Assembly (NCBI GenBank): GCA_027490155.1
Contig: JAIXYP010000052.1
Coordinates: forward strand, 62,001-126,000
Length of the DNA: 64,000 bases
Source of the DNA: Cytophagaceae bacterium
Lineage (GTDB): Bacteria; Bacteroidota; Bacteroidia; Cytophagales; Flexibacteraceae
Direction: 5' to 3'
The notes beneath the pieces are model-generated. The model searched no databases and was not told where the DNA came from. It saw only the letters and a program-made list of their open reading frames with translations. Every line of letters starts with the position of its first letter. Positions within the stretch are counted from its first letter, which is position 1. Positions 1 through 64,000 of the stretch are shown here, one piece after another. Position numbers and translations under genes: made by a program.

Positions 1-27
1 CCAATCAAGTTCCGTTTGGCAAGCTAA
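1..27 (+). CDS. Energy transducer TonB, C-terminal tail (partial, 5' end outside window)
   Basis: Only the last eight codons are present. They read PIKFRLAS followed by TAA, the same tail as the complete TonB protein at 4534-5361. I infer that the gene running into the window is a TonB paralog, whose C-terminal domain would contact TonB boxes of outer-membrane receptors. It is followed by a hairpin terminator whose stem outer part matches the one behind the second TonB. With eight residues the family call rests on identity with the neighbouring paralog. Confidence 0.6.
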   Translation, partial: PIKFRLAS

Positions 28-55
28 GCCAATCCACTTGTTAACGTTATTTGAG

Positions 56-89
56 ATCCCTCAGGCTGTTTAGCTTGAGGGATTTTTTT
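56..89 (+). terminator. Rho-independent terminator after first TonB paralog
   Basis: The arms 56-67 and 72-83 can pair through 12 positions (one G-T) around a 4-nt GTTT loop and are followed directly by a run of T at 83-89. The core ATCCCTCA/TGAGGGAT is nearly repeated in the terminator behind the second TonB at 5384-5415. Confidence 0.85.
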
Positions 90-219
90 ATGGCCAATCC
101 ATGAATTTTATGTTTGAGTAAGAATACCTATTTTTTAAGTACATATACTCATTGACAAACCCGCTAACTATAAGGTAATTGCAAAGCGCTTTAACATATA
201 AGAATATCCCATCCTCAAT

Positions 220-789
220 ATGACCAGATTCAGTGTTGGCATCCACATTATATGCCTAGTGGACACGCCGTTGTCGTGTGTGGTCATCAAAAGTGGCTAT
301 CTCATCAAGGAACATCCTCACGACACCGAGGAGTTGATGCTGATGCTGAAAACCTATGAACCAGATGTTATTCTTGTGACGTACTCATACGGCAAGGATA
401 GTCTGGCTGCCATTACCGCTTTGCTTAGCGATATAAATGACCTACAGTCTTCCGTTGAGTTAGTGCTTAACCCTGTGCATGCTATACATGCAGGCGATAA
501 TGCCAACATCAATGCTCGTCTAATTCAGCTAATACGAAACAGCAGTTATTTCGAAGAGGATTTTACGGTAGCTAGTGTGCTTAACAACGCTACCCAAGTA
601 CTTAGTCATGATGTGTTGGCTAACCTTGTTACCATAGCAGAACATGCAAATGTGATGATAGCCAATAGCAGCGCTGAGACAGAGCAATGCGAGATGTTTG
701 TAGCTCGTTTGCAACTGGTGCAGAGCAAAATCCATGATATTGTATCAGAGTTAGAAGCCTTAAACCTGAACAAAGAGTTTGCGCGATGA
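220..789 (+). CDS. Hypothetical protein, receiver-like N-terminal half, first gene of two-component operon
   Basis: This is a 189-residue soluble protein I do not recognise as a family. Residues ~1-80 vaguely recall a response-regulator receiver fold: hydrophobic strands, then EPDVILVTYSYGKDSLAAI where a receiver would read PDVILxDxxMPGxDG. The phospho-acceptor Asp is replaced by Thr, so it would be a pseudo-receiver if the resemblance is real. The C-terminal third is helical and may be a coiled coil. Its stop overlaps the start of the next gene as ATGA, so it is probably co-translated with the regulator and kinase downstream. A role in the same signalling pathway is inferred from position only. 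Confidence 0.6.
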   Translation: MTRFSVGIHIICLVDTPLSCVVIKSGYLIKEHPHDTEELMLMLKTYEPDVILVTYSYGKDSLAAITALLSDINDLQSSVELVLNPVHAIHAGDNANINARLIQLIRNSSYFEEDFTVASVLNNATQVLSHDVLANLVTIAEHANVMIANSSAETEQCEMFVARLQLVQSKIHDIVSELEALNLNKEFAR

Positions 790-1181
790 AGAAGATCTTA
801 ATGGTTGAAGATGAGCCCATCTTACACATTGTTTATCGGCAATTACTTAATAACGAACTGAGTCTTCATGATGTTGAAGTTCTTTCGGCCTATGACTTTG
901 ATGAAGCTGTCACTACTTTAACTCAAGACGAGGAGAAAGAGCAGACCAGCCTCTGTGTCATCCTTGATCTTGACCTAGGTGATGGGCACAACGGTTGGGA
1001 AATCCTGGATGGCTCGTATCTTGCAGGGTACAAGCGTGTTTTGGTCTTCATCTGTAGTTCGTCCGGCAGTCTATCGGACCAGGAAAAGGCCCTAGAATAT
1101 CCGCAAGTCATTGGCTACTTCCAAAAACCCATCCAGCAACACTTTGCCAGAATCATTGCTAGTAAATTCGTCGCAAGCTGA
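786..1181 (+). CDS. Single-domain response regulator (REC only)
   Basis: A 131-residue protein consisting of one receiver domain. The acidic pair E8-D9-E10, the phospho-acceptor D61 in the strand VILDLDLGDG, S91 at the Thr/Ser position and K114 in FQKP are all present, so it should be phosphorylatable. There is no output domain, which suggests phosphotransfer or protein-protein signalling, as for CheY-like or SpoOF-like proteins. It overlaps the preceding gene by 4 bp and is followed 13 bp later by the ATG of the histidine kinase. Cognate pairing with that kinase is inferred from the operon. Confidence 0.9.
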   Translation: MKKILMVEDEPILHIVYRQLLNNELSLHDVEVLSAYDFDEAVTTLTQDEEKEQTSLCVILDLDLGDGHNGWEILDGSYLAGYKRVLVFICSSSGSLSDQEKALEYPQVIGYFQKPIQQHFARIIASKFVAS

Positions 1182-1194
1182 GCTTATAGCTCTT

Positions 1195-3024
1195 ATGAGG
1201 GCCGGTAGCCCCCTAGTCGAAGCCATGATCAATATGATCCCGGCTGATATCGTCATTTTTTCTGTTGACCACCGCTACAGATATGTAAACAAGAATGCCA
1301 TTGTCAATGAGGAGCGTCGTCGCTGGCTCATTGGCAAGGATGATTATGATTATTGTAGATTTGCCAATAAGCCTACAAGCATAGCTGATGGCAGGAGATA
1401 TTATTTTAATAAGTGTATTAGTGAGGGTGTTAACATACAGTTTGAGGAAACAATCAATACAAATAATGGGAAGGAATATCGCATCAGAGCCATGAATCCG
1501 ATCTTTGATGATAATGGAGAACTTGCGTTTGTGATGGGCTATGGTTTCAATGACAACAGACGTGGTCAGATGGAAACTATGTTAAATGAGCTAAAGAGTG
1601 CCCTTGACTCTGCCGCTGATGGTATCGCCGTGCTAGATACTGAGGGCAATTATACCTATATGAATTCGTCGCATGCCAACATATTTGGCTATGAGCACCC
1701 TGATGAGCTAATAGGTAAAGGATGGCAAACCATTTATGATGAAGACGAAAAAGATGTAATTGAAACGCACTACATGCCAGTTCTTTTTCAGGAAGGTAGT
1801 TGGCATGGGGAAACTAGGGGGCAACATAAAAACGGTTCTAATGTCTTTCAGGATATTACGTTAACCGTATTGCAGGATGGTGGGCTTATTTGTATAACAC
1901 GTGACCAAACCGAAATCCGGAAAATGCTATATGAAACACGTAAACTGGCTGTTATTGCAGAAAAGACCAAAAGTATGGTCATGATCTGTAATAATTCTGG
2001 TGGTGTAGATTGGGCAAATCAGTCATTTTATAATTACACAGGGTCTACTGAAGATGACAAGAAGTACCTCACGTTAAAAAGCCTATTTGAGCTGGAAGAT
2101 GATCCTCTACACATGTCCTTAATGGATCTTCGTAAGATCCTGAATGAAAAGGGAGAGTGGCAAGGCAAAGTAAGGCTTAAGAAAAAGGATGGCACTAAAA
2201 TTTGGATATTGTTGAATGTAACTGCCCTCTATGATAAACTTAGTAATGTGCGTAGCTTTGTATGCATTCAGCTGGACTTTAATGACTTGCACGAATTAGA
2301 ACTCAGGCTTTACGATAGCAACACGAAGGAGAAGCAACTCAACCAGATAAAGTCAAAGTTTATCAATGTTACCTCGCATGAGATCAGGACACCGCTCACT
2401 AACATAGAGTTGAGTGCAGATATTATCAAGCGGTCCCTCAGTAATGAGGAGCGTGCCCTGTTGAATTTAGGTAAGATTAGTAGCCAGGTGAAGCATATCA
2501 CCAACATTCTTGATGATTTCTTGATCCTGAGTAAAGTTGAGGTTGGTAATGTGGAGATCAATCATCAGCCCTTTGTGCTACATAATAGTGTGCAGGAGGT
2601 GGTGGCCAACAAAATCTCTATCAATGATGAGAATCGGATTAGGCAAACTATAGTTGGCACCCCCCGCCCCATCTACACTGACGAAAAGTTATTGCAAATT
2701 ATTGTCAAGAACATCATAGAGAATGCAATAAAGTATTCGCCAGATAACAAACCCATCGACCTGAGTGTTATCTACGAGCGTTCTGCTATCACGTTCAAGG
2801 TAAAGGACTATGGCATAGGCATTCCGTTGGAGTCTCAGGATAAGCTTTTCCTCAGCTTTTACAGGGCACCTAACGTAGAGTTCATCAAAGGCTCGGGCCT
2901 TGGATTAACAATCGTGAAGGAGTTTTTGGATCTCTTGGGTGGTACCATTACCTTCGAGTCTATTGAAAATCAGTTCACAGAGTTCACTATCAGTTTCGCA
3001 AATGAGAAAAATCTTAGTAATTGA
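1195..3024 (+). CDS. PAS-domain sensor histidine kinase
   Basis: About 609 residues. Three PAS-like segments (roughly residues 10-130, 130-255 and 255-375) precede a HisKA dimerisation domain with the phospho-accepting His in NVTSHEIRTPL (about H395). A HATPase_c domain follows, with an N box in IIENAIKYSP (~505), the G1 segment DYGIGIP and the G2 segment GSGLGL. No membrane segment is evident, so it is a cytoplasmic sensor. The frame is open from a TTG at 1111, but the ATG at 1195 avoids a 71-bp overlap with the regulator and is preferred. Its 3' end overlaps the next regulator by 23 bp. Confidence 0.93.
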   Translation: MRAGSPLVEAMINMIPADIVIFSVDHRYRYVNKNAIVNEERRRWLIGKDDYDYCRFANKPTSIADGRRYYFNKCISEGVNIQFEETINTNNGKEYRIRAMNPIFDDNGELAFVMGYGFNDNRRGQMETMLNELKSALDSAADGIAVLDTEGNYTYMNSSHANIFGYEHPDELIGKGWQTIYDEDEKDVIETHYMPVLFQEGSWHGETRGQHKNGSNVFQDITLTVLQDGGLICITRDQTEIRKMLYETRKLAVIAEKTKSMVMICNNSGGVDWANQSFYNYTGSTEDDKKYLTLKSLFELEDDPLHMSLMDLRKILNEKGEWQGKVRLKKKDGTKIWILLNVTALYDKLSNVRSFVCIQLDFNDLHELELRLYDSNTKEKQLNQIKSKFINVTSHEIRTPLTNIELSADIIKRSLSNEERALLNLGKISSQVKHITNILDDFLILSKVEVGNVEINHQPFVLHNSVQEVVANKISINDENRIRQTIVGTPRPIYTDEKLLQIIVKNIIENAIKYSPDNKPIDLSVIYERSAITFKVKDYGIGIPLESQDKLFLSFYRAPNVEFIKGSGLGLTIVKEFLDLLGGTITFESIENQFTEFTISFANEKNLSN

Positions 3025-3601
3025 GGACGACCCGGATCTGGCCATGAACCTAAGGGTGCTGCTGGAGATTAACGACTACCATGTCTTTCTGGCTAATAAT
3101 GGCCTAGAAGCAATGGAGATTGTTCAGGATCATCGGCCGGACGTCATCGTTTCTGATGTCAGGATGCCTGGGATGGATGGTGCTGAGTTTCTGCAGAAAC
3201 TGCGTGCAGACAAGCTTCATCGGGACATACCGTTCATTTTTGCATCTGCCATAGTGGAGCCACTGGTGATGAGACGCCTCATTAACCTTGGGGCTGACGA
3301 CTTCCTGCCCAAACCTTTCAGTTTTGATGACCTCATCAGCGTTATCGATGCCCGGTTATCTCGGTTTAGTGAGATCAGCAAATCCAATAAAAATATTGAG
3401 TGGAAGTTTAAGGAAATCCTCACTAGTCGGGAGCTGGAGATTGCGAAGCTGGTGTTGCTGAACCTTTCGGCTGGGGAAATTGCAGACAGGCTTTTTGTGT
3501 CGCGCCGCACGATTGAGAACCATAAGTATAAGATGATGGTTAAGTTGAAGGTGCAATCAGGCAAAACGCTCTACTCGTTCCTGATGGAGAGTATTTCCTA
3601 A
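3002..3601 (+). CDS. Response regulator, receiver plus LuxR-type HTH (NarL family-like)
   Basis: 199 residues: a receiver domain with D9/D10, phospho-acceptor D52 in SDVRMPGMDG and K104 in PKPF, then a LuxR-type helix-turn-helix at about 137-199 (LTSRELEIAKLV ... GEIADRLFVSRRTIENHK). It should bind DNA when phosphorylated by the overlapping kinase. The chosen ATG at 3002 starts the canonical strand MRKILVIEDDP. The frame extends 21 codons further upstream inside the kinase gene, but that extension is not receiver-like. It is the last gene of the operon 220-3601. Confidence 0.93.
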   Translation: MRKILVIEDDPDLAMNLRVLLEINDYHVFLANNGLEAMEIVQDHRPDVIVSDVRMPGMDGAEFLQKLRADKLHRDIPFIFASAIVEPLVMRRLINLGADDFLPKPFSFDDLISVIDARLSRFSEISKSNKNIEWKFKEILTSRELEIAKLVLLNLSAGEIADRLFVSRRTIENHKYKMMVKLKVQSGKTLYSFLMESIS

Positions 3602-4533
3602 AGACTAGGCTGGTAAAATGCTGAAACGAATATCGAGTAGCTTGTAAAGACCATGGCAGAATGGGTAGATAAGGCTGTGTCCTACTGGAGCTGCTTTGTG
3701 TGACGCAATCTGTTGGCTAGGCTCAGTATGCGTTATTTAGCGATGCCTTCGTATGCTCCATATCCTAACCTCACCGTGCAGCTCCGGATTGAGCTGAGGG
3801 GCCTCCGTTTAAGCCACAGGTACCGCAAGATGCCAGCCAAATTTGCATTCCGAATGGGCAACTACCTGAATAGCCTCGATAGTCGCAATTATAATTGGGT
3901 AATCACTTTAGCTCGCATCTTTTGGGCTAAATCTGAGAACTTGATGGCTGGGGTATAAGTGTTTCTTGTTTGTGAATGTAAGTGGGTCATATTTTTGTAG
4001 GTCGATTATTACGCTGGAGTCAAGGGTCCGATACAATGATTCTAAATGAAGCCGATTAGGTAGTGATGTTATAATTAGGGCTGCTCGGCTGTGACAACTG
4101 TAAGAAAAATAAGTTGGGACGACAATAATAGTGGCATGGCCTGCGTATTAGCTGTAGAGTAGGGCCATTTGGCCCGTGTCGTGTTATGGTCAATTTATAT
4201 TTTTTGTTTGTTAGGTAGTAGTGCTTGCGGCATGGTTCGGAGGCTTGGCTATGCACCTTGGAGTTCTATGCTGCAAGCTGCAGGTTGGCGTTAATGAATG
4301 CCTGGGTTTTAGACCGAATACTCTTGGGTTGGTGTATAATGTGGACCTTCATTGATGTTTGGGCCCTAACTACGTTGATGGTTAGCCATAATCCCTGAGA
4401 TGTTTTGTTGTGCTTAATTGTTTTTCGGTAATTAAGCTACTGATTCATGATAATCTGTTTACGCATCGCCTTGTGTATAAGGTGTTAAGGACTTTTTTCT
4501 TTTATCAACCATTTAATCAATACCCTTAATTGT
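3602..4533. other. Intergenic region of 932 bp without a convincing gene
   Basis: The stretch between the signalling operon and tonB has only short open frames (the longest is about 81 codons at 3713-3958 and starts with TTG) with no recognisable domain, signal peptide or repeats. I see no tRNA, hairpin terminator or insertion-sequence ends. It probably contains the tonB promoter near its right end, but I could not place a clear TAnnTTTG box there. Confidence 0.5.
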
Positions 4534-5361
4534 ATGAACTACTCAAACGCGTACCTGATGGCAGACGATATTGTCTTTGCTGATCGGAACAAAACCTACG
4601 GTGCCTTCGAGCTTCGTCGTGCCTACAAGGATACAGTCCTGAAGGCATATGTTATTGCTGGTCTCATCTTTTTCTCGTTCGTTTTTGGACCTGTGTTTGC
4701 CGAAAGGTTCAATCTAAATATTGCGGATATATCGATGTTGGATGTGAAGATCGATCCTAAATTGATTACCCCGCCAACGATGGATCCTGATGTGCCACCA
4801 CTACCACCAGCAATTACCAATCCTGCGCCGCCGCCACCACCAGCTAATACGGTTAAGTATGTGCCATCAGTGATGGTTGATGATGACAAGGTAGATGAGC
4901 AAGATCCGCCAAGTGTTGATGACCTAAAGAAAGCTTCTGCGGGTTCGGAGACCAATGATGGTGAGCCTTCGGATGGTGCTGGACCCACTGTTGAAGGCCC
5001 TCCGGGTACGGGTACAGACATTACATCAGCGCCAGAGAAGGGAGAGATTTTCTTGGTCGTCGAGGAGCAACCTAGTTTCCCGGGTGGCGATGCCGAAATG
5101 ATGCGCTTCACTAAGGCCAATATCAAGTATCCATTTAATGCTCAGAAGGCTGAGGTTCAGGGTACGATTTATATCGAGTTCGTCGTGAACCCAGATGGGC
5201 ACCTGAGCGACTACAAAATCTTGAAGGGCCAAGGCTTTGGCTTGGATGATGAGGCTATGCGTGTTGTCAGGCTGTTCCCGGACTGGACCCCTGGTAAAAA
5301 TAATGGGAAGGCCGTTAAGGTCCGTGTATCGGTACCTATCAAGTTTCGTTTAGCGAGTTAG
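4534..5361 (+). CDS. tonB: Energy transducer TonB
   Basis: 275 residues. A short cytoplasmic N-terminus (with DRNKTYGAFELRR, typical of Bacteroidota TonB proteins) leads to one membrane segment at about residues 36-56. A proline-rich periplasmic linker follows (about 85-115, PPLPP and PPPPP runs), then an acidic spacer and a C-terminal TonB domain (about 187-275, starting FPGGDAEMMRF). It would transmit proton-motive energy from ExbB/ExbD to outer-membrane receptors such as the one at 56749-59676. ExbB/ExbD are not in the window. The last eight residues equal those of the partial gene at 1-27, so two TonB paralogs lie in tandem about 4.5 kb apart. Confidence 0.95.
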   Translation: MNYSNAYLMADDIVFADRNKTYGAFELRRAYKDTVLKAYVIAGLIFFSFVFGPVFAERFNLNIADISMLDVKIDPKLITPPTMDPDVPPLPPAITNPAPPPPPANTVKYVPSVMVDDDKVDEQDPPSVDDLKKASAGSETNDGEPSDGAGPTVEGPPGTGTDITSAPEKGEIFLVVEEQPSFPGGDAEMMRFTKANIKYPFNAQKAEVQGTIYIEFVVNPDGHLSDYKILKGQGFGLDDEAMRVVRLFPDWTPGKNNGKAVKVRVSVPIKFRLAS

Positions 5362-5383
5362 GTTGCTTTATATGTTTGGCGAG

Positions 5384-5415
5384 ATCCCTCTGGCAATGTT
5401 GTTTGAGGGATTTTT
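5384..5415 (+). terminator. Rho-independent terminator after tonB
   Basis: Arms 5384-5390 (ATCCCTC) and 5405-5411 (GAGGGAT) pair perfectly and run into a T tract at 5411-5415. The outer stem is the same as in the terminator at 56-89, which supports duplication of the tonB gene together with its terminator. Confidence 0.8.
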
Positions 5416-5549
5416 GTTGTGTTTTGATCTCATTGTAGGAAGGTAAATGCTGGTAGGAAAAAATCATACTTCTTTCTTGATATCGCTAGCAAGATTCCTG
5501 ATAATCCTCTTACTTTAGAATTCAGAATTCTTCACTTGACTATCTGCCA

Positions 5550-6581
5550 ATGGCATCTACCTTATTGCGCTACATTTTGTTTTTGGTGCTGGTGCTAGCT
5601 GGGCTTAGTGGCTGCGCCCCACCTGATCCTGAGCCGACTAAGGCCCAAAAGCAGGTCAGTGGTAACCCGTTTGCTATTGCAGGTTACCTACCTAGTGCAA
5701 TTAAGTTGGACTCTATAAACCCAAGAGGGTGGGCCTTTACGTTTGGATATGATGCACTCCAGAGGCTTACTTCTGTTACAATCAGATCAGCTAACCAGAT
5801 TGGGGCTGAGGGACGGATTAATATTAGTTATATAGCCAATGGTTTTCGCCCTGCCGAAATTAAAGTAACAAATCTTCCTGCTGCTATCTGGTCACCCAAT
5901 ATCAATGCAATTTTTGACTTCGAATACAATGCGGCTGGCAAGATCACTAAACTGGTTAGATCCAGGATAGCGACCAACAATACGACTATACTCGATCAGG
6001 TTTGTACTTATCAATATCAAGGCGGCCTGTTTGGCAGTAGTTTTATCCTGAGCCTGTCCAATAATATTGATAGCACTGTTGTCAGAAGCTGGAATGCCGG
6101 ACTTGCATCCGAACTGACCACCTATAGCATGGCCCCAGGTCAGCCTGCCGTTATTCAATCTGTCAATGCCAAACATGATGCCGATAGTTGTCGATTTTCT
6201 TATCAAACGAATTTATCTATCAATGGACAGACGAGCATAATTAGTCAACTTTCATTGAGTTCTGTACAGGCAACACAGGCCATCTATCAATACAACCCGC
6301 TCTGGATCCTGACCTATTTGCAATACTTGCAGGACATCCGGATGTCGCCGCCTATGTTCGATGCCAGGCTTGCGCGTTTTAGTACTGGTGAGTCCAGTGG
6401 TACCTGCGCCAATTCGGGATCAGCAAGCCATACTTTCTTTGTGTATCCGGTAGGTGGTGACACCATTGGCGACAATAGGGTTATTCCGCCGAGCCGCATC
6501 CGTTTTCAATATCAGGATCTGTGTTGGGGTAGTGCTGTAAACTCCACTGGGCAAATGGTTGCCTACATTAGGGCAAAGTAG
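5550..6581 (+). CDS. Hypothetical lipoprotein
   Basis: 343 residues. The N-terminus is a lipoprotein signal peptide ending in the lipobox LSGC with the lipidated Cys at residue 22, followed by APPDPEP. The body contains stretches such as FTFGYDALQRLTSVTI and FEYNAAGKITKLV, which resemble the YD-like strand repeats found in DUF4595-type Bacteroidota lipoproteins. That resemblance is by eye. It is expected to sit in the outer membrane or periplasm. Function unknown. It stands alone between tonB and the oppositely oriented tRNA gene. Confidence 0.8.
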   Translation: MASTLLRYILFLVLVLAGLSGCAPPDPEPTKAQKQVSGNPFAIAGYLPSAIKLDSINPRGWAFTFGYDALQRLTSVTIRSANQIGAEGRINISYIANGFRPAEIKVTNLPAAIWSPNINAIFDFEYNAAGKITKLVRSRIATNNTTILDQVCTYQYQGGLFGSSFILSLSNNIDSTVVRSWNAGLASELTTYSMAPGQPAVIQSVNAKHDADSCRFSYQTNLSINGQTSIISQLSLSSVQATQAIYQYNPLWILTYLQYLQDIRMSPPMFDARLARFSTGESSGTCANSGSASHTFFVYPVGGDTIGDNRVIPPSRIRFQYQDLCWGSAVNSTGQMVAYIRAK

Positions 6582-6633
6582 CTGTCTATAAGCTGAGGAT
6601 CCGAGCATAAACCAGACCTAAAAGTCAAACAAA

Positions 6634-6663
6634 AAGCGCAAGATAGATCTCTATCTTGCGCTT
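6634..6663 (-). terminator. Terminator of tRNA-Leu (leftward), possibly bidirectional
   Basis: Perfect 13-bp stem (6634-6646 with 6651-6663) around a 4-nt ATCT loop. On the minus strand it is followed by TTTTTGTTT (plus-strand A tract 6625-6635), 30 bp past the end of the tRNA gene. It may also stop rightward transcription of the lipoprotein gene, although the plus-strand T run is poor. Confidence 0.8.
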
Positions 6664-6693
6664 ATATGTTGATGCCGAAGCACCGGGACGATG

Positions 6694-6777
6694 TGACCAG
6701 AAGGAGAGTCGAACTCCTACACCCGTAAGGGCACCACCCCCTCAAAGTGGCGTGTCTACCAATTCCACCACCTGGCC
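6694..6777 (-). tRNA. tRNA-Leu (anticodon GAG)
   Basis: The 84-nt minus-strand sequence folds as a class II tRNA. The acceptor stem pairs GGCCAGG with TCTGGTC (two G-U pairs), with discriminator A73. The D arm is TGGTGGAATTGGTAGACA, characteristic of tRNA-Leu. The anticodon stem CCACT/GGTGG encloses loop TTGAGGG, giving anticodon GAG (plus strand 6741-6743). A long variable arm follows, and the T arm is AGGAG-TTCGACT-CTCCT. The 3' CCA is not encoded. It would decode CUC/CUU. Confidence 0.95.
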
Positions 6778-6985
6778 AATTGAGAGTCGCAACGGGTTTT
6801 TGATGCCCTATTGCGCTGAGGGACTGCAAAAGTAGTGTGTCAGGACGGAAGCTGCAAGTAGTGATGGCAATATCTGCATTTGTTTTTGCCATTTGCCTGA
6901 TTCTGGCCTATAGTAGGATGGTTGTTAGTGTGACAAGCCCTCTGGATCGTACTTTTGGGCCGATCTAGCAATCAACCCTTCGCCT

Positions 6986-7471
6986 ATGGCATCTAAGTCT
7001 TTCGGTATTTTGTTTTTCTGTCTTGGCAACATTTGTCGCTCGCCTATTGCCGAAGCTGTGATGGCTCAGCTAGTGGCTGAGGCAGGTTTAGGGGACCAAA
7101 TCAGGGTGGACTCGGCAGCGACCAGTACATATGAAAGTGGGAACCAACCTGACCACCGTACCCAAGCAGTAGCACAGGCCCATGGTTATCATCTACACCA
7201 TGTGTCAAGGCAGTTGCGTTTTCAGGACCTAGAGCACTTTGACTTAATCATCGGGATGGAGGATAAAAATCTAGATGATGCCTTCCGCCTGTTGCGGCCC
7301 TCAGCTGAACAAAAAGCTAAGTTTAGGCTCTTGCGTGACTGGGACCCAGTCGGAAAAGGTATCGTCCCCGACCCCTATTATGGCAATACCGCCGACTTTG
7401 AGCTGGTCCAAAGTATCATGATGCGGACCATGCCAGCTTTGTTAGCCGACGTTAAATCTCGACTAGTTTAG
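6986..7471 (+). CDS. Low-molecular-weight protein-tyrosine phosphatase family protein
   Basis: 161 residues, the usual size. The P-loop C-x5-R is present near the N-terminus (C12 to R18 in FCLGNICRSP), and the general-acid Asp is D129 in VPDPYYG. It hydrolyses phosphotyrosine or small phosphate esters by a phosphocysteine intermediate. It lies 49 bp upstream of a fructosamine-kinase-family gene in the same direction. LMW-PTP relatives are known to dephosphorylate sugar-phosphate adducts and to co-occur with bacterial fructosamine kinases, so a deglycation role is a reasonable inference. A TACTTTTG box at 6950-6957 could be its -7 element. Confidence 0.93.
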   Translation: MASKSFGILFFCLGNICRSPIAEAVMAQLVAEAGLGDQIRVDSAATSTYESGNQPDHRTQAVAQAHGYHLHHVSRQLRFQDLEHFDLIIGMEDKNLDDAFRLLRPSAEQKAKFRLLRDWDPVGKGIVPDPYYGNTADFELVQSIMMRTMPALLADVKSRLV

Positions 7472-7520
7472 GCAACTAACACCACCCAATCGATCTAAAG
7501 AAAGTAGCCCCACCTGCCCC

Positions 7521-8444
7521 ATGTTTGACACCGAAGGACTTGTTAGTTTTTTTGAGCAGATCCTGATGCGGAGCCTTGGTGAGGAAACGGAGGTGGAAGA
7601 CTATGCCTTGGTGACAGGTGGCAACATCAATACGGCAGTTTGTTTGCAGACCGCTGGTGGCAACTATTTCCTGAAGTTTAGGGAGATGGACGATGCCGAT
7701 GTGTTTGAGCAAGAGGCCAAGGGACTGAATCTGTTAAGGTCAGCTGTCGGTGATGAGCTCAGTGCCGAGCTTACAATAGGTGATGGCCAACTGCGGGTTC
7801 CCCAAGTGTATGGGCATGGGCACACCCAAGGCTATGGATATCTGCTGCTTGAGTTTGTCGAGAGCCAGATGCCTAGCCGGTATTATTGGCGGCAGCTCGG
7901 GGCAGGTCTGGCCAAGCTGCATGCGCACCATGGGTCAATGTCGGGCCTGCGGCACCATAACTACCTCGGCATCTTGCAGCAGACCAATGACCAAGAGGAA
8001 TCATGGCCTGTGTTTTGGGCTAGGCAGCGCATCATCCCGATGGCGGGCAAAGCCTTGCTGGATGATCTGATTCCGCTGGAGCTATTTAAACGAATAGAGC
8101 AACTATGCGACCTTTTGCCTGAGGTATTGCCCCAGGAGGGTAGGAGTTTGCTACATGGTGACCTCTGGAACGGCAATATCATGCCTAACAAACAAGGCAA
8201 ACCGACGATATTTGATCCCTCGGTCTATTATGGCCATCGGGAGGTTGATTTGGCGATGACAAGGCTGTTCGGTGGCTTCCCGACCAATTTTTATGAGGCC
8301 TATCAAGAGGCGGCACCCCTTGACCCAGGCTGGACCGAACGGATGGAAATCTACACCCTTTACCCCCTGCTGGTGCATGTCAACCTGTTTGGCGCAGCCT
8401 ACGTGGCTGGGGTCGAAAAGGTATTGGTGCGGTTTGGGGTTTAG
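7521..8444 (+). CDS. Fructosamine kinase family protein
   Basis: 307 residues, in the normal range. The aminoglycoside-phosphotransferase-like kinase fold is shown by VTGGNINTA near the N-terminus, an FLKF lysine strand (~K52), the catalytic loop LLHGDLWNGN (D214, N219) and the metal-binding FDPSVYYGHREVDLA (D232). Family members phosphorylate ribulosamines or erythrulosamines on glycated proteins so that the adduct breaks down. Here it probably works with the phosphatase immediately upstream. The cytoplasmic location follows from the lack of a signal peptide. Confidence 0.93.
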   Translation: MFDTEGLVSFFEQILMRSLGEETEVEDYALVTGGNINTAVCLQTAGGNYFLKFREMDDADVFEQEAKGLNLLRSAVGDELSAELTIGDGQLRVPQVYGHGHTQGYGYLLLEFVESQMPSRYYWRQLGAGLAKLHAHHGSMSGLRHHNYLGILQQTNDQEESWPVFWARQRIIPMAGKALLDDLIPLELFKRIEQLCDLLPEVLPQEGRSLLHGDLWNGNIMPNKQGKPTIFDPSVYYGHREVDLAMTRLFGGFPTNFYEAYQEAAPLDPGWTERMEIYTLYPLLVHVNLFGAAYVAGVEKVLVRFGV

Positions 8445-8471
8445 GCCTCAAATTGGGCTATATCGGCAGGC

Positions 8472-9665
8472 TTAGGTATTGGGGCAGTCCTTCCAAGGGG
8501 TGGCGATGGGGTCAAACAAGTACCTAAAAGTCGCATGGGTTTTGGTGAGATCGACCTGGACGTTTTCGGCCACCTTGAGCATCTTGGGGTTAAAGCTACC
8601 GATCCAGATCATCTCGAACTCGCGGTAGGGTAGGGTCTTCTGGACTACATCAGCACAGGCGGCCACCATCGCACTCTCGACACCTTTGCCTTGTTGGCTA
8701 GGCACGACCCCAAAGGCTACACCGATCATCTTGTTGCAGTGCCCACGCCATTTATGGTACAGGAATTTGAGCTTGGCCCAGAGGTCAAACTTGCCGTCTA
8801 GGTATTTGAAATACTGGTTCAGGTCCGGGATCATGATAAAGAAGGAGACAGGCTCGCCTTTATAGAACCCAAACCAAAGCAGGCTAGGCTCTAGCACAGG
8901 TTTGAGGGCCTTCATGGTGGCTTTGGCCTGAAGGGTAGTCATCTCGCCAACGCCGCTGTGTTTGACCCAAGCAGCGTTATAGATTGTCCTGAAATACTCG
9001 GTGAAGTCTTCTAGCCGTTTGAGGTCCAGCATCCGGAAGGTGTAGTCGGGGTTCTGGCGGATACGTTGGGCCTTTTCCCATACGACGGAGCTCATGGGTG
9101 CTGCAACCTGCCTTCCGAAGGTGAACTGCTTAAAGTAGATTCGCATGCCGTAGTTGCTGAGCAAATCTTGGTAGTAGGCATGGTGGTAGAACATGCCAAA
9201 ATTGGGGGGCAGCTCGCCATCTAGCAGAAGCCCCCACCAACGGTCACGCCCACCAAAGTTAACAGGGCCGTCCATGGCAGTTATGGGTACCCCAGTTGCG
9301 CCAAGGTCACGGGATTGGAGCCAGGCTTTGCTAGCATCCAGCAACTGGTTGGCAGCTGCTTGGTCGTTGATACACTCAAAAAAGCCCATGCCACCTGTTG
9401 GCTGATGGTCTTTGGCAAAGAGGCGTTTATCATAAAAGGCCGCCACTCGACCGATCACAAGTCCCTTTTCATCCTGCAATACCCAACGGATGCAGTCACC
9501 ATGGCGGAACGTTTTGTTTTTTTTGGGGTCGAATACCTCCTCGATGTCCTTGTCTAGTGGCCTGATCCAGTACGGATTGCCAGCATATAGCCGCACCGGT
9601 AGCTCCAAAAATGCCTTGATGAGGCGTTTGTTTGTTGGCAGAACTTGTATCAGCTGGTAGGCCAT
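8472..9665 (-). CDS. GNAT-like acyltransferase family protein of unknown substrate
   Basis: 397 residues on the minus strand. The composition and order (LPVRLYAGNPYWIRPLDKDI near the start, IGRVAAFYD at ~75, DGPVNFGGRDRWWGLL at ~150, and a C-terminal VAFGVVPSQQGKGVESAM that looks like an acetyl-CoA-binding R/QxxGxG/A loop) match a family of GNAT-fold hypothetical proteins common in Bacteroidota. No pathway can be assigned. It lies 51 bp downstream of the BioF-like gene in the same direction, so the two may be co-transcribed, and converges with the fructosamine-kinase gene. Confidence 0.8.
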   Translation of the reverse strand: MAYQLIQVLPTNKRLIKAFLELPVRLYAGNPYWIRPLDKDIEEVFDPKKNKTFRHGDCIRWVLQDEKGLVIGRVAAFYDKRLFAKDHQPTGGMGFFECINDQAAANQLLDASKAWLQSRDLGATGVPITAMDGPVNFGGRDRWWGLLLDGELPPNFGMFYHHAYYQDLLSNYGMRIYFKQFTFGRQVAAPMSSVVWEKAQRIRQNPDYTFRMLDLKRLEDFTEYFRTIYNAAWVKHSGVGEMTTLQAKATMKALKPVLEPSLLWFGFYKGEPVSFFIMIPDLNQYFKYLDGKFDLWAKLKFLYHKWRGHCNKMIGVAFGVVPSQQGKGVESAMVAACADVVQKTLPYREFEMIWIGSFNPKMLKVAENVQVDLTKTHATFRYLFDPIATPWKDCPNT

Positions 9666-9716
9666 CGGAGTGTCGGGATATTTGCGTGGTTTGGGGCAAT
9701 ATACATCCCGCTAGGC

Positions 9717-10913
9717 CTAGGTTGCAAGCAGGATCTTGGCGCAAGCCTGCAACAGTTGGCTAAGCTCTGCTTCGGTATTATAGTTATGAAGGCAGATCCG
9801 GATGCGCTCTTGCCCTTTGGGGACGGTGGGAGAAAGCACAGGTTTGACCGCAAAGCCTGCCTGCTGAAGGTATAGGGCTAGGGACCTAGCATTTGCGTTG
9901 CCAGGGGTCAAGATGATTTGGATCGGACCTGCATGAGCGGACACAACATTAAGGCCTGCTGTTGCGACAAGCCGCTGCCAAGTTGCTACAGCATCCCAAA
10001 AACGTTTTTGTAATTGCCCCGCTGGGATACCCTGTCCATTCTGGAGCCGCAAACTTTCCCGGATGGCCATCAGACCATGGGCGGGCATCATGGTGGTATA
10101 GACGAAGCTGCGGCTGAAGTTAACTAGATACTGGATCAGGCTATCGGCCCCAACAACACTAGCCCCATGAGCCCCAAAAGCCTTGCCAAAGGTGTGGATA
10201 CGTGCGAAAATGTAAGGTTCGAGTCCTAGTTGGACAACGAGCCCAGCGCCATGATGTCTGGGGGGGGCTCCCTGCTGATCAGGACCAAATAGCCCTGTGC
10301 TATGGGCTTCATCCACAATGATGTAGGCGCCAAATTGCTGGGCTAGTGTGGTCATGGCTTGGAGTGGGGCCATGTCGCCATCCATGCTGTAGAGCGACTC
10401 GACGACGATGTAGATTACGCCACCTTGCTTGGATATAGTCGGCTGATGTCGGCTTAGGAGGTCAGTCAGATGAGCTAGGTCATTGTGGCGGAAGGCGTAG
10501 TTTTTGCCTAGGCCTAAGCGGATACCTTCGCGTAGGCTGGTATGGCATAGGGCATCATAGAGCACCAAATCCTGCCGCCGACTGATGGCTTGTAAGAGCC
10601 CAAGGTTGGCCACATACCCACTGTTGAATAATAGGGCAGCCTCCGCTTTGAAGTGCTGGGCGAGTTCAGCCTCAAGCTCAAGGGCTAAGTCTGTGCCACC
10701 AGATAACAACCTAGCACCAGTAGCCCCATGACCCAGCAGCCCACGATCTGCAAGCGCCTGCTGGATCTGCTGGTGCAACAACCGACTTTGGGCTAGGGCT
10801 AGGTAGTCATTGCTGTATAGATCCACCCCCTCTAGGCCTGCACCCAGCTGGCGCAAGAGACCCTGCTGTTGCCGTTGGCTTAGGGCATCGGCTAGATGTG
10901 GTGGGGTGGGCAT
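9717..10913 (-). CDS. bioF: 8-amino-7-oxononanoate synthase family (alpha-oxoamine synthase, PLP)
   Basis: 398 residues. The fold-type I aminotransferase signature is complete: SNDYLALAQ near the N-terminus, GHGATGARLLSGG (~61-73), VDEAHSTGLFG with the PLP-contacting D201 and H204, and the Schiff-base lysine K244 in HTFGKAFGAHGAS. The family joins an amino acid to an acyl-CoA with decarboxylation. BioF (alanine plus pimeloyl thioester, biotin synthesis) is the most likely member, but glycine C-acetyltransferase or a lipid-forming paralog is possible because no other bio gene is nearby. Its ATG overlaps the stop of the upstream remnant as TAATG. Confidence 0.85.
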   Translation of the reverse strand: MPTPPHLADALSQRQQQGLLRQLGAGLEGVDLYSNDYLALAQSRLLHQQIQQALADRGLLGHGATGARLLSGGTDLALELEAELAQHFKAEAALLFNSGYVANLGLLQAISRRQDLVLYDALCHTSLREGIRLGLGKNYAFRHNDLAHLTDLLSRHQPTISKQGGVIYIVVESLYSMDGDMAPLQAMTTLAQQFGAYIIVDEAHSTGLFGPDQQGAPPRHHGAGLVVQLGLEPYIFARIHTFGKAFGAHGASVVGADSLIQYLVNFSRSFVYTTMMPAHGLMAIRESLRLQNGQGIPAGQLQKRFWDAVATWQRLVATAGLNVVSAHAGPIQIILTPGNANARSLALYLQQAGFAVKPVLSPTVPKGQERIRICLHNYNTEAELSQLLQACAKILLAT

Positions 10914-11221
10914 TATTGGGTCTGGATTAGTTTTTGGTAGTTGATTGCCTTAACGTCAATAGGTGGTGTGATCAATCGGATTGATTTGTTGAATACATCT
11001 CTGTCTTCAGGGCCGTACCAATTCCTATCTAGGGTTTGGCTATTGATCTTACACAGAAATACATAATAAAACTTGTAGGTTTTAGTGTCTACATTGAATA
11101 GTTTATGAAGAGCAATTACATACCTGATAAACTCTTCAGAGACAACAAATTGCTCCAGAGTCTCTTTCTTCTTCTTTTCTCGTGTGCCTTTTAGTTCGAA
11201 TAGTATTGTGCTCTGGTTTTG
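10913..11221 (-). pseudogene. Start-less ORF remnant, nuclease-like C-terminal fragment
   Basis: On the minus strand the frame is open for 102 codons, from just after a TAA (plus strand 11222-11224) to a TAA at 10913-10915, yet contains no ATG or GTG. Codon usage and sequence look protein-like: ILFELKGTREKKKKE, then EEFIRYVIALHKLFN, then YKFYYVFLCKINSQTLDRNWYG. ExK in a strand (FELKG) followed by a second hydrophobic strand (FYYVFLC) recalls PD-(D/E)xK nuclease-type domains. That is a suggestion only. The N-terminus appears to have been removed up to the odhB terminator. Its stop overlaps the bioF start (TAATG). Confidence 0.55.
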
Positions 11222-11263
11222 TTATGCGCTGGGACTATTTGGGATAACAATAATAACCAAAAA

Positions 11264-11294
11264 TGCCCTAATTCGGTCTGATTAGGGCACTTTT
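11264..11294 (-). terminator. Terminator downstream of odhB
   Basis: Arms 11264-11272 (TGCCCTAAT) and 11281-11289 (ATTAGGGCA) pair perfectly around an 8-nt loop. On the minus strand the stem is followed by TTTTGG (plus-strand AAAA at 11259-11263). On the plus strand there is also a TTTT at 11291-11294, so it could act both ways. Confidence 0.8.
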
Positions 11295-11336
11295 GGTGGT
11301 TTATGCAGTTGGGAGTATTGCCGCTGGCGAACCAGA

Positions 11337-12917
11337 CTATACCTCTAGCAATAGGCGGATTGGGTCTTCAAGCAGTTGTTTGACACGTACCAAGAAGCCA
11401 ACAGACTCACGGCCATCGATGATGCGGTGGTCATAGCTAAGGGCTACATACATGATTGGGCGGATCACAACCTCACCATTGATGGCAACTGGCCGCTCAA
11501 CGATGTTGTGCATACCCAAGATGGCACTCTGTGGCGCATTGATGATCGGGGTGCTGAGCATGGAACCAAACACACCACCATTGGTGATCGTGAAGGTGCC
11601 ACCTGTCATTTGCTCCAATGTCAACTTGTTGTCACGGGCCAAGGTCGCAAGGCGGATAACTTCCTTCTCGATCTCGGCAAAAGACATTTTCTCAGCGTTC
11701 CGGATCACAGGTACAACAAGACCTTTTGGTGCCGAAACAGCGATAGAAACATCGACAAAGTTGTTGTTGACGATCTCGTCACCATCGATAAAGGCATTGA
11801 CGGCTGGGAATTCGGCCAATGCAGTGGCGCAGGCTTTGGTGAAGAAGCTCATGAAGCCAAGGCCAACGCCGTGTTTCTCCTTGAACTTGTCCTTGAGCTT
11901 GTTGCGCAGGTCCATGATCGGCTTCATGTCCACCTCGTTGAAGGTGGTAAGCATGGCCGTTTCGTTCTTGACTGTTACTAGGCGACGAGCTACCGTTTTG
12001 CGGAGGCTGGTCATTTTGGTGCGGTTCTGGGCACGGTCGCCAGCAGGTTTGGCTGGTGCTGCGGCAGGCACTGCGTTTCCTTTGATGTCAACAGCTGGGG
12101 CAGCCAGAGCAACTGGGGCAGCAGCAGGTGCAGAAGCGGCTTTCATGGCATCTTCCTTGGTGATTTTGCCACCAGGGCCAGAGCCTTTGACGGCGCTAGC
12201 AGCAATGCCTTTGTCTTGCAAGATGGCAGCAGCTACTGGGCTGATCGCAACACCACTATGATCAGCATGGGCGGCGGCAGGCGCTGCAGTGGCAGCAGGA
12301 GCTATATTAGGGGCAGCAGCTGTGGTCGCAGTGCCTGCAGCAGAAGAAATCACACAGATAACATCACCGATTGATAGGGTAGTGCCAGCAGGTGCTTTGA
12401 TGGTCAGGATACCAGAAGCTTCGGCTGCAAGTTCAAATGTGGCTTTGTCGCTTTCGATCTCACACAAGATCTCTTCGGCCTTGACGAGATCGCCGTCTTT
12501 TTTGTTCCAGTTGGCGATGGTCACCTCGTTGATGCTTTCGCCAACGGCAGGCACCTTCATGACTAGGTCTTGGGCAGCAGCAGCCGGGGCTGGGGCGGCA
12601 GGAGCAGCATTAGGGGTTGCGGCTGGAGCAACAGCAGGGGCGGCAGGAGCAGCGGCAGGAGCACCAGCAGCAGGGGCCGCAACATCCGCATCGATGTAGC
12701 AGATCAGCCCACCGATAGGTAGGTTGTCTCCCACTTGTGCAACTTGTTTGAGGTATCCGGCAGCTGGGGCAGTGAGCTCAAAAGTGGCTTTGTCGCTTTC
12801 TAGCTCGCCGATCACTTCGTCAAGCTTGACATAGTCACCCGTCTGTTTGGTCCAGCTGGCGATCGTGACCTCGCTGATGCTCTCGCCCACGGTGGGCACC
12901 TTTACTTCTATTGACAT
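11337..12917 (-). CDS. odhB: 2-oxoglutarate dehydrogenase E2, dihydrolipoyllysine succinyltransferase
   Basis: 526 residues. Two lipoyl domains in tandem, each with the lipoylation motif ESDKATFEL (K43 and K158), are joined by Ala/Pro-rich linkers. A peripheral E3/E1-binding domain follows (about 222-262, [14 protein letters not shown] ... [10 protein letters not shown]), then the catalytic acyltransferase domain (about 295-526) with the active-site His in [11 protein letters not shown]. It transfers the succinyl group from lipoamide to CoA in the TCA cycle. Two lipoyl domains make it longer than the single-lipoyl E. coli SucB (about 400). The E1 gene lies upstream on the same strand, separated by one secreted-protein gene. 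Confidence 0.95.
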
Positions 12918-13018
12918 AATCGGGGGATGTGCCTCTGTGGCACGGGGTTGATATTGGGAGTGATTGGTTGTGATGGATGATCAGCCCTCTTGGCTCTAGT
13001 CACGGGATTTATCCCAGA

Positions 13019-14890
13019 CTAAAAAGCGGTATAAGTGCGGCTCATCAGGCGTTTACGGTTTTTGCCTGTGACCATGATGACTTTCGGCACCATAGGTAGG
13101 CGGATATTGCTGAGGTCAATCAGGTGGCTGGTGGTGCCGGCCTGATGGTTGTGATAAAGTAGTTTGCCGTCCGTGGTGAAGACGTTGACATCAAATGCTT
13201 GGTTATAGGTCGGGATAGCGAACTGGTTGCCATCCAGCAAAAGGGTGGTATTGAGCCCATTGACAGGCAAAGAGTTTTGGGTCACCAATAGGGTGGCAAA
13301 CGGGATCTCGAATCCTTCGCTTTCCTTGCTGCCTTTGTAGTTCACACGTAGGCTAAGCTCCCCAGCTTGGAGGGCTAGGGATGCTGCTGGGCCAAGGTCT
13401 AGGTTAGAAACGGTCCACTCAGCACCCGTATAGGCGATGATGGAACTGTCACTGACCAATGAGCCAGTGGCGTTGAGACCACTGATGTTAGCATTGGTCC
13501 GGTTCAGGCGGCGGTTGAGGCTGCTGATTTTGAGGTAAGAAATGTTCTTGAGGCTGAGGTAGATATGGCCATCGGCTGGGTTGTAGGTCCCGTAGGCTTT
13601 GATGCTGTCGAAGGCAGGGCGGGCCTCGGTCCAGAGACCAATAAGCGAGTTGGCGTCATTAGCGTCAACTTTGGTATTGTTGTCAGCGTCTCCAGTGCGG
13701 ATGTTAGCGCTATCCGTCCGGCCTAGGTTGTTGGTCAAAATCGCTACATCAGAAGCACCAACGCTGTAGTTGAGGTCAAAGTCGCACTTTTTGGTGATGC
13801 CAACTTTGCAGCGTAAGATGCCGATCTGGGCCGAGTCGCGGGCGGCGATGGTTGACCGTACCAAAATCGGGTTGGTGGTCCGGATGCCAGCACGGAAGAA
13901 GGCAACCTGAATGTTGTTAAATACCGAATATTTGTTGGTTGGCTCTAGGTCCGAATTCATCTCGCTGGCGATAGACATATCACCATATCGGAAGGCACCC
14001 CATTGTTCGACATTGGTGGTACCTGTGCCAGGCCTATTGCGCCAGATGGTCATCTGGGTGTATTCCTTGCCCAGTTCTACGTCGGTAGGCCAGCCATTGT
14101 AGTGTGATCTAAGTACCCCGATGCTAGAGCGGTTACCAGTGTTTTCGACATTGGGTTCGACCTGAACTGAGGCCTGAGTGCGGTCAACACTATGGCTTTG
14201 GAGTACTTCAAAGCTAAGGTCATGACCGTAATGTGGATTGCCTTGGAAGGCAGGCTCGTCGGTATCCTCTAGCATGGCAACTTCGGTGCCGTAGGTTTCG
14301 GGCTTGGCTGCTAGGTCACTAAAGCTGGTGAACTCCACTATGCAGACTTCGTCCTTTTTGTCCACATACCACTTGCGTTTCTCGGCTGTCGAGAAGCGGC
14401 CATCCCCATTGGTATCCTGGAAAACTTGGTATTGCAAACCTTCCCAGTCAGCACCTCCAAGGGCTGGTTTACGTGCAAACGAAACAGGGAACGTAGTGCG
14501 ATCTTGTGCGGGACGGAAGGCTACACCTCCACCAAAAGGGCCCCAGTTGTTCAGACGACGAGGGTCTGAATTGAGGGCATTGAGGTTGTCAAAGGCACCA
14601 TCGGTAAAGTCTTCGTCACAGATGATCTGCGGGTTGCCTGTCACGACGGTGTCAAAGTTAAGGACGGATGATCGACCGAGAGTGGCTTGGCTTAGGTCTC
14701 CTACACGTTGCCCGTTGACGATTGCAAAGGCTAACTGGGCCCGCTGGATCGGCATGGTAACCATGGTTTGCTGGCCAAGTTTACCAATCGGCTTGCGGGC
14801 AGGATTGAACCCTTGCCAGCCTGTAAGGAACAGGAGGCAAATGGGGGCAAGGGCCGCAGTGGCCACCGACAAGATGATAGGAGCCTTCAT
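13019..14890 (-). CDS. Secreted protein with dockerin-type repeat and T9SS-like C-terminus
   Basis: 623 residues. The N-terminus has a hydrophobic signal segment (about 5-25). The large middle part is not recognised. Around residues 370-425 there is a dockerin-I-like pair of Ca-binding loops: DFDLNYSVGASDVAILTNNL and GDADNNTKVDANDANSLIGL. The C-terminal ~75 residues (FDVNVFTTDGKLLYH ... RTYTAF) resemble a sorting domain. It is probably exported through the outer membrane. Unusually it lies between odhA and odhB in the same orientation, 101 bp upstream of odhB. Whether it is co-transcribed with them is unknown. Confidence 0.8.
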   Translation of the reverse strand: MKAPIILSVATAALAPICLLFLTGWQGFNPARKPIGKLGQQTMVTMPIQRAQLAFAIVNGQRVGDLSQATLGRSSVLNFDTVVTGNPQIICDEDFTDGAFDNLNALNSDPRRLNNWGPFGGGVAFRPAQDRTTFPVSFARKPALGGADWEGLQYQVFQDTNGDGRFSTAEKRKWYVDKKDEVCIVEFTSFSDLAAKPETYGTEVAMLEDTDEPAFQGNPHYGHDLSFEVLQSHSVDRTQASVQVEPNVENTGNRSSIGVLRSHYNGWPTDVELGKEYTQMTIWRNRPGTGTTNVEQWGAFRYGDMSIASEMNSDLEPTNKYSVFNNIQVAFFRAGIRTTNPILVRSTIAARDSAQIGILRCKVGITKKCDFDLNYSVGASDVAILTNNLGRTDSANIRTGDADNNTKVDANDANSLIGLWTEARPAFDSIKAYGTYNPADGHIYLSLKNISYLKISSLNRRLNRTNANISGLNATGSLVSDSSIIAYTGAEWTVSNLDLGPAASLALQAGELSLRVNYKGSKESEGFEIPFATLLVTQNSLPVNGLNTTLLLDGNQFAIPTYNQAFDVNVFTTDGKLLYHNHQAGTTSHLIDLSNIRLPMVPKVIMVTGKNRKRLMSRTYTAF

Positions 14891-15127
14891 TTGGTTGGTT
14901 GATCTGATTTGGTTGTTACTAAAGCGTTGGTTGGCTGGCAGTGGGGATGATCCATTTTGGCGCCTCGTGGGCAGGTCAAGGGCAGATTAATCTCACCCTA
15001 ACTTACCCACAAGCATTATGCCATTGGTCCGTCTCATAACGACGCCCAGCCTTGCGGCAATATAATCATTATCAAGACGGAAACCCGAACGTGAGGGTTG
15101 CCCGACTAGTATGACAGATTGTAGTGA

Positions 15128-17935
15128 TTAGAGTTTGAACGATTTGTCGATCAACTCTAGCTGCTCGCGTTGGTGTACCTTGCCAAAACCTGTAGCAGGA
15201 GAGGCACTTGGTTTTCGGGCGATGTAATAGACCTGACGTCCTGCGAGGTTCATTTGCTCCTCGTTGACCTCTAGGATCTCCTGTACATTCAGATTGAGCG
15301 AGCGATCGCCCATTTTGTGAAGCACAAAACGCAGGTAACCCATGTTCTGTGGCTCTTCCTGAACGAAAACGATCTGGGCCTTGGCTGGGTATTTGTCTAG
15401 CTCGGCTTGCAGTTGTTTGTACGGGAATGGGTGCAGTTGCTCAAGGCGGATGATGGCGATGTCTTTGCGCTTTTCGGTATTGCGGCGTTCGTTAAGCTCA
15501 TAGTAGAGCTTGCCACTGACTAGCAAAATGCGCTTGACTGACTTAGCAGTCGCGGTTTCATCCCCAATCACCTCACGGAAGGTGCCAGAGGTAAACTCAG
15601 CCACTGGTGAGACGGCCTCAGGGTTGCGCAACATTGACTTAGGCGACATCACGACAGCCGGGATGCGGAATGGCCAAGCCAACTGACGACGCAAGAAGTG
15701 GAAGAAGTTGGCCGGGCTCGTCATGTTGGCGACGATTAGGTTGTGCTCAGCAGCTAGCTGCAAGAACCGCTCAGGGCGGGCATTGCTATGCTCGGGGCCT
15801 TGACCTTCGTAGCCGTGTGGCAGCAAGAGTACTAGGCCGTTCATGCGTTGCCATTTGCTTTCGCCAGCTGTGACAAACTGATCGATCATGACTTGGGCAC
15901 CGTTGGCAAAATCACCAAACTGAGCCTCCCAGATCACCAAGGCATTCGGGTTTGCCATACCATAGCCGAACTCAAAGCCCATGACGGCATACTCACTCAG
16001 CAAGGAGTTGTAGATGCGCATCGGCTGCTGGGTGCTGCTGATGTGGTCTAGGTTGCTGTATTTGTGATTGTCCAACGAGTCGGTCAAAACGGCGTGGCGG
16101 TGACTGAAGGTGCCACGGCATACGTCTTGTCCACTTAAGCGGACGATGTTGCCTTCTAGCAAGATTGATCCGTAGGCCAATAGCTCGGCAGCTGCCCAGT
16201 TGAGTTTCTGGGTCTCGAAGAACATTTCCTTGCGGTCCTTCAGCAGTTTCTCGATCTGCTTCAGCGGACGGAAATCAGCAGGGACTTCGCATAGGGCCTT
16301 GCCTACTTGGGCTAGGATCTCGGCAGTGATGGCGGTGTTAGGGCTTTGGTCAAAGTCAGCAGTGGTACGTTTGCGGAGTTCACGCCACTCACGCTCCATT
16401 GGTTGGTAGCGGTAAGGTAGGGCGTTCTGCTTAACCATATTGAGGCGCTCCTGCAACAGCTCGCGGAACTCCTTGTCCATGCGGCTAGCCAACTCTGCAT
16501 CCACATCACCACGGGTGATGAGCTGCTCATTATAGACTTCGCGTGGATTTTGGTGGCGGGCAATGACGTTGTAGAGTGATGGCTGGGTGAACTTAGGCTC
16601 ATCGCTTTCGTTATGGCCATGGCGGCGATAGCAGACCATGTCGATGAAGATGTCACGCTTGAATTTCGCACGGAACTCGGCTGCCAGGCGTGAGGCAAAA
16701 ACGACAGCTTCTGGATCATCACCATTGACGTGGAGCACTGGGGCATCCAAGATTTTGGCCACGTCGGTGCAATAGATGGCAGAGCGAGCATCGTCAAAAT
16801 CAGTGGTGAAGCCGACTTGGTTGTTGATCACGAAGTGGATGGTACCACCTGTGTTATAGCCCTCAAGGCGGGCCATCTGGGTGACTTCGTAAACGATACC
16901 TTGGCCTGCAACGGCCGCATCGCCATGGATCAGGATTGGTAGGATTTTGCCAGCATCGCCAGCATATAGGGTGTCGATTTTGGCACGAGTGAAGCCCTCG
17001 ACAACGGGGTTGACGGCCTCAAGATGGCTAGGGTTAGGTGCTAGCTTGAGGTGTAGGGAGTGGCCTGCTGGGGTCGTGACCTCGCTGCTGAAGCCCATAT
17101 GGTACTTGACGTCACCATCACCCATCGTCATGTCTGGGATGGCTGTGCCTTCGAACTCATTGAAGATGTTTTCGTAGGTCTTGCCCATGGTGTTAGCCAA
17201 GACGTTTAAGCGACCCCTGTGGGCCATGCCAATCACGACCTCAACCACGCCATTTTCGCCACTGACATTGATCAGGGTGTCAAGCGCAGGGATTGTCGTC
17301 TCACCACCTTCGAGCGAGAAACGTTTCTGCCCGACGTATTTGGTATGCAGGAAGTTCTCGAAAACGACTGCCTCATTAAGTTTGGACAGGATGCGTTTTT
17401 TCTCGTCCAGACTAGGGTTGTAGGACGGGTATTGATGCTCGATCCGTTGCTGAAGCCAGCTAAGCATCTCGGGGTCACGGATGTACATGTACTCAAACCC
17501 AATGCTGCGCTCGTAGGTCGCCTTTAGGGTTTCGAGGATTTTGCCAAGGGTCGCTGGGCCAAGGCCGATTTCGCTACCGACGTTGAAGACCGTTCCTAGG
17601 TCAGCCTCACTTAGGCCAAAGTCCGAAAGGGCTAGGCGGGCTTTGTGATCCCGACGTTGGCGCACAGGGTTGGTTTTGCTCTGGAGGTGACCATGGGTCC
17701 GCCAAGCATAGATCAGGTTCCGGACGGCAATCTCTTTGGGGTTCAGTCCACCACCACCAATGGATGGGCCATCACTGCCGGCAGGTTTGCCTTCGCCAAA
17801 CTGTTGGTTGAACTCAAAGCCCTCGAAGAACTTGTTCCAGTCGGCGCTGGTGTTTTCGGGGTTTTGTTTCCAGGTCTGATAAAGGTCGTCGATGACGGCT
17901 GGGTCTGCGTTGGCGATGTAGGTGAACTTATCCAT
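15128..17935 (-). CDS. odhA: 2-oxoglutarate dehydrogenase E1 component
   Basis: 935 residues, the normal E1o length. Recognisable landmarks in order: an N-terminal helix for E2 binding (DDLYQTWKQNPENTSADWNKFF), VVIGMAHRGRLNVL (~235), ILIHGDAAVAGQGIVYE (thiamine-diphosphate region), FVINNQVGFTT, DMVCYRRHGHNESDEP, and the C-terminal transketolase-like part with QFGDFANGAQVMIDQF and LLPHGYEGQGPEHSNARPERFL. It decarboxylates 2-oxoglutarate and passes the succinyl group to E2 (odhB, downstream). The E3 gene (lpd) is not in the window. Confidence 0.96.
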   Translation of the reverse strand: MDKFTYIANADPAVIDDLYQTWKQNPENTSADWNKFFEGFEFNQQFGEGKPAGSDGPSIGGGGLNPKEIAVRNLIYAWRTHGHLQSKTNPVRQRRDHKARLALSDFGLSEADLGTVFNVGSEIGLGPATLGKILETLKATYERSIGFEYMYIRDPEMLSWLQQRIEHQYPSYNPSLDEKKRILSKLNEAVVFENFLHTKYVGQKRFSLEGGETTIPALDTLINVSGENGVVEVVIGMAHRGRLNVLANTMGKTYENIFNEFEGTAIPDMTMGDGDVKYHMGFSSEVTTPAGHSLHLKLAPNPSHLEAVNPVVEGFTRAKIDTLYAGDAGKILPILIHGDAAVAGQGIVYEVTQMARLEGYNTGGTIHFVINNQVGFTTDFDDARSAIYCTDVAKILDAPVLHVNGDDPEAVVFASRLAAEFRAKFKRDIFIDMVCYRRHGHNESDEPKFTQPSLYNVIARHQNPREVYNEQLITRGDVDAELASRMDKEFRELLQERLNMVKQNALPYRYQPMEREWRELRKRTTADFDQSPNTAITAEILAQVGKALCEVPADFRPLKQIEKLLKDRKEMFFETQKLNWAAAELLAYGSILLEGNIVRLSGQDVCRGTFSHRHAVLTDSLDNHKYSNLDHISSTQQPMRIYNSLLSEYAVMGFEFGYGMANPNALVIWEAQFGDFANGAQVMIDQFVTAGESKWQRMNGLVLLLPHGYEGQGPEHSNARPERFLQLAAEHNLIVANMTSPANFFHFLRRQLAWPFRIPAVVMSPKSMLRNPEAVSPVAEFTSGTFREVIGDETATAKSVKRILLVSGKLYYELNERRNTEKRKDIAIIRLEQLHPFPYKQLQAELDKYPAKAQIVFVQEEPQNMGYLRFVLHKMGDRSLNLNVQEILEVNEEQMNLAGRQVYYIARKPSASPATGFGKVHQREQLELIDKSFKL

Positions 17936-18405
17936 TTCGGAGCGTAGCGATTAGGGTTGCTAGGTGATGATATGTTGGCACTAGGGATCAGGTACAAAAG
18001 TGTCTCAAGAGCGGGTTAAATGCCTTGGGTAGCGCCTATGTGTCTGGACCTATTGTTTGGAGCCTGTAAGTGGCTCCCTAACAGTTATTGGACTTCATTT
18101 AATGATCGATTGGCAGACAGGCTCTGAAATCGACTTTCGACTGGCTGGGGCTTAGTGGTAAGGCCAGCTCTTTGGTGTATGCTTGGAGGCCAAGGTAGAA
18201 AATTGCAATCAGCAAGCCAAACCTATCTGATATGGGGCATCTCCGCTATGGCTAGGCCCTGCAAAGGACTGGCTTTACCTCTGATTGCGACGCAAATTAG
18301 ACTAGATATCTGGACCCACAAAACCGTATATCTGCATAGGCAGTTATTGGCTCTATTTTTAACCAAGCGATACCTTTAATCCTGCTTGACCTGCCTCATA
18401 AAAAA
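17936..18405. other. Intergenic region of about 470 bp without a convincing gene
   Basis: Between odhA (leftward) and the NDH-2 terminator there is no ORF with recognisable features. The 74-codon frame at 18155-18379 has no ATG start and no family resemblance. The region upstream of odhA should carry its promoter. A CACTTTTG sequence on the minus strand (near 17993-18000) is a one-mismatch -7 candidate. Confidence 0.45.
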
Positions 18406-18444
18406 GCAACCACTCCTAAATCTAGATTGATTTGGAGTGGTTGC
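18406..18444 (-). terminator. Terminator of NDH-2 gene
   Basis: Arms 18406-18422 and 18429-18444 pair over 16 bp with a single bulged T and a 6-nt loop. On the minus strand the stem is followed by TTTTTTATGAG (plus-strand A tract 18399-18405). It lies 50 bp past the stop of the leftward NDH-2 gene. Confidence 0.85.
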
Positions 18445-18493
18445 TGGGTGCTGAATTTTTGAATATCGGGGACTTAGATGGCCTGTTGTTGCC

Positions 18494-19933
18494 CTAGCCT
18501 ACTTTTTCCTCGGCCAAGATTGGCTTGCTGGTGGGCCTGATGATGAGACGCAGGCTTTGGTCATAGCTAAAGTAGCTGACCATCCAGTTGATGAAGACGA
18601 CTACTTTGCTGCGGGCACCAACCAGAGACGCTAGATGGATAAACATCCAGATAAACCATGCAAACAGCCCGGTGACGCTAAACTTAGGGAAGTCGGCGAC
18701 GGCTTTGTTACGGCCAATGGTGGCCATGCTACCTAGGTCTAGGTAACGGAAGGATTTGATCGGCTGGTTGTTTATGGTCCTGAGCAGGTTTTTGCCTAGG
18801 TTGGCACTCATCTGCATTGCCACCTGGGCAACTTGAGGGTGCCCTTGTGGGAAGTCAGTGGTGGTCATATAGGACATATCGCCGACGGCAAAAACGTCCT
18901 TGAGGCCGATGATGGTGTTGTATTCGTCCACCACTAGGCGGTTGCCACGGGTGTAGCAGCTATCCGGGATGCCGAGGATGCCGTTGGCTTTGATGCCAGC
19001 CGCCCAAATCAGGGTGCGGCTCAAGAGTTTGCTGCCATCGGCTAGGGTTACCCATTTGCCATCATAGTCGGTGACGGCGGTGTTGGTCCGGACCTTGACC
19101 CCCATGCTTTCGAGGTAGTTGCGGGCGGCTTCACGGCTGCTGGCACGCATCGGGCCTAGCAGATTGGGGCTCGCCTCTAGCAGGGTGACCTCCATCTTTT
19201 TGAAGTTGAGCTCTGGGATGTCCTTGGGTAGGACGTGTTGACGCATTTCTTCTAGCGCACCACTGACCTCCACACCAGTGGGTCCACCACCGACCACAAC
19301 GACGTTCATCAGGGCTTGGCGCTCTTCTTCATCTGTGGTGACGATGGCGTCTTCATAGTTTTGGAGTAGGCGATTGCGCAGGTAAAGTGCCTCGGAGACG
19401 GACTTCATCGGGATGGCGTATTGTTTGATACGCTCATTGCCAAAGAAGTTGGTATCCCCACCGAGTGCCAAAATCAGATAGTCATACCTGATCTCGCCAA
19501 TGGTGGTGTTCAGGATCTTGCGCTCGGGCTCAAGGCTCTGGACTGCGGTGACCCTTATATGTACGTTTGGTTTGTTCTGGAACAACTTCCGGAGTGGGAA
19601 GCTGATAGAGCTTGGTTCAAGACCAGCTGTGGCCACCTGATAAAACAGGGGCTGGAACTGGTTGTAGTTGTTTTTGTCCAGAATCACGACCTGAAAGGGG
19701 CCTGACTCTAGGGTTTTGGCGGCCTCTAACCCTGCAAAACCAGCCCCAACGATGACTACACGGGGATGTGTTGAGGGTGGCAGGTTGGCGCTTTGGGTGG
19801 TGATGCTGGCCTCAGTGCTGGGCTCAGACTTATACTGCAAACTAGGTTTCGGGCTAGGCAGTGTGGCAGGAGTTGCCACTAGGGTGTTGCCGAGGCTATT
19901 GGTTGCCTGGCGCTCACTGGGTTCGGCTATCAT
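18494..19933 (-). CDS. ndh: Type II NADH:quinone oxidoreductase (NDH-2)
   Basis: About 479 residues. Two dinucleotide-binding motifs are visible: VVIVGAGFAGLEAAKTL for FAD (~58-74) and VVVVGGGPTGVEVSGALEEM for NADH (~210-230). The second FAD site is FAVGDMSYM (~355). The C-terminal part has hydrophobic amphipathic segments (LFAWFIWMFIHLASLV) that would dock it to the cytoplasmic membrane. It oxidises NADH and reduces menaquinone without pumping protons. The frame starts at a GTG (19954), but the ATG at 19933 is preferred. An N-terminal Ser/Pro-rich extension of ~45 residues before the FAD motif is longer than usual. Confidence 0.93.
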   Translation of the reverse strand: MIAEPSERQATNSLGNTLVATPATLPSPKPSLQYKSEPSTEASITTQSANLPPSTHPRVVIVGAGFAGLEAAKTLESGPFQVVILDKNNYNQFQPLFYQVATAGLEPSSISFPLRKLFQNKPNVHIRVTAVQSLEPERKILNTTIGEIRYDYLILALGGDTNFFGNERIKQYAIPMKSVSEALYLRNRLLQNYEDAIVTTDEEERQALMNVVVVGGGPTGVEVSGALEEMRQHVLPKDIPELNFKKMEVTLLEASPNLLGPMRASSREAARNYLESMGVKVRTNTAVTDYDGKWVTLADGSKLLSRTLIWAAGIKANGILGIPDSCYTRGNRLVVDEYNTIIGLKDVFAVGDMSYMTTTDFPQGHPQVAQVAMQMSANLGKNLLRTINNQPIKSFRYLDLGSMATIGRNKAVADFPKFSVTGLFAWFIWMFIHLASLVGARSKVVVFINWMVSYFSYDQSLRLIIRPTSKPILAEEKVG

Positions 19934-20031
19934 CAGATAGGTGAGATGGTACACTTATTTGGCACAAAGATGGTGCCAGAGTGGGGGGGGTACTGCAGGA
20001 AAAAAAATCTAAAAATAATATACAACCAAGG

Positions 20032-20063
20032 TTGGTTGTGTTTTGACTCATTCGCTATCTTTG
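20032..20063 (+). promoter_or_regulatory. Candidate Bacteroidota promoter upstream of 20098
   Basis: A perfect -7 box TATCTTTG lies at 20056-20063, with TTG at 20032-20034 as a possible -33 element (21-bp spacer, slightly long). It is 34 bp before the ATG at 20098 and would drive the two-gene unit 20098-22499. Confidence 0.45.
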
Positions 20064-20097
20064 GATCAAGAGGAAGATAACCAGCCACTCCAACCTC

Positions 20098-21024
20098 ATG
20101 AATATATACTCCAACCCCTCCCGTGCCGTAGGCCTTCAAACCTTCCGCAATACCCTTAATGCTAACAGGTCAACGTTTAATGATCTTAAGCATGGCATTG
20201 TGACTTACAATGCACTTGGAGGGGCTTACAATTGCGTGTTTACTTCCTGCCGGGAGTCAGTTTATATGGGGCCTTATGGCACTGCAGGGCAGTATCTGAA
20301 TTCTAAGCTAGACTTGAGGTGCAATATCTTCAACCCAGGCACCAACCACTGGAGCGGTACAGACCAAATTGGACTCTTTATTGAGCCAACTGTCCAGCTT
20401 GGTGATATTGGTGGACCTATCATAGCTGGCAACTCTCTGTCAAGACCCAATTCTAATATCTGGCCTACAGCTGGGGCGAGGCCTAGTGTGAAGTACACCC
20501 AAGACGGTGTTAATGGTTGGTCTTCCCCAGGGGATTGGGTGTCGATTGCTTTTAGTGGGACTACACAGAAAAATTACTACAGATTTAATAATGAATTTGT
20601 AGGGACAATTTATACTCCTAACGTAGTCGACTTATTCAATACGACATTAACTGAATGTTATATGTCAGATAACATCCCTAATCCAATTTTACCAAATCAA
20701 ATTCAGGTTTGTTCAGCCATTCCTTCGCCAGGTGGTATTCCATATTTCCCCCTACGTATCGGGATCACAGGTATGGATGATCAAAAGAAGCTTTCCTTCA
20801 ATATTTACCCACAACCTTGCTCCGACTATTTGATCTTAGAAGGTACTAGAATTGCTTCACACATTGGTTCAGTGCAGATAGTCACAAATTTGCTTGGCCA
20901 GACTTTTGAAATTCAAAGTGAGATTGAAGGCGATCGAGTCCAGCTTAATACCAAAGACTTACCTATTGGCTGTTATTATCTGCGCACCGTCGGCTCTTCT
21001 ACCATTAAGTTCGTCAAACAATGA
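20098..21024 (+). CDS. T9SS-type protein, apparently lacking its signal peptide and N-terminal part
   Basis: 308 residues. The first ~120 residues (TFNDLKHGIVTYNALGGAYNCVFTSCRESVYMG) look like the end of a right-handed parallel beta-helix. The C-terminal ~80 residues form a T9SS sorting domain (FNIYPQPCSDYLILEG ... GCYYLRTVGSSTIKFVKQ). There is no signal peptide: the frame opens only about 17 codons before the ATG. T9SS cargo needs Sec export first, so this is probably a 5'-truncated gene or one with a mis-read start. Its stop overlaps the next start as ATGA, so the pair is an operon. Confidence 0.65.
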   Translation: MNIYSNPSRAVGLQTFRNTLNANRSTFNDLKHGIVTYNALGGAYNCVFTSCRESVYMGPYGTAGQYLNSKLDLRCNIFNPGTNHWSGTDQIGLFIEPTVQLGDIGGPIIAGNSLSRPNSNIWPTAGARPSVKYTQDGVNGWSSPGDWVSIAFSGTTQKNYYRFNNEFVGTIYTPNVVDLFNTTLTECYMSDNIPNPILPNQIQVCSAIPSPGGIPYFPLRIGITGMDDQKKLSFNIYPQPCSDYLILEGTRIASHIGSVQIVTNLLGQTFEIQSEIEGDRVQLNTKDLPIGCYYLRTVGSSTIKFVKQ

Positions 21025-22499
21025 AAAGGGCACTCCTCATTCTTGTTGTGGTAAGTTGTTCTTTCCTTACAACAACTTATGTTGGTGCGCAATCACTGAT
21101 ATGGAGTAAGACTTACTCGCTAGGAAACGGCGCAAGTCGTGATGTCTATAAACGAATTATAGGCAAGGACTCTAATAATGTTTATGTCTTTGGAAAATCG
21201 ACAAGATTTAGAGTTACAAATCCATTTACTGGATTTAATAATTTCGGATCTTCTTTTATTCTGAGATTAAACAGCACTGGTGATACCTTATGGAATAAAT
21301 CATTGTTCACACCTGGTGAACCTGTTGACGTCATTACTGCTAAAAATGGTAATTTTAAAGTCCTAAGTCAACCACTTTTCTTTCGAGATACTAGCATTCG
21401 AGCACCAGCTATTTCTATTATAGAAGTTGATACCGCAGGAAATGTACTTGACGAAAAAACCTACCAAGTACCCATACCAAGTCAGGCAATTTTAGGCATG
21501 TTTCAGGCTAGAAATGGGGATTTGATTCTGTACGGTTATTCCTCCCCTGGGACACTCTATGCCAACACGCAGTGTGATTGGCTCTTGATCCGAATTGGTG
21601 TTGATGGTAGTATGAAATGGCATAAGGTCTATAACCCCTTGGCCCGTTTTGCATGCGGTTGTACTGCCTCAGAGGATTTTGATGACAAGATACTGATGGT
21701 AGGTATAAAAGATGATGATATTGCTTGGCAATCCGTTGACTCTGCGGGCGCAGTTTTAACACCACCAGTTAATATGGGCTTATCAATGCCGAATGGGCTG
21801 ATGGCCTACTATATGTGGAACAGATTTCCTGATGGAGGCTATTTTTTGAATGCTACTGTAATTACAAATGTACAGGCTTGGCATTATCTACGTAAATATG
21901 ATGCTGCTGGGCAACAGCTTTGGAATAGAAGAGTTATTGGTGGCACTTCCTCAAGGCCTCTTTTGAATCAAGATGGAAGTGTAGTCGTCCCTTGGTTTGA
22001 TCGTGCCACAAGATTCCTTAAAGTCGAAAAAATTAGTGCTACGGGCACCTCTGTCTGGACAAGCAATTTAGTTCAAACACGACCATCTGAAGATTATCCG
22101 TCTGGAGACATTAATGATGCTTTATACTTTCTTGATGGAACTGCAATTGTTTGTGGCAAAATGGATCCGAATGGCAATGCTGATCGCGGATACCTTGCTC
22201 GCATCTCCAACTTCGGCAACCGCTTTAGCCCAGTGTCCATACCTGATAGCAAGTGGCCTGCAAGTGGTGCCTCCGAGGTGCCGGTGCCATACCCCAACCC
22301 AGCCTCAGATGTGGTGCAATTTCGGCACCTAGATCAGCCAGGCAACTTAAAGCTTTATGGTCCACAAGGTCAGCTAGTTGCTCAATATGAAATCCTACCG
22401 GGTCAGGCTCTCTCCACAGCTGGGCTAGCCTCAGGCACCTACCTCTGGCGGTTATCAGCTGGTAGCCGTGTGTGGTCTGGGCGGTTGGTGCGGGAGTGA
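21021..22499 (+). CDS. Secreted T9SS sorting-domain protein, beta-propeller-like
   Basis: 492 residues. A clear signal peptide (MKRALLILVVVSCSFLTTTYVGAQS) is followed by repeated strands of the type DGSxxxxWxKxY, GTSVWTSNL and DGTAIVCGKMDPNGNADRGYLARI. This is typical of Bacteroidota secreted proteins with beta-propeller (SBBP-like) repeats. The C-terminal domain (PVPYPNPASDVVQFRHL ... LASGTYLWRLSAGSRVWSGRLVRE) is a type A T9SS sorting signal, so the protein should be exported to the cell surface. Function unknown. It overlaps the preceding gene by 4 bp. Confidence 0.85.
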   Translation: MKRALLILVVVSCSFLTTTYVGAQSLIWSKTYSLGNGASRDVYKRIIGKDSNNVYVFGKSTRFRVTNPFTGFNNFGSSFILRLNSTGDTLWNKSLFTPGEPVDVITAKNGNFKVLSQPLFFRDTSIRAPAISIIEVDTAGNVLDEKTYQVPIPSQAILGMFQARNGDLILYGYSSPGTLYANTQCDWLLIRIGVDGSMKWHKVYNPLARFACGCTASEDFDDKILMVGIKDDDIAWQSVDSAGAVLTPPVNMGLSMPNGLMAYYMWNRFPDGGYFLNATVITNVQAWHYLRKYDAAGQQLWNRRVIGGTSSRPLLNQDGSVVVPWFDRATRFLKVEKISATGTSVWTSNLVQTRPSEDYPSGDINDALYFLDGTAIVCGKMDPNGNADRGYLARISNFGNRFSPVSIPDSKWPASGASEVPVPYPNPASDVVQFRHLDQPGNLKLYGPQGQLVAQYEILPGQALSTAGLASGTYLWRLSAGSRVWSGRLVRE

Positions 22500-22532
22500 T
22501 TACCCACTCCAAATCACAACACCCAACCCCCC

Positions 22533-23999
22533 CTAGTTATACACAAAATGCGCTGTGGCCTTACAAGCAGCATTTGTTTTAACCCGGATCCAGTGGGCGC
22601 TGAAGCCATCAGGGAAAACAAAATTCTCATAGCCATTGGCACCAACTTTGATGGTTTTGTAAGCACTCCAGGTATTGTTGCCCAGGAAATCAATTTCTAA
22701 GGTGAACTCAACGGGTGTTGCAGCATCGTGCTTGAGATGGACGGTCTTTTTGTCGAAACCGGTCATCAAAAACGGGTCCGATATTTCACCAGCTTTTACT
22801 TGGTCATCACGCCAGACGGAGCCCCAACCTTGTGGTTTACCCATTTTCCAGAGGTCGTCAATGTTGCTAAACAGCAAACCAGATTGTGGTTGGCCTACAC
22901 CATGATCGGTTTGGTCACCAGCCATTACAAATAGGCCACGCCAAAAACAATAATCTGGCACAATGCGCAAATGGTACCCGATCGGTTTGATGCCCCAAAC
23001 TTCGCCTCCGTATGTCATCATGGGCAGCTCATAAAAGTTACCATGAATATCCATCAAAAATCGTTCAGTCTGTGCTTCCCGTATACGCATCCATTCGGTA
23101 TTCCACTCATGGTCAAATGATTGGCTACCTTTAGGCAGGCGGTATGTGCGCCATTTGTTGGTACGGTCGTTATAGTTTTTGAGTATAACTGATTTGTTAT
23201 CCCAACCAGTTGCAAAAATCGGATTGCCATAGATGCTTTTGCCTTGGTACGAAAATCCCATTTTGCCACTGACCTCGACGAAGGCAGTCTCTTCTAGTAT
23301 CGTCCATTTTTTGCCATCCCACTCAGCTAGGCGGCCAGATTTATGTTCGCCCAGATAGTCCTTTTCGTTGTATGAATTGTTGGCCACTACGACACGTCCG
23401 TTGCCTGTAAATCCACTTTTAAAATGGACATAAGTCGTCGGAGGTAGTTTTAGCTCTTTCACCAAATCAAATAGCTGCTTCACTTCCAGTGTCTTAACAT
23501 CACACTCAAACAAGAGCCCTTCCATGGTCAAGAAAAGGACTTTGTTTTTGGGGTCAGTGAGGTGCTCCATCGTTGCAGCCAGCCGATGTTTTCCCAATTC
23601 TTTGCAGGTCCGGACGTTGCCTTCGCTGTCGATGAAATGGGGCCCTATGATTCCCGTTTCGGTTTCTTTGTGCACCATGCGGTTAGCAAACGTGCCCGTG
23701 ATACTCTCAGGATGTTTGTTCATGGTCATATCATCCTTGATTTCGTATAGGCCGATCCGTGTGCCTTGTATATGCGCCACATAGCCAATCATCCAGAGTT
23801 TATCGGCCCATGGGAGCAAGGCGCCTATTCCACTTTCCGAGCGTTGGGTATTACCCCCAAGCACTGTCAGGTTGGGGAAAACTCCATTGATATGAAATAT
23901 TGGTTTGGTTGTCTGCGTTTTTTCGGTGGCTGATTGTCCGTAGCTGGTTACGTATAAGGACAAAAGCAGAACAAACAGACTAACGCGTTTCATTAACAT
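22533..23999 (-). CDS. Secreted protein of unknown function, beta-propeller-like
   Basis: About 489 residues from the chosen start. The frame is open 87 codons further upstream, but the signal peptide MKRVSLFVLLLSLYVTSYGQS begins at 23993, with another ATG two codons before it at 23999. The mature part contains regularly spaced strand motifs (LLPWADKLWMIGY, GNVRTCKELG, RLAEWDGKKWTILEE, GLLFSNIDDLWKMGKPQGWG) that suggest a propeller. The C-terminal ~90 residues (EFTLEIDFLGNNTWSAYKTI) suggest a beta-sandwich. No catalytic motif is seen and there is no YPNP sorting signature. It is convergent with the T9SS gene at 21021. Confidence 0.75.
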   Translation of the reverse strand: MLMKRVSLFVLLLSLYVTSYGQSATEKTQTTKPIFHINGVFPNLTVLGGNTQRSESGIGALLPWADKLWMIGYVAHIQGTRIGLYEIKDDMTMNKHPESITGTFANRMVHKETETGIIGPHFIDSEGNVRTCKELGKHRLAATMEHLTDPKNKVLFLTMEGLLFECDVKTLEVKQLFDLVKELKLPPTTYVHFKSGFTGNGRVVVANNSYNEKDYLGEHKSGRLAEWDGKKWTILEETAFVEVSGKMGFSYQGKSIYGNPIFATGWDNKSVILKNYNDRTNKWRTYRLPKGSQSFDHEWNTEWMRIREAQTERFLMDIHGNFYELPMMTYGGEVWGIKPIGYHLRIVPDYCFWRGLFVMAGDQTDHGVGQPQSGLLFSNIDDLWKMGKPQGWGSVWRDDQVKAGEISDPFLMTGFDKKTVHLKHDAATPVEFTLEIDFLGNNTWSAYKTIKVGANGYENFVFPDGFSAHWIRVKTNAACKATAHFVYN

Positions 24000-24131
24000 A
24001 CTTGGCGTTTTTACGGATGATGGGTGGAACTGGCAAGGAACCTCTTGACCATAGGGCACAAGGTAAGGAAAAAGAGACAGTGTGTTACCGCCCTCGTGAG
24101 AGCCCAGCACCAATATCCGCTCAACAATCCC

Positions 24132-24139
24132 TAAATTTG
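24132..24139 (+). promoter_or_regulatory. Candidate -7 box (TAAATTTG) directly before the start at 24145
   Basis: The octamer matches TAnnTTTG and ends 5 nt before the ATG. No good -33 TTTG is visible at 19-20 bp upstream, so the call is weak. If real, the transcript would be leaderless or nearly so. Confidence 0.3.
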
Positions 24140-24144
24140 CGAAC

Positions 24145-24801
24145 ATGAAGGATGTGGTCAAGCGCTGGTCTGCGCTGCAAATATTGGGGACAAATAGTGC
24201 TGGGTTCTTGATGGTAGCCTTGTGGCTGGTAGCAGGGGTTGCTGCAGCACAAACCACCAAACGCCCTGCCGAAAAGGAGCTCTACCAGCCCAAATCAAGT
24301 CAGGTTAAGTCTGGTAAGTTATTGACAGCCAAAATCAATGACTTCATCACGATCCCCGTGCCGGAGGACTTCAAGCAGATGAACGATGACGAGCTGGCAG
24401 CCAAGTACCCAAGTGGGCGCAAACCGCTGGCCATGTTCAGCAGCTTTGACCTCCTGACCAACTTTGGGGTCAATGCCACGAACACGGCTTGGGAAGAGAA
24501 GGACCTTGCCATCCTGAAGGATTTCCAGAAAGCTAATATCAGGACGCTGTACGAAAATGCTGCTTTTACACGCGACGAGATCATCAAGGTTGGTAAAAAG
24601 CAGTTTGCTGTTTTCGAGTTTGTCGGAGATGGCTCAGCAGAGGGTGGTCGGACAGCTAAGTACAAACAATACTACTATATGATGTATTGTATCGTGCGTA
24701 AGCAAGTTTATGTGTTTAATTTCAACTGCCCCAATACCGAAAAACAAGCCTGGCAACCCATGGTCCAGAAGATGATGGCTGGCGTTAAGGTGATGCGCTA
24801 A
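24145..24801 (+). CDS. Secreted hypothetical protein
   Basis: 218 residues. A long N-terminal signal peptide (hydrophobic core FLMVALWLVAGVAAA, residues ~21-35) precedes a ~180-residue mature part that is lysine-rich with alternating strands: NDFITIPVPEDFKQMNDDELAAKYP, then KKQFAVFEFVGDGS, then YYYMMYCIVRKQVYVFNFNCP. This strand order resembles the PsbP/Mog1-like fold of small secreted proteins. It is a resemblance, not a firm match. It is divergent from the secreted-protein gene at 22533-23999 and precedes the DNA-repair gene by 30 bp. Confidence 0.7.
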   Translation: MKDVVKRWSALQILGTNSAGFLMVALWLVAGVAAAQTTKRPAEKELYQPKSSQVKSGKLLTAKINDFITIPVPEDFKQMNDDELAAKYPSGRKPLAMFSSFDLLTNFGVNATNTAWEEKDLAILKDFQKANIRTLYENAAFTRDEIIKVGKKQFAVFEFVGDGSAEGGRTAKYKQYYYMMYCIVRKQVYVFNFNCPNTEKQAWQPMVQKMMAGVKVMR

Positions 24802-24831
24802 TCTGGAAATTGCATATTGTCTAAAACCTGA

Positions 24832-25926
24832 ATGACAAAAATGGAGCCGCTCAAGAATATGTTTGACGAGGCCTTATTGGCCTATGTATCAAGGGCAGTA
24901 ACCGATAGCCTGATGCTAGATGGTCATCCATATATATTGGCATCGACAGCAGCGGATTGGCCCATGTTGGAGCTCAACCAGCGTGTTAGCCGACTAGCAG
25001 AGATACTCAATGAGGTCCTGGGAGCTCCGTTTGAGGTGGTGCAGCCTCGGTTTATGATGCTTTGTGATTGGCTTCGGGCAGAAGGGCAATACCACCAAGG
25101 TTATCAGCTGATGTTTCTGCCTGCCTACTTGCAACGATACGGTTTGGCAGACCCTGTTTTGGCCCTTGATACCATCGATGGCTTGACCCAGGTTGTGAGC
25201 TGCGAGTTTGCGATCAGGCCCCTGTTGCGGGATCATCAGTTGATGGTCATGGATAGGATGATGCAATGGGCCAAGCACCCTGTGGCATCGGTGCGGCGGC
25301 TGTCCTCCGAAGGTTGCAGGCCACGGCTACCATGGGGATTGGCGATGCAGTCCTTGATCAAGGACCCAACTCCGATCATGCCCATATTGACGATCCTGAA
25401 AGCTGACCCGTCGCTTTATGTGCGCAAAAGTGTTGCTAATAACCTCAATGACATTAGCAAAACCCACCCTGAGCTGGTGCTAGCCTGGGCTGAGAACAAT
25501 GTCGGGCAACACCCTGATACCGACTGGATCATCAACCACGGGATGCGGACTTTGCTCAAGGCTGGGAACCCCAAGGCACTGAGCCTAATGGGTTGGCATG
25601 CGGGTGAGGCAATTAGTGCTAGCATTCGGCAGCAGAATCCTGCTCACCTTGGTCAGGATGTAATGTTCCAGATAGAGGTACACCTGCCTGCTGCAATGTC
25701 AAAGCTGCGGCTGGAGTATGTGATCGGCTACCATCGGCCTAGTAAACCGTATGAAAAGGTCTTTATGTTGACCAAAACGGCCCTCGAGGCTGGTACACAT
25801 CGCTATGAGGTTCGGCTTAGTTTGGCAGACCTGAGCACACGCAAGCACCATGCTGGCCTGCATAAGCTCGCCGTCAAAGCCAACGGAATCATCTTGGCTG
25901 AGTTAGGGTTTGAGGTGTTGGCCTAG
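24832..25926 (+). CDS. DNA alkylation repair protein (AlkD-like HEAT repeats)
   Basis: 364 residues. The first ~250 residues are helical HEAT-like repeats with the AlkD-family pattern: WAKHPVASVRRLSSEGCRPRLPW, then LKADPSLYVRKSVANNLNDISKTHPELVLAWAE, and IINHGMRTLLKAGNPKAL. Family members excise N3- or N7-alkylated bases without base flipping. The last ~110 residues form a separate beta-rich domain (MFQIEVHLPAAMSKLRLEYVIGYHRP), as in longer Bacteroidota members. The gene follows a secreted protein and precedes a helicase. A joint repair role with that helicase is possible but not shown. Confidence 0.88.
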   Translation: MTKMEPLKNMFDEALLAYVSRAVTDSLMLDGHPYILASTAADWPMLELNQRVSRLAEILNEVLGAPFEVVQPRFMMLCDWLRAEGQYHQGYQLMFLPAYLQRYGLADPVLALDTIDGLTQVVSCEFAIRPLLRDHQLMVMDRMMQWAKHPVASVRRLSSEGCRPRLPWGLAMQSLIKDPTPIMPILTILKADPSLYVRKSVANNLNDISKTHPELVLAWAENNVGQHPDTDWIINHGMRTLLKAGNPKALSLMGWHAGEAISASIRQQNPAHLGQDVMFQIEVHLPAAMSKLRLEYVIGYHRPSKPYEKVFMLTKTALEAGTHRYEVRLSLADLSTRKHHAGLHKLAVKANGIILAELGFEVLA

Positions 25927-25980
25927 GGGTGAGCCACGCACAAAGTTGTCGGGTGATTGCCGAATGTGACCTTCGGCCAA

Positions 25981-26012
25981 TTTGGAGACCTGCCCCGTAG
26001 CCCCTATTTTTG
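25981..26012 (+). promoter_or_regulatory. Promoter of the Pif1-like helicase gene
   Basis: A -33 TTTG at 25981-25984 and a -7 TATTTTTG at 26005-26012 are separated by 20 bp. This is a good fit to the Bacteroidota promoter. The predicted transcription start would be close to the ATG at 26022, giving a very short leader. Confidence 0.55.
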
Positions 26013-26021
26013 ATCATACCG

Positions 26022-27986
26022 ATGAGCATCCTTTTACCTCCTAACTACGCCCCCGACGAATACTCCGAAAAGGTCCTGCACCTGATGGAGCATTCGTATG
26101 ACAATCTACTGATTTCGGGCCGCGCTGGGACAGGCAAAAGTACCCTCATCGAGTACTATCGCAGCAAAACGAAACGCAACTACATCTTGCTGGCAAGCAC
26201 AGGTGTAGCAGCCATGAATATCGGTGGGCAGACCATCCACTCGTTTTTTGGCATACCGCCTCGGGTGATGCGCCCTGACGATCCGGACATACAGGCTTGG
26301 CCCAAAACCAATCCCAAATTGCGGGTCTTACAGCAGCTTGACACCATCATCATTGATGAGGTGAGTATGATGCGGGCAGACCTGCTAGATGCTATTGACG
26401 AAAGTCTGCGGCTACAGCTGGGCTCTAACTTGCCATTTGGCGGGATCCAGATGGTATTGGTGGGCGACTCGTTCCAGCTAGCACCAGTGGATAGGGTCAA
26501 CGAAGTAGACGATGATCCCTACCTGAAACTGCCACCTAGGCGGGAGTATAAATCGCCTTTCTTTTTTAGTGCTGAGGCCTTCAAGAAGGGGGGATTTAAG
26601 TTATTCGAATTACAATTTGTTTATCGGCAGTCAGCAGGCGTATTTCTGGATTTGCTGAACCAAGTGCGCCTAGGTTATGCTGATCATGATACCCTAGAGG
26701 CCCTCAATGCACGGGTGGACCCTGAGGCTGGCCATCGTGAGGACAAACAGGTGCCGATTTTGCTAACTAGCACCAACCGCATTGCAGATGAGGAAAACAA
26801 TCGGCAGTTAAGGGCTTTGTCAGGGCGGCTTTATCAATTTGATGCCTCCATCGATCGCGTTTTCCCAGCCCATCTCTGCCGTGCTGAGTCTTTGTTGGAG
26901 GTCAAGATAGGAGCACGTGTCATGATGCTAACCAATGATAGCCTGCGCCGCTGGAGCAATGGCAGCCTAGGCACCTTGCTTGCTGTCAATGAAGATGACG
27001 AAGAGGGGCTCACCCTAACCGTCAAATTCGACCGAGGGAATGAGGAAACCGTAAGCCACCATACGTGGGAGAACATTAGCTATAAGTTCAGCGACAAGGA
27101 CAAAGAAATCGACAAGGAGGTTAAGGGGACGTTCAGCCAGTTTCCGCTGCGTTTGGCTTGGGCGGTGACAGTGCACAAGTCGCAGGGACTAACCTTTGAC
27201 AAAATGAGGCTGGATATTGGGTCTGGGGCCTTTGCACCTGGGCAGCTCTATGTGGCCCTCAGCCGTTGCCGTACATTGGATGGCATCACCCTGCGCCAAC
27301 CACTGACGCAGCGTGATATCATCGTGGCAGATGTGGTCAATGCGTTTGCGAAGTGGGCGACGAGCCAGATGCAGACCCAGGACCATAACCCGACGCACAT
27401 TGCAGCCCGCCGGCCCGAAAAACCTGCCGCTGGTGGCCTGATTCAGAAAAGCAAGGAAGACAAGGCCGAAGAGGAACGCAAAAAACAACAGAAACAAGCC
27501 AAAGCCCTTGCCGAGCTGCAAGACAAAAACCTAGCAGGTGGCAAACTCGCCAACGAAGGAGCCCGCTACCTCAAAGCAGATCTGGAGCTGCTGCGTGAGC
27601 GTTTTGAAGCCCGTGTATCCATCAAGGACATCGCTGCCGAAATGCAACGAAAACCAGGTGGTGTCGGCAGCAAGTTGCGAGGCATGGGGCTGATTGTGGC
27701 CTTTTCGCTTAGCCCTGCCTACGTTGTGCTGCCTGACCCAGACTATATGGGCCCAGAGCCACCTGCCATGCCCGAGCCTGCGGAAGGTGAAACTGCGCCA
27801 TCCCTCTGGACCAGCGCCGATGACCAAAAACTGCAGGATCTACTCACAGCTGGCACTAGCTATTATGATCTGCTGGCTCCACTACAACTCACCCCTACAG
27901 GATTGATTATCAAGCTCGTACGGCTCCAGTTGATACCAGAAGAAGGCTTGCGGTTTGCGGGCGTTTGGTTTAGGTGGGATGGGTAA
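26022..27986 (+). CDS. Pif1/RecD-like helicase with C-terminal DNA-binding extension
   Basis: About 654 residues. SF1B helicase motifs are present: Walker A in SGRAGTGKSTLI (~36), motif Ia LLASTGVAAMNIGGQTIHSFFG, Walker B IIIDEVSMM (~110), motif III GDSFQLAPV, and the C-terminal UvrD-like part LAWAVTVHKSQGLTFDKM and YVALSRCRTLDGI. After ~455 comes a charged, lysine-rich linker, then two similar segments ending GVGSKLRGMGLI and GLIIKLVRLQLI. They look like short trihelical HTH repeats. The ATG at 26022 is preferred over the TTG at 26010. Probable roles are 5'-3' unwinding of R-loops, G4 or stalled forks. Confidence 0.9.
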   Translation: MSILLPPNYAPDEYSEKVLHLMEHSYDNLLISGRAGTGKSTLIEYYRSKTKRNYILLASTGVAAMNIGGQTIHSFFGIPPRVMRPDDPDIQAWPKTNPKLRVLQQLDTIIIDEVSMMRADLLDAIDESLRLQLGSNLPFGGIQMVLVGDSFQLAPVDRVNEVDDDPYLKLPPRREYKSPFFFSAEAFKKGGFKLFELQFVYRQSAGVFLDLLNQVRLGYADHDTLEALNARVDPEAGHREDKQVPILLTSTNRIADEENNRQLRALSGRLYQFDASIDRVFPAHLCRAESLLEVKIGARVMMLTNDSLRRWSNGSLGTLLAVNEDDEEGLTLTVKFDRGNEETVSHHTWENISYKFSDKDKEIDKEVKGTFSQFPLRLAWAVTVHKSQGLTFDKMRLDIGSGAFAPGQLYVALSRCRTLDGITLRQPLTQRDIIVADVVNAFAKWATSQMQTQDHNPTHIAARRPEKPAAGGLIQKSKEDKAEEERKKQQKQAKALAELQDKNLAGGKLANEGARYLKADLELLRERFEARVSIKDIAAEMQRKPGGVGSKLRGMGLIVAFSLSPAYVVLPDPDYMGPEPPAMPEPAEGETAPSLWTSADDQKLQDLLTAGTSYYDLLAPLQLTPTGLIIKLVRLQLIPEEGLRFAGVWFRWDG

Positions 27987-28226
27987 ATAGGGCTGTTGTA
28001 TTTTTCCTAGGGCAATTAGTACTAGATTCTAACCAAAGTACAAAACAGGTGTATTGTTTTTGCTAGCCCTATCCTTTTGGGCCTTAATTTCTATTATGGG
28101 GTCCTTTTGATCAAGAAAATTTGGCGAGGTGCAATGCGATAAAATTTTTGGCATGAAATCAAGAATAATGGTTTTGGATTGTGTTGTGGGTTTTGTAGGT
28201 TTGTCATAGCCCAGATATAGTAGGGT

Positions 28227-28262
28227 ATGAATCACGTAGCTGTAAACGCGATAATCAGATGA
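28227..28262 (+). CDS. Possible 11-residue leader ORF
   Basis: ATG at 28227 reads MNHVAVNAIIR then TGA, and the stop overlaps the ATG of the next gene (ATGA). A frame of this length could easily be chance. It is listed because the overlap would couple translation into 28259-28591. Confidence 0.15.
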   Translation: MNHVAVNAIIR

Positions 28263-28591
28263 ATTTGGTCAAGTACTACTTGCTTTTGGTGCTGATGGAT
28301 ATCATAATCGTTGGTATGTCCTGCGGCATTTACTTTGTGCTCCCAGCTGAGCTAGGTATCTTCTTCGGGATGATGTTTGTTTGGGTGTTAAGCCTTAGTA
28401 AACCATTCCTGCTAGAAAACTACTTGAGGCGCCGAAACGGCGGCATGCTATCATCTTTTATCCCACAGGGACCGCTTCCTTTTGACGGAAAAATTACAGC
28501 CAAGGCGCATGTTTTTTACGCCTTTCCTGTGTATTTTCTGACGATATGGATCAACTACTATCTGTATGTTAATTATTTGATTTACGTTTAA
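28259..28591 (+). CDS. Small integral membrane protein, unknown function
   Basis: 110 residues with about three hydrophobic segments: residues ~7-29, ~32-50 and ~88-108. A basic, polar loop lies between the second and third (LRRRNGGMLSSFIPQGPLPFDGKI). No family was recognised; the PxGPLPFDGK loop and the YAFPVYF motif are the most distinctive parts. It is 114 bp upstream of the ABC ATPase and in the same direction, so it may belong to the ABC locus. Confidence 0.65.
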   Translation: MNLVKYYLLLVLMDIIIVGMSCGIYFVLPAELGIFFGMMFVWVLSLSKPFLLENYLRRRNGGMLSSFIPQGPLPFDGKITAKAHVFYAFPVYFLTIWINYYLYVNYLIYV

Positions 28592-28705
28592 GTTGGTGGA
28601 GGTTGTAGCATAATTTCAATCTAAAGGTTAGGCGGACTTTTTTGTACGATCAATCAATGCAATAGGATTACTTTAGCCTAATTTATTAGCTCATTGCCAT
28701 CAAGC

Positions 28706-29416
28706 ATGATTCAAAAACCTAGTGGCAATCTAGCCATCAACAACCTAACCTACCAGTACAAAAAGTTCCGATTAGGGCCGATTGATTTTTCATTGGCCGG
28801 TGGGGAGCTCATGATCATCGTTGGCAACAATGGTGCGGGCAAAAGCACCTTGTTTCGACTGCTGGGTGGGCTGATGCGACCGCATGGAGGTGAGATCTTG
28901 ATTGATGGCAACCTTGTTCCATACCTCAATGAGGTGGTTAGTCTGGGGCTAGACCAGCACTACTACGATAAAAACGAGACTGTTAGGCATTGTCTAGCGA
29001 CGACATGTAAACGAAATGGGGTGGATATTGACACAATCATCCCCATGCTTCAGGACTTTGGATTAGATGCCTATCTGAGCAATCGGGTAGGCACCTTGTC
29101 GCTAGGGACGGCCAAGAAACTGACCATTATTTCAGCCCTTTCGCGCCAGACGGGTATCTATGTGCTGGACGAACCCAACAACGGACTGGACTATGAAGCA
29201 GTTAATGTGCTTTACCGCTACATCAGCCGATACCAACATGCCGGCAAAACCATCTTGATGAGTCTGCACCTTACAAACGGCAACGAACCTGTACCTAACA
29301 AGGTTGGGCTGATTAGGGATGGCCAAATGGTGGTTAATGACATCGATCAAGCCAACTTTGGCCAGGCGGACTTCAGCAAAATGGTATCTGATTTTTATAG
29401 CCAGACCAGGGTTTGA
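28706..29416 (+). CDS. ABC transporter ATP-binding protein
   Basis: 236 residues, a single nucleotide-binding domain. It has Walker A GNNGAGKST (~40-48), a Q-loop region GLMRPHGGEI, Walker B IYVLDEPNNGLD (~155-166) with the catalytic Glu, and H-loop LMSLHLT. The signature loop reads LSLGTAKKL instead of LSGGQ, a divergent form that keeps the Ser and the second Gly. It would power the membrane proteins encoded next: the stop is 1 bp before the ATG of the permease-thioredoxin fusion. An ATG at 28706 is chosen over a TTG four codons earlier. Confidence 0.9.
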   Translation: MIQKPSGNLAINNLTYQYKKFRLGPIDFSLAGGELMIIVGNNGAGKSTLFRLLGGLMRPHGGEILIDGNLVPYLNEVVSLGLDQHYYDKNETVRHCLATTCKRNGVDIDTIIPMLQDFGLDAYLSNRVGTLSLGTAKKLTIISALSRQTGIYVLDEPNNGLDYEAVNVLYRYISRYQHAGKTILMSLHLTNGNEPVPNKVGLIRDGQMVVNDIDQANFGQADFSKMVSDFYSQTRV

Positions 29417-29417
29417 T

Positions 29418-30635
29418 ATGTCCATAACCACTGCCTTTCGGGCCTGGATCTTGTTGTTGTTGGTGCTGTTGGTTTACCTCGCCTCGCTATACTATGCCAA
29501 TGTTGAGCATGGAGTTGAGGGGGCTACAAATGGTCTGTTTGCATTGGTTTTGCCCTATTTCACACAGTTTAGGCTGGTTTTGTTGTTTATTTTTGTCCTG
29601 CAAGACGTAGGTACATTCAGCCATCGAGCGGTCATGCGCCTAAAGCTTGATGGCCTTTCTGGGGCTCGGTTAGCTGACCATTGTTTGCGCCAGATGACGC
29701 TACGGGCTGTTGGCTTTAGTGCTATTTTCCCAGTAACGATCCTGATCTGTTACGCTTTTTTTGCCGCCAATTTTGCAGCATTTACATCATTTGGCGTATG
29801 GCTTTTTACGCTTAAAGTTTGGCTCAACATGGCTTGCTTGATGTTGGTTTTGAGCCTTGTGATGGCTGGGCTTAGCCAACTATTGTCACGTTACACAGTA
29901 ATGGCAATGGTTGTTGGCTATCTGGTGATCGATGCTAAAGTAGCCATCATGTTCAAGGAATTGCCACCGGTTTGGGTTAATTTTTTGTTGTATCAGCAGG
30001 TAGCACATCTGGAGCAGGAGTATTTAGTTTGGGGAAGCGTTGGGCTTGTATTGCTTGTGTTGTTGGCCCACTTGATGATTTTGGTTGTTGCTGATATCAA
30101 ACTTGAGCAAATGATTAGCAGGGCGGGACGGTGGCCTATAATGGTATTGGGTACTGTAATGGTTGTTTCGTTGGTTTTTCGCCCGTATGATTACTTTCCT
30201 GCTGATATGATTTTGCCAAAACAAACAGCGGTTGGTCTAAATACTAGTCGCTACCTAGTCATTAATTATTGGGCCTCTTGGTGCGGACCTTGCGTTGCCG
30301 AAATGCCTCAGTTGGCGAAGCTAGCTGATACCATTGAGCCCTCAAAAGCCCAGGTTATAGCCTTATCCCAAGACAAAGATCCTGCCGCTACTACCAAAAC
30401 CTTGCTTCAGCATCCAGACTGGGAAAGTAAAGGCATCCAGTTTATGGCCGTGCCCGGATCAGTACGGCATCATAATGCTTATCTATCCTTGCTAGAGGGT
30501 CAGTTTGAAGGAGTGGCTATTCCATTTACCTTGGTGACTGAAGGTCGGCAAGTACGGTATTACCATGTGGGTTTCTTGCCAGGCTCAGAGATTGCGGTTG
30601 CTAATTGGTTAAGGTCCAATCCTAACAAACAATAA
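29418..30635 (+). CDS. ABC-type membrane subunit fused to a TlpA-like thioredoxin domain
   Basis: 405 residues. The first ~255 form about seven hydrophobic segments (e.g. AWILLLLVLLVYLASLYYA, LVLLFIFVLQDV, MACLMLVLSLVMAGL, WPIMVLGTVMVVSLVF), as expected for an ABC-2-like permease. Residues ~265-405 are a thioredoxin/TlpA-like domain: strand YLVINYWASW, redox motif WCGPC (C289, C292), strand QVIALSQDKD and the cis-Pro loop GVAIPFTLVTEG. With an odd number of segments and the N-terminus inside, the redox domain would face the periplasm. A permease and a thiol oxidoreductase in one chain is unusual. The start at 29418 is preferred over an extension into the ABC gene. Confidence 0.85.
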   Translation: MSITTAFRAWILLLLVLLVYLASLYYANVEHGVEGATNGLFALVLPYFTQFRLVLLFIFVLQDVGTFSHRAVMRLKLDGLSGARLADHCLRQMTLRAVGFSAIFPVTILICYAFFAANFAAFTSFGVWLFTLKVWLNMACLMLVLSLVMAGLSQLLSRYTVMAMVVGYLVIDAKVAIMFKELPPVWVNFLLYQQVAHLEQEYLVWGSVGLVLLVLLAHLMILVVADIKLEQMISRAGRWPIMVLGTVMVVSLVFRPYDYFPADMILPKQTAVGLNTSRYLVINYWASWCGPCVAEMPQLAKLADTIEPSKAQVIALSQDKDPAATTKTLLQHPDWESKGIQFMAVPGSVRHHNAYLSLLEGQFEGVAIPFTLVTEGRQVRYYHVGFLPGSEIAVANWLRSNPNKQ

Positions 30636-30638
30636 AGC

Positions 30639-31346
30639 ATGAGACTAGCCCTGATATATACCGCACTTGCGACCTTGCTTGGTTTGTTTTTTGGCGTTTT
30701 CATGCCGATAACTTTTCCCACCTTAGCCAGCCTAGATACCAGCAGTAATCCTGGTATGTTCTTGCTAACTATGTTTGATCTTGAAGCACTGTTGTTCATC
30801 ATCGTATCGTTGTTGGCGCTCAGCAAAAAGTTAAACAATTACCTAATTTTACGTTCCCTGCTCGACGGTGCTACTGTTGCCCAAACCATTACAATCGTTT
30901 TGGTGGAGGTCCTGAAGCTCAGTATGGTCAGCACAGCAGGTTACCTGTTTTCCCGCCTTGCGGTTGCAGTCTCGGTATCTGTGCCTGCGCAATGGGATCC
31001 GTGGTATGAGGCATTATTTCATTGGTTGACAATAGGGGCACAGCTTTTCTATGGGTCGTTATTGATTGGCTTGATGTATGCCACGACGAGGATGTTGATG
31101 AAGGAAAAATTCTTTGGGTTAGGTTTGGTGCTGACCGCCATACCACATTTTTTGGTGTTGATTACTTTTAGTATGTCTGGCCTGAAAACAATGAACCATC
31201 TGATGGTATATTTTGGACCTTGCTTTATATTATTGGAAACTCCTTTTCCAGATTGGATATTTGTTTTTAGCTACGCCCTTGGATTGTTTTTACAGTTGAT
31301 GCTGTTGTATTGGTTGGTCCAGAAACGAAAATTTGAGATTGTATGA
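30639..31346 (+). CDS. Polytopic membrane protein, probable second transmembrane subunit
   Basis: 235 residues with about six hydrophobic segments: residues ~3-23, ~45-65, ~82-105, ~130-150, ~165-185 and ~205-228. Size and hydrophobicity pattern suit a second ABC-2-like transmembrane subunit, perhaps dimerising with the fusion protein 29418-30635, from which it is separated by only 3 bp. No sequence family was recognised. It overlaps the following gene by ATGA. Confidence 0.75.
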   Translation: MRLALIYTALATLLGLFFGVFMPITFPTLASLDTSSNPGMFLLTMFDLEALLFIIVSLLALSKKLNNYLILRSLLDGATVAQTITIVLVEVLKLSMVSTAGYLFSRLAVAVSVSVPAQWDPWYEALFHWLTIGAQLFYGSLLIGLMYATTRMLMKEKFFGLGLVLTAIPHFLVLITFSMSGLKTMNHLMVYFGPCFILLETPFPDWIFVFSYALGLFLQLMLLYWLVQKRKFEIV

Positions 31347-31798
31347 GAAAGCTTGTATTCTACTTCATTGGGTTGGTGGGCGTCCTCGTTATGCTAATTG
31401 GCTTTCGGTATTCGACTGGTCTTTACTATCACCATGAGCCAACTAGTTTTTTTGTTGGTGATGAAAAGAGGCTTTTGGATGCTGACACCAGTACGATCAT
31501 TTTGGTGGAGAATGCTGAGGATCAAATGTCCACATCTTTTGTCCAGCACCTGGATAGCGTGATGAGTCATCGAAAGCCCACACACCCCTTAGTGGTTGTC
31601 AGTTTGTTGCCATATGCTCCTCCACCAAGTGTACGGTTAAGGAACCTCAAGGTAACAAATGACTACAAGCTCTATTGCCAGGCTGAAAACATCATCATCA
31701 CTTATCAATTAGCTCCTCAATTTATAGCTGAAAATGCCATCTATGGTATTGATGTAGTCCATGGTCGTGTACAAAGTGCTAAGTTGCTATTAAGATAA
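31343..31798 (+). CDS. Small membrane-anchored protein of the ABC-thioredoxin locus
   Basis: 151 residues. One N-terminal membrane segment (residues ~4-21) is followed by ~125 soluble residues that would be periplasmic. The soluble part has strands STIILVENAED and HPLVVVSLLPY flanking a helix. This is vaguely thioredoxin-fold-like but without a CxxC; the only Cys is in LYCQAEN. Function unknown. Its start overlaps the stop of the preceding membrane gene (ATGA), so it is the last gene of the four-gene unit 28706-31798. Confidence 0.7.
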   Translation: MRKLVFYFIGLVGVLVMLIGFRYSTGLYYHHEPTSFFVGDEKRLLDADTSTIILVENAEDQMSTSFVQHLDSVMSHRKPTHPLVVVSLLPYAPPPSVRLRNLKVTNDYKLYCQAENIIITYQLAPQFIAENAIYGIDVVHGRVQSAKLLLR

Positions 31799-31803
31799 AT
31801 CAA

Positions 31804-31920
31804 TCACTTTTCTCCACCCTGCTCCCCAACCCGGAAACGCACAATCCGTTCAACAAGGTCTAAGGGTAGGGAGCCTACAGTAAATAGAATAGGTCTATAA
31901 TCACCCTTTGTTATTAAGGA
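31804..31920 (-). pseudogene. Decayed 3' fragment of a DUF1801 gene
   Basis: The minus strand reads LPLDLVERIVRFRVGEQGGEK then TGA (31804-31806), nearly the same as the C-terminus LPLDLVDRIVRYRVGEQSK of the intact gene at 33649-34008. Further upstream the similarity continues weakly (NKG versus SKG), but with in-frame stops and a frame change around 31880-31915. So this is a relic of a second copy in the same orientation. The two copies flank the MerC/COG0523 pair. Confidence 0.8.
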
Positions 31921-31946
31921 TAGTGTGAGCTAACCGTATAGATTTT

Positions 31947-31969
31947 TAGTTGCAACATTGTTGCAACTA
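31947..31969. promoter_or_regulatory. 23-bp perfect palindrome, candidate Zur/Fur-family operator
   Basis: Arms TAGTTGCAACA and TGTTGCAACTA are exact reverse complements around a central T at 31958. The right arm contains the -33 TTG of the promoter for 31995-33583, so a bound repressor would block transcription. The genes controlled (a MerC-like protein and a COG0523 GTPase) belong to families often under the zinc repressor Zur. Assignment to Zur rather than another regulator is inference. Confidence 0.7.
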
Positions 31970-31990
31970 GGTTTTTTACGCTTACATTTG
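31961..31990 (+). promoter_or_regulatory. Promoter of the MerC-COG0523 operon, probably leaderless
   Basis: TTG at 31961-31963 and TACATTTG at 31983-31990 are separated by exactly 19 bp, the Bacteroidota -33/-7 geometry. The -7 box ends 4 nt before the ATG at 31995, so the transcript would begin at or beside the start codon. Confidence 0.7.
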
Positions 31991-31994
31991 CCCC

Positions 31995-32393
31995 ATGACA
32001 ACGGATTCGAAGACAAAGAGCGCATCATGGGCCAGCCTCAATAGGTTTGGGGTCTTGGTTTCGGGCCTCTGTCTTTGTCATTGTTTGGCTGCACCTATGA
32101 TAATGGTCATGGCTCCAATGGTGCTATCTCCGGGTATCAACCAGGTCATTCAGTCCATTTTCGTGCTGCTGGCTATTGGCGTTACCTTTTGGACTGTTAG
32201 GTCAAACGGGATCTGGCGCGCAAGGAGCTTTCTTTTGCTGACGGGTATGTGCTTGGTCTTGGCAGAGCTACTACTTGATTTTGCAGACCTTAGCCAACCA
32301 TGGTTAGGCTACGTTGGCGCTTTTGCACTCATCTTTTCTCACATTCGGAACCTTTTTACTTGTCGAGTATGTCATCAAGATCACAATCACTAA
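31995..32393 (+). CDS. MerC-domain membrane protein
   Basis: 132 residues with about four hydrophobic segments. A Cys cluster lies in the first one (SGLCLCHCLAAP, C26, C28, C30), and a metal-ligand-rich C-terminus reads CRVCHQDHNH. This is the MerC-like family; classical MerC moves Hg(II) across the inner membrane, but chromosomal relatives without mer genes, as here, probably handle another soft metal such as zinc. No merR, merA or merP is nearby. It overlaps the following COG0523 GTPase by 25 bp and sits behind the palindrome 31947-31969. Confidence 0.85.
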   Translation: MTTDSKTKSASWASLNRFGVLVSGLCLCHCLAAPMIMVMAPMVLSPGINQVIQSIFVLLAIGVTFWTVRSNGIWRARSFLLLTGMCLVLAELLLDFADLSQPWLGYVGAFALIFSHIRNLFTCRVCHQDHNH

Positions 32394-33583
32394 TCCCTGT
32401 TACTGTGTTATCAGGTTTTCTCGGTGCCGGGAAGACTACTTTACTCAATCACATATTGCATAACAAAGCGGGTCTTAGGGTAGCTGTTATTGTTAATGAT
32501 ATGAGTGAGGTCAATATCGATGCACGCCTTGTTGCCAAAGAGCATACCCTCAGCCACACGGAGGAGAAGCTCGTCGAAATGAGTAATGGTTGCATCTGTT
32601 GTACGTTACGCGAAGATTTGATCCTTGAGGTGGAAAAACTTGCGCTAGAGGGCAAGTATGACTACCTCTTGATCGAGAGTACCGGTATTAGTGAGCCGGT
32701 ACCAGTTGCCCAGACCTTTACTTTTGTATCCGAAGATGGCGCTATTGATCTTAGTCGGTTTACACGCTTGGACTGTATGGTAACAGTCGTGGATGCGTTT
32801 AATTTTGCTAAAGACTTCGGATCTGTAGCTACTGTTGCAACAGCTGGCTTACATGCAGAGGATCCGAATGATCACCGTCCGATAGTCAATCTGTTGACTG
32901 AGCAAATCGAATTTGCCAATGTGATTTTGGTTAATAAGTCTGACGCTGTTTCAGACCAAAAGATGGGTGAGCTTCGTGGTCTGATTACGAGTCTGAACCC
33001 GCGTGCTAAAGTGTACACAACCTCGTACGGGAAGATAGAGCCGGACTTGATCCTGAATACATACCTATATGATCAAGGCGAGGCAGAGCAAAACCCATTG
33101 TGGCAAGCAGAACTTGACAAAGTACATGTGCCCGAAACAGAAATGTACGGGTTTTCTTCTTTCGTTTACAAATCAAAAAAGCCATTTCATCCCGCTAGGT
33201 TCTGGCAGTATATTAATGATAATTGGCCGGCAAATGTGATCCGAAGCAAGGGGCTCTTCTGGATTGCTAGCCGTAAGGATGTAGCCCTATCCTGGAGCCA
33301 AGCAGGTGGTTCGTTACAGACGACAGAGGCAGGTGTTTGGTGGGACTCGATGCCTAAGGCAGAACGTCGACTCTATCCAGAATATCTCAATAATCAGGCC
33401 CAGATTGAGCATAGCTGGCATCCAATCTTTGGTGATCGGCAAACAGAATTGGTCATCATCGGACAGGATCTGAACGAATCATTCATCACTGCTGAGCTAG
33501 AATCTTGTTTGCTCACGACCGAGGAAATGATCAATTGGCAAAAAGGAAAACCATTTCAAGATCCTTGGCCTGAACAGCTCTAA
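32369..33583 (+). CDS. COG0523/CobW-family metallochaperone GTPase
   Basis: 404 residues. Walker A is LSGFLGAGKTTLL (~14-26). The hallmark metal-binding CxCC is at C75-I-C77-C78 in NGCICCTLREDL. The Mg/GTP segment is LLIESTGISEP (~96-106), the guanine-specificity motif is VNKSD, and a C-terminal CobW_C domain begins near 265 (EMYGFSSFVYKSKKPFHPARFW). These GTPases insert or deliver metals, and Zur-controlled members act in zinc starvation (ZigA/ZNG1-like). The ATG at 32369 is chosen because the frame upstream only overlaps merC. It is coupled to the MerC-like gene. Confidence 0.92.
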   Translation: MSSRSQSLIPVTVLSGFLGAGKTTLLNHILHNKAGLRVAVIVNDMSEVNIDARLVAKEHTLSHTEEKLVEMSNGCICCTLREDLILEVEKLALEGKYDYLLIESTGISEPVPVAQTFTFVSEDGAIDLSRFTRLDCMVTVVDAFNFAKDFGSVATVATAGLHAEDPNDHRPIVNLLTEQIEFANVILVNKSDAVSDQKMGELRGLITSLNPRAKVYTTSYGKIEPDLILNTYLYDQGEAEQNPLWQAELDKVHVPETEMYGFSSFVYKSKKPFHPARFWQYINDNWPANVIRSKGLFWIASRKDVALSWSQAGGSLQTTEAGVWWDSMPKAERRLYPEYLNNQAQIEHSWHPIFGDRQTELVIIGQDLNESFITAELESCLLTTEEMINWQKGKPFQDPWPEQL

Positions 33584-33648
33584 ATATTGCATCTGGTTTG
33601 ATCTAATTGACAACGGGGTGTTTAAATTAAAAAAAACCACCTTCAATT

Positions 33649-34008
33649 CTACTTACTTTGCTCCCCAACCCGATAACGTACAATCCGGTCAACAAGGTCA
33701 AGAGGTAGGGGTTTGTCTAGTGGGAATTGTAGGGTACCCTTGCTATGTTTAAAGGGGGCAATTTCGTCTGCAAAAATGACTACACCACTCGGGGCAGGGT
33801 AGAACCCAATATGGTGTTTGTAAGCCGCAAAGTGCACCAAGTTACCATTGAGGTAGAAGGTAGGCATACCATAGCTGATTTTCTCTGTAGCGGTAGGGGC
33901 CGCGGCCTGGATGGTTTGGCGCATCGCAGTTAGCAAGGCCTGTACCTCGGTCGGAAAGGTGGTGATGTATTGATCTATTGTTGTTGCGGCTGTGGTATTG
34001 GGTGTCAT
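33649..34008 (-). CDS. DUF1801 (YdhG-like) family protein
   Basis: 119 residues, the normal size. It shows the family pattern TIDQYITTFPTEVQALLTAMRQTIQAAAP, EKISYGMPTFYLNGNLVHFAAYKHHIGFYP, and SKGTLQFPLDKPLPLDLVDRIVRYRV. This small alpha/beta fold resembles the frataxin-like 'iron chaperone' YdhG, but biochemical function is uncertain. A decayed relative lies at 31804-31920 on the same strand, on the other side of the MerC/COG0523 pair. Confidence 0.88.
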   Translation of the reverse strand: MTPNTTAATTIDQYITTFPTEVQALLTAMRQTIQAAAPTATEKISYGMPTFYLNGNLVHFAAYKHHIGFYPAPSGVVIFADEIAPFKHSKGTLQFPLDKPLPLDLVDRIVRYRVGEQSK

Positions 34009-34174
34009 GGGGGGATGCTTTTTCCGATTGAAAACTCAGATTAGGGAATCAATAGTCAACTAATTTAAGGAATCAAATTGAAAAGCGACCAACTGTTGAC
34101 CCAAGCCACTGGTTTGTGAAGCAGACTTTTCAGATTAAGTCCTACCTTTACCCCCATACCGCTATACCCCCACC

Positions 34175-34396
34175 ATGGACACAGCCCCCGAAGTAAAAGA
34201 CGTCAACGGTAACCTCTTAGTTGATGGTGATTCCGTTGTGCTAATCAAAGACCTGAAAGTCAAAGGAATGACAATCACCCTCAAGAAGGGCACAACGATC
34301 AAAAAGATCCGCCTGACAGATGACATTGAAGAGGTGGACTGCAAAGTAAACGGAGCGAGCATTGTGCTCAAGACCTGCTTTTTGAAGAAAGCCTAG
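34175..34396 (+). CDS. PhnA-domain protein (alkylphosphonate-utilisation-like, YjdM C-terminal domain)
   Basis: 73 residues. The sequence VKDVNGNLLVDGDSVVLIKDLKVKG ... KKGTTIKKIRLTDD ... EVDCKVNGASIVLKTCFLKKA is the PhnA/YjdM SH3-like C-terminal domain. The N-terminal zinc ribbon of the longer family members is absent, as in many short homologues. The family name is historical, and a role in phosphonate use is not established. No phn genes are nearby. Confidence 0.88.
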   Translation: MDTAPEVKDVNGNLLVDGDSVVLIKDLKVKGMTITLKKGTTIKKIRLTDDIEEVDCKVNGASIVLKTCFLKKA

Positions 34397-34412
34397 GAGT
34401 ATCTGCAGTGCG

Positions 34413-34655
34413 TTAAGCCAGAAGCCAAGCTGCCCATAGACCTAATCCGATTAGTGGGTAGATGGCACATCCTCCGCCTACCCGCTGCCTATACCGCAGA
34501 CCTGTGCCAGGAAGACCCGTATTAACGTTGGTACCTCGTTTGCTCACGTTAACACTGCCGCCACGGCCTCCCACGCTGACGGAGGGGCCAGACTTACTGA
34601 GGTTGATCCGGATGCCGGGAGCTACCTTAAACGATTTGCGGAACGACCATCCCAT
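34413..34655 (-). CDS. DUF4236 domain small membrane protein
   Basis: About 80 residues from the ATG at 34655. The start MGWSFRKSFKVAPGIRINLSKSGPSVSVGGRG is the DUF4236 signature. Then a Gly-rich strand region and a C-terminal hydrophobic segment (YPLIGLGLWAAWLLA) suggest anchoring in the membrane. Function unknown. The frame is open 19 codons further upstream, but those lack family resemblance. It converges with the PhnA-domain gene. Confidence 0.85.
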   Translation of the reverse strand: MGWSFRKSFKVAPGIRINLSKSGPSVSVGGRGGSVNVSKRGTNVNTGLPGTGLRYRQRVGGGCAIYPLIGLGLWAAWLLA

Positions 34656-34849
34656 AAAATTTATAGTTTTAGTAGGGTATATCAACAGTGGTAGCCTAGT
34701 TTGGCCATCCATTTGTAAGCAAAGTTAGGTTATTGTACATACTAAAGTACTACAATTCTGCAATTGCCGAATCCAATATTCGGCAATGCGGTTGGCCCAG
34801 CTTGATTAGCTCCTCTCCAAAAATGCAGGATTGTACCCAACTTTGTGTC

Positions 34850-36088
34850 ATGAAGATAGGGAAATCGTTTGGCTTTGTATTGATGCTGCTGGGCTTGGTA
34901 TTGTCGCATTCGGTGTTAGCCATGGGTCCACATCGGGTGCTAGGGGCATCTGGATCAAATGGAATGGCCAAGCCAAAACCTGGGCTGCGAGTTGGTGCTG
35001 AGCGACTTGATGCCTGGCTGCCTCACCTCAAAGGCAAACGGTTTTCGCTTTGTGTGAACCAGACCTCCGTGGTAGGTGGAGTGCATTTGCTTGATACCTT
35101 GTTGACCCTTGGCTACCGACCTGAGCAGGTTTTTGGGCCCGAGCATGGCTTCCGTGGGGATGCAGATGCAGGTGCCCATGTCAAGTCCGAAACAGACCAG
35201 CGGACTGGCATCAAACTGACGAGCCTGTATGGCAAACATCAGAAACCAACGGTTGAGGACCTCCGAACTACCGATGTCGTTGTCTTTGATATTCAGGATG
35301 TTGGGGCTCGGTTCTATACCTATATCTCGACCATGCACTACCTGATGGAGGCCTGCGCCGAGAACGGCAAAGAGCTCATTGTGTTGGATCGACCTAACCC
35401 AATGGGCTGGGCAGTGGATGGACCTTTGCTAAAGGATTCGACCCTGCGTTCGTTTGTGGGGATGCACCCATTGCCTGTCCTGCATGGGCTAACGGTAGGC
35501 GAGCTGGCCATGATGATTAATGGCGAAGGGTGGCTGCGTGGTGGCCTAAAATGCCAATTGCGGGTCATCAAAGTAGAGGGAGACTATACTCACCAGACCA
35601 AATATGATTTGCCGATTCCGCCATCACCCAACTTGCCGAATATGCAGGCCATCAGGCTCTATGCCAGCCTCTGTTTGTTCGAGGGTACCCCGATTAGTGT
35701 AGGGCGTGGCACACCGTTTCCGTTTCAGGTTTGGGGTGGGCCAGATCAGGCTTATGGCAAGTTTGGGTTTGTGCCAAAGGGTACGGCCAATGCCCCTAAG
35801 CCCCTGAATGTGGACCAACCTTGTTGGGGTGAAGATCTGCAGCAGGAAACCCTGCCACGTGGAAACAAAGGGTTGAGTTTAGCCTGGATCATCAAGGCAT
35901 ACCAACGCTGCCCAGAAGCCAAGAAGTCGGCCTTTTTTAAGCCATTTTTCAACAAGCTGGCGGGCACCAAAGAACTCGCCAAACAAATCGAGGCGGGATA
36001 TACCGAAGCACAAATCCGGCAGTCATGGCAGGCAGATCTGAATCACTACCTCTTGCTTCGGCAGCGATATTTGCTATACCCTGAGTAG
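34850..36088 (+). CDS. namZ: Exo-beta-N-acetylmuramidase NamZ-type (DUF1343)
   Basis: 412 residues from the ATG at 34850, which starts a clear signal peptide (MKIGKSFGFVLMLLGLVLSHSVLA); the frame extends 39 codons upstream without such features. DUF1343 landmarks follow: LCVNQTSVV, FGPEHGFRGDADAGAHV, TSLYGKHQKPT, VVFDIQDVGARFYTYISTMHY, VLDRPNPMG, and GTPISVGRGTPFPFQVWG. NamZ enzymes split MurNAc from the non-reducing end of peptidoglycan fragments, so a periplasmic role in cell-wall recycling is expected. No other muropeptide-recycling genes are in the window. Confidence 0.92.
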   Translation: MKIGKSFGFVLMLLGLVLSHSVLAMGPHRVLGASGSNGMAKPKPGLRVGAERLDAWLPHLKGKRFSLCVNQTSVVGGVHLLDTLLTLGYRPEQVFGPEHGFRGDADAGAHVKSETDQRTGIKLTSLYGKHQKPTVEDLRTTDVVVFDIQDVGARFYTYISTMHYLMEACAENGKELIVLDRPNPMGWAVDGPLLKDSTLRSFVGMHPLPVLHGLTVGELAMMINGEGWLRGGLKCQLRVIKVEGDYTHQTKYDLPIPPSPNLPNMQAIRLYASLCLFEGTPISVGRGTPFPFQVWGGPDQAYGKFGFVPKGTANAPKPLNVDQPCWGEDLQQETLPRGNKGLSLAWIIKAYQRCPEAKKSAFFKPFFNKLAGTKELAKQIEAGYTEAQIRQSWQADLNHYLLLRQRYLLYPE

Positions 36089-36114
36089 GCCGATTGACGG
36101 GCTTTTTGTGTGGG

Positions 36115-37374
36115 TCAAAAGGGTTTGCCGTGTGTAAGACCAATCAAGGGTTTGATGGCCCAAGGCATGAGCTTAAATGCAGCCACAACGGCTTCGGTCA
36201 GGATGGGGTGGCCAAAGCTTGCCTGTATCTGACGACCAACCCAGACGCGGCGGCCAAACTGGGCCTTCCAGAGTTGTTGGTAAGTCGTTTCGGCCTCAGT
36301 GCGGGGCATATTACCTTTTAGCGCAGCACTGATCAGAGGGGCGGCGATTGCAGCACTGTGCATGGCCATACTCATGCCGTTGCCGCAGAGTGGCGTGATC
36401 ATCCCGGCGGCATCGCCCAGCATCCAGACGCCATTCTCAAGGCTGTTTTTGTCGGCAAAGGAGATTTGGCTGATTACCTGCGGGCGCTCCCATACTTTCG
36501 GGAAGTCGTTGAGGTAGCGTTTTAGGATGGGATTACGGCTTAGGATATCATGCTCCATTTGGTCGATGCTGTTGTCGGCAAGCCGCAGGTTGGCAGCAGT
36601 TGTGAGGTAGCAAAAACAGTATTTCTCACCCTCGATAGCAGAAATACCCGCATAGCCATTACTGAAGTTATGCAGCTCTATGATGTCCTTTGGTAGGTCA
36701 GCTCGCAAGTGCCATTTGACACCGATATAGTTGTGGTATGGATTGCCTTTGCCTGCACGGTGGTCCGTCTGGCCAAATTTATTAAGTCGCTTTTCGGATT
36801 GGTCTTCAGCCTTGTCTGCCGCCATGACAAAGGGGCGTTTCCAGGCCATATCGAGGTTAGAGCGTTTGCCAAAAGCCCCGATGACAAACCGTGCCTGAAT
36901 CCGTGGCCCTTTGTTGAGGTCGATCCAGTAACGGTCGGCATTGTCAGGGTCGCGTGTGACGGCCTCAACAGTGGTATAGGTCAGGAGGGTTACGCCTGCG
37001 TCTTGAGCAAGCTGAGCTAGGGCATAGTCAAGCAAATAACGGCTGATGCCAAAGCCTCCCAAAGGCAGCTTGCTACTAACAGCTCGGCCCGCTGGTGAGC
37101 TGACCCTTAGCCGTTTCAGGATCGGTAGTTTGAGGTCTGATAGGGGTATACCTAACCGCTCCAGAAAGGCCCAACTTTCGAGGCTGATGTACTCGCCACA
37201 AACACGATGGAAGGGGTAGGTTTTGCGTTCGATCAGGATCACCGAATGGCCAGCTTTGGCTAGGAGAATGCTTGCACATAGACCGCCAAGACCTCCGCCA
37301 ACCACCACGACGTCTGCGGATGTGGCAAGCCGATGGGCAGCCTGTTGCGCCTGATTCGCAGTGTCTGATACCAT
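36115..37374 (-). CDS. NAD(P)/FAD-dependent oxidoreductase, geranylgeranyl-reductase-like
   Basis: 419 residues. The N-terminal FAD motif is VVVVGGGLGGLCASILLAKAGHSVILIER (~23-51), followed by CGEYISLESWAFLERLG. The FAD ribityl site is GVWMLGDAAGMITPLCGNGMSMAMHSA (~310-336). Order and motifs match the geranylgeranyl reductase/FAD monooxygenase group (PHBH fold). The substrate is not predictable from context: neighbours are a muramidase and a glycosidase. A C-terminal region rich in Trp and Arg (QLWKAQFGRRVWVGRQIQ) suits membrane-lipid substrates. Confidence 0.88.
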   Translation of the reverse strand: MVSDTANQAQQAAHRLATSADVVVVGGGLGGLCASILLAKAGHSVILIERKTYPFHRVCGEYISLESWAFLERLGIPLSDLKLPILKRLRVSSPAGRAVSSKLPLGGFGISRYLLDYALAQLAQDAGVTLLTYTTVEAVTRDPDNADRYWIDLNKGPRIQARFVIGAFGKRSNLDMAWKRPFVMAADKAEDQSEKRLNKFGQTDHRAGKGNPYHNYIGVKWHLRADLPKDIIELHNFSNGYAGISAIEGEKYCFCYLTTAANLRLADNSIDQMEHDILSRNPILKRYLNDFPKVWERPQVISQISFADKNSLENGVWMLGDAAGMITPLCGNGMSMAMHSAAIAAPLISAALKGNMPRTEAETTYQQLWKAQFGRRVWVGRQIQASFGHPILTEAVVAAFKLMPWAIKPLIGLTHGKPF

Positions 37375-37735
37375 ATCGATCGTGTAGCTGGTGGTGTTGA
37401 ACTTCTACGGGCCTTATCAGAACCAATCATCCCCTTAAAGAGGACTTGGGCAAGAAAAAGACTTGCACCTCATAAGGAAAAATTGGTGTTGAAACTAAAG
37501 CGAAGGTAACCTAATAGGAGCGAATGATGGCATTGTAAAGGCTGATTATCCCACATTCATATCCCAAGCATGCCAAGCCCGTATTGACCTCTAGAGTACT
37601 GATCGGCTTGCGGTTTGCACCCTGATGGGATTACATTTGCCTAGAGACCTACTGTCTATTCCGAGGACAATAGGTTGATAATTTTGATTTTAAGGGCTTC
37701 GCCCAACAGGTGCCAACTATTTGGTATCGCATCTG
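37375..37735. other. Divergent intergenic region without recognised gene
   Basis: About 360 bp between the leftward FAD oxidoreductase and the rightward glycosidase. It holds only short, non-coding-looking frames. It should contain promoters for both, but I found no clear TAnnTTTG plus -33 pair. Confidence 0.4.
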
Positions 37736-37828
37736 ATGGTGCCTCCTGACGCTTTAGATACCTTTCTGACCAATATGAACCAATCAGAACCAAACAACCA
37801 ACGAGGGGCCAGAACACATAAGCCAACA

Positions 37829-40800
37829 ATGGCCCATGGTGGGGTGATAGTCCGTTTTGTCTTTGCGGTCATCACCCTAATAGGGCTGGTCTGGTTGCCA
37901 TTGGGTGGCTCATTTGCCAAGAAAAGGTCACCGAAACCACCCCAACCTTTGGTCGCTACTGCAGGGGCAACCTGGTCCTTAAATGGCCAATGGTGGATGA
38001 CTACTAAGACTGCAGTCGGCGGGGTGGATCGGCATTATGATACGACAGTCTCGGTACCCGGTATCCAGTTACCACCAAATCAGATAGGCAAAGGCTTGGT
38101 TTGGTTCTTGACCTATCTGGACCTGACAAATGACACCTTGATGCCTACTGTGGGCGGTCTGGGTGCTACCATCAGGCTGAACGGCGCACGGTTTTGCCCT
38201 GCAGTCTATGTCAATGGGCAGCTGGTAGGGCATCAAGGTGGTGGCATGGCCCCGACAGACTTTGTGGTTCCCCATCGGTATTGGCGGTTTGGGCAGCGCA
38301 ACATCCTCGAAGTGCGGTTGCTACCACTGTCGATGGTGCCAGCTACAGATGCCAGCAAAATCCCGCCAGCGGACCAATGGCGCAGCAATGTCAGTGTCTG
38401 TCTTTGGGATGATGTCAGCATACGCTGGCACCAAGAGGAGCGCCACCTCAGGCGGGTGGTTCCGGCCCTTGATAGTAATATGAAGTTCTTGAAAATCGGC
38501 ATCAACGTATCACCTGCCATGTTTCAAGATTCTAAGCCAACAGATCAGGTGGTGCGGGTGGTGTTACGAGACAAAAACGGACGGATCGCAGCAACAGAAA
38601 GGTTCAGGCTAAGCCAAAAGGATATGGGTTGGCATACGGTCTCTGTTCGGTTACCCAAAAATATCATCCTATGGAGTCCCGATCGCCCCTATCGCTATCA
38701 GCTAGAAACAGGGGTTGAAACCATGGATGGGCAAGTGCTGGACCGTGTCGCCTTTCCGTATGGGTTCCGCTATGTTGGCACCCATAATCAACTAGATCGG
38801 CACGGGCTGGTCTGGAATGGTCGCCCGTTTGAGGCCCGATCAATCAGTGTTGTTTGGCACCGCTGGGTGCGGGACCCTGAGTCCAAACCCTTGGCTTACG
38901 ATCAGGACTGGTTCCGGACCAACCTATTGCAGCGGAGTAAAGACATTGGGGCCAATACCATGCGGTTCCACCTAGGTGTTCCGCCTGAGCGTTACCTCAA
39001 CTGGTGCGACTCGATGGGCTTCGCTGTACAGTACGAATGGTTGTTTTTCCATGGGATGAAGGCCGACACCACTAGCCTGAAACAGCAGTGGCGCCAGTGG
39101 CTGGACCTTGCAGCACGGCATCCATCAGTCGCCTTTATCCACCCCTGGAACGAAACCGAAGGCCCTGAGCTCAAAACGGCTTGGCAGGCACTCAGCAAGC
39201 TATTGCCAGACTATCAGCGCTTGGTGGTGGCTGAGCGTGATATGCTGCATGTCCATAAGTATTGGTGGGGCTTGTTCGAGAATCTGGGTCTGTATTATGA
39301 CAAGGCAGCTCAGTTCGGGATGCCCATCATGGTCGATGAGTTTGGGGGTAACTACCTAGACGGCAATGGTGATCTCGGGGGCTACAAAACCCTGCGGGAG
39401 AGCTATTTACGATTTCTAGGCCCTGCCCACACCAAAGCGCAGCGTCTGCGGCACCACACCATCGCCAACGGTCGAGTAGCTGAATATTGGCGACGGATTG
39501 GGGCAGCTGGTTATAGTCCTTTCTGTGCCCTAGGTAGCCCCGAAGATGGTAATCATTGGTTCTTGGGGCCATTGCGCGACGGTAAACCGAAGCCAGTTTG
39601 GGCAGCCCTCACCCCAGCTTATAGCACCGTTGCTGTCAGTTTAGACGTATGGGACCGACACTATCTGCCAAGCCAACAGGTGTCCTTGCCTGTAACGGTG
39701 ATCAACAACAAATACTTTCCGCACCAAGCCATTTGGCAGCTCCAGATCCTGAACAATAAGGGGCAGATCATCAGCCGACGGGACCATAGTCAGTATTTGC
39801 CGACCAGCAGCAGGGTAGTGGTGACTGAGCGATTCACGATGCCCAAAAAGCCTGGTAATTATACCTTGAGGGCCCTACTAAAAAATCCACCTAAAGAGAT
39901 CAAACTACCTGTGATCAGCAGTTGGGACATCAAGGTGATGAGCCCGATGGTGCCATCTGCATTACAGGGCTCAAAGGCAGAAGTAATCTACATCCACCCA
40001 GCAGAAAAAGAGCTACTGTCTTTTGCCCAGTCACAAGGCTTACGTGTTACGAGCAATCCTAAACAAGCCACCAAAGGCCTTGCAAGTGCTGCTACTTGGT
40101 CCTTGGCCAAACGTGGTCTATTAGTCGATATGATCCCCCAGATCAAACATTGGGTCTGGCTCGATATGGGTCCGCAAGGCCTAGGGCAAGGTTACCCTTT
40201 GGCAGGTGCGCCTAGTGATGCCCTAGCATTGGGCCCATTACAGGCAGTGGCAACGGTGGCCCAACCACGGGATAGTACCTATCAGCTATTGCCTGGACTG
40301 AAGCTTCAGTTCACTGAGGTCGCCGAGCCCGAGTCCAACCTGCACCCTGACACGGCGGCCCAATCCAAACAACGCACGCTTAAGCACCTAGACCATGAGG
40401 ACCTGTGGCTTTTCAACGGAATGCGGGGTGGGATAGCAGTACCAGCATGGGATATGAAAGTGCTGGGCTTGCGGGCGGAGGCAATCACAACCGCATGGGT
40501 AAGCCGTGGAGCAGATGCAAAGCAGTTGGTTTCTGGTAAACCCTATTACGCATACGAGCTTAATGGCTACTATTCCTTTTCGGCCCAAGCAGATGACAAA
40601 GCAGTTGAGAAGGGCCTTAGAGATCGGGTTCGATTCTTGATGGAGGATGCACCAGCCTTGCGTAACGTCCTGAACCCAGATGGGCGGATCAACAAACAAG
40701 ACCTCAGCAGCCTATCTACTGTCAACCCAGATGGTGCTGTAGTCGAACTACGGCCCCTCCTGATTGCGGGCAAAGGCCTGACGAAAACGCCAACCACCCT

Positions 40801-40969
40801 CGTGCGCTTGGCCAATGGGCAGACGCATATCTTTAGCCAACTTATGACCCGCCAACGCTTGGCCTCAGTACCGAATCCTCACCCTAACCCCTTACACAAC
40901 CACGGGGCCTATACCATCAGCATAGACCCCGTAGCTCAGCAACTGGTGCTAAATTGGTTGGCTTGGTAA
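37829..40969 (+). CDS. Glycoside hydrolase family 2-like protein
   Basis: About 1046 residues from the ATG at 37829, chosen because it starts a signal peptide (VIVRFVFAVITLIGLVWLPLGGSFA). In-frame starts at 37736 and 37775 add a hydrophilic extension. A jelly-roll sugar-binding domain (~60-200, SLNGQWWMTT ... VYVNGQLVGHQGG) precedes an Ig-like domain and a TIM barrel with the acid/base Glu in PWNETEGPE (~E442) and the nucleophile in MVDEFGG (~E504). The C-terminal ~450 residues are extra domains. It probably hydrolyses beta-linked polysaccharide outside the cytoplasm. The exact specificity is unclear, and no SusC/SusD pair is nearby. Confidence 0.88.
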   Translation: MAHGGVIVRFVFAVITLIGLVWLPLGGSFAKKRSPKPPQPLVATAGATWSLNGQWWMTTKTAVGGVDRHYDTTVSVPGIQLPPNQIGKGLVWFLTYLDLTNDTLMPTVGGLGATIRLNGARFCPAVYVNGQLVGHQGGGMAPTDFVVPHRYWRFGQRNILEVRLLPLSMVPATDASKIPPADQWRSNVSVCLWDDVSIRWHQEERHLRRVVPALDSNMKFLKIGINVSPAMFQDSKPTDQVVRVVLRDKNGRIAATERFRLSQKDMGWHTVSVRLPKNIILWSPDRPYRYQLETGVETMDGQVLDRVAFPYGFRYVGTHNQLDRHGLVWNGRPFEARSISVVWHRWVRDPESKPLAYDQDWFRTNLLQRSKDIGANTMRFHLGVPPERYLNWCDSMGFAVQYEWLFFHGMKADTTSLKQQWRQWLDLAARHPSVAFIHPWNETEGPELKTAWQALSKLLPDYQRLVVAERDMLHVHKYWWGLFENLGLYYDKAAQFGMPIMVDEFGGNYLDGNGDLGGYKTLRESYLRFLGPAHTKAQRLRHHTIANGRVAEYWRRIGAAGYSPFCALGSPEDGNHWFLGPLRDGKPKPVWAALTPAYSTVAVSLDVWDRHYLPSQQVSLPVTVINNKYFPHQAIWQLQILNNKGQIISRRDHSQYLPTSSRVVVTERFTMPKKPGNYTLRALLKNPPKEIKLPVISSWDIKVMSPMVPSALQGSKAEVIYIHPAEKELLSFAQSQGLRVTSNPKQATKGLASAATWSLAKRGLLVDMIPQIKHWVWLDMGPQGLGQGYPLAGAPSDALALGPLQAVATVAQPRDSTYQLLPGLKLQFTEVAEPESNLHPDTAAQSKQRTLKHLDHEDLWLFNGMRGGIAVPAWDMKVLGLRAEAITTAWVSRGADAKQLVSGKPYYAYELNGYYSFSAQADDKAVEKGLRDRVRFLMEDAPALRNVLNPDGRINKQDLSSLSTVNPDGAVVELRPLLIAGKGLTKTPTTLVRLANGQTHIFSQLMTRQRLASVPNPHPNPLHNHGAYTISIDPVAQQLVLNWLAW

Positions 40970-40994
40970 GGACTCCCAATTGTTGGGAATCCAC

Positions 40995-41822
40995 CTATTT
41001 TTTTGATGTCTTTTTCTCGACCACCATCCGCACGATGCCCATAAACCAAGAGTCAGGGATCAAGCGACGTAAGACCAATAGGGCAGGAGCTGCTCCGCCG
41101 ACAGGGTACCGTAGTTTGTTGCCCGTATCTGTAGCGGCTTTGTAGATGGCTTGGGCTACCACAATAGGGCCTGGGGCATCCTCGCCAGCTTGCTGCATAT
41201 TGGGCATCACGAGGTCGGTGTAGTTGTCATAAGCGGTCAACCCTGGTTTGCTGAAAAGGTCCATTGACCGATGGTAGAAGTCAGTTTTGATGGCCCCTGG
41301 CTCAATGATCCTGACCTTGATGCCATGCTCGCGCAGCTCAAACGCAAGTGACTCGCTAAAGCCTTCGACAGCCCATTTGGTGCCATGATAGAGGCTGTAG
41401 AGCGGGAAGGTGATACGGCCTCCCATGCTGGCGACGTTGATGATGGTGCCGGCTTTGTTAGCCCTAAAGTGCGGCAAGATGGACCGAATGACATTGAACA
41501 CCCCAAAGACATTGGTGTCAAACTGGCGTTGGACTTGGTCGGTGGTGGCGGCCTCGAAGGCACCAACTGCACCATAGCCTGCATTGTTGACGATGGCATC
41601 TATCCGGCCAAACTTGCTGATGGCGGTGCTGATCGCAAGGTCGATGCTGTCTTGTTTGAGGACGTCTAGCGGCAGCAGCATGATGTTGCTGACTTTGCTA
41701 AGCTCGGTTTCGGCTTCGGGTTTACGCATGGTCGCGATGACTTGCCAACCTTTGGCTGCGAAATACTGGGCTGTGACCTTGCCGATGCCGCTACTGGCGC
41801 CTGTGATCAAGATTGTTTTCAT
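40995..41822 (-). CDS. SDR-family oxidoreductase
   Basis: 275 residues from the ATG at 41822. It is a classical short-chain dehydrogenase/reductase: cofactor loop TGASSGIGK (8-15), NNAG (79-82), catalytic S132, and Y145-x3-K149 in YHGTK. The cofactor is probably NADP(H). The C-terminal end WFMGIVRMVVEKKTSKK is basic. The frame continues 50 codons upstream through the operator-like repeat 41939-41960, so the short form is preferred. It lies downstream of a TetR gene on the same strand and is probably its target. Confidence 0.92.
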   Translation of the reverse strand: MKTILITGASSGIGKVTAQYFAAKGWQVIATMRKPEAETELSKVSNIMLLPLDVLKQDSIDLAISTAISKFGRIDAIVNNAGYGAVGAFEAATTDQVQRQFDTNVFGVFNVIRSILPHFRANKAGTIINVASMGGRITFPLYSLYHGTKWAVEGFSESLAFELREHGIKVRIIEPGAIKTDFYHRSMDLFSKPGLTAYDNYTDLVMPNMQQAGEDAPGPIVVAQAIYKAATDTGNKLRYPVGGAAPALLVLRRLIPDSWFMGIVRMVVEKKTSKK

Positions 41823-41938
41823 GTGGTTGGGGGTGTTGGGGTGGATTGGTGAAAAACTGGTTTTGGGGTGAGATTTTTGAGTTGATAGGTAGGCAAAGCC
41901 ACTTTTGGCGAATCTTAAAATGCTAATTAATTCGGCAA

Positions 41939-41960
41939 ACCGATTGAACAATCGTTCGGT
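41939..41960. promoter_or_regulatory. TetR operator-like inverted repeat before the SDR gene
   Basis: The 22-nt segment begins ACCGA and ends TCGGT, and contains GAAC-4-GTTC. A closely related element (ACCGA ... GTTCGGT) is at 42653-42670 upstream of the TetR gene. Two similar sites in front of regulator and neighbouring gene fit TetR repression. Confidence 0.55.
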
Positions 41961-41982
41961 TTTTAGGGTCAAAAAATACAGA

Positions 41983-42594
41983 CTAATTGATCCGTACCAT
42001 GTCCCAGCTGCCCTGGATGACGTCGGCGATCATTTTGTCGGTGATGGTTTCGTGGCCTGCAATCTCAAGCCGGATGATGGTTTTGATCTGGCCATCAATA
42101 AGGGCGGCCATTAGGTTTGGTGACATTTCGCGCAGGATACCTTTCTGGATTCCGAAGGCTAGGAAGTCGATCACGCTCTGATAATGACGGGCAGATGCTC
42201 GGACATCCTCCGCCTTGATGATGGGGGAAACAGCGAACAATTCTAAGAACCAAAAATCGTTCTCGTTGTGTTTGAGGTAGTTGTACATATTGCGCCAGAA
42301 GATCCAGAAACGCATTTTGTAGCTCATCTCGTGGCTTGGGTCCTCTGCCAAAGCAGCACCCATGCGGGCTTTTACCTCGGCATAGAGCTGGGACATGAGG
42401 TCCTCCTTACTCGGGAAGTAGTGGTAAATGGTGCCTGCCGCAACCCCTGCCTCTCGCGCAATCTGTGACATCGGCGTGGCATGGTAACCCTGGGAGGTGA
42501 TCAGTCGTAGGGTAGTGTCTAGGATGGCTTTGCGTTTGTCTTGCACAGCTTGCAGTTGTGGGTCTCGAGGTGGGGTGTTACGTTTATTCGGCAT
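41983..42594 (-). CDS. TetR/AcrR-family transcriptional regulator
   Basis: 203 residues from the ATG at 42594. The N-terminal HTH (~20-68) has the typical pattern KAILDTTLRLITSQGYHATPMSQIAREAGVAAGTIYHYFPSKEDLMSQLY. The C-terminal ligand-binding part is helical. It is 160 bp upstream of the SDR gene in the same direction, and both are preceded by ACCGA-TCGGT inverted repeats, so it probably represses itself and the SDR gene until a small hydrophobic ligand binds. Confidence 0.93.
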   Translation of the reverse strand: MPNKRNTPPRDPQLQAVQDKRKAILDTTLRLITSQGYHATPMSQIAREAGVAAGTIYHYFPSKEDLMSQLYAEVKARMGAALAEDPSHEMSYKMRFWIFWRNMYNYLKHNENDFWFLELFAVSPIIKAEDVRASARHYQSVIDFLAFGIQKGILREMSPNLMAALIDGQIKTIIRLEIAGHETITDKMIADVIQGSWDMVRIN

Positions 42595-42652
42595 TATCGA
42601 TCGATTGTCTTGATGATGTTGTCGTTGCGCTTCGATCACACAATACTCATCT

Positions 42653-42670
42653 ACCGAATGAACGTTCGGT
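42653..42670. promoter_or_regulatory. TetR operator-like inverted repeat before the TetR gene
   Basis: An 18-nt near-palindrome, ACCGAATGAACGTTCGGT, lies 59 bp upstream of the TetR start on the minus strand. It shares outer half-sites and a GAAC/GTTC core with the element at 41939-41960, with a 4-nt shorter spacing. Confidence 0.55.
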
Positions 42671-42921
42671 TTACAAAAGTCGTTACCCTAATCGTAATGG
42701 GATGTTAAAATAGATGGATGGCATAAGACCAACGACAAAGGGGTCGTATCGGAGGATCAAGCCCATGGTCATGACATGTAGCCTGATTATTGTCTAGTTT
42801 CTGGACAAGATATGCCTAGGATCAGTGGGGGCACAGGTCATACCATTGGGGTAGAATAGGTGTCTAGACCTAGACTGGTTGCTGGAGCTTGCCCTGTTTT
42901 AGTCTGTTAGCCCAAACAAAA

Positions 42922-42956
42922 TGGCCTCCTACCCTGATGATGTAGGGAGGAGGCCA
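42922..42956 (-). terminator. Terminator downstream of the GEVED-repeat gene
   Basis: Arms 42922-42935 and 42944-42956 pair over 13 bp with one bulged nucleotide and an 8-nt loop. On the minus strand the stem runs into ATTTTGTTTGG. It lies 33 bp past the stop of 42989-45388. Confidence 0.75.
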
Positions 42957-42988
42957 ACTTGTGAAATGCCAATGGGTACGGTCTGGAC

Positions 42989-45388
42989 CTACTCGATCAC
43001 GAGCTTGATAGTTTGCTTCCGATCGTTGGCTGTAGCCTCAAGGATGTATATGCCCGAGGGTAGGGTAGTCTGGATGCGGTATTGCCCATCGCCCAGCTGA
43101 CTAACGGATTTATCGCTGCCTAGTTCCTGCATTTGATAACTGATCCGCCCAGAGATGTCCCGTATCGTGAGCGAAGTCAATGGTTGGCTTTGGTTCTGAA
43201 TATCTAAAACGAACGCACCAGCAGATGGATTAGGGTAGATAATCAGGCTACTTGTTGTCTGATTGATCGGCTCTGGCGTATCGGTATTGACCGGTACGAT
43301 GGTCACGGGGAAATCATAAGTCACACCGCTGTTGAAAGGTGTGCAGGCATCTCCGTTACCATTGTTGGAAGGCAAACCACGGGTCCTGATCCGGAGGGTG
43401 GTGAGGCCCAGTTTGGCAGTAGCTGGGATCACAAGGTTAGCACGTGAGGTGACGTTTGGCCCCACATTGCGGCCTAGGTCAGTCCACTCGCCACCTTCGA
43501 AACCGCCACTTTGGTCGTTGTCTAGCCAGGCACTCATGTTGCTATTGGCGTTGACTCTGTAGTTGAGGATGTAGGTGGCACCTCGGCGAAGAGTTGCTGT
43601 TGTGGTGTCACGAGGTCCAAACCGAATGTAGGTGCGGGTGCCGAATGGGCAAGTGCGGTAGTTGACGCGTAAGCTCGTGTTGATAACGGTGAAGTAGCTG
43701 ATGAAGTTGCCGCAGGTGGTGTTGTTCTGGACGTTGGTGCAGTAGCAGGTGATGATCGGGCTCTTCTTGATCAGGACAGGGGCTGTCAGGGTGCGTTGGC
43801 CACTGGCCGAACACACGATCTCCATCCGGACGAAGATGCTATCGCCTAACATCCGGAGGCCAGAGACTGTATAGACACTGCCCTTATTGCTAGGATCAGG
43901 TGTATAAGTAAGCCCATCGACAGAGGTGGACCAGGTGATGTCAACACCAGCACCCGTAGGCGCAGTCTGGATACGGACCTTGGTGCTGTCGTACCCGCAA
44001 ATGGTTGCTGCATCGGCCTGAATGCTTTGGTTCTGGGGGCTGAGTGAGCAGCCAAAACCAGGGTAGATATTGGCCTTGAAGTCTAGCGTAAATCCAGATC
44101 CGAACTCTAGGCAAGCATCGGATGGTCCGTTGTTAACCCCAGCTCCGCGAATCCTGATGCGCATACCAACCTGCCCGACGGTGGCGTTGCCGAGCACAAT
44201 AAATGGCGTCGTGACCAACGCGTTTTGGTTACTGTTGCGGCCTAGGTCGATCCACTCAGCGGCCTCGAAAACACCATTGGCGTTGTAGTCAATAAAGGCA
44301 GAAACTGAAACCCCACCTGGTGACCGATAGCTGAAGCTATAGGCCCCGCCTTGCTCTAGGTTGGCCACCTCGATAGGCGAAGTGCCAAAGCGGTAGTAGG
44401 TGCCAGCGCAAGTGGTCGGCAGAAGAGGGAAAAAGAATGAGTTCAGGATCTGGAGCGAGTCCAGCATATAGCCCGGGATATCACAGGCGTTCCGATGCAG
44501 GTTGGTGCTGCAAAAACACATATTTGGCGCCTCTTTCCGCAGCATGATGCTGATGGAGTAGGTGGTGTCAGCACCATTGGGACATATTTGGCGCAGACGG
44601 ACGTACGCACTATCGGCCACAAAGTTGCGGAAGTAGAATTTGTGGCTGGTGTTATTACCTGCCACTGCGCTGTTGTACTGGATGCCATCTGTGCTGGTTT
44701 GCCACTGCCATTGATAACCACCTGCCAAGATGGTATTGGTAACCGTAATGGTTGCCGAGTCGCCCAAGCAGAGTTTAGTTTTATCTTCTTGGATGGCGGG
44801 TGGTGTGGATTGGCCTTGGCATACCGCCCCTGCGCCGATCACGACATTGAAGTCAAATGTGTTGCCAGAGGCGAAACGCAAACAAGCATCTGGCGCCGCG
44901 TTCTGAGATGGAAGGGCCCGTGTCCTGATCCGGAGTTTAGTTGGGCCTGTTAGGGTGGTGAAAGGGATGGCATATCGGACTGTCTGAGTATTGTTGGCAC
45001 TAATGCTTCGGCTGAGGTCGATCCATTCGGACGCGTCGAAGATTTGGTTTTGGTTAAGGTCGATCCAGCCACTGATGTTGACTTGGCCTAGTGCCCGAAA
45101 GGTAATGGAAGCCGTATCCCCTTGGTTAAGCCGTAGGACCTCAGTTGTATCAGTGCCGAAAGTGAAGTAGGGCGATTGGCTAGGGCAGGTTTTGGCCAGC
45201 AGAGGGCGGAAATTAGTGCCTGTCACAAACAGGGTGTCCAGCAGGCCGTTGCCATTGTTACCGCAGTTGTTTTGGTGCAGGTTGGTGGTGCAATATTGTG
45301 CCAGGGCTTGCCCTGCAAACAGTAGCAACACTAAGCTGATGGAAAACAGCACCCAAAGGCGCCTCGTAAGATGGGTAATGTTCTGCAT
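42989..45388 (-). CDS. Secreted protein with three GEVED-type domains and T9SS sorting domain
   Basis: 799 residues. A signal peptide (hydrophobic core LWVLFSISLVLLLFAGQALA) is followed by three similar units that begin YCTTNLHQNNC, CSTNLHRNAC and CYCTNVQNNTTC. Each carries SxWIDLNQNQIFDASEWIDL-type Ca-loop strands and an RIRTRALPSQNAAPDAC-type end, the GEVED domain pattern. Between units are Ig-like spacers. The last ~80 residues (LIIYPNPSAGAFVLDI ... SGIYILEATANDRKQTIKLVIE) are a T9SS sorting domain. It is expected on the cell surface. Function unknown, possibly adhesion. Confidence 0.88.
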   Translation of the reverse strand: MQNITHLTRRLWVLFSISLVLLLFAGQALAQYCTTNLHQNNCGNNGNGLLDTLFVTGTNFRPLLAKTCPSQSPYFTFGTDTTEVLRLNQGDTASITFRALGQVNISGWIDLNQNQIFDASEWIDLSRSISANNTQTVRYAIPFTTLTGPTKLRIRTRALPSQNAAPDACLRFASGNTFDFNVVIGAGAVCQGQSTPPAIQEDKTKLCLGDSATITVTNTILAGGYQWQWQTSTDGIQYNSAVAGNNTSHKFYFRNFVADSAYVRLRQICPNGADTTYSISIMLRKEAPNMCFCSTNLHRNACDIPGYMLDSLQILNSFFFPLLPTTCAGTYYRFGTSPIEVANLEQGGAYSFSYRSPGGVSVSAFIDYNANGVFEAAEWIDLGRNSNQNALVTTPFIVLGNATVGQVGMRIRIRGAGVNNGPSDACLEFGSGFTLDFKANIYPGFGCSLSPQNQSIQADAATICGYDSTKVRIQTAPTGAGVDITWSTSVDGLTYTPDPSNKGSVYTVSGLRMLGDSIFVRMEIVCSASGQRTLTAPVLIKKSPIITCYCTNVQNNTTCGNFISYFTVINTSLRVNYRTCPFGTRTYIRFGPRDTTTATLRRGATYILNYRVNANSNMSAWLDNDQSGGFEGGEWTDLGRNVGPNVTSRANLVIPATAKLGLTTLRIRTRGLPSNNGNGDACTPFNSGVTYDFPVTIVPVNTDTPEPINQTTSSLIIYPNPSAGAFVLDIQNQSQPLTSLTIRDISGRISYQMQELGSDKSVSQLGDGQYRIQTTLPSGIYILEATANDRKQTIKLVIE

Positions 45389-45755
45389 GTATTGGTGTAT
45401 GGTTCGCTTTGGACTTGTAAAGGGGCAATATGGCCAAATTTTGGGGCGGAAGCAACCATTAGGAGCTAAGTGCTGTCACCTAGATAGCAGCCTACCATTT
45501 ACTGGTGTTGAAGCAAACCAAAGGACTTTGACCAAGTGCTGATTTTTTTTGGCGATGGTCTAGCCTAGTATATCGCGTTTTGATGATCTACAGAGGGAAT
45601 TTGGTGCTTCATCGTGAAAACAAGTCTTTAAACGATGTTAAAACTTGTACGGTGGTATTGACTTTCAGGGTATTGTATTCTATGTTTGTTAAGGACATGA
45701 GGTTACGGCTTGACAACTGCTTCTTCGTTTCTGCATACTCAAGGACCAGACCAGC
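45389..45755. other. Intergenic region of about 370 bp
   Basis: The divergent region between the GEVED-repeat gene and the interrupted gene at 45756. The first half is GC-balanced and the second half AT-rich. No frame of useful length and no hairpin were found. Confidence 0.4.
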
Positions 45756-46400
45756 ATGAAGACAGATTTGGCTAAGGAATTTAAGGTTCCATCGCTTTTG
45801 AGGTAACTTGCAAGCCTTGTTTTGCTGCTGGGCCTTTGCTTCAGCCTCACTACTTATACTAGGGAAGAGGTCTGCCCGCCTGAGGAAGAGGATGCAGTTA
45901 TCCAATTTCGTGCTTTAGTACGCTCTTTTGGGGACCGTTACAAAGTCACGGGTTATACCATCAATGGTGTAGATCGCAGCTCTTATCTCGATACCCTACA
46001 TTTGCGGAATAAGGTGATTGATTTTAGGGCCTATAATGTTGCACGCCAATTAGTACGTCGAAGTTCTACCGCACGTGATCCAAAAGCTTGTTACATGAAT
46101 GTTACGTATGGTGGGATATATCGGCAAGATACGACCCAAGTGGTTTCAGCTAGTATTGTAGATGGAAGGATAATTAATATTTCCACTTACTATGATTCAA
46201 ATCCGCTCAGTATTAGTGTGTGGATTTACAGGGGCTTGATAAGATCAGGAATATCACTAGATGGTTTTAAATTAGTTCCTGATAATGTAGATATGATACA
46301 AACTGGTCTTGTTGTTCGTGTCATCCAGACTGGTAATACGCTAGAGTTTCGGTCAACAAACTTGTCGGTTCCTGCCTCTTTGTTTTTTACACTGCGTTAA
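45756..46400 (+). pseudogene. Secreted hypothetical protein interrupted by one in-frame TAA
   Basis: From the ATG at 45756 the frame reads MKTDLAKEFKVPSLLR, then TAA (45804-45806), then continues in the same frame as LASLVLLLGLCFSLTTYTREEVCPP to the stop at 46398-46400. The part before the TAA is the n-region and the part after is the hydrophobic core of one signal peptide, so a single mutation seems to have broken an otherwise intact gene of ~214 codons. The 190-residue remainder has no recognised domain. A TTG at 45822 could give a shorter product. Alternatives are a sequencing error or readthrough. Confidence 0.65.
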
Positions 46401-46640
46401 TCGTGTTGGTTCAATAAGGTCAGCCACTACTTTGTCAACTTGAAGGATTAGATGTGTGATAGAGCTTGTTTTGTCGGATTGGGTTTTAGTAAATCAATTA
46501 TTCTAACATTAACCATGCGGCCTTATGGCAAGCAATGATAGGTTTATCCCAAATTTGCTTTGGTTTAGAAGTTTTCAAATGTAACATTTAACTTGCTGTC
46601 AAGTTAATTCAGAAGCATTATTAAATTGTCTTTAATCAGT

Positions 46641-48395
46641 CTAGTCATCGCCAAGGATTTGTTTAAGTATACTCATTACATATTCCCTGCGGAGAGTCCA
46701 GAATTCAATACAGTTATCTAAATCCAGTAAATCTTTATGATTGAATGGTAGTATTTTGGACTTTTGATCCTGGTCATATTCTTCGAGCCAACTTTTTAAC
46801 TCCATGCTACTCTTCATTCCCCTATTTGTATGGGCATCAAGTAATTGAAGGTTCACAATGGTATTCCTGATGTTTTTTATAGTACTTGCTTTTCCTTCCT
46901 CGGTGCACATACTTAAATATCGGTCAGTTTCAGCAAATGAATGTAGATGATCAATATCATAATATTGGTTGGTATCGAAATGGTTAACTTTACTTTGAAT
47001 TAGTTGGAGAATCTTTCTTGTACTCTTATGCTCTTTTTGAAAATCTAGTATAGCTTCAACTTCTAAGTTTCCAAGTCTTAATAAGCATTTATTAAGGGAT
47101 TCATCGATAGTTTCAGACTCATAGATGTATTGTACGCAATCCCTTAGCTTTGCATTCTCTGTTGTTTGAAGTGTGAACCATGATATATGTATTCTAGAGA
47201 GTGTTTTGACATATGAATTCCAGTTTGTTTCTGGAAATTTATAAAATATGTAGAAGCAAAGAAGCTTGAAACCTCTATTAGTATAGGCTATTTTTGCTTC
47301 TTCGATACACAATTTTGATTTTTCAAATGCCGCTTTAATATTTACCCAATTCTCTTTAATATTTCCTGAAACGTCTTTTTTAAAGTCCTTTACTTCTATT
47401 GCTACATTTTTACACCTTGAGCCTACTATTAATGCTCCTTGAAGAATGATTGATCTATGATCTTGTTCGATATAATAGCGAACTTCGCTATTTAGAACCA
47501 TTTCTAGCTTCTCCACTTCTTCTCTTGCTTCGGACCAATGGCACCCAAGAGCAGCAAGTACTAAGTCTGGTTTCGAAACAGGCGTACCTGAGTTGTTTAT
47601 TCTCAAAAATGCCTCAAATCCTTCAGCAAGACTTGCTTCGCTTATCTTTAGTATCATCAATGAAGTAACACTATTATTTTCGGGATTTGATGTCAAATCT
47701 CCTTGGCCCATTAAGGAATTTTTAATTTTAGTATATATTTCTGCGTTCGCTTGGTTTTTCCAAACGTGTTCTGGTTTTAATGTTGGATAGTTATAAGCTG
47801 CACGTAAATTCAGATACGTAGTTTCCTTGTCTTTGTCCCTGTGTTGTATTTCTAATTCATTTACATTATATTCATTTAATTCTTGCCAATAAAACTCCAA
47901 ATCGCTATATTCATTTGTAGTTACACATAAAAATTCTTTAATATATTTATCAGGATTGTCAATCCGATTACCTTGCCCACCAATATGCCTTGAATGAGTT
48001 CCTCGAAAAGCAATATTGATTGAAGTTAGCCTTTGTTGGCCATCAAAGACTAAAAAGTCAACCTCGGTATTTTTTTCTTCTTTTGGACTTCGGAAGTTGC
48101 CGAAATATTCCCAATCTTCAGAAACTAGACCCTGGCGGTCATAGTCATAATCTATGTATTCCGTAATGAACGCAAAGCTATTCTCAAGTAAAGATCCATT
48201 TTTCTCTGATGACCTTGGGACTTCCATAAAGGTCATCAAGTTCATTGGGTAGCCTTCTATAATGGACCTTACAAGGTCCTCAATTTGATGGCGCTTCCAT
48301 ACATACGGTCGTTGAATGTTTGGTAAAGAGTACTTGTGGTCTTCTATGGCCTTTAGGGCTTCTCCTATACTATGGTAAATAACTTCGTATTTCAT
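46641..48395 (-). CDS. DUF262-family protein, GmrSD-like candidate type IV restriction enzyme
   Basis: 584 residues. The N-terminal DUF262 domain has NIQRPYVWKRHQIEDLVRSIIEGYP (~26-50) and the nucleotide-binding/ParB-like FDGQQRLTSI (D118-R122). The middle is helical. The C-terminal part has DIDHLHSF (~483) and NLQLLDAHTNRGMKS about 40 residues later, matching the His/Asn layout of the HNH-like DUF1524 nuclease domain. GmrS-GmrD fusions of this type cleave modified (glucosylated hydroxymethylcytosine) phage DNA. The gene is clearly AT-richer than its neighbours and stands alone, which suggests horizontal transfer. The C-terminal domain call is less sure than DUF262. Confidence 0.82.
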   Translation of the reverse strand: MKYEVIYHSIGEALKAIEDHKYSLPNIQRPYVWKRHQIEDLVRSIIEGYPMNLMTFMEVPRSSEKNGSLLENSFAFITEYIDYDYDRQGLVSEDWEYFGNFRSPKEEKNTEVDFLVFDGQQRLTSINIAFRGTHSRHIGGQGNRIDNPDKYIKEFLCVTTNEYSDLEFYWQELNEYNVNELEIQHRDKDKETTYLNLRAAYNYPTLKPEHVWKNQANAEIYTKIKNSLMGQGDLTSNPENNSVTSLMILKISEASLAEGFEAFLRINNSGTPVSKPDLVLAALGCHWSEAREEVEKLEMVLNSEVRYYIEQDHRSIILQGALIVGSRCKNVAIEVKDFKKDVSGNIKENWVNIKAAFEKSKLCIEEAKIAYTNRGFKLLCFYIFYKFPETNWNSYVKTLSRIHISWFTLQTTENAKLRDCVQYIYESETIDESLNKCLLRLGNLEVEAILDFQKEHKSTRKILQLIQSKVNHFDTNQYYDIDHLHSFAETDRYLSMCTEEGKASTIKNIRNTIVNLQLLDAHTNRGMKSSMELKSWLEEYDQDQKSKILPFNHKDLLDLDNCIEFWTLRREYVMSILKQILGDD

Positions 48396-48525
48396 GTTTT
48401 CTTGACTTTGATGCTAAACTAGTTTCTATGTTGCATGTTTGCAAATTTTATTTTGTAATAACTGGTAAAGATTTTTCCCAGTTGGCCAGGGGTGTGTTCT
48501 GGGACCATATTCCCGCTCCATCCCC

Positions 48526-48533
48526 TATCTTTG
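48526..48533 (+). promoter_or_regulatory. Candidate -7 box (TATCTTTG) of kynU
   Basis: A perfect TAnnTTTG octamer ends 4 nt before the ATG at 48538. The same distance is seen at the MerC operon promoter. No clear -33 TTG is present at 19-20 bp, so the call is moderate to weak. Confidence 0.4.
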
Positions 48534-48537
48534 CTAT

Positions 48538-49848
48538 ATGTACACCACGACCGACCGTGACGATATCCTAGCCCATCGTCAAGCCCTGCACCAAGAAGCC
48601 ATTCGCCTAGATGCGCAAGACCCACTGGCCAGTTTCCGCGACCAGTTCTACATTCCGCGCCTGCTGACAGAGCCCAATTCGGAGGTTGATTTGACCTATT
48701 TGGTAGGCAATAGCCTTGGTTTGCAACCTAAGCGTGCCTACAACTGTGTCCAGCATGCCATGGATAGCTGGGCGACCCTTGCAGTAGAGGGGCATTTTAG
48801 CGGTACCCATCCTTACATGACTTATCATCGGCTATGTGCTGCTGGTTTGGCTGAGCTGGTCGGTGCGGCAGAAGATGAGGTGGTGGCGATGAATGGTCTC
48901 ACAACCAACCTCCACCTGATGTTGGCGAGTTTCTACAAACCAGTAGGTACCCGTACCAAGATTTTGATGGAAGCAGGGGCCTTCCCAAGTGATCAGTATG
49001 CGGTTGAGACCCACCTACGCTGGCATGGCCTTGATCCTGCTGAGCACATCATCGAAGTAACCCCAGCAGTTGGCAGCCGTATCCTGACTGATGAGGCGAT
49101 CTTGGCAGCCATCGCAGCAGCTGGTGATACGTTAGCCTTGGTCCTATTTAGCGGGGTTCAGTATGCCACAGGTCAGGTTTTTGACATGGCCTCTATCGTA
49201 AAGGCGGGGCATGCTGTCGGGGCTTATGTTGGTTTTGATCTAGCCCATGCCATTGGCAACATCAGGCTAGAGCTCAACACTTGGGGGGCTGACTTTGCTT
49301 GCTGGTGTACCTACAAATACCTCAACTCGGGCCCTGGCGGCATTGCGGGTGTTTTTGTCCACAATCGCCATGCCGACCGCAAGGATCTGGTGCGCCTAGG
49401 TGGCTGGTGGGGCCACAATGAGGCCGAGCGTTTCCTGATGCGCAAAGGGTTTGACCCAATGCCGGGCGCCCAAGGTTGGCAACATAGCAATGCACCGATT
49501 TTGCTATTAGCAACGCTTCGGGCCTCGTTATCGGTAGTGGCAGATGCGGGTTGGGACAATATCCTGACCAAAAAGGCCAATATGAATGCCTTTATGCTCC
49601 AGTGTTTGCAGCAGCCTGGGCTAGAGCAAGTTACCATCCTGACACCGCAGCCGGCAGGTTGCCAGTTCAGCCTCGTGGTGCCCGGTGGTAAGCAGGTATT
49701 CCATACCTTGCGTGCCGCTGGTGTGCTGGGCGACTGGCGTGAGCCTGATATTATCCGTTTAAGCCCAGTGCCGTTGTACAATACCTATCAGGACATTGCC
49801 AAAGCCACCACCACGCTTGCTGATGTGCTGGAAAGCCAGTTGTCGTAA
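48538..49848 (+). CDS. kynU: Kynureninase
   Basis: 436 residues, the family size. PLP-dependent fold type I enzyme: the start DPLASFRDQFYIP and VGNSLGLQPKRA (~55), FDLAHAIGNIRLELNTWGADFACWCTYKYLNSGPGGIAGVF with the PLP Lys in TYKYLN (~K260), and GGWWGHNEAERFLM downstream. It cleaves kynurenine or 3-hydroxykynurenine to (hydroxy)anthranilate and alanine in tryptophan breakdown or quinolinate/NAD synthesis. No other kyn gene is adjacent. A -7-like box ends 4 nt before the ATG. Confidence 0.95.
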   Translation: MYTTTDRDDILAHRQALHQEAIRLDAQDPLASFRDQFYIPRLLTEPNSEVDLTYLVGNSLGLQPKRAYNCVQHAMDSWATLAVEGHFSGTHPYMTYHRLCAAGLAELVGAAEDEVVAMNGLTTNLHLMLASFYKPVGTRTKILMEAGAFPSDQYAVETHLRWHGLDPAEHIIEVTPAVGSRILTDEAILAAIAAAGDTLALVLFSGVQYATGQVFDMASIVKAGHAVGAYVGFDLAHAIGNIRLELNTWGADFACWCTYKYLNSGPGGIAGVFVHNRHADRKDLVRLGGWWGHNEAERFLMRKGFDPMPGAQGWQHSNAPILLLATLRASLSVVADAGWDNILTKKANMNAFMLQCLQQPGLEQVTILTPQPAGCQFSLVVPGGKQVFHTLRAAGVLGDWREPDIIRLSPVPLYNTYQDIAKATTTLADVLESQLS

Positions 49849-50104
49849 CCTTGTTGGTTTGGATTTGATGCCAATTTTATGAGCCAGCTTCCGGGGCCAG
49901 TAGCCTCAGGCTTGTCAAGTGTTGCGAACAATATTTTTGCAAAATGGTCTGAAATGGTCCTTTATCGCCCGTGATTGACCTTGGTCGGAGATTTGGCTTG
50001 CAGCCTGTGCCCAAAATTTAGTAAATAGCCGTCCACTAGTACAAAATCACCACCAGTGGTAGGCGCTTAGTAGTCTGCACTGGTCCAAGCACTTTCTACA
50101 GGCA

Positions 50105-50923
50105 ATGTCGGTTCACAAATCGGAATTCAAACGCATCACCACGCATGTCTTGCTCGAAATGAAGCAGCAAGGCAACAAAATCGCTATGCTCACGGCCTAC
50201 GACTATAGCATGGCACATTTGCTAGATGCCGGAGGTGTGGAGGTGTTGCTAGTCGGTGATAGTGCCAGCAACGTAATGGCGGGGCACGAAACCACCTTGC
50301 CCATCACATTAGACCAGATGATCTACCATGCGGCTTCTGTCGTGCGGGCGGCCAAACGCAGTCTGGTCGTTGTGGATATGCCGTTCGGCAGCTATCAGGG
50401 CAATAGTAGTGAGGCCCTAAGGTCTGCGATCCGGATCATGAAGGAAAGTGGTGGCCATGCCGTCAAGCTAGAAGGTGGTGCCGAAATCAAAGAAAGTATC
50501 CAGCGCATCCTAACCGCAGGTATTCCTGTGATGGGGCATTTGGGCCTTACGCCCCAATCCATTTACAAATTCGGCACCTATACCGTCCGTGCCAAAGAGG
50601 AGGCCGAGGCGCAAAAACTGCTTGAGGATGCCCAGCTATTACAGGACATTGGTTGCTTTGCGTTGGTGCTGGAGAAAATCCCAGCTAAGCTCGCGACCCA
50701 AGTGGCGCAGCAGCTCCAGATCCCAGTCATCGGTATCGGTGCTGGTAATGGTGTGGATGGACAGGTATTGGTCTCGCATGATATGCTAGGCATCACCGCA
50801 GAGTTTAAGCCACGCTTTTTGCGTCGTTATGCTGAGCTCAGCCAAGTTATTACGAACGCCCTCGGCAACTACATTGCTGATGTAAAAAGTGGGGATTTCC
50901 CGAACGCCAAGGAGCAATACTAG
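50105..50923 (+). CDS. panB: 3-methyl-2-oxobutanoate hydroxymethyltransferase
   Basis: 272 residues, typical for PanB. Landmarks: [42 protein letters not shown] with the Mg-binding Asp in [34 protein letters not shown], and [22 protein letters not shown]. It adds a hydroxymethyl group from methylene-tetrahydrofolate to 2-oxoisovalerate to make ketopantoate, the first step of pantothenate synthesis. The next gene (nnr) starts 14 bp after its stop, so they are co-transcribed. Other pan genes are not in the window. Confidence 0.96.
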
Positions 50924-50937
50924 CCCCAGACCCCCAG

Positions 50938-52455
50938 ATGCAGTATTTTTTATCAGCCAGCCAGATCAAGGAGGTAGATATTGCCACCCAGCACAAGCTT
51001 GGCCTCAGCACAGTCGGTCTGGTTGGTTTGGCGGCGCAAGCCTTTGTCACGCAGTTGCTGCAGGACTTTCCTGATACCTCTCATTTTGTAATCATTGCAG
51101 GTGTTGGTAACAACGGGGCTGATGGCCTCGCGATTGCCAAGTTGCTCCATCGATACCAACTCGGGGTCAGCTGCTTCATGCTCCATGCCAGTAGCGATCC
51201 CTCAGAGGCCACAACTGAGCTCCTGCCAGAGGTGATGCAGTTGCTGCCAGTCCAGATGATCGACTCAGAGGACAACCTGCCACAATATCCATCTGGTTGT
51301 GTGTTGATTGATGCCATTTACGGTGCTGGCTTAAACCGCCCCATTGTTGGTTTAGGTGCCCAGCTGATTGGGCATATCAACCACGCTAGGCAACAGGGCG
51401 TCCTATACACGGTCGTTTCTGTCGATCTACCAAGCGGCCTACAACTATCGGCGTCATCCTTTGGGCATACTGCCGTTCGGGCCGATGTTACCTATAGTTT
51501 CCAAGTACCGAAGTTGGCGTTTGTGATCCCGGAGAACGCCCAATTTTTGGGTGAAGTTAAGTTGCTGGATATTGGTCTGGATGCTGAGTCGCTAGCTAAT
51601 CAACAATCGGTCTATCAACAACTAGAGGCGGCTGATATACGTGCATTGATCAAAGTGCGGCCCAAATATGCCCATAAAGGCAATTTTGGTCGGGCCTTGC
51701 TAGCAGGTGGGAGTGTTGGCAAGATCGGGGCCATCCGCCTAGCGGCTGAGGCTGCTTTGCGGGTCGGTGCCGGTGTGGTCACGGCCTACGTCCCCCGCTG
51801 CGGGCTTGATGTGTTGCAAGCTAGTTTGCCCGAGGCCATGGTCGTTTGCGATGCTGATAAACGCTTTATTACCTCCGCCCCACCTGTAGAAAACTATACG
51901 GCCATCGGCATTGGTCCGGGTATGGGCACAGACGAGCAAAGTGCAGCGGCCTTGCGTGCCTTCCTCGAAAAAGCAGTCTCTCCCGTCGTCCTTGACGCTG
52001 ATGCCATCAATCTGCTAGGGCTATACCCCTTTATGCAGGCCCTTGTGCCCCCTGGGTCCATCTTGACACCCCATGCCCGTGAGTTTCGGCGGATAGCGGG
52101 TCCCTCGGCTAATGATTATGAGGCCCTTGACCGCCTACTTAATACTGCCAAAAGGCTCCGTAGCTATATCATCTTCAAAGGGGCGCATACCTGTATTGCC
52201 ACACCTGATGGCTTTGCCTTTTTCAACAACACGGGCAACCCAGGCATGGCCACCGCTGGCAGTGGCGATACCCTCACGGGGATGATCGTCGGCTTGTTGG
52301 CACAGGGTTATACACCTTTGCAAGCCTGCCAACTAGGTGTTTGGCTGCATGGCCTCGCTGGAGATCTTGCCGGAGCAGAACTAGGCCAAGAGGCCATGCT
52401 CGCAGGCGATATCATCCGTAAGATAGGAGCGGCTTATGCGGTGTTGAGGGGGTGA
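50938..52455 (+). CDS. nnr: Bifunctional NAD(P)HX epimerase / ADP-dependent NAD(P)HX dehydratase
   Basis: 505 residues. The N-terminal YjeF_N domain (~1-215) carries VIIAGVGNNGADGLAIAKLL and VLIDAIYGAGLNRPI. The C-terminal YjeF_C kinase-like domain (~220-505) carries AHKGNFGRALLAGGSVGKIGAIRLAAEAALRVGAGVVT, GIGPGMG, LDADAIN, LTPHAREFRR and NPGMATAGSGDTLTGMIVGLLAQG. The fused protein repairs hydrated NADH and NADPH: epimerisation of R-NAD(P)HX, then ADP-dependent dehydration of the S form. It is immediately downstream of panB and presumably in one transcript with it. Confidence 0.95.
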   Translation: MQYFLSASQIKEVDIATQHKLGLSTVGLVGLAAQAFVTQLLQDFPDTSHFVIIAGVGNNGADGLAIAKLLHRYQLGVSCFMLHASSDPSEATTELLPEVMQLLPVQMIDSEDNLPQYPSGCVLIDAIYGAGLNRPIVGLGAQLIGHINHARQQGVLYTVVSVDLPSGLQLSASSFGHTAVRADVTYSFQVPKLAFVIPENAQFLGEVKLLDIGLDAESLANQQSVYQQLEAADIRALIKVRPKYAHKGNFGRALLAGGSVGKIGAIRLAAEAALRVGAGVVTAYVPRCGLDVLQASLPEAMVVCDADKRFITSAPPVENYTAIGIGPGMGTDEQSAAALRAFLEKAVSPVVLDADAINLLGLYPFMQALVPPGSILTPHAREFRRIAGPSANDYEALDRLLNTAKRLRSYIIFKGAHTCIATPDGFAFFNNTGNPGMATAGSGDTLTGMIVGLLAQGYTPLQACQLGVWLHGLAGDLAGAELGQEAMLAGDIIRKIGAAYAVLRG

Positions 52456-52716
52456 TCAGTTTGAATTTGGCTGAACTAGGATTTTGCGGATTATAGCGAT
52501 CGAAAAGATTCTTGTCCTATAAATCCGGTAAATCATAAGGTAGCCAGCATGGGATTTACGGCAGTGTCATGTTTTTGTTAGGTGATAGGCTTTTCTTAGC
52601 GATTGTATAGGTTCAAAGGTGCCAATTGTCAGCCACCCGACAGTTCGGTAGATTGACTATCACGTCATTTGTTTTTATATTGTTTCATAGCCATTTAGTC
52701 CGCACACCCGACAATC

Positions 52717-53388
52717 ATGACAAAATCTCAACACTGCTGCAAGTCTGTAGCTCTCGGCCTAGGTTTGGCCATAGTAACTCTGGTAGGCCCTGTGGCCCTG
52801 AGCCAGTCTCTTAACAAGCAGCTTGACTCGCTAAGCAACCACTATAACACCAAGATGGGGGCCGAAAAAGCCGCCAATTATGACCAACAGGTCAAGGCTA
52901 TTGCTACAAAGGTTACCCCAGAGGGTATGCTCAAGAAAGGGGATCAGTTCCCAGTCCTGACCCTAAGTACGCTAGATGGCAAACCCTTTGACTTTAAACA
53001 AGCTTTGGAGAAGGGCCCTGTTGTGGTGCTCTATTACCGTGGCACTTGGTGCCCTTATTGCAACATGACTTTACGCAACTACCAAGGTCGGTTGGCTGAT
53101 TTTGCAAAACGCAAGGCTACCATCATCGCTATCAGTGGTGAGCCTGCCGAAAAGGAAAAGAATACCATCACCCGCAACAACCTAAGCTACCCTGTGCTTC
53201 ATGACGAGGGTTTAGTTGGGGCGCAACAGCTCGGGATCACCTATGATGCGGGCAAGGGTAAACTATTGCCACTGGGTGCAGCCTACGTGATCGGCAAAGA
53301 CGGTCTAGTCCGTTATGCCTTTACCGAAACTGATTATCGTAAGCGTGCTGAGGCTGACGAGCTTTTGGTGGCTATTGATCGTAAGTGA
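52717..53388 (+). CDS. Secreted peroxiredoxin-like protein (AhpC/TSA family)
   Basis: 223 residues. An N-terminal signal peptide (hydrophobic core VALGLGLAIVTLVGPVALS, residues ~11-29) precedes a redoxin domain. It contains FPVLTLSTLDGKPFDF, the active-site strand VVVLYYRGTWCPYCNMTL with CxxC (~C107, C110), IIAISGEP and SYPVLHDEGLVGAQQLGI. The PRX-like layout (a WCPYC motif instead of the usual peroxiredoxin T-x2-C) matches AhpC/TSA redoxins common in Bacteroidota. A periplasmic thiol peroxidase or reductase role is likely. It is monocistronic, with a strong terminator after it. Confidence 0.9.
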   Translation: MTKSQHCCKSVALGLGLAIVTLVGPVALSQSLNKQLDSLSNHYNTKMGAEKAANYDQQVKAIATKVTPEGMLKKGDQFPVLTLSTLDGKPFDFKQALEKGPVVVLYYRGTWCPYCNMTLRNYQGRLADFAKRKATIIAISGEPAEKEKNTITRNNLSYPVLHDEGLVGAQQLGITYDAGKGKLLPLGAAYVIGKDGLVRYAFTETDYRKRAEADELLVAIDRK

Positions 53389-53430
53389 GGTTACTAAATC
53401 GTTGCCAAGCTCCACGTGCTGGCTAAAATC

Positions 53431-53462
53431 AAAGAAGCCCGGCCATTTGGCCGGGCTTCTTT
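53431..53462. terminator. Bidirectional terminator between redoxin and T9SS esterase-like gene
   Basis: A perfect 14-bp GC-rich stem (53431-53444 with 53449-53462) around an ATTT loop, ending in CTTCTTT on the plus strand and, by symmetry, on the minus strand. It lies between two convergent genes. Confidence 0.85.
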
Positions 53463-53507
53463 GTTACTATCTGTACTGCAAAAATAGGATGGGTATTTGT
53501 TACTTAA

Positions 53508-55526
53508 CTACCGAACGAGGAGGCGAACTGCTGTCTTGACCGCAGCTGACTGTACCCGAACTAGATAAACACCAGCCACAAGGTTAGTCGTGCGAAGGTT
53601 GAGTTGTTGGAAACCAGCTTGTTTTTGCTCAGTACCCGCAAGGACAACTTGACCATTGGTGTTGACGACAGTCCAGCTGACAAGGCCAGCATCGGCAAAG
53701 TCAAGGCTCAGGGTTGCGACATCGGATGCTGGGTTCGGGAATATGCTAACTGCCTTTGTAGCCACGCTTACATTGCCTTCTGTGCCTAGGTCAGAGATGA
53801 CACTGCCAAGGGTTAGGTCAGAACCGTTGTTACCGCTGCTATCAACTGGGTTGGTAGACTTGACACGGATCCGGTAGCGGTATCCACCTACAATGTTGGT
53901 CGGGATGGTGCCACGCAGGACCAAGTTGCTACCAGAAATGCTAGCGGTGGTGTCGTTGAGCAAAGTTGAGTTGTCGAAGATGCCAGCACTATCACTCAGC
54001 TGAAGTAAAAAGCGGTTGCCTGGGTTGGTGTTGAATGTCGCAAGTTTGTTGAGGACAACACGTACATCTTTACCACGGCTGAGGCGTGAGCCCGCTGGCA
54101 ATGCACTTAGCCACATGTTGTAGTTGTCACCGATAACGAAGTCACCGATTTCGCCTGCATTGTTGCTCTCGAGCTCTGGCTGGGTGGTGGACAGGCGCAC
54201 ACGGTAGCGAGGACGGGTAGTGCGTAGGTTCAAGATATCATACTGCAAATTGTCTGGCAAGGCGACCTCGATAAAGCCAGCGCTGTTGCCAGATGCTGAA
54301 GCGGAGGTATAACCTGTGGTATCACGACGAAGGGTTGAACCAGCGATCAGACTAGGGTAGTTGCGGCTACTGAAATCACCTAGGGCGTTGCTAAGCTCAG
54401 CACGAACGATGTTGCTATCGCCGAAAGAGCCGAATGTACGGTCAACCAAATCATAGGTCAGGACCATGCCTGATACGTTACGACCGCTGATGTAAGGGGC
54501 AACTGGCAATGGTGGTGGCTGAAGACCAATCCGGATTGGGGTCTGGTGGAACGAGGCCCAAAGACCAGCGTGAGCGGCATCATAAAACCAATAGTTGGTA
54601 GCAGCTGCACCAGCAGAGAAAGCCTGGGTAGGGTAGTTGGCCAACTCAAACTCATGGCGGCGAACTGAACGACCTAGGTATCCACCAGCCTCGGTTACTG
54701 GGGCAAGTGTGCCAGCAGTTTGCATCCGGACTTGGGCAGTTTTCTCGATAAAGATGCCAGCATAGGCATATCCACGGCGGTTAGCATGGAGGTGGTTGCC
54801 GTTCATCTCGACCACTTGGTGGACTAGCTCAGCCTGACCACGACGTTGTAGGCTAAAGAAACGCATCGTATCCGACAGATACGGCCTGCGGTTGTTGTTG
54901 ATCTCTGGCCCTTCTAGCTCGGCACTGATGACGGCATGCGGGGTGAGTTTTAGGTTGTTGACAGCTGGGCTATATGGGGCTGTGTTAACCCAAGCTGGGT
55001 TAACAATATTGAACCCATGATAGCTGATGACCGCTGCCACTTTGGTAGGTGCGAACAAAGCATATTGTTGGGCGAATGCAGCACCACGGCCATGACCGAA
55101 TGTAATTACAGTGGCACTGGTCAGGTTGAGGCTTGTGCGGCTACCCAGGACTGTAAGGGCTTTCGCCAAGGAGTCTTGGTGGTTCAAGGTTGGGTCAAAA
55201 CCAACAGCTAGGGCAGTGTCGGCATTGGCTGTCCAGAAGCCAACGATGACGAGGCTTTGGTTAGCGGCTGCTGTCCTGATTTCAGGAGAAATAGTGAAGG
55301 GCCTACCTTTTGTCAAGCGTCGGTCTGTAGCACCAGAGGCCAAGATCATGCCTTTAGGACTTGTTACACCTGTCGGTACCCAAATCTTGAATTCGGTAGC
55401 GACGCTATTATTGGCTGACGTTTTGGTACCTACCATAACGGAGTCGGTCCAGGTGGTTTGGGCACCTGCCGCAATGCTTGCACAGCCGAGGGCTAGACTT
55501 AGCATTGCTTTTTTGATTGAAATCAT
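53508..55526 (-). CDS. Secreted T9SS protein with degenerate esterase-like domain
   Basis: 672 residues. The signal peptide (MISIKKAMLSLALGCASIAAGAQ) is followed by an alpha/beta-hydrolase-like domain to ~300: GMILASGATDRRLTKG, LVIVGFWTANADT and the nucleophile elbow VITFGHGRGAAFAQQYA. In that elbow the GxSxG Ser is Gly (G146). A late His (MNGNHLHANRRG, ~245) resembles the catalytic His. Fibronectin/beta-sandwich-like modules and a T9SS sorting domain (VSIFPNPASDVATLSLDF ... VAGVYLVRVQSAAVKTAVRLLVR) complete it. It is exported and surface-attached, but probably not an active serine hydrolase. A binding role is inferred. Confidence 0.82.
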   Translation of the reverse strand: MISIKKAMLSLALGCASIAAGAQTTWTDSVMVGTKTSANNSVATEFKIWVPTGVTSPKGMILASGATDRRLTKGRPFTISPEIRTAAANQSLVIVGFWTANADTALAVGFDPTLNHQDSLAKALTVLGSRTSLNLTSATVITFGHGRGAAFAQQYALFAPTKVAAVISYHGFNIVNPAWVNTAPYSPAVNNLKLTPHAVISAELEGPEINNNRRPYLSDTMRFFSLQRRGQAELVHQVVEMNGNHLHANRRGYAYAGIFIEKTAQVRMQTAGTLAPVTEAGGYLGRSVRRHEFELANYPTQAFSAGAAATNYWFYDAAHAGLWASFHQTPIRIGLQPPPLPVAPYISGRNVSGMVLTYDLVDRTFGSFGDSNIVRAELSNALGDFSSRNYPSLIAGSTLRRDTTGYTSASASGNSAGFIEVALPDNLQYDILNLRTTRPRYRVRLSTTQPELESNNAGEIGDFVIGDNYNMWLSALPAGSRLSRGKDVRVVLNKLATFNTNPGNRFLLQLSDSAGIFDNSTLLNDTTASISGSNLVLRGTIPTNIVGGYRYRIRVKSTNPVDSSGNNGSDLTLGSVISDLGTEGNVSVATKAVSIFPNPASDVATLSLDFADAGLVSWTVVNTNGQVVLAGTEQKQAGFQQLNLRTTNLVAGVYLVRVQSAAVKTAVRLLVR

Positions 55527-55593
55527 AACCCTGAGGTTTGAGTAAATTTAAATGGTATAAAGGGACAATAGAAATTGTGGAAGATGCAAATAG

Positions 55594-56475
55594 TTATCGC
55601 ATGACAGTGGTATTGATAGGGCTGAAAAACCGTGTCGATGAAATCCCTCTGTAACGACCAATCACCATCAGGCAGGTGCCGACCAAGACCAAAAACAGAA
55701 TGGGCCAGGCCACTCTATAGCGGTTGATGCGGTTACGCGAAATCGTAGGGATTACATGCTTTTGCCACGTCATTAGTAGGGTCAACATGATTAGTAAGGT
55801 GGCTCCCAGCATGCCTAGCATTCGATGTTCGTGTATGCCAAAAAGGGCCAAGCTCACAATACTGATAATGCCTAAAGGCAATAGGCCTACGTACATTATA
55901 TAGATGCCTTTGTTGTCCTCTCTGATCATGCTAGGTGATAAGGTGGTGGAGAACAACCAGAAGCCGATCCGCTGGGTATTGATGAGCATGGCGGTGACCA
56001 TAATAGGGACTATCAGGTACAAAAGGCGTTTGTCAAACCCGAGCATTCCTACCGAATAGGCTAGTCCCTCACCTAGTATAGCATCCGTGATCAGGCCACC
56101 ACAGACGTAACACAAGGCAAAGATCCTGAGCCAAAAGCCTAGCTGACGCAAAAACGGTATGCCGATCGGTGGGCGACGGTATTGGCTCGCAAACCAAACC
56201 AAGATCATCAGGAAAATCAGGATGACACCATTATACAATAGGGTTACGGTAGCCAAGTTGGTGCCTCCGGGGTTGAGACGCAAGTCTAATTTATGGCTAT
56301 ATAATACGGCCCTAAATCCTAATAAACCACCCAATAAAAACTGGGTTAATAAATGCGTAACATGGACAACGAGATATGCCAACAGACCAGCTATGGTTTG
56401 GTTCACGATGTGTTTCCGCAAGTGTGGGTGCGTGTCCAGTCCGGTTATTGTCCCCGATGGTATGAGTGCGATCAT
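55594..56475 (-). CDS. Polytopic membrane protein, unknown function
   Basis: 293 residues with about seven hydrophobic segments (for example ~28-55, 75-95, 115-135, 150-168, 205-225, 228-245 and 262-280). The third segment has a Cys-containing stretch ALCYVCGGLI, and a loop between segments carries GRRP-type basic residues. No conserved catalytic motif (no HExxH, no GxGD) was seen. It does not resemble a transporter family that I recognise. It is divergent from the TonB-receptor gene. Confidence 0.7.
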   Translation of the reverse strand: MIALIPSGTITGLDTHPHLRKHIVNQTIAGLLAYLVVHVTHLLTQFLLGGLLGFRAVLYSHKLDLRLNPGGTNLATVTLLYNGVILIFLMILVWFASQYRRPPIGIPFLRQLGFWLRIFALCYVCGGLITDAILGEGLAYSVGMLGFDKRLLYLIVPIMVTAMLINTQRIGFWLFSTTLSPSMIREDNKGIYIMYVGLLPLGIISIVSLALFGIHEHRMLGMLGATLLIMLTLLMTWQKHVIPTISRNRINRYRVAWPILFLVLVGTCLMVIGRYRGISSTRFFSPINTTVMR

Positions 56476-56748
56476 ATCGTCCTTTAATGGCTGTTGGTTG
56501 ACAGATAGGCCAGGGTAGTTGGTTGGTCGGCGTAGGTTTTGTTGCGCTACTAATCAGCCTGCAAACAACAGTATCTTTTGTTACCAAATATCGTCCCTAA
56601 TGATAATAATAGGTTATCAATATTGCGACGAGCGCCGTTTTTGTTATCATATTCATAACGTCTAGTTAGTCTAGTCTTTATTTGTGGGTCGCAATTTTGT
56701 CGCTTGCAGCCAGACGCATGGCTGCCGAAGCTATCCAAATCAAAAAGT

Positions 56749-59676
56749 ATGTTATCCATCAGGCAGTTAGTAGTGTTGTTGGTTGGTTTTTGGGCCATAA
56801 GCCTTGCGCCAAATCTGGGCTGGGCTCAGCAGGCTGGCCCCCCAAAGGGCACCATAGCCGGCAAGGTCATCGATAAGGCCACAGCCGAAGAGCTACCCGG
56901 TTCTATCGTAGCAGTGCCGACTAGCACAAAGGGTACCACCACCGACATCAATGGCAAGTTTGTCCTGATGCTCGAACCTGGCACCTATACCATACGTGTC
57001 AGCCAACTCGGTTATCAGACCCAAGAGTTTGACGGCATCGTTGTCAAGTCTGGCAGTAGCACCTTGCTCAATGCCGCTATGGTTGAGGCTGTTTCGTCAA
57101 CAGCAGAAATTGAGGTTGTAGCCAAGGTCAAGAAGAGCAGTAGCGAGTTTTTGCAGCTCGAGCTCCGGAATGCCGACGCTGTCAGCAGTGGTTTGTCGTC
57201 TGAGGTAATCAGGCGGACGCCAGACAAAACAGTAGCTGATGCGCTTAAGCGTGTGTCGGGTGCTAGTATCCAGGATAACAAGTATGCTATTGTCCGTGGA
57301 CTAGCTGACCGTTACAACCTAGGCTATATTAACGGTGTGCCATTGCCAAGCTCAGAAGCTGACCGCAAGGCCTTTTCGTTAGACTTGATCCCGTCGGCGG
57401 TTGTTGAGAACATCATCATCTCCAAAACGGCTACACCTGACATGGCAGCTGACTTTGGTGGTGGTTTGGTCCAGATCAACACCAAGGAGATCCCGTTTGA
57501 GCGTACGATCTTTTTGCAAGCTGGTGGCCAAACCCACAGCCTCACGACTGGGCAAGATTTCAAACAAGGTCCGACCAGTAGTACCGACTGGCTAGGATTT
57601 GATGGCGGTACCAGATCATTGCCAGCCGGATTGTTGCCACAAGACTCGACCATTAGGCTGCAAGGCCGCGGCAATGATGCGCTTAAGCTGGTCGCCCAGA
57701 GCGTACTTTTTAACAACAACTTCGAAGCCACCACCAGCAAGGGAAGGCCTAACTATAGTTTCCAGGCTGGTTATGCGGACCGCTACAAAGTCTTTGGCAA
57801 TGACCTCGGTCTGATCGCGTTCTATACCTACAGTAACAGTCTGCGCTATACACCTAGCCTTTATTATGATCCTAGAAGCTTTAGGCCCGACCCTGTGACT
57901 GGTATTGCTGATACCACAAAGCCGCTAGACCAGGACAGCATCGGTTTTGATAACTACAAGGTCAATGTCATCAATGCTGGTATCCTGAACCTGACTTACA
58001 AAGTAGGCTTGCGTAACAAGTTCTCGATCAAGAATATGTTCAGCCAGTCCTCTGAGACCCAAAATGTTATTAGGGACCGTAAAAACATTAGGGATGGGGG
58101 CCAACAGGAAGTATTTGGCACCGATTACTTCTACTATTATCAGAGCAACAGGATTATCAACTCGCAGTTATCTGGCGAGCACCTGTTTGGGGAGCGTAAC
58201 TTTAAGCTCAACTACACACTCGGCTATAACGATATGCTCCGCGAGACGCCAGACTTTAAGCGGGTTTACTATGATACCACCACATTTAAGCCAGATCCCG
58301 ATCCGTCTACTTGGTCTGGAAACCAGTATCAGGCCCGTGTTGGGGCATTCTCGAACGGTGTGGCATTTAACCCTGGGCTGTCAGGTAGGTTTTTCTCTAC
58401 CCTCAAGGAAAATAGCCGTAGTGTTAATATCAACTTCACAGCACCAATCAAAGAGATTGGTACTAACGTCAAGACTGGCCTTTTCTTGATGGATCGTAGC
58501 AGGAGCTTCAATGGCCGTAACTTTTTGTACGTCCAGGCTACTAATGTCAACCCGGGTGCCTTGCTGCCGATCCTGAAAAAGGACCCAGGAAGCATCTTTG
58601 CTAACGAAAACTTCTCTGACTCGACCTTGTTGCAACGTGAGTCCACCCAACCGTCGGACGTCTATACCGCCAGTAGTGATTGGCGCGCTGCCTTCCTGAT
58701 GTTTGACCACAAGTGGTTCAGTAATAAGCTTCATGTCATTTGGGGTGCCCGTTACGAAACATTCAACCAAAAGCTGAATTCTGCTTCCCTTGGCCAAAAG
58801 ATAAAGGTGGATACTACTTGGCGGGACCTGTTGCCGTCCGCTAACATCGTCTATAACCTGACTGATAAGCTAGTGCTACGTGGCAGCTTTTCGCAGACAC
58901 TTTCTCGTCCCGAGTTTAGAGAGTTTGCACCTTTGGCCTTCTACGAGATCAATTACAACCTCATAGTAGTTGGTAACCCCACACTCGAGCGGACCAGGAT
59001 AAATAACTGGGACTTCAAGGCCGAGTATTATTTCGACAATGGGTCCTTGATTTCGGTTAACCCGTTTATCAAATATTTCAGCAAACCAGTTGAGTTCTTC
59101 ATCACCGAAAACTCAGGTGGTAAGCAGCTGTCCTACTTCAATACGAAGGAGGCTAACAACTATGGCATCGAGCTAGAGGCAAGGGTCAAACTTGACTTTG
59201 CAGAGCAGTTGCTAGGCACTAAAGCCCTTAATGACGTCACCCTGTTTGGTAACTACGCCTACATCAATAGCAAAGTAAACCTAGAAGTTCTTCCAGGATC
59301 GTCTAGCATTTTGGTTGACCGCCCACTACAAGGCCAGTCACCCTATCTGATTAACTTCGGTTTGCAATACAATAACGAGGACCTGGGGCTAGATGCGCAG
59401 CTGACCTATAACAAAATCGGACGCAGGATCGTGATCACGTCTAACGCTGCTGCAGGTTTGATATGGGAAAACCCGCGGGATGTGCTAGACCTATCGATCA
59501 GCAAGAGCCTCTACAAACATTTGCAGTTTAGGTTCATCATGGGCGATATTCTAGCTCAAGACCTCATCATGTACCAAGACCGGAACCTTAATGGCAACCT
59601 CGATGACCTAGATCTCAAGACCTACGTTTTCCGGAATGGACGGACTATGAGTCTTTCGCTGGCCTACACCTTCTAG
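56749..59676 (+). CDS. TonB-dependent receptor with carboxypeptidase-like regulatory domain
   Basis: 975 residues from the ATG at 56749 (a TTG at 56704 precedes it). A signal peptide (LVVLLVGFWAISLAPNLGWAQ) is followed by a carboxypeptidase-D-regulatory-like domain (~35-115, GKVIDKATAEELPGSIVAV ... LMLEPGTYTIRVSQLGYQT). The plug (~150-265) contains ADALKRVSGASIQDNKYAIVRGLADRYNLGYINGVPLP and FGGGLVQINTKE. A ~22-strand beta barrel follows, ending in RTMSLSLAYTF with the terminal Phe. It should import a ligand across the outer membrane using TonB. No SusD partner follows; instead a huge T9SS-type protein starts 400 bp downstream. Confidence 0.93.
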   Translation: MLSIRQLVVLLVGFWAISLAPNLGWAQQAGPPKGTIAGKVIDKATAEELPGSIVAVPTSTKGTTTDINGKFVLMLEPGTYTIRVSQLGYQTQEFDGIVVKSGSSTLLNAAMVEAVSSTAEIEVVAKVKKSSSEFLQLELRNADAVSSGLSSEVIRRTPDKTVADALKRVSGASIQDNKYAIVRGLADRYNLGYINGVPLPSSEADRKAFSLDLIPSAVVENIIISKTATPDMAADFGGGLVQINTKEIPFERTIFLQAGGQTHSLTTGQDFKQGPTSSTDWLGFDGGTRSLPAGLLPQDSTIRLQGRGNDALKLVAQSVLFNNNFEATTSKGRPNYSFQAGYADRYKVFGNDLGLIAFYTYSNSLRYTPSLYYDPRSFRPDPVTGIADTTKPLDQDSIGFDNYKVNVINAGILNLTYKVGLRNKFSIKNMFSQSSETQNVIRDRKNIRDGGQQEVFGTDYFYYYQSNRIINSQLSGEHLFGERNFKLNYTLGYNDMLRETPDFKRVYYDTTTFKPDPDPSTWSGNQYQARVGAFSNGVAFNPGLSGRFFSTLKENSRSVNINFTAPIKEIGTNVKTGLFLMDRSRSFNGRNFLYVQATNVNPGALLPILKKDPGSIFANENFSDSTLLQRESTQPSDVYTASSDWRAAFLMFDHKWFSNKLHVIWGARYETFNQKLNSASLGQKIKVDTTWRDLLPSANIVYNLTDKLVLRGSFSQTLSRPEFREFAPLAFYEINYNLIVVGNPTLERTRINNWDFKAEYYFDNGSLISVNPFIKYFSKPVEFFITENSGGKQLSYFNTKEANNYGIELEARVKLDFAEQLLGTKALNDVTLFGNYAYINSKVNLEVLPGSSSILVDRPLQGQSPYLINFGLQYNNEDLGLDAQLTYNKIGRRIVITSNAAAGLIWENPRDVLDLSISKSLYKHLQFRFIMGDILAQDLIMYQDRNLNGNLDDLDLKTYVFRNGRTMSLSLAYTF

Positions 59677-60074
59677 TTCGGCCTCATAATTTTCTGGAAG
59701 TGCAACAAAGCCACGAGGTCGTCTCTCGTGGCTTTTTGCTGGTTTAGCATTGGATACCTAGGTAATAATTAGATAATCATTACACCAATGTTAAGAAGTG
59801 TGTTTGAGTCAAAATGAGGCCTATTGTTATAGTAATGCTAACGATTGTGTGTGATTGTTATCTAGGTATTTACTTCATGTTGATACGTCTAGCGAGTAGT
59901 TAATATTGGCATAATGTTAGTGTGTTTTTAGCGTCTTATTGCCTCCCCTACTTTTAGGTTTTGTTATCATAATTGGTATTTTGGTACTGATTGCTTAACA
60001 GAATGATGCGAGCCGATTAACACCGCTTTAATGGTAGGGCCGTAATCTTGTAGCTCAAATCTTTCACCCCTATT
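59677..60074. other. Intergenic region of about 400 bp with terminator at its left end
   Basis: After the terminator 59709-59737 the region is AT-rich with no frame of note. It should contain the promoter of the long T9SS-type gene. TAATCTTG at 60050-60057 is a one-mismatch -7 candidate. Confidence 0.4.
59709..59737 (+). terminator. Terminator of the TonB-dependent receptor gene
   Basis: Arms AGCCACGAG (59709-59717) and CTCGTGGCT (59725-59733) pair perfectly with a 7-nt loop and run into a T tract (59733-59737), 30 bp after the stop codon. Confidence 0.85.
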
Positions 60075-63000
60075 ATGAAAAAACTAGTATTAGCAGTTGC
60101 TGCTTTGCTCTTGACCGCTGCCAGCTATGGTCAGCAGTTTTTCGAGCAGGTAAGCTATCGTGGGGCCATTGGTCCTGTGAACTGGACAAGCCCTTGGGCC
60201 AACTGGACACCTAACAATACGGTTTATGCCGGCGATGCAGGTGGACCATCGAGGACACCAGTCAATGTTAGTGGAGATATCACCACCAACACAACCTGGT
60301 CAAGCACAAACGTTTATACTGCCACAGGCACTATCCACGTTACTAGTGGTGCGACCCTAACGATTGAGCCTGGTACTATCATCAGGGCAAATAATAGTGG
60401 ACAAGCCAATGATAAGTTCACCCTTATCATTAATAAAGGAGGTAAGATCAACGCCGTTGGTACAGCCGCTCGTCCAATCGTCTTCACATCTGGTGCTGCA
60501 CCAGGATCTCGCGTACCAGGTGACTGGTCAGGTATCTTGATCGTTGGTAATGCTGTTACTAACCTTCGTAACCAAGCTGGCTTGCCAGATGGCCAAGGAC
60601 AGTATGAAGCTTTGCCAAACGACCCAGCAGCTGCCTATGGTGGCACGAACAATGCTGACAACTCTGGCACGCTTAAGTATGTCCGTATTGAGTATGCTGG
60701 TTATGCCTACCTGCAAGACCGTGAGCTTAATGGTTTGACACTTGCCGCAGTCGGTACAGGTACATCTATTGATTACGTACAGGTGAGCTATGCTAACGAT
60801 GACTCTTTTGAGTGGTTTGGTGGTGCTGTAAACGGTAAACACCTGATCGCCTTCGCTGGTATTGATGATGATTTTGATTGCGATGAAGGTTATGTTGGCA
60901 AAGGCCAGTTCTTCCTTGGTGTCCGTCACCCATCGTACTCTGACCAAGCAGGAACCAGCAATGGTTTTGAGCATGACAACAACACTGGCCGTACAGCTAC
61001 TGCTGGAACTGGTAAAGTGCCTAACGTTAACAACCCTGCCCCTGTTACCCGTCCTGTTTTCAGCAACGTGACCCTAGTTGGTCCTATCCGTGCTGGCGAG
61101 ACTCGTAGCAACCTTGCTGGTAACCACAAGTATGGCACAGGTGTCCTTTTGCGCTCTAACAATAGCACCTCGTTGTTCAACTCAATCGTTTATGGTTACC
61201 CTACTGCCGTTCAGTTCCAGAACGGTGCTGCTAGCATTGTACCATCAACCCATACTAAAGCTTCAGTTGACTCAGTTACGTTTAACAATGTAGCCGCAAG
61301 CATCAATAGCTCGCCAGATGTTTTGTTTGGACAAAGCAACGTACCAACTACCTACAATGGTTCGCCATTTAGCTTTACAACTTCTACTTGGTGGGCTACC
61401 CAAGGTTTTGACAATACTTCTGTCACTGGCAGCGGTAACTTCAACCTTGCTAATCCGTCTTACACTGGTACTGCTAACGGAGCTGCAAGCCAAATCAACT
61501 TTGCAGGTGTAGATTTTTCGCCAGCTGTCGGTAGCGCTTACCTATCAGGCGCTGAGTTTACAGATCCTAAATTGGCTAACTTCTTGTTGCCAGTAACTCC
61601 TCCGACAACTTCAACCCAGTTCTTTGAGCAAGTGAGCTTCAAAGGCGCTATGGGCACCACTAACTGGGCTTCTGGTTGGGCTAACTTCACACCACAGTCA
61701 ACCGTATACGCTGGTAACAATGGTGTTGGAGCTAACGTGGTTAACGTTTCTGGTGACATCACTAGCAACACAACCTGGACAAGCAACAACGTTTACTATT
61801 GCTCTGGCATCATCCACGTCCGTAACGACGCAACCCTAACTATCCAAGCTGGTACCATTATCCGTGGTAACACAAGCGGCCAAGCTGCTGATAACTTTGG
61901 TTTGATTATCTCTCAAGGTAGCAAAATCATCGCTGAAGGTACCGCCTCTAACCCGATCGTCTTTACGTCTGGCAAAGCTCCTGGTAGCCGTGTCTCTGGC
62001 GATTGGTCTGGTTTGATCGTTATTGGTAAAGCCAAAACAAACCTCCGCAACCAACCAGGTCTTCTGGACGGTGTTGGTCAGTACGAAGCACTACCTAACG
62101 ACCCTTACGTAACGTATGGTGGCTCTGATTCTGCTGATAACTCAGGTGTACTTAAGTATGTGCGTATTGAGTACGCTGGCTATAACTTCTTGCAAGATCA
62201 AGAGATCAATGGTTTGACTTTTGCTGCTGTTGGTAGCGCAACCCAAGTTGACTACGTACAAGTGAGCTACGCCAATGATGACTCTTTCGAGTGGTTTGGT
62301 GGTTCTGTTAATGCCAAGCACCTGATCGCCCTTGGTGGTGTTGATGATGACTTTGACATGGACGAAGGCTATAATGGCCGTGTGCAGTTTGCACTTGGTG
62401 TCCGTCACCCATCTTTCGCTGACCAAGCAGGTACTAGCAATGGTTTGGAGCATGACAACAACACAGGTCTATCTGCAACTGCAGGCAGTGGCAAAACGCC
62501 AAATGCGCGTAACCCACAACCTATCACCCGTCCTGTCCTGAGCAACTTTACCATTGTTGGTCCTATTCGTGCCAGCGAAACACGTAATAGCATACCGAGC
62601 ACCACACGCGCCAAGTATGGTCGTGGTATCGAGCTACGTTCAAGCGTTAGTACCTCTTTGTTTAACTCATTGGTGTTTGGTTATCCTACCGGTATCCAGT
62701 TGGTTAATGGTGCTGCTTCGCTTACACCATCTACCCAGACCAAAGCTGTTGCTGATTCACTATCTATCCGTAACACTAGCATCAGCATCAACGCTTCGCC
62801 TGATGTCCTTACTAACCAGACCAACATACCGACTGGTCTTCAGTACAACGGCTCAGCATTCACCACTGCAAACTGGTTCAATACTGCCGCCTTCAACAAC
62901 TCGTCATCCAATGCCTCTACAGGTTTGACCCAGCCGTTTTACACTGGCGACATCGCTGGTGCTGCTAGCCAAATCGACTTCTCAACTGTTGACTTTACTT

Positions 63001-64000
63001 TGCAAGCAGGTGCTGCAGCCCTTAACGGTGCTGATTTCAGCAACCCTAAATTGCTTGGTTTTGCTGCCCCAGCTGATCTAGTTGTTAGCACAACCCGCGC
63101 CGTATCTGCAGGTTTGTATAACAGCATCACGATCGCTAGCACAGGTGTTGCTACAATCAACTCTGCCCTTGATTTCGGTACTTCATTCTCAGTTCAGAAT
63201 GGTGGTTCATTGGTCTTGGCTAACGGTGCTGCTCTGACAGGTTCTGGTAACGTATCAGTCGGTAACGGTGCTAACCTTACTATCGCTTCTGCTGCTGGTC
63301 TGACCACAACAGGTAATACAGGTGCATTCCAGAATTCTGGTACCCGTACCTTCAATACTGGTGCTAACTATACCTTTAATGGTACAAGCGCTCAGGTAAC
63401 TGGTGATGGCTTCACAGGTGCTAATAACCTGACAATCGACAACGCTAGCGGTGTAACTGTTTCTGCTGCTAGCCGTATCGCTGGTGCCCTTAACCTCAAG
63501 GCTGGTGTCCTAGCAAGTGCTGGCAGAATCACAATCGTATCTACCTCTACTAAAACTGGTTTGATCGATGATTTCAGCCCAAGCTTCACTGGTTCAGTTA
63601 CTGGTAACGTTCGTTTCGAGCGTTTCAACTCAGGTGTCTTCCGCCTACTTAGCACTCCAGTTACAGGAGCACGTATGTCTCAATATGGTGCATTCTGTTC
63701 TGGTGTCCGTCGCTTTGACGAGCCTACCAACACTTGGTTGACTGTCCCTGTATTGTGTAGCAACACCAGCTTGTTGCCACAAACTAGCCACTTGGTGTTC
63801 AACACTGGTGGTAAGACTAGCACATTCATTGGTACTGCTAACACTGGCACCCAAACTGCTCAGTTGGTACGTTCTGCCTTCGTAGTTGGTGGTCCAATCA
63901 CTGGCTGGAACGCAGTTGGTAACCCATACCCGTCACCAATCTCTTGGTCTGCTGCTGTCGCTATCCCTGGTAACACAACCAACAGCACAATGGCTGCCTG
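60075..64000 (+). CDS. Very long secreted T9SS-type protein with internal tandem duplication (3' end outside window)
   Basis: At least 1308 residues, open to the window edge. Signal peptide MKKLVLAVAALLLTAASYGQ. Residues ~22-515 and ~516-995 are two copies of one unit: both begin FFEQVS[YF][RK]GA[IM]G and share TIEPGTIIR/TIQAGTIIR, GDWSGxxxxG, LKYVRIEYAGY, YVQVSYANDDSFEWFGG, HxDDDFDxDEGY-like Asp runs and FEHDNNTGR/LEHDNNTGL. From ~1000 on come beta-solenoid repeats rich in Gly/Ala/Thr/Asn. After that RLLSTPV and GWNAVGNPYPSPISW match the segment that precedes sorting domains in Bacteroidota cell-surface proteins. The sorting domain itself would lie beyond 64000. Function unknown; it may partner with the upstream receptor. 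Confidence 0.85.
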   Translation, partial: MKKLVLAVAALLLTAASYGQQFFEQVSYRGAIGPVNWTSPWANWTPNNTVYAGDAGGPSRTPVNVSGDITTNTTWSSTNVYTATGTIHVTSGATLTIEPGTIIRANNSGQANDKFTLIINKGGKINAVGTAARPIVFTSGAAPGSRVPGDWSGILIVGNAVTNLRNQAGLPDGQGQYEALPNDPAAAYGGTNNADNSGTLKYVRIEYAGYAYLQDRELNGLTLAAVGTGTSIDYVQVSYANDDSFEWFGGAVNGKHLIAFAGIDDDFDCDEGYVGKGQFFLGVRHPSYSDQAGTSNGFEHDNNTGRTATAGTGKVPNVNNPAPVTRPVFSNVTLVGPIRAGETRSNLAGNHKYGTGVLLRSNNSTSLFNSIVYGYPTAVQFQNGAASIVPSTHTKASVDSVTFNNVAASINSSPDVLFGQSNVPTTYNGSPFSFTTSTWWATQGFDNTSVTGSGNFNLANPSYTGTANGAASQINFAGVDFSPAVGSAYLSGAEFTDPKLANFLLPVTPPTTSTQFFEQVSFKGAMGTTNWASGWANFTPQSTVYAGNNGVGANVVNVSGDITSNTTWTSNNVYYCSGIIHVRNDATLTIQAGTIIRGNTSGQAADNFGLIISQGSKIIAEGTASNPIVFTSGKAPGSRVSGDWSGLIVIGKAKTNLRNQPGLLDGVGQYEALPNDPYVTYGGSDSADNSGVLKYVRIEYAGYNFLQDQEINGLTFAAVGSATQVDYVQVSYANDDSFEWFGGSVNAKHLIALGGVDDDFDMDEGYNGRVQFALGVRHPSFADQAGTSNGLEHDNNTGLSATAGSGKTPNARNPQPITRPVLSNFTIVGPIRASETRNSIPSTTRAKYGRGIELRSSVSTSLFNSLVFGYPTGIQLVNGAASLTPSTQTKAVADSLSIRNTSISINASPDVLTNQTNIPTGLQYNGSAFTTANWFNTAAFNNSSSNASTGLTQPFYTGDIAGAASQIDFSTVDFTLQAGAAALNGADFSNPKLLGFAAPADLVVSTTRAVSAGLYNSITIASTGVATINSALDFGTSFSVQNGGSLVLANGAALTGSGNVSVGNGANLTIASAAGLTTTGNTGAFQNSGTRTFNTGANYTFNGTSAQVTGDGFTGANNLTIDNASGVTVSAASRIAGALNLKAGVLASAGRITIVSTSTKTGLIDDFSPSFTGSVTGNVRFERFNSGVFRLLSTPVTGARMSQYGAFCSGVRRFDEPTNTWLTVPVLCSNTSLLPQTSHLVFNTGGKTSTFIGTANTGTQTAQLVRSAFVVGGPITGWNAVGNPYPSPISWSAAVAIPGNTTNSTMAA
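60138..63058 (+). repeat. Tandem in-gene duplication, two units of ~490 codons
   Basis: Unit 1 runs from 60138 to 61619 and unit 2 from 61620 to about 63058. Both start with the codons for FFEQVS and keep the same order of motifs; long stretches are alike at nucleotide level (for example around 60657-60720 versus 62139-62202). The distance between unit starts is 1482 bp (494 codons). Confidence 0.85.

Follow-up and report, generated by a model that had tools for sequence, protein, structure and literature searches.

The locus lies in a window of 64,000 nucleotides, the whole stretch of DNA analysed, from a Cytophagaceae bacterium. On the forward strand, positions 28706-31798 hold a tightly packed four-gene unit encoding an ABC ATPase, a fusion of a seven-segment membrane protein with a thioredoxin (Trx) domain, a second polytopic protein, and a protein with one transmembrane (TM) anchor. 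The ATPase stop codon is separated by 1 bp from the fusion gene, which is separated by 3 bp from the second polytopic gene, and the latter shares an ATGA overlap with the anchored-protein gene. This arrangement and the distance to a fifth gene upstream had been reported in a preliminary description of the DNA and are confirmed from the ORFs. An alternative ATPase start, TTG at 28694, would add four residues. The features are summarized in Table 1.

Table 1. Features of the ABC operon and its upstream gene (positions within the window).
Feature	Position	Strand	Basis or remark
Small membrane protein P0005 (110 aa)	28259..28591	+	114 bp upstream of ATPase gene
ABC ATPase P0002 (236 aa from ATG)	28706..29416	+	Pfam, NCBIfam, motifs
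Permease-Trx fusion P0001 (405 aa)	29418-30635	+	ORF, Pfam, Kyte-Doolittle
Permease domain of fusion, residues 1-234 of P0001	29418..30119	+	Six TM segments
Seventh TM segment of fusion, residues 236-254	30123..30179	+	Hydropathy, loop charge
TlpA/ResA-like thioredoxin domain, about residues 270-400	30225..30617	+	Pfam, PDB sequence matches, Foldseek
Active site C289-G-P-C292 of fusion	30282..30293	+	Sequence; identical in L009
Second polytopic protein P0003 (235 aa), presumed partner permease	30639..31346	+	ORF, hydropathy
Anchored protein P0004 (151 aa)	31343..31798	+	ORF, one N-terminal TM

The operon, in which one membrane subunit of the ABC system carries a fused TlpA-like domain, is real and is conserved in a sister species, where a MAG contig (CANHWS010000023.1, here L009) carries the same five ORFs at equal lengths, each with a single terminal stop. 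Because the same fusion is present there without indels, a frameshift or assembly artefact is ruled out as its origin, and a separate thioredoxin gene, which the preliminary description had considered for homologous loci, is not what the sister species has. Between the window and L009 (one species pair), dN/dS is 0.044 for the ATPase, 0.168 for the fusion, 0.147 for the second permease, 0.290 for the anchored protein, and 0.227 for the small upstream protein. The ATPase is 98% identical in amino acids to its L009 copy and the small upstream protein is less conserved, at 81%; it is uncertain whether the latter belongs to the operon. Metal-related MerC and CobW genes lie downstream in the window and are absent from that place in L009. 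No regulator gene was recognised among the neighbours of the window operon that were searched.

The ATPase matches ABC_tran (PF00005) in Pfam with 73.6 bits (cut-off 25) and contains what we take to be Walker A (GNNGAGKST), signature (LSLGT), Walker B (YVLDEP), and H-loop (H188) motifs. D83 occupies the usual position of the Q-loop glutamine, and an acidic residue at this position is common to the ATPase, its paralog, and the ATPase partnered with a Pfam ABC-2 permease. The best NCBIfam model is the gallidermin-type LanF/lantibiotic protection model TIGR03740 (98.9 bits, below its cut-off of 309.75). Among PDB relatives ABCA4 is on top, and NosF is far lower as one among many. A defence-system role was rejected: the 32 PADLOC families matching P0002 at E<=0.01 (best mad3, 61.4 bits) reflect, in our reading, similarity among ATPases in general, and the other four proteins had no family at that threshold. 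A search of 395 genomes of the class returned the ATPase in one at E<=1e-32, a limit too strict to gauge its spread.

In the fusion, seven TM segments precede the Trx domain in a Kyte-Doolittle scan. The permease domain (permease 1) has a DG motif, LDGLS, at residues 77-81 in the TM2-TM3 loop, with the same placement in a paralogous permease of the genome. A K/R-bearing loop (226-235) comes before the seventh TM segment and the Trx domain after it. Because of the seven segments and the loop charges, the Trx domain is predicted to be periplasmic; C289 and C292 had been proposed to lie on that side, and segment count and charges agree. Within residues 276-328 of the fusion, Pfam scores exceed their cut-offs for Redoxin (35.7 bits, cut-off 26.6), AhpC-TSA (32.6, cut-off 26), and Thioredoxin (26.9, cut-off 23.5). 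The NCBIfam scores are below the equivalog cut-offs for TlpA (39.6 against 230 bits), ResA (29.2 against 170), and DsbE (26.0 against 123.15). PDB sequence matches of the Trx domain are headed by protein disulfide-isomerases, followed by DsbE-like, TlpA, and ResA chains. Foldseek on the fusion model, which is poor (pLDDT 38), gave thioredoxin/DsbE-like proteins as best matches, none at E<=0.001. Beyond these general ABC and thioredoxin domains, no curated family, and hence no characterised transporter family, was matched over its cut-off. The genome encodes DsbD (PF02683, 103 bits, cut-off 27.1) as a 753-aa ORF with a C-terminal CVNC, and this protein could be the reductant for the putative reductase activity of the Trx domain.

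These relationships bear on the rather doubtful alternative that the operon is a periplasmic maturation machine. In it, the ABC module would provide either energy or a small compound (sulfur, heme, or thiol), while the Trx domain would keep a client's metal- or cofactor-binding Cys pair reduced, much as NosDFY, CydDC, and TlpA-SCO take part in the assembly of cofactors. DsbD is consistent with such a role, and so are PDB matches in which TlpA is bound to ScoI or to cytochrome oxidase subunit II (4txo, 4txv) and NosF among the relatives of the ATPase, although NosF is one of many and well below ABCA4. Moreover, the operon has its ATPase on a gene of its own, in contrast to CydDC half-transporters, and the MerC and CobW neighbours are not shared with L009.

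The ABC-2 nature proposed earlier for the membrane subunits is modestly suggested for permease 1, through its paralog, whereas permease 2 has no significant similarity. Permease 1 aligns with the paralogous permease over most of its length with a score of 69, equalled by 27 and 24 of 2000 shuffles in two schemes, by 6 of 500 in a separate run, and by none of 40 other polytopic ORFs; for the L009 copy, 12 and 38 of 2000 shuffles were as good. For the paralogous permease and an ABC2_membrane_2/4 protein, the alignment was equalled by 0 and 1 of 2000 shuffles, which marks the two as related. Sequence comparison thereby suggests a modest link of permease 1 to ABC-2 permeases through the paralogous ABC pair. 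A direct alignment of permease 1 to the Pfam ABC-2 protein does not stand out clearly from chance (118 and 157 of 2000). The second permease had no link to ABC-2 permeases in the comparisons tried, in which 78 to 1001 of 2000 shuffles and 13 control ORFs were as good (39 controls apply here, since the 40 include its own ortholog). Neither permease matched PF12679, PF12730, or PF12698 at E<=1 in Pfam. With NCBIfam, no LanE/LanG model matched the second permease at E<=1, and the fusion matched thioredoxin-fold models only. Identity with GldF was not supported for either (1361 of 2000 shuffles as good for permease 1, 78 of 2000 for permease 2).

The remaining proteins have no recognised family at E<=1: none in Pfam or NCBIfam for the second permease and the small upstream protein, and none in Pfam for the anchored protein. 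The second permease has five hydropathy windows over threshold; a DG motif lies inside the third and weakest, and the stretch 93-157 is ambiguous. The anchored protein is predicted to be periplasmic after its single N-terminal TM segment. The order of strands and helices in a model with pLDDT 45 hinted at a degenerate thioredoxin, an assignment that was not borne out: in the profile comparison 1519 of 2000 shuffles scored as well, in the alignment with the TlpA-like protein of the split gene run described below 173 of 500 did, and Foldseek gave no match at E<=0.001. GldG was likewise not supported (670 of 2000 shuffles as good). Each of these two proteins has a sole cysteine on the predicted periplasmic side, Cys195 in a loop placed there by charge in the second permease and Cys112 in the anchored protein, and both residues are present in L009. 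A redox switch built on them is quite improbable: the Trx domain would act on the complex itself, for example on a Cys112-Cys195 disulfide, and periplasmic redox state would gate transport. The conservation of the cysteines says little because only two sequences at 92-93% identity are compared, and their proximity is without structural support.

Among the matches listed, the whole fusion was found in 2 of 390 genomes of the order, both of one genus. For most genomes this search scored no more than four candidates each, and the other matches listed cover the Trx domain, with none starting before residue 155 and some reaching into the last TM region. The second permease was matched in 3 of 380 genomes of the order, where the match in G043 is antisense to a 388-aa gene. 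Permease domain 1 was matched in 5 of 395 genomes of the phylum, namely the window's own and four at E 0.002-0.008. Of these four, L128 lies antisense to a gene of 311 aa, L129 and L131 fall within proteins of 712-724 aa that resemble FeoB-type iron transporters by eye, and L130 is a stop-containing frame across two unrelated genes. In plasmids, permease 1 gave one match at E 3 and the G290 permease none; of the 31 pattern matches in viral contigs, none was confirmed.

An unfused gene run is present in one genome outside the genus. In G006, from another family of the order, a run at L169 4912-7574 on the reverse strand encodes an ABC ATPase, a 253-aa ABC-2-like permease (4-bp overlap), and a TlpA-like protein (4-bp gap), and a TetR-type regulator adjoins it. 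The run may be an independent pairing of ABC and TlpA genes, because its permease does not look like permease 1 (639 of 2000 shuffles as good) or permease 2 (421 of 2000), and its TlpA-like protein comes no higher than 24th by similarity among 142 Trx-like ORFs. Distribution also bears on neutral tethering, in which an ordinary TlpA became attached to a membrane protein and transport and redox activity are independent. Neutral tethering would fit the frequency in the order of TlpA-like proteins with a single TM anchor and the restriction of the fusion to one genus among the genomes searched; both parts are nevertheless kept in L009 with dN/dS below 1, and the separate run in G006 also argues against this explanation, which is very improbable.

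A short Cys-rich precursor ORF had been suggested as a substrate gene. In a scan for small ORFs with at least two Cys, covering three intergenic stretches, a 26-aa ORF turned up in the window and a 22-aa ORF at about the same place in L009; these do not match in sequence, and no substrate gene was found. LanC-like proteins (PF05147) were matched in 0 of 1 genome, with the control matched in 1 of 14, and no C39-peptidase was matched in the genome. These results argue against a home-made lantibiotic or C39-processed peptide, so that only defence against the peptides of others remains. In this rather improbable scenario, a LanFEG/BcrAB-like pump would lift foreign disulfide-bearing antimicrobial peptides from the membrane, the reductase would break their disulfides, and the anchored protein would act like LanI. 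The lantibiotic protection model for the ATPase and the TetR-type regulator beside the G006 run fit this scenario, as does the pairing of exporter and anchored accessory in NisFEG and NisI, in the portion of the source consulted (PMC10257480). However, the TIGR03740 score is far from its cut-off, and neither LanC-like or C39 proteins in the genome nor a regulator among the window neighbours searched was found.

The reading preferred here, with a probability of roughly 45%, is an exporter of ABC-2/LanFEG-like type to which a periplasmic disulfide reductase is attached; DsbD would reduce this reductase, which would act on a Cys-containing substrate delivered by export or extraction. One cytoplasmic ATPase would drive the exporter as a homodimer, two different membrane subunits would pair, and the membrane-anchored periplasmic protein would be an accessory. 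Permease 1 would bear, beyond its seventh TM segment, a periplasmic TlpA-type Trx domain kept reduced by DsbD. ATP-driven export or extraction would bring a substrate such as a peptide, lipopeptide, or thiol compound to the reductase at the exit, where its disulfide would be reduced. In favour of this reading are the tight packing and intact motifs, the conservation of the fusion with dN/dS well under 1, the predicted topology, DsbD, the gene layout with its LanF-type model, the acidic Q-loop residue, the link of permease 1 through its paralog, and the run in G006; against it stand the permeases without a family over cut-off, the weak direct alignment of permease 1 with the Pfam ABC-2 protein, the isolated position of permease 2, the poor model of the fusion, the possibly independent origin of the G006 run, and the search that found no substrate gene. 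The target of the putative reductase is best read as the Cys-containing substrate or the complex itself. The narrower proposal of mechanical coupling between passage of a Cys-peptide and disulfide reduction within one polypeptide, and with the substrate retained by the anchored protein from one step to the next, is unlikely; if true, it would define a class of ABC exporter that alters the redox state of exported or extracted cargo. The overall account in the preliminary description is partly supported, by the conservation of the operon with its fused TlpA-like domain, the predicted periplasmic placement, the DsbD of the genome, and the run in G006; ABC-2 membership of both permeases, mechanical coupling, and a substrate are putative parts of it.

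In most cases, a periplasmic thioredoxin and an ABC exporter are two distinct machines. The covalent fusion in two species and the split run in G006 suggest that transport can share its substrate or complex with thiol reduction, and the fusion is a compact construct for testing such coupling. Its significance is limited by its narrow spread, one genus in the genomes searched, and by the search for a substrate gene having found none.

In LanFEG exporters an ATPase serves two permeases that are distinct but alike in size. The operon shares the layout of one ATPase and two polytopic genes, and the best NCBIfam model of its ATPase is of the LanF type, but the ATPase is far below the model cut-off and the genome has no LanC match. 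In the part of the source available, NisFEG is accompanied by the anchored extracytoplasmic protein NisI, comparable to the anchored accessory protein here, and no Trx domain is mentioned (PMC10257480). The G006 run likewise has an ABC ATPase, an ABC-2-like permease, and a TlpA-like protein side by side, but its Trx is separate, it has a single permease not measurably related to those here and a TetR regulator, and it is without an anchored protein. GldAFG is an ABC system of Bacteroidota with an anchored auxiliary protein, a likeness to the operon, although P0004 and permease 1 have no similarity beyond shuffles to GldG- and GldF-like sequences. A GldG-type protein (PF09822) is encoded elsewhere in the genome.

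In CydDC, ATPase and membrane domains are fused and no Trx domain is known, whereas the ATPase of the operon is a separate gene. The excerpts consulted connect CydDC, likewise an ABC transporter, with the supply of thiol and heme to respiratory enzymes (PMC4132815, PMC10374445). Such a permease-Trx fusion was not described in the mostly open-access literature searched, where several papers were off-topic by title or start of abstract (PMC11237479, PMC11059613, PMC8772861, PMC7755613). The skf operon of Bacillus subtilis, as far as the source text covers it, clusters the SkfE/SkfF exporter with a putative thioredoxin, SkfH, and so resembles the operon in grouping ABC export or resistance genes with a thioredoxin; SkfH is a separate gene, however, and skf has a precursor peptide and a radical SAM enzyme (PMC8172795), neither of which is among the five ORFs of the locus. 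TlpA, ResA, and DsbE proteins share with the fusion the WCGPCxxEMP motif, a membrane anchor, and Pfam domain matches over cut-off, but their single-TM anchor is replaced here by a polytopic subunit of a transporter.

The five-gene set with its permease-thioredoxin fusion is real and maintained. The coordinates and spacings reported in the preliminary description for the four operon genes and the small upstream membrane gene were confirmed in the sequence. The closest relative of the fusion (94% identity across all 405 residues) is found on contig CANHWS010000023.1 of a sister-species MAG, Cytophagaceae bacterium RE-27jun17-70, and no other close relative was found. All five genes have the same lengths in both species with a single stop in each, which rules against the fusion being a frameshift product, a possibility raised earlier. 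All cysteine positions are identical between the two sets of proteins, and the gap upstream of the ATPase gene is 113 bp in the sister species vs 114 bp in the window. The dN/dS values, which rest on this single species pair, are 0.227, 0.044, 0.168, 0.147 and 0.290 in gene order. Between the two species dS is 0.068 over the thioredoxin part vs 0.221 over the permease part of the fusion, a difference that rests on small numbers and possibly reflects chance or local recombination. The two species share, without a single change, a 45-bp non-coding block ahead of the small membrane gene; the block has no match in Rfam, and the gene that follows it is just 86% identical. Coordinates are collected in the table.

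Coordinates of the features discussed
Feature	Sequence	Position	Strand
Small upstream membrane gene	window	28259-28591	
Non-coding 45-bp block	window	28172-28216	
Thioredoxin part of the fusion	window	30204-30632	
Region downstream of the operon	window	31950-33583	
17-bp palindrome	window	31950-31966	
MerC-like gene	window	31995-32393	
Paralogous ATPase-permease pair	L123 (window genome, contig C25)	8040-9648	
Unfused ABC/TlpA/TetR run	L169 (G006)	4912-7574	minus

Distribution of the set is narrow. Among the matches listed, the whole fusion occurs in two of 390 order genomes, and permease 2 in three of 380 (the same two and one antisense match). Permease domain 1 was found in the window genome and as four weak matches among 395 phylum genomes, none of which resembles a true relative. 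More than one TM segment precedes the CxxC motif in nine of 123 thioredoxin-like ORFs (131 loci), all nine being overlapping copies of the window and sister-species loci. The same helicase gene precedes the operon in both species and is present in four of the 11 family genomes sampled, a set that includes two genomes of the window's genus; in one genome (G113) an antisense thioredoxin-like ORF and further ORFs come after the helicase, and the operon does not appear before the contig ends. Downstream of the operon in the window lie genes for a MerC-like protein and a CobW-type GTPase, a pair absent from the corresponding place in the sister species. The palindrome between operon and pair, TTGCAACATTGTTGCAA, is presumably similar to a zinc-uptake-regulator type site; it can be read as a terminator-like stem, too.

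Pfam profiles place ABC_tran on the ATPase far above cut-off, and Redoxin, AhpC-TSA and Thioredoxin above their cut-offs at residues 276-328 of the fusion. The small upstream protein, permease 2 and the anchored protein have no Pfam or NCBIfam match at E<=1, and comparison of the anchored protein with thioredoxin and GldG profiles gave no assignment. A hydropathy scan finds seven TM segments in the fusion and a single one in the anchored protein, while five windows of permease 2 rise above threshold. Loop charges are compatible with a cytoplasmic TM2-TM3 loop and agree with hydropathy in predicting a periplasmic thioredoxin domain, as had been proposed.

The ATPase's top NCBIfam model is a gallidermin-type lantibiotic protection ATPase (98.9 bits, cut-off 309.75). 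Its nearest homologue in the window genome (30%) is followed by a single permease gene, and this paralogous pair is also kept in the sister species; the paralogous permease is divergent, with matches in just 3 of 375 order genomes. Permease 1 aligns with it over most of its length (score 69, equalled by 27 and 24 of 2000 shuffles under two schemes and by 0 of 40 other polytopic ORFs), and the sister-species copy does so with 12 and 38 of 2000 shuffles as good. The paralogous permease is in turn related to a permease from genome G290 (0 and 1 of 2000), which scores higher than Pfam requires for ABC2_membrane_2 and for ABC2_membrane_4. A direct comparison of permease 1 with the G290 permease does not clearly exceed chance (118 and 157 of 2000). 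This two-step argument from sequence comparison offers modest support for an ABC-2-like permease 1. For the ABC-2 membership suggested earlier, permease 2 gained no comparable support in the sequence comparisons made. Permease 1 and the paralog each have a DG motif in the TM2-TM3 loop, and permease 2 has one close to this position. The Q-loop glutamine position is Asp in the operon ATPase and the paralog and Glu in the G290 ATPase. LanF-type ATPases carry Glu there; a literature search found no paper on this.

An unfused counterpart occurs in G006, a genome from another family of the order, where an ABC ATPase, a 253-aa permease and a 192-aa TlpA-like protein (4-bp overlap, 4-bp gap) are followed 56 bp further by a TetR-type regulator on the same strand. 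The permease scores 22.6 bits against PF12730, below the cut-off of 27; it is like the G290 permease (0 of 2000 shuffles as good) and has no measurable likeness to permease 1 or 2 (639 and 421 of 2000). Its TlpA-like neighbour ranks 24th of 142 in likeness to the fused thioredoxin domain, and neither the permease nor the TlpA comparison supports common descent with the fusion operon. The sample comprised 140 loci with 142 thioredoxin-like ORFs (79 fusion-search loci, the 60 top-ranked others with 4-kb flanks, and G006). In four of the 140 loci a same-strand gene no more than 2.5 kb away encodes an ABC protein, which is no frequency estimate because the sample was selected by thioredoxin similarity. 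Three of the four are Legionellales loci with a 634-662-aa ABC-F type protein of two ABC domains and no membrane part, one with an amino-acid permease nearby. The G006 run supports a functional link between ABC-2-like export and a TlpA-type reductase.

The thioredoxin domain carries the motif WCGPCVAEMP, and its best solved relatives by sequence are protein disulfide-isomerases, followed by DsbE-like, TlpA and ResA chains. An AlphaFold2 model of the fusion is poor (pLDDT 38), yet its structural matches are still headed by a thioredoxin-type protein and DsbE; TlpA ranks lower, and none reaches E<=0.001 (best 0.0016). The window genome encodes a potential reductant for the domain, DsbD (a 753-aa ORF with a TM core and C-terminal CVNC). 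The most likely reading, at a little under even odds (about 0.45), is an exporter to which a periplasmic disulfide reductase is attached, and cofactor maturation, peptide extraction and a redox switch all rank behind it. The analysis yielded no candidate substrate, and the short Cys-rich precursor ORF anticipated nearby did not appear: no matching small ORF with at least two Cys was found in the intergenic stretches compared between window and sister species, nor were LanC or a C39 peptidase found in the window genome. Searches of the open-access literature found no paper describing such a permease-thioredoxin fusion, which is weak evidence of novelty. We file the operon as a variant of known ABC exporters in which a periplasmic thioredoxin is covalently attached.
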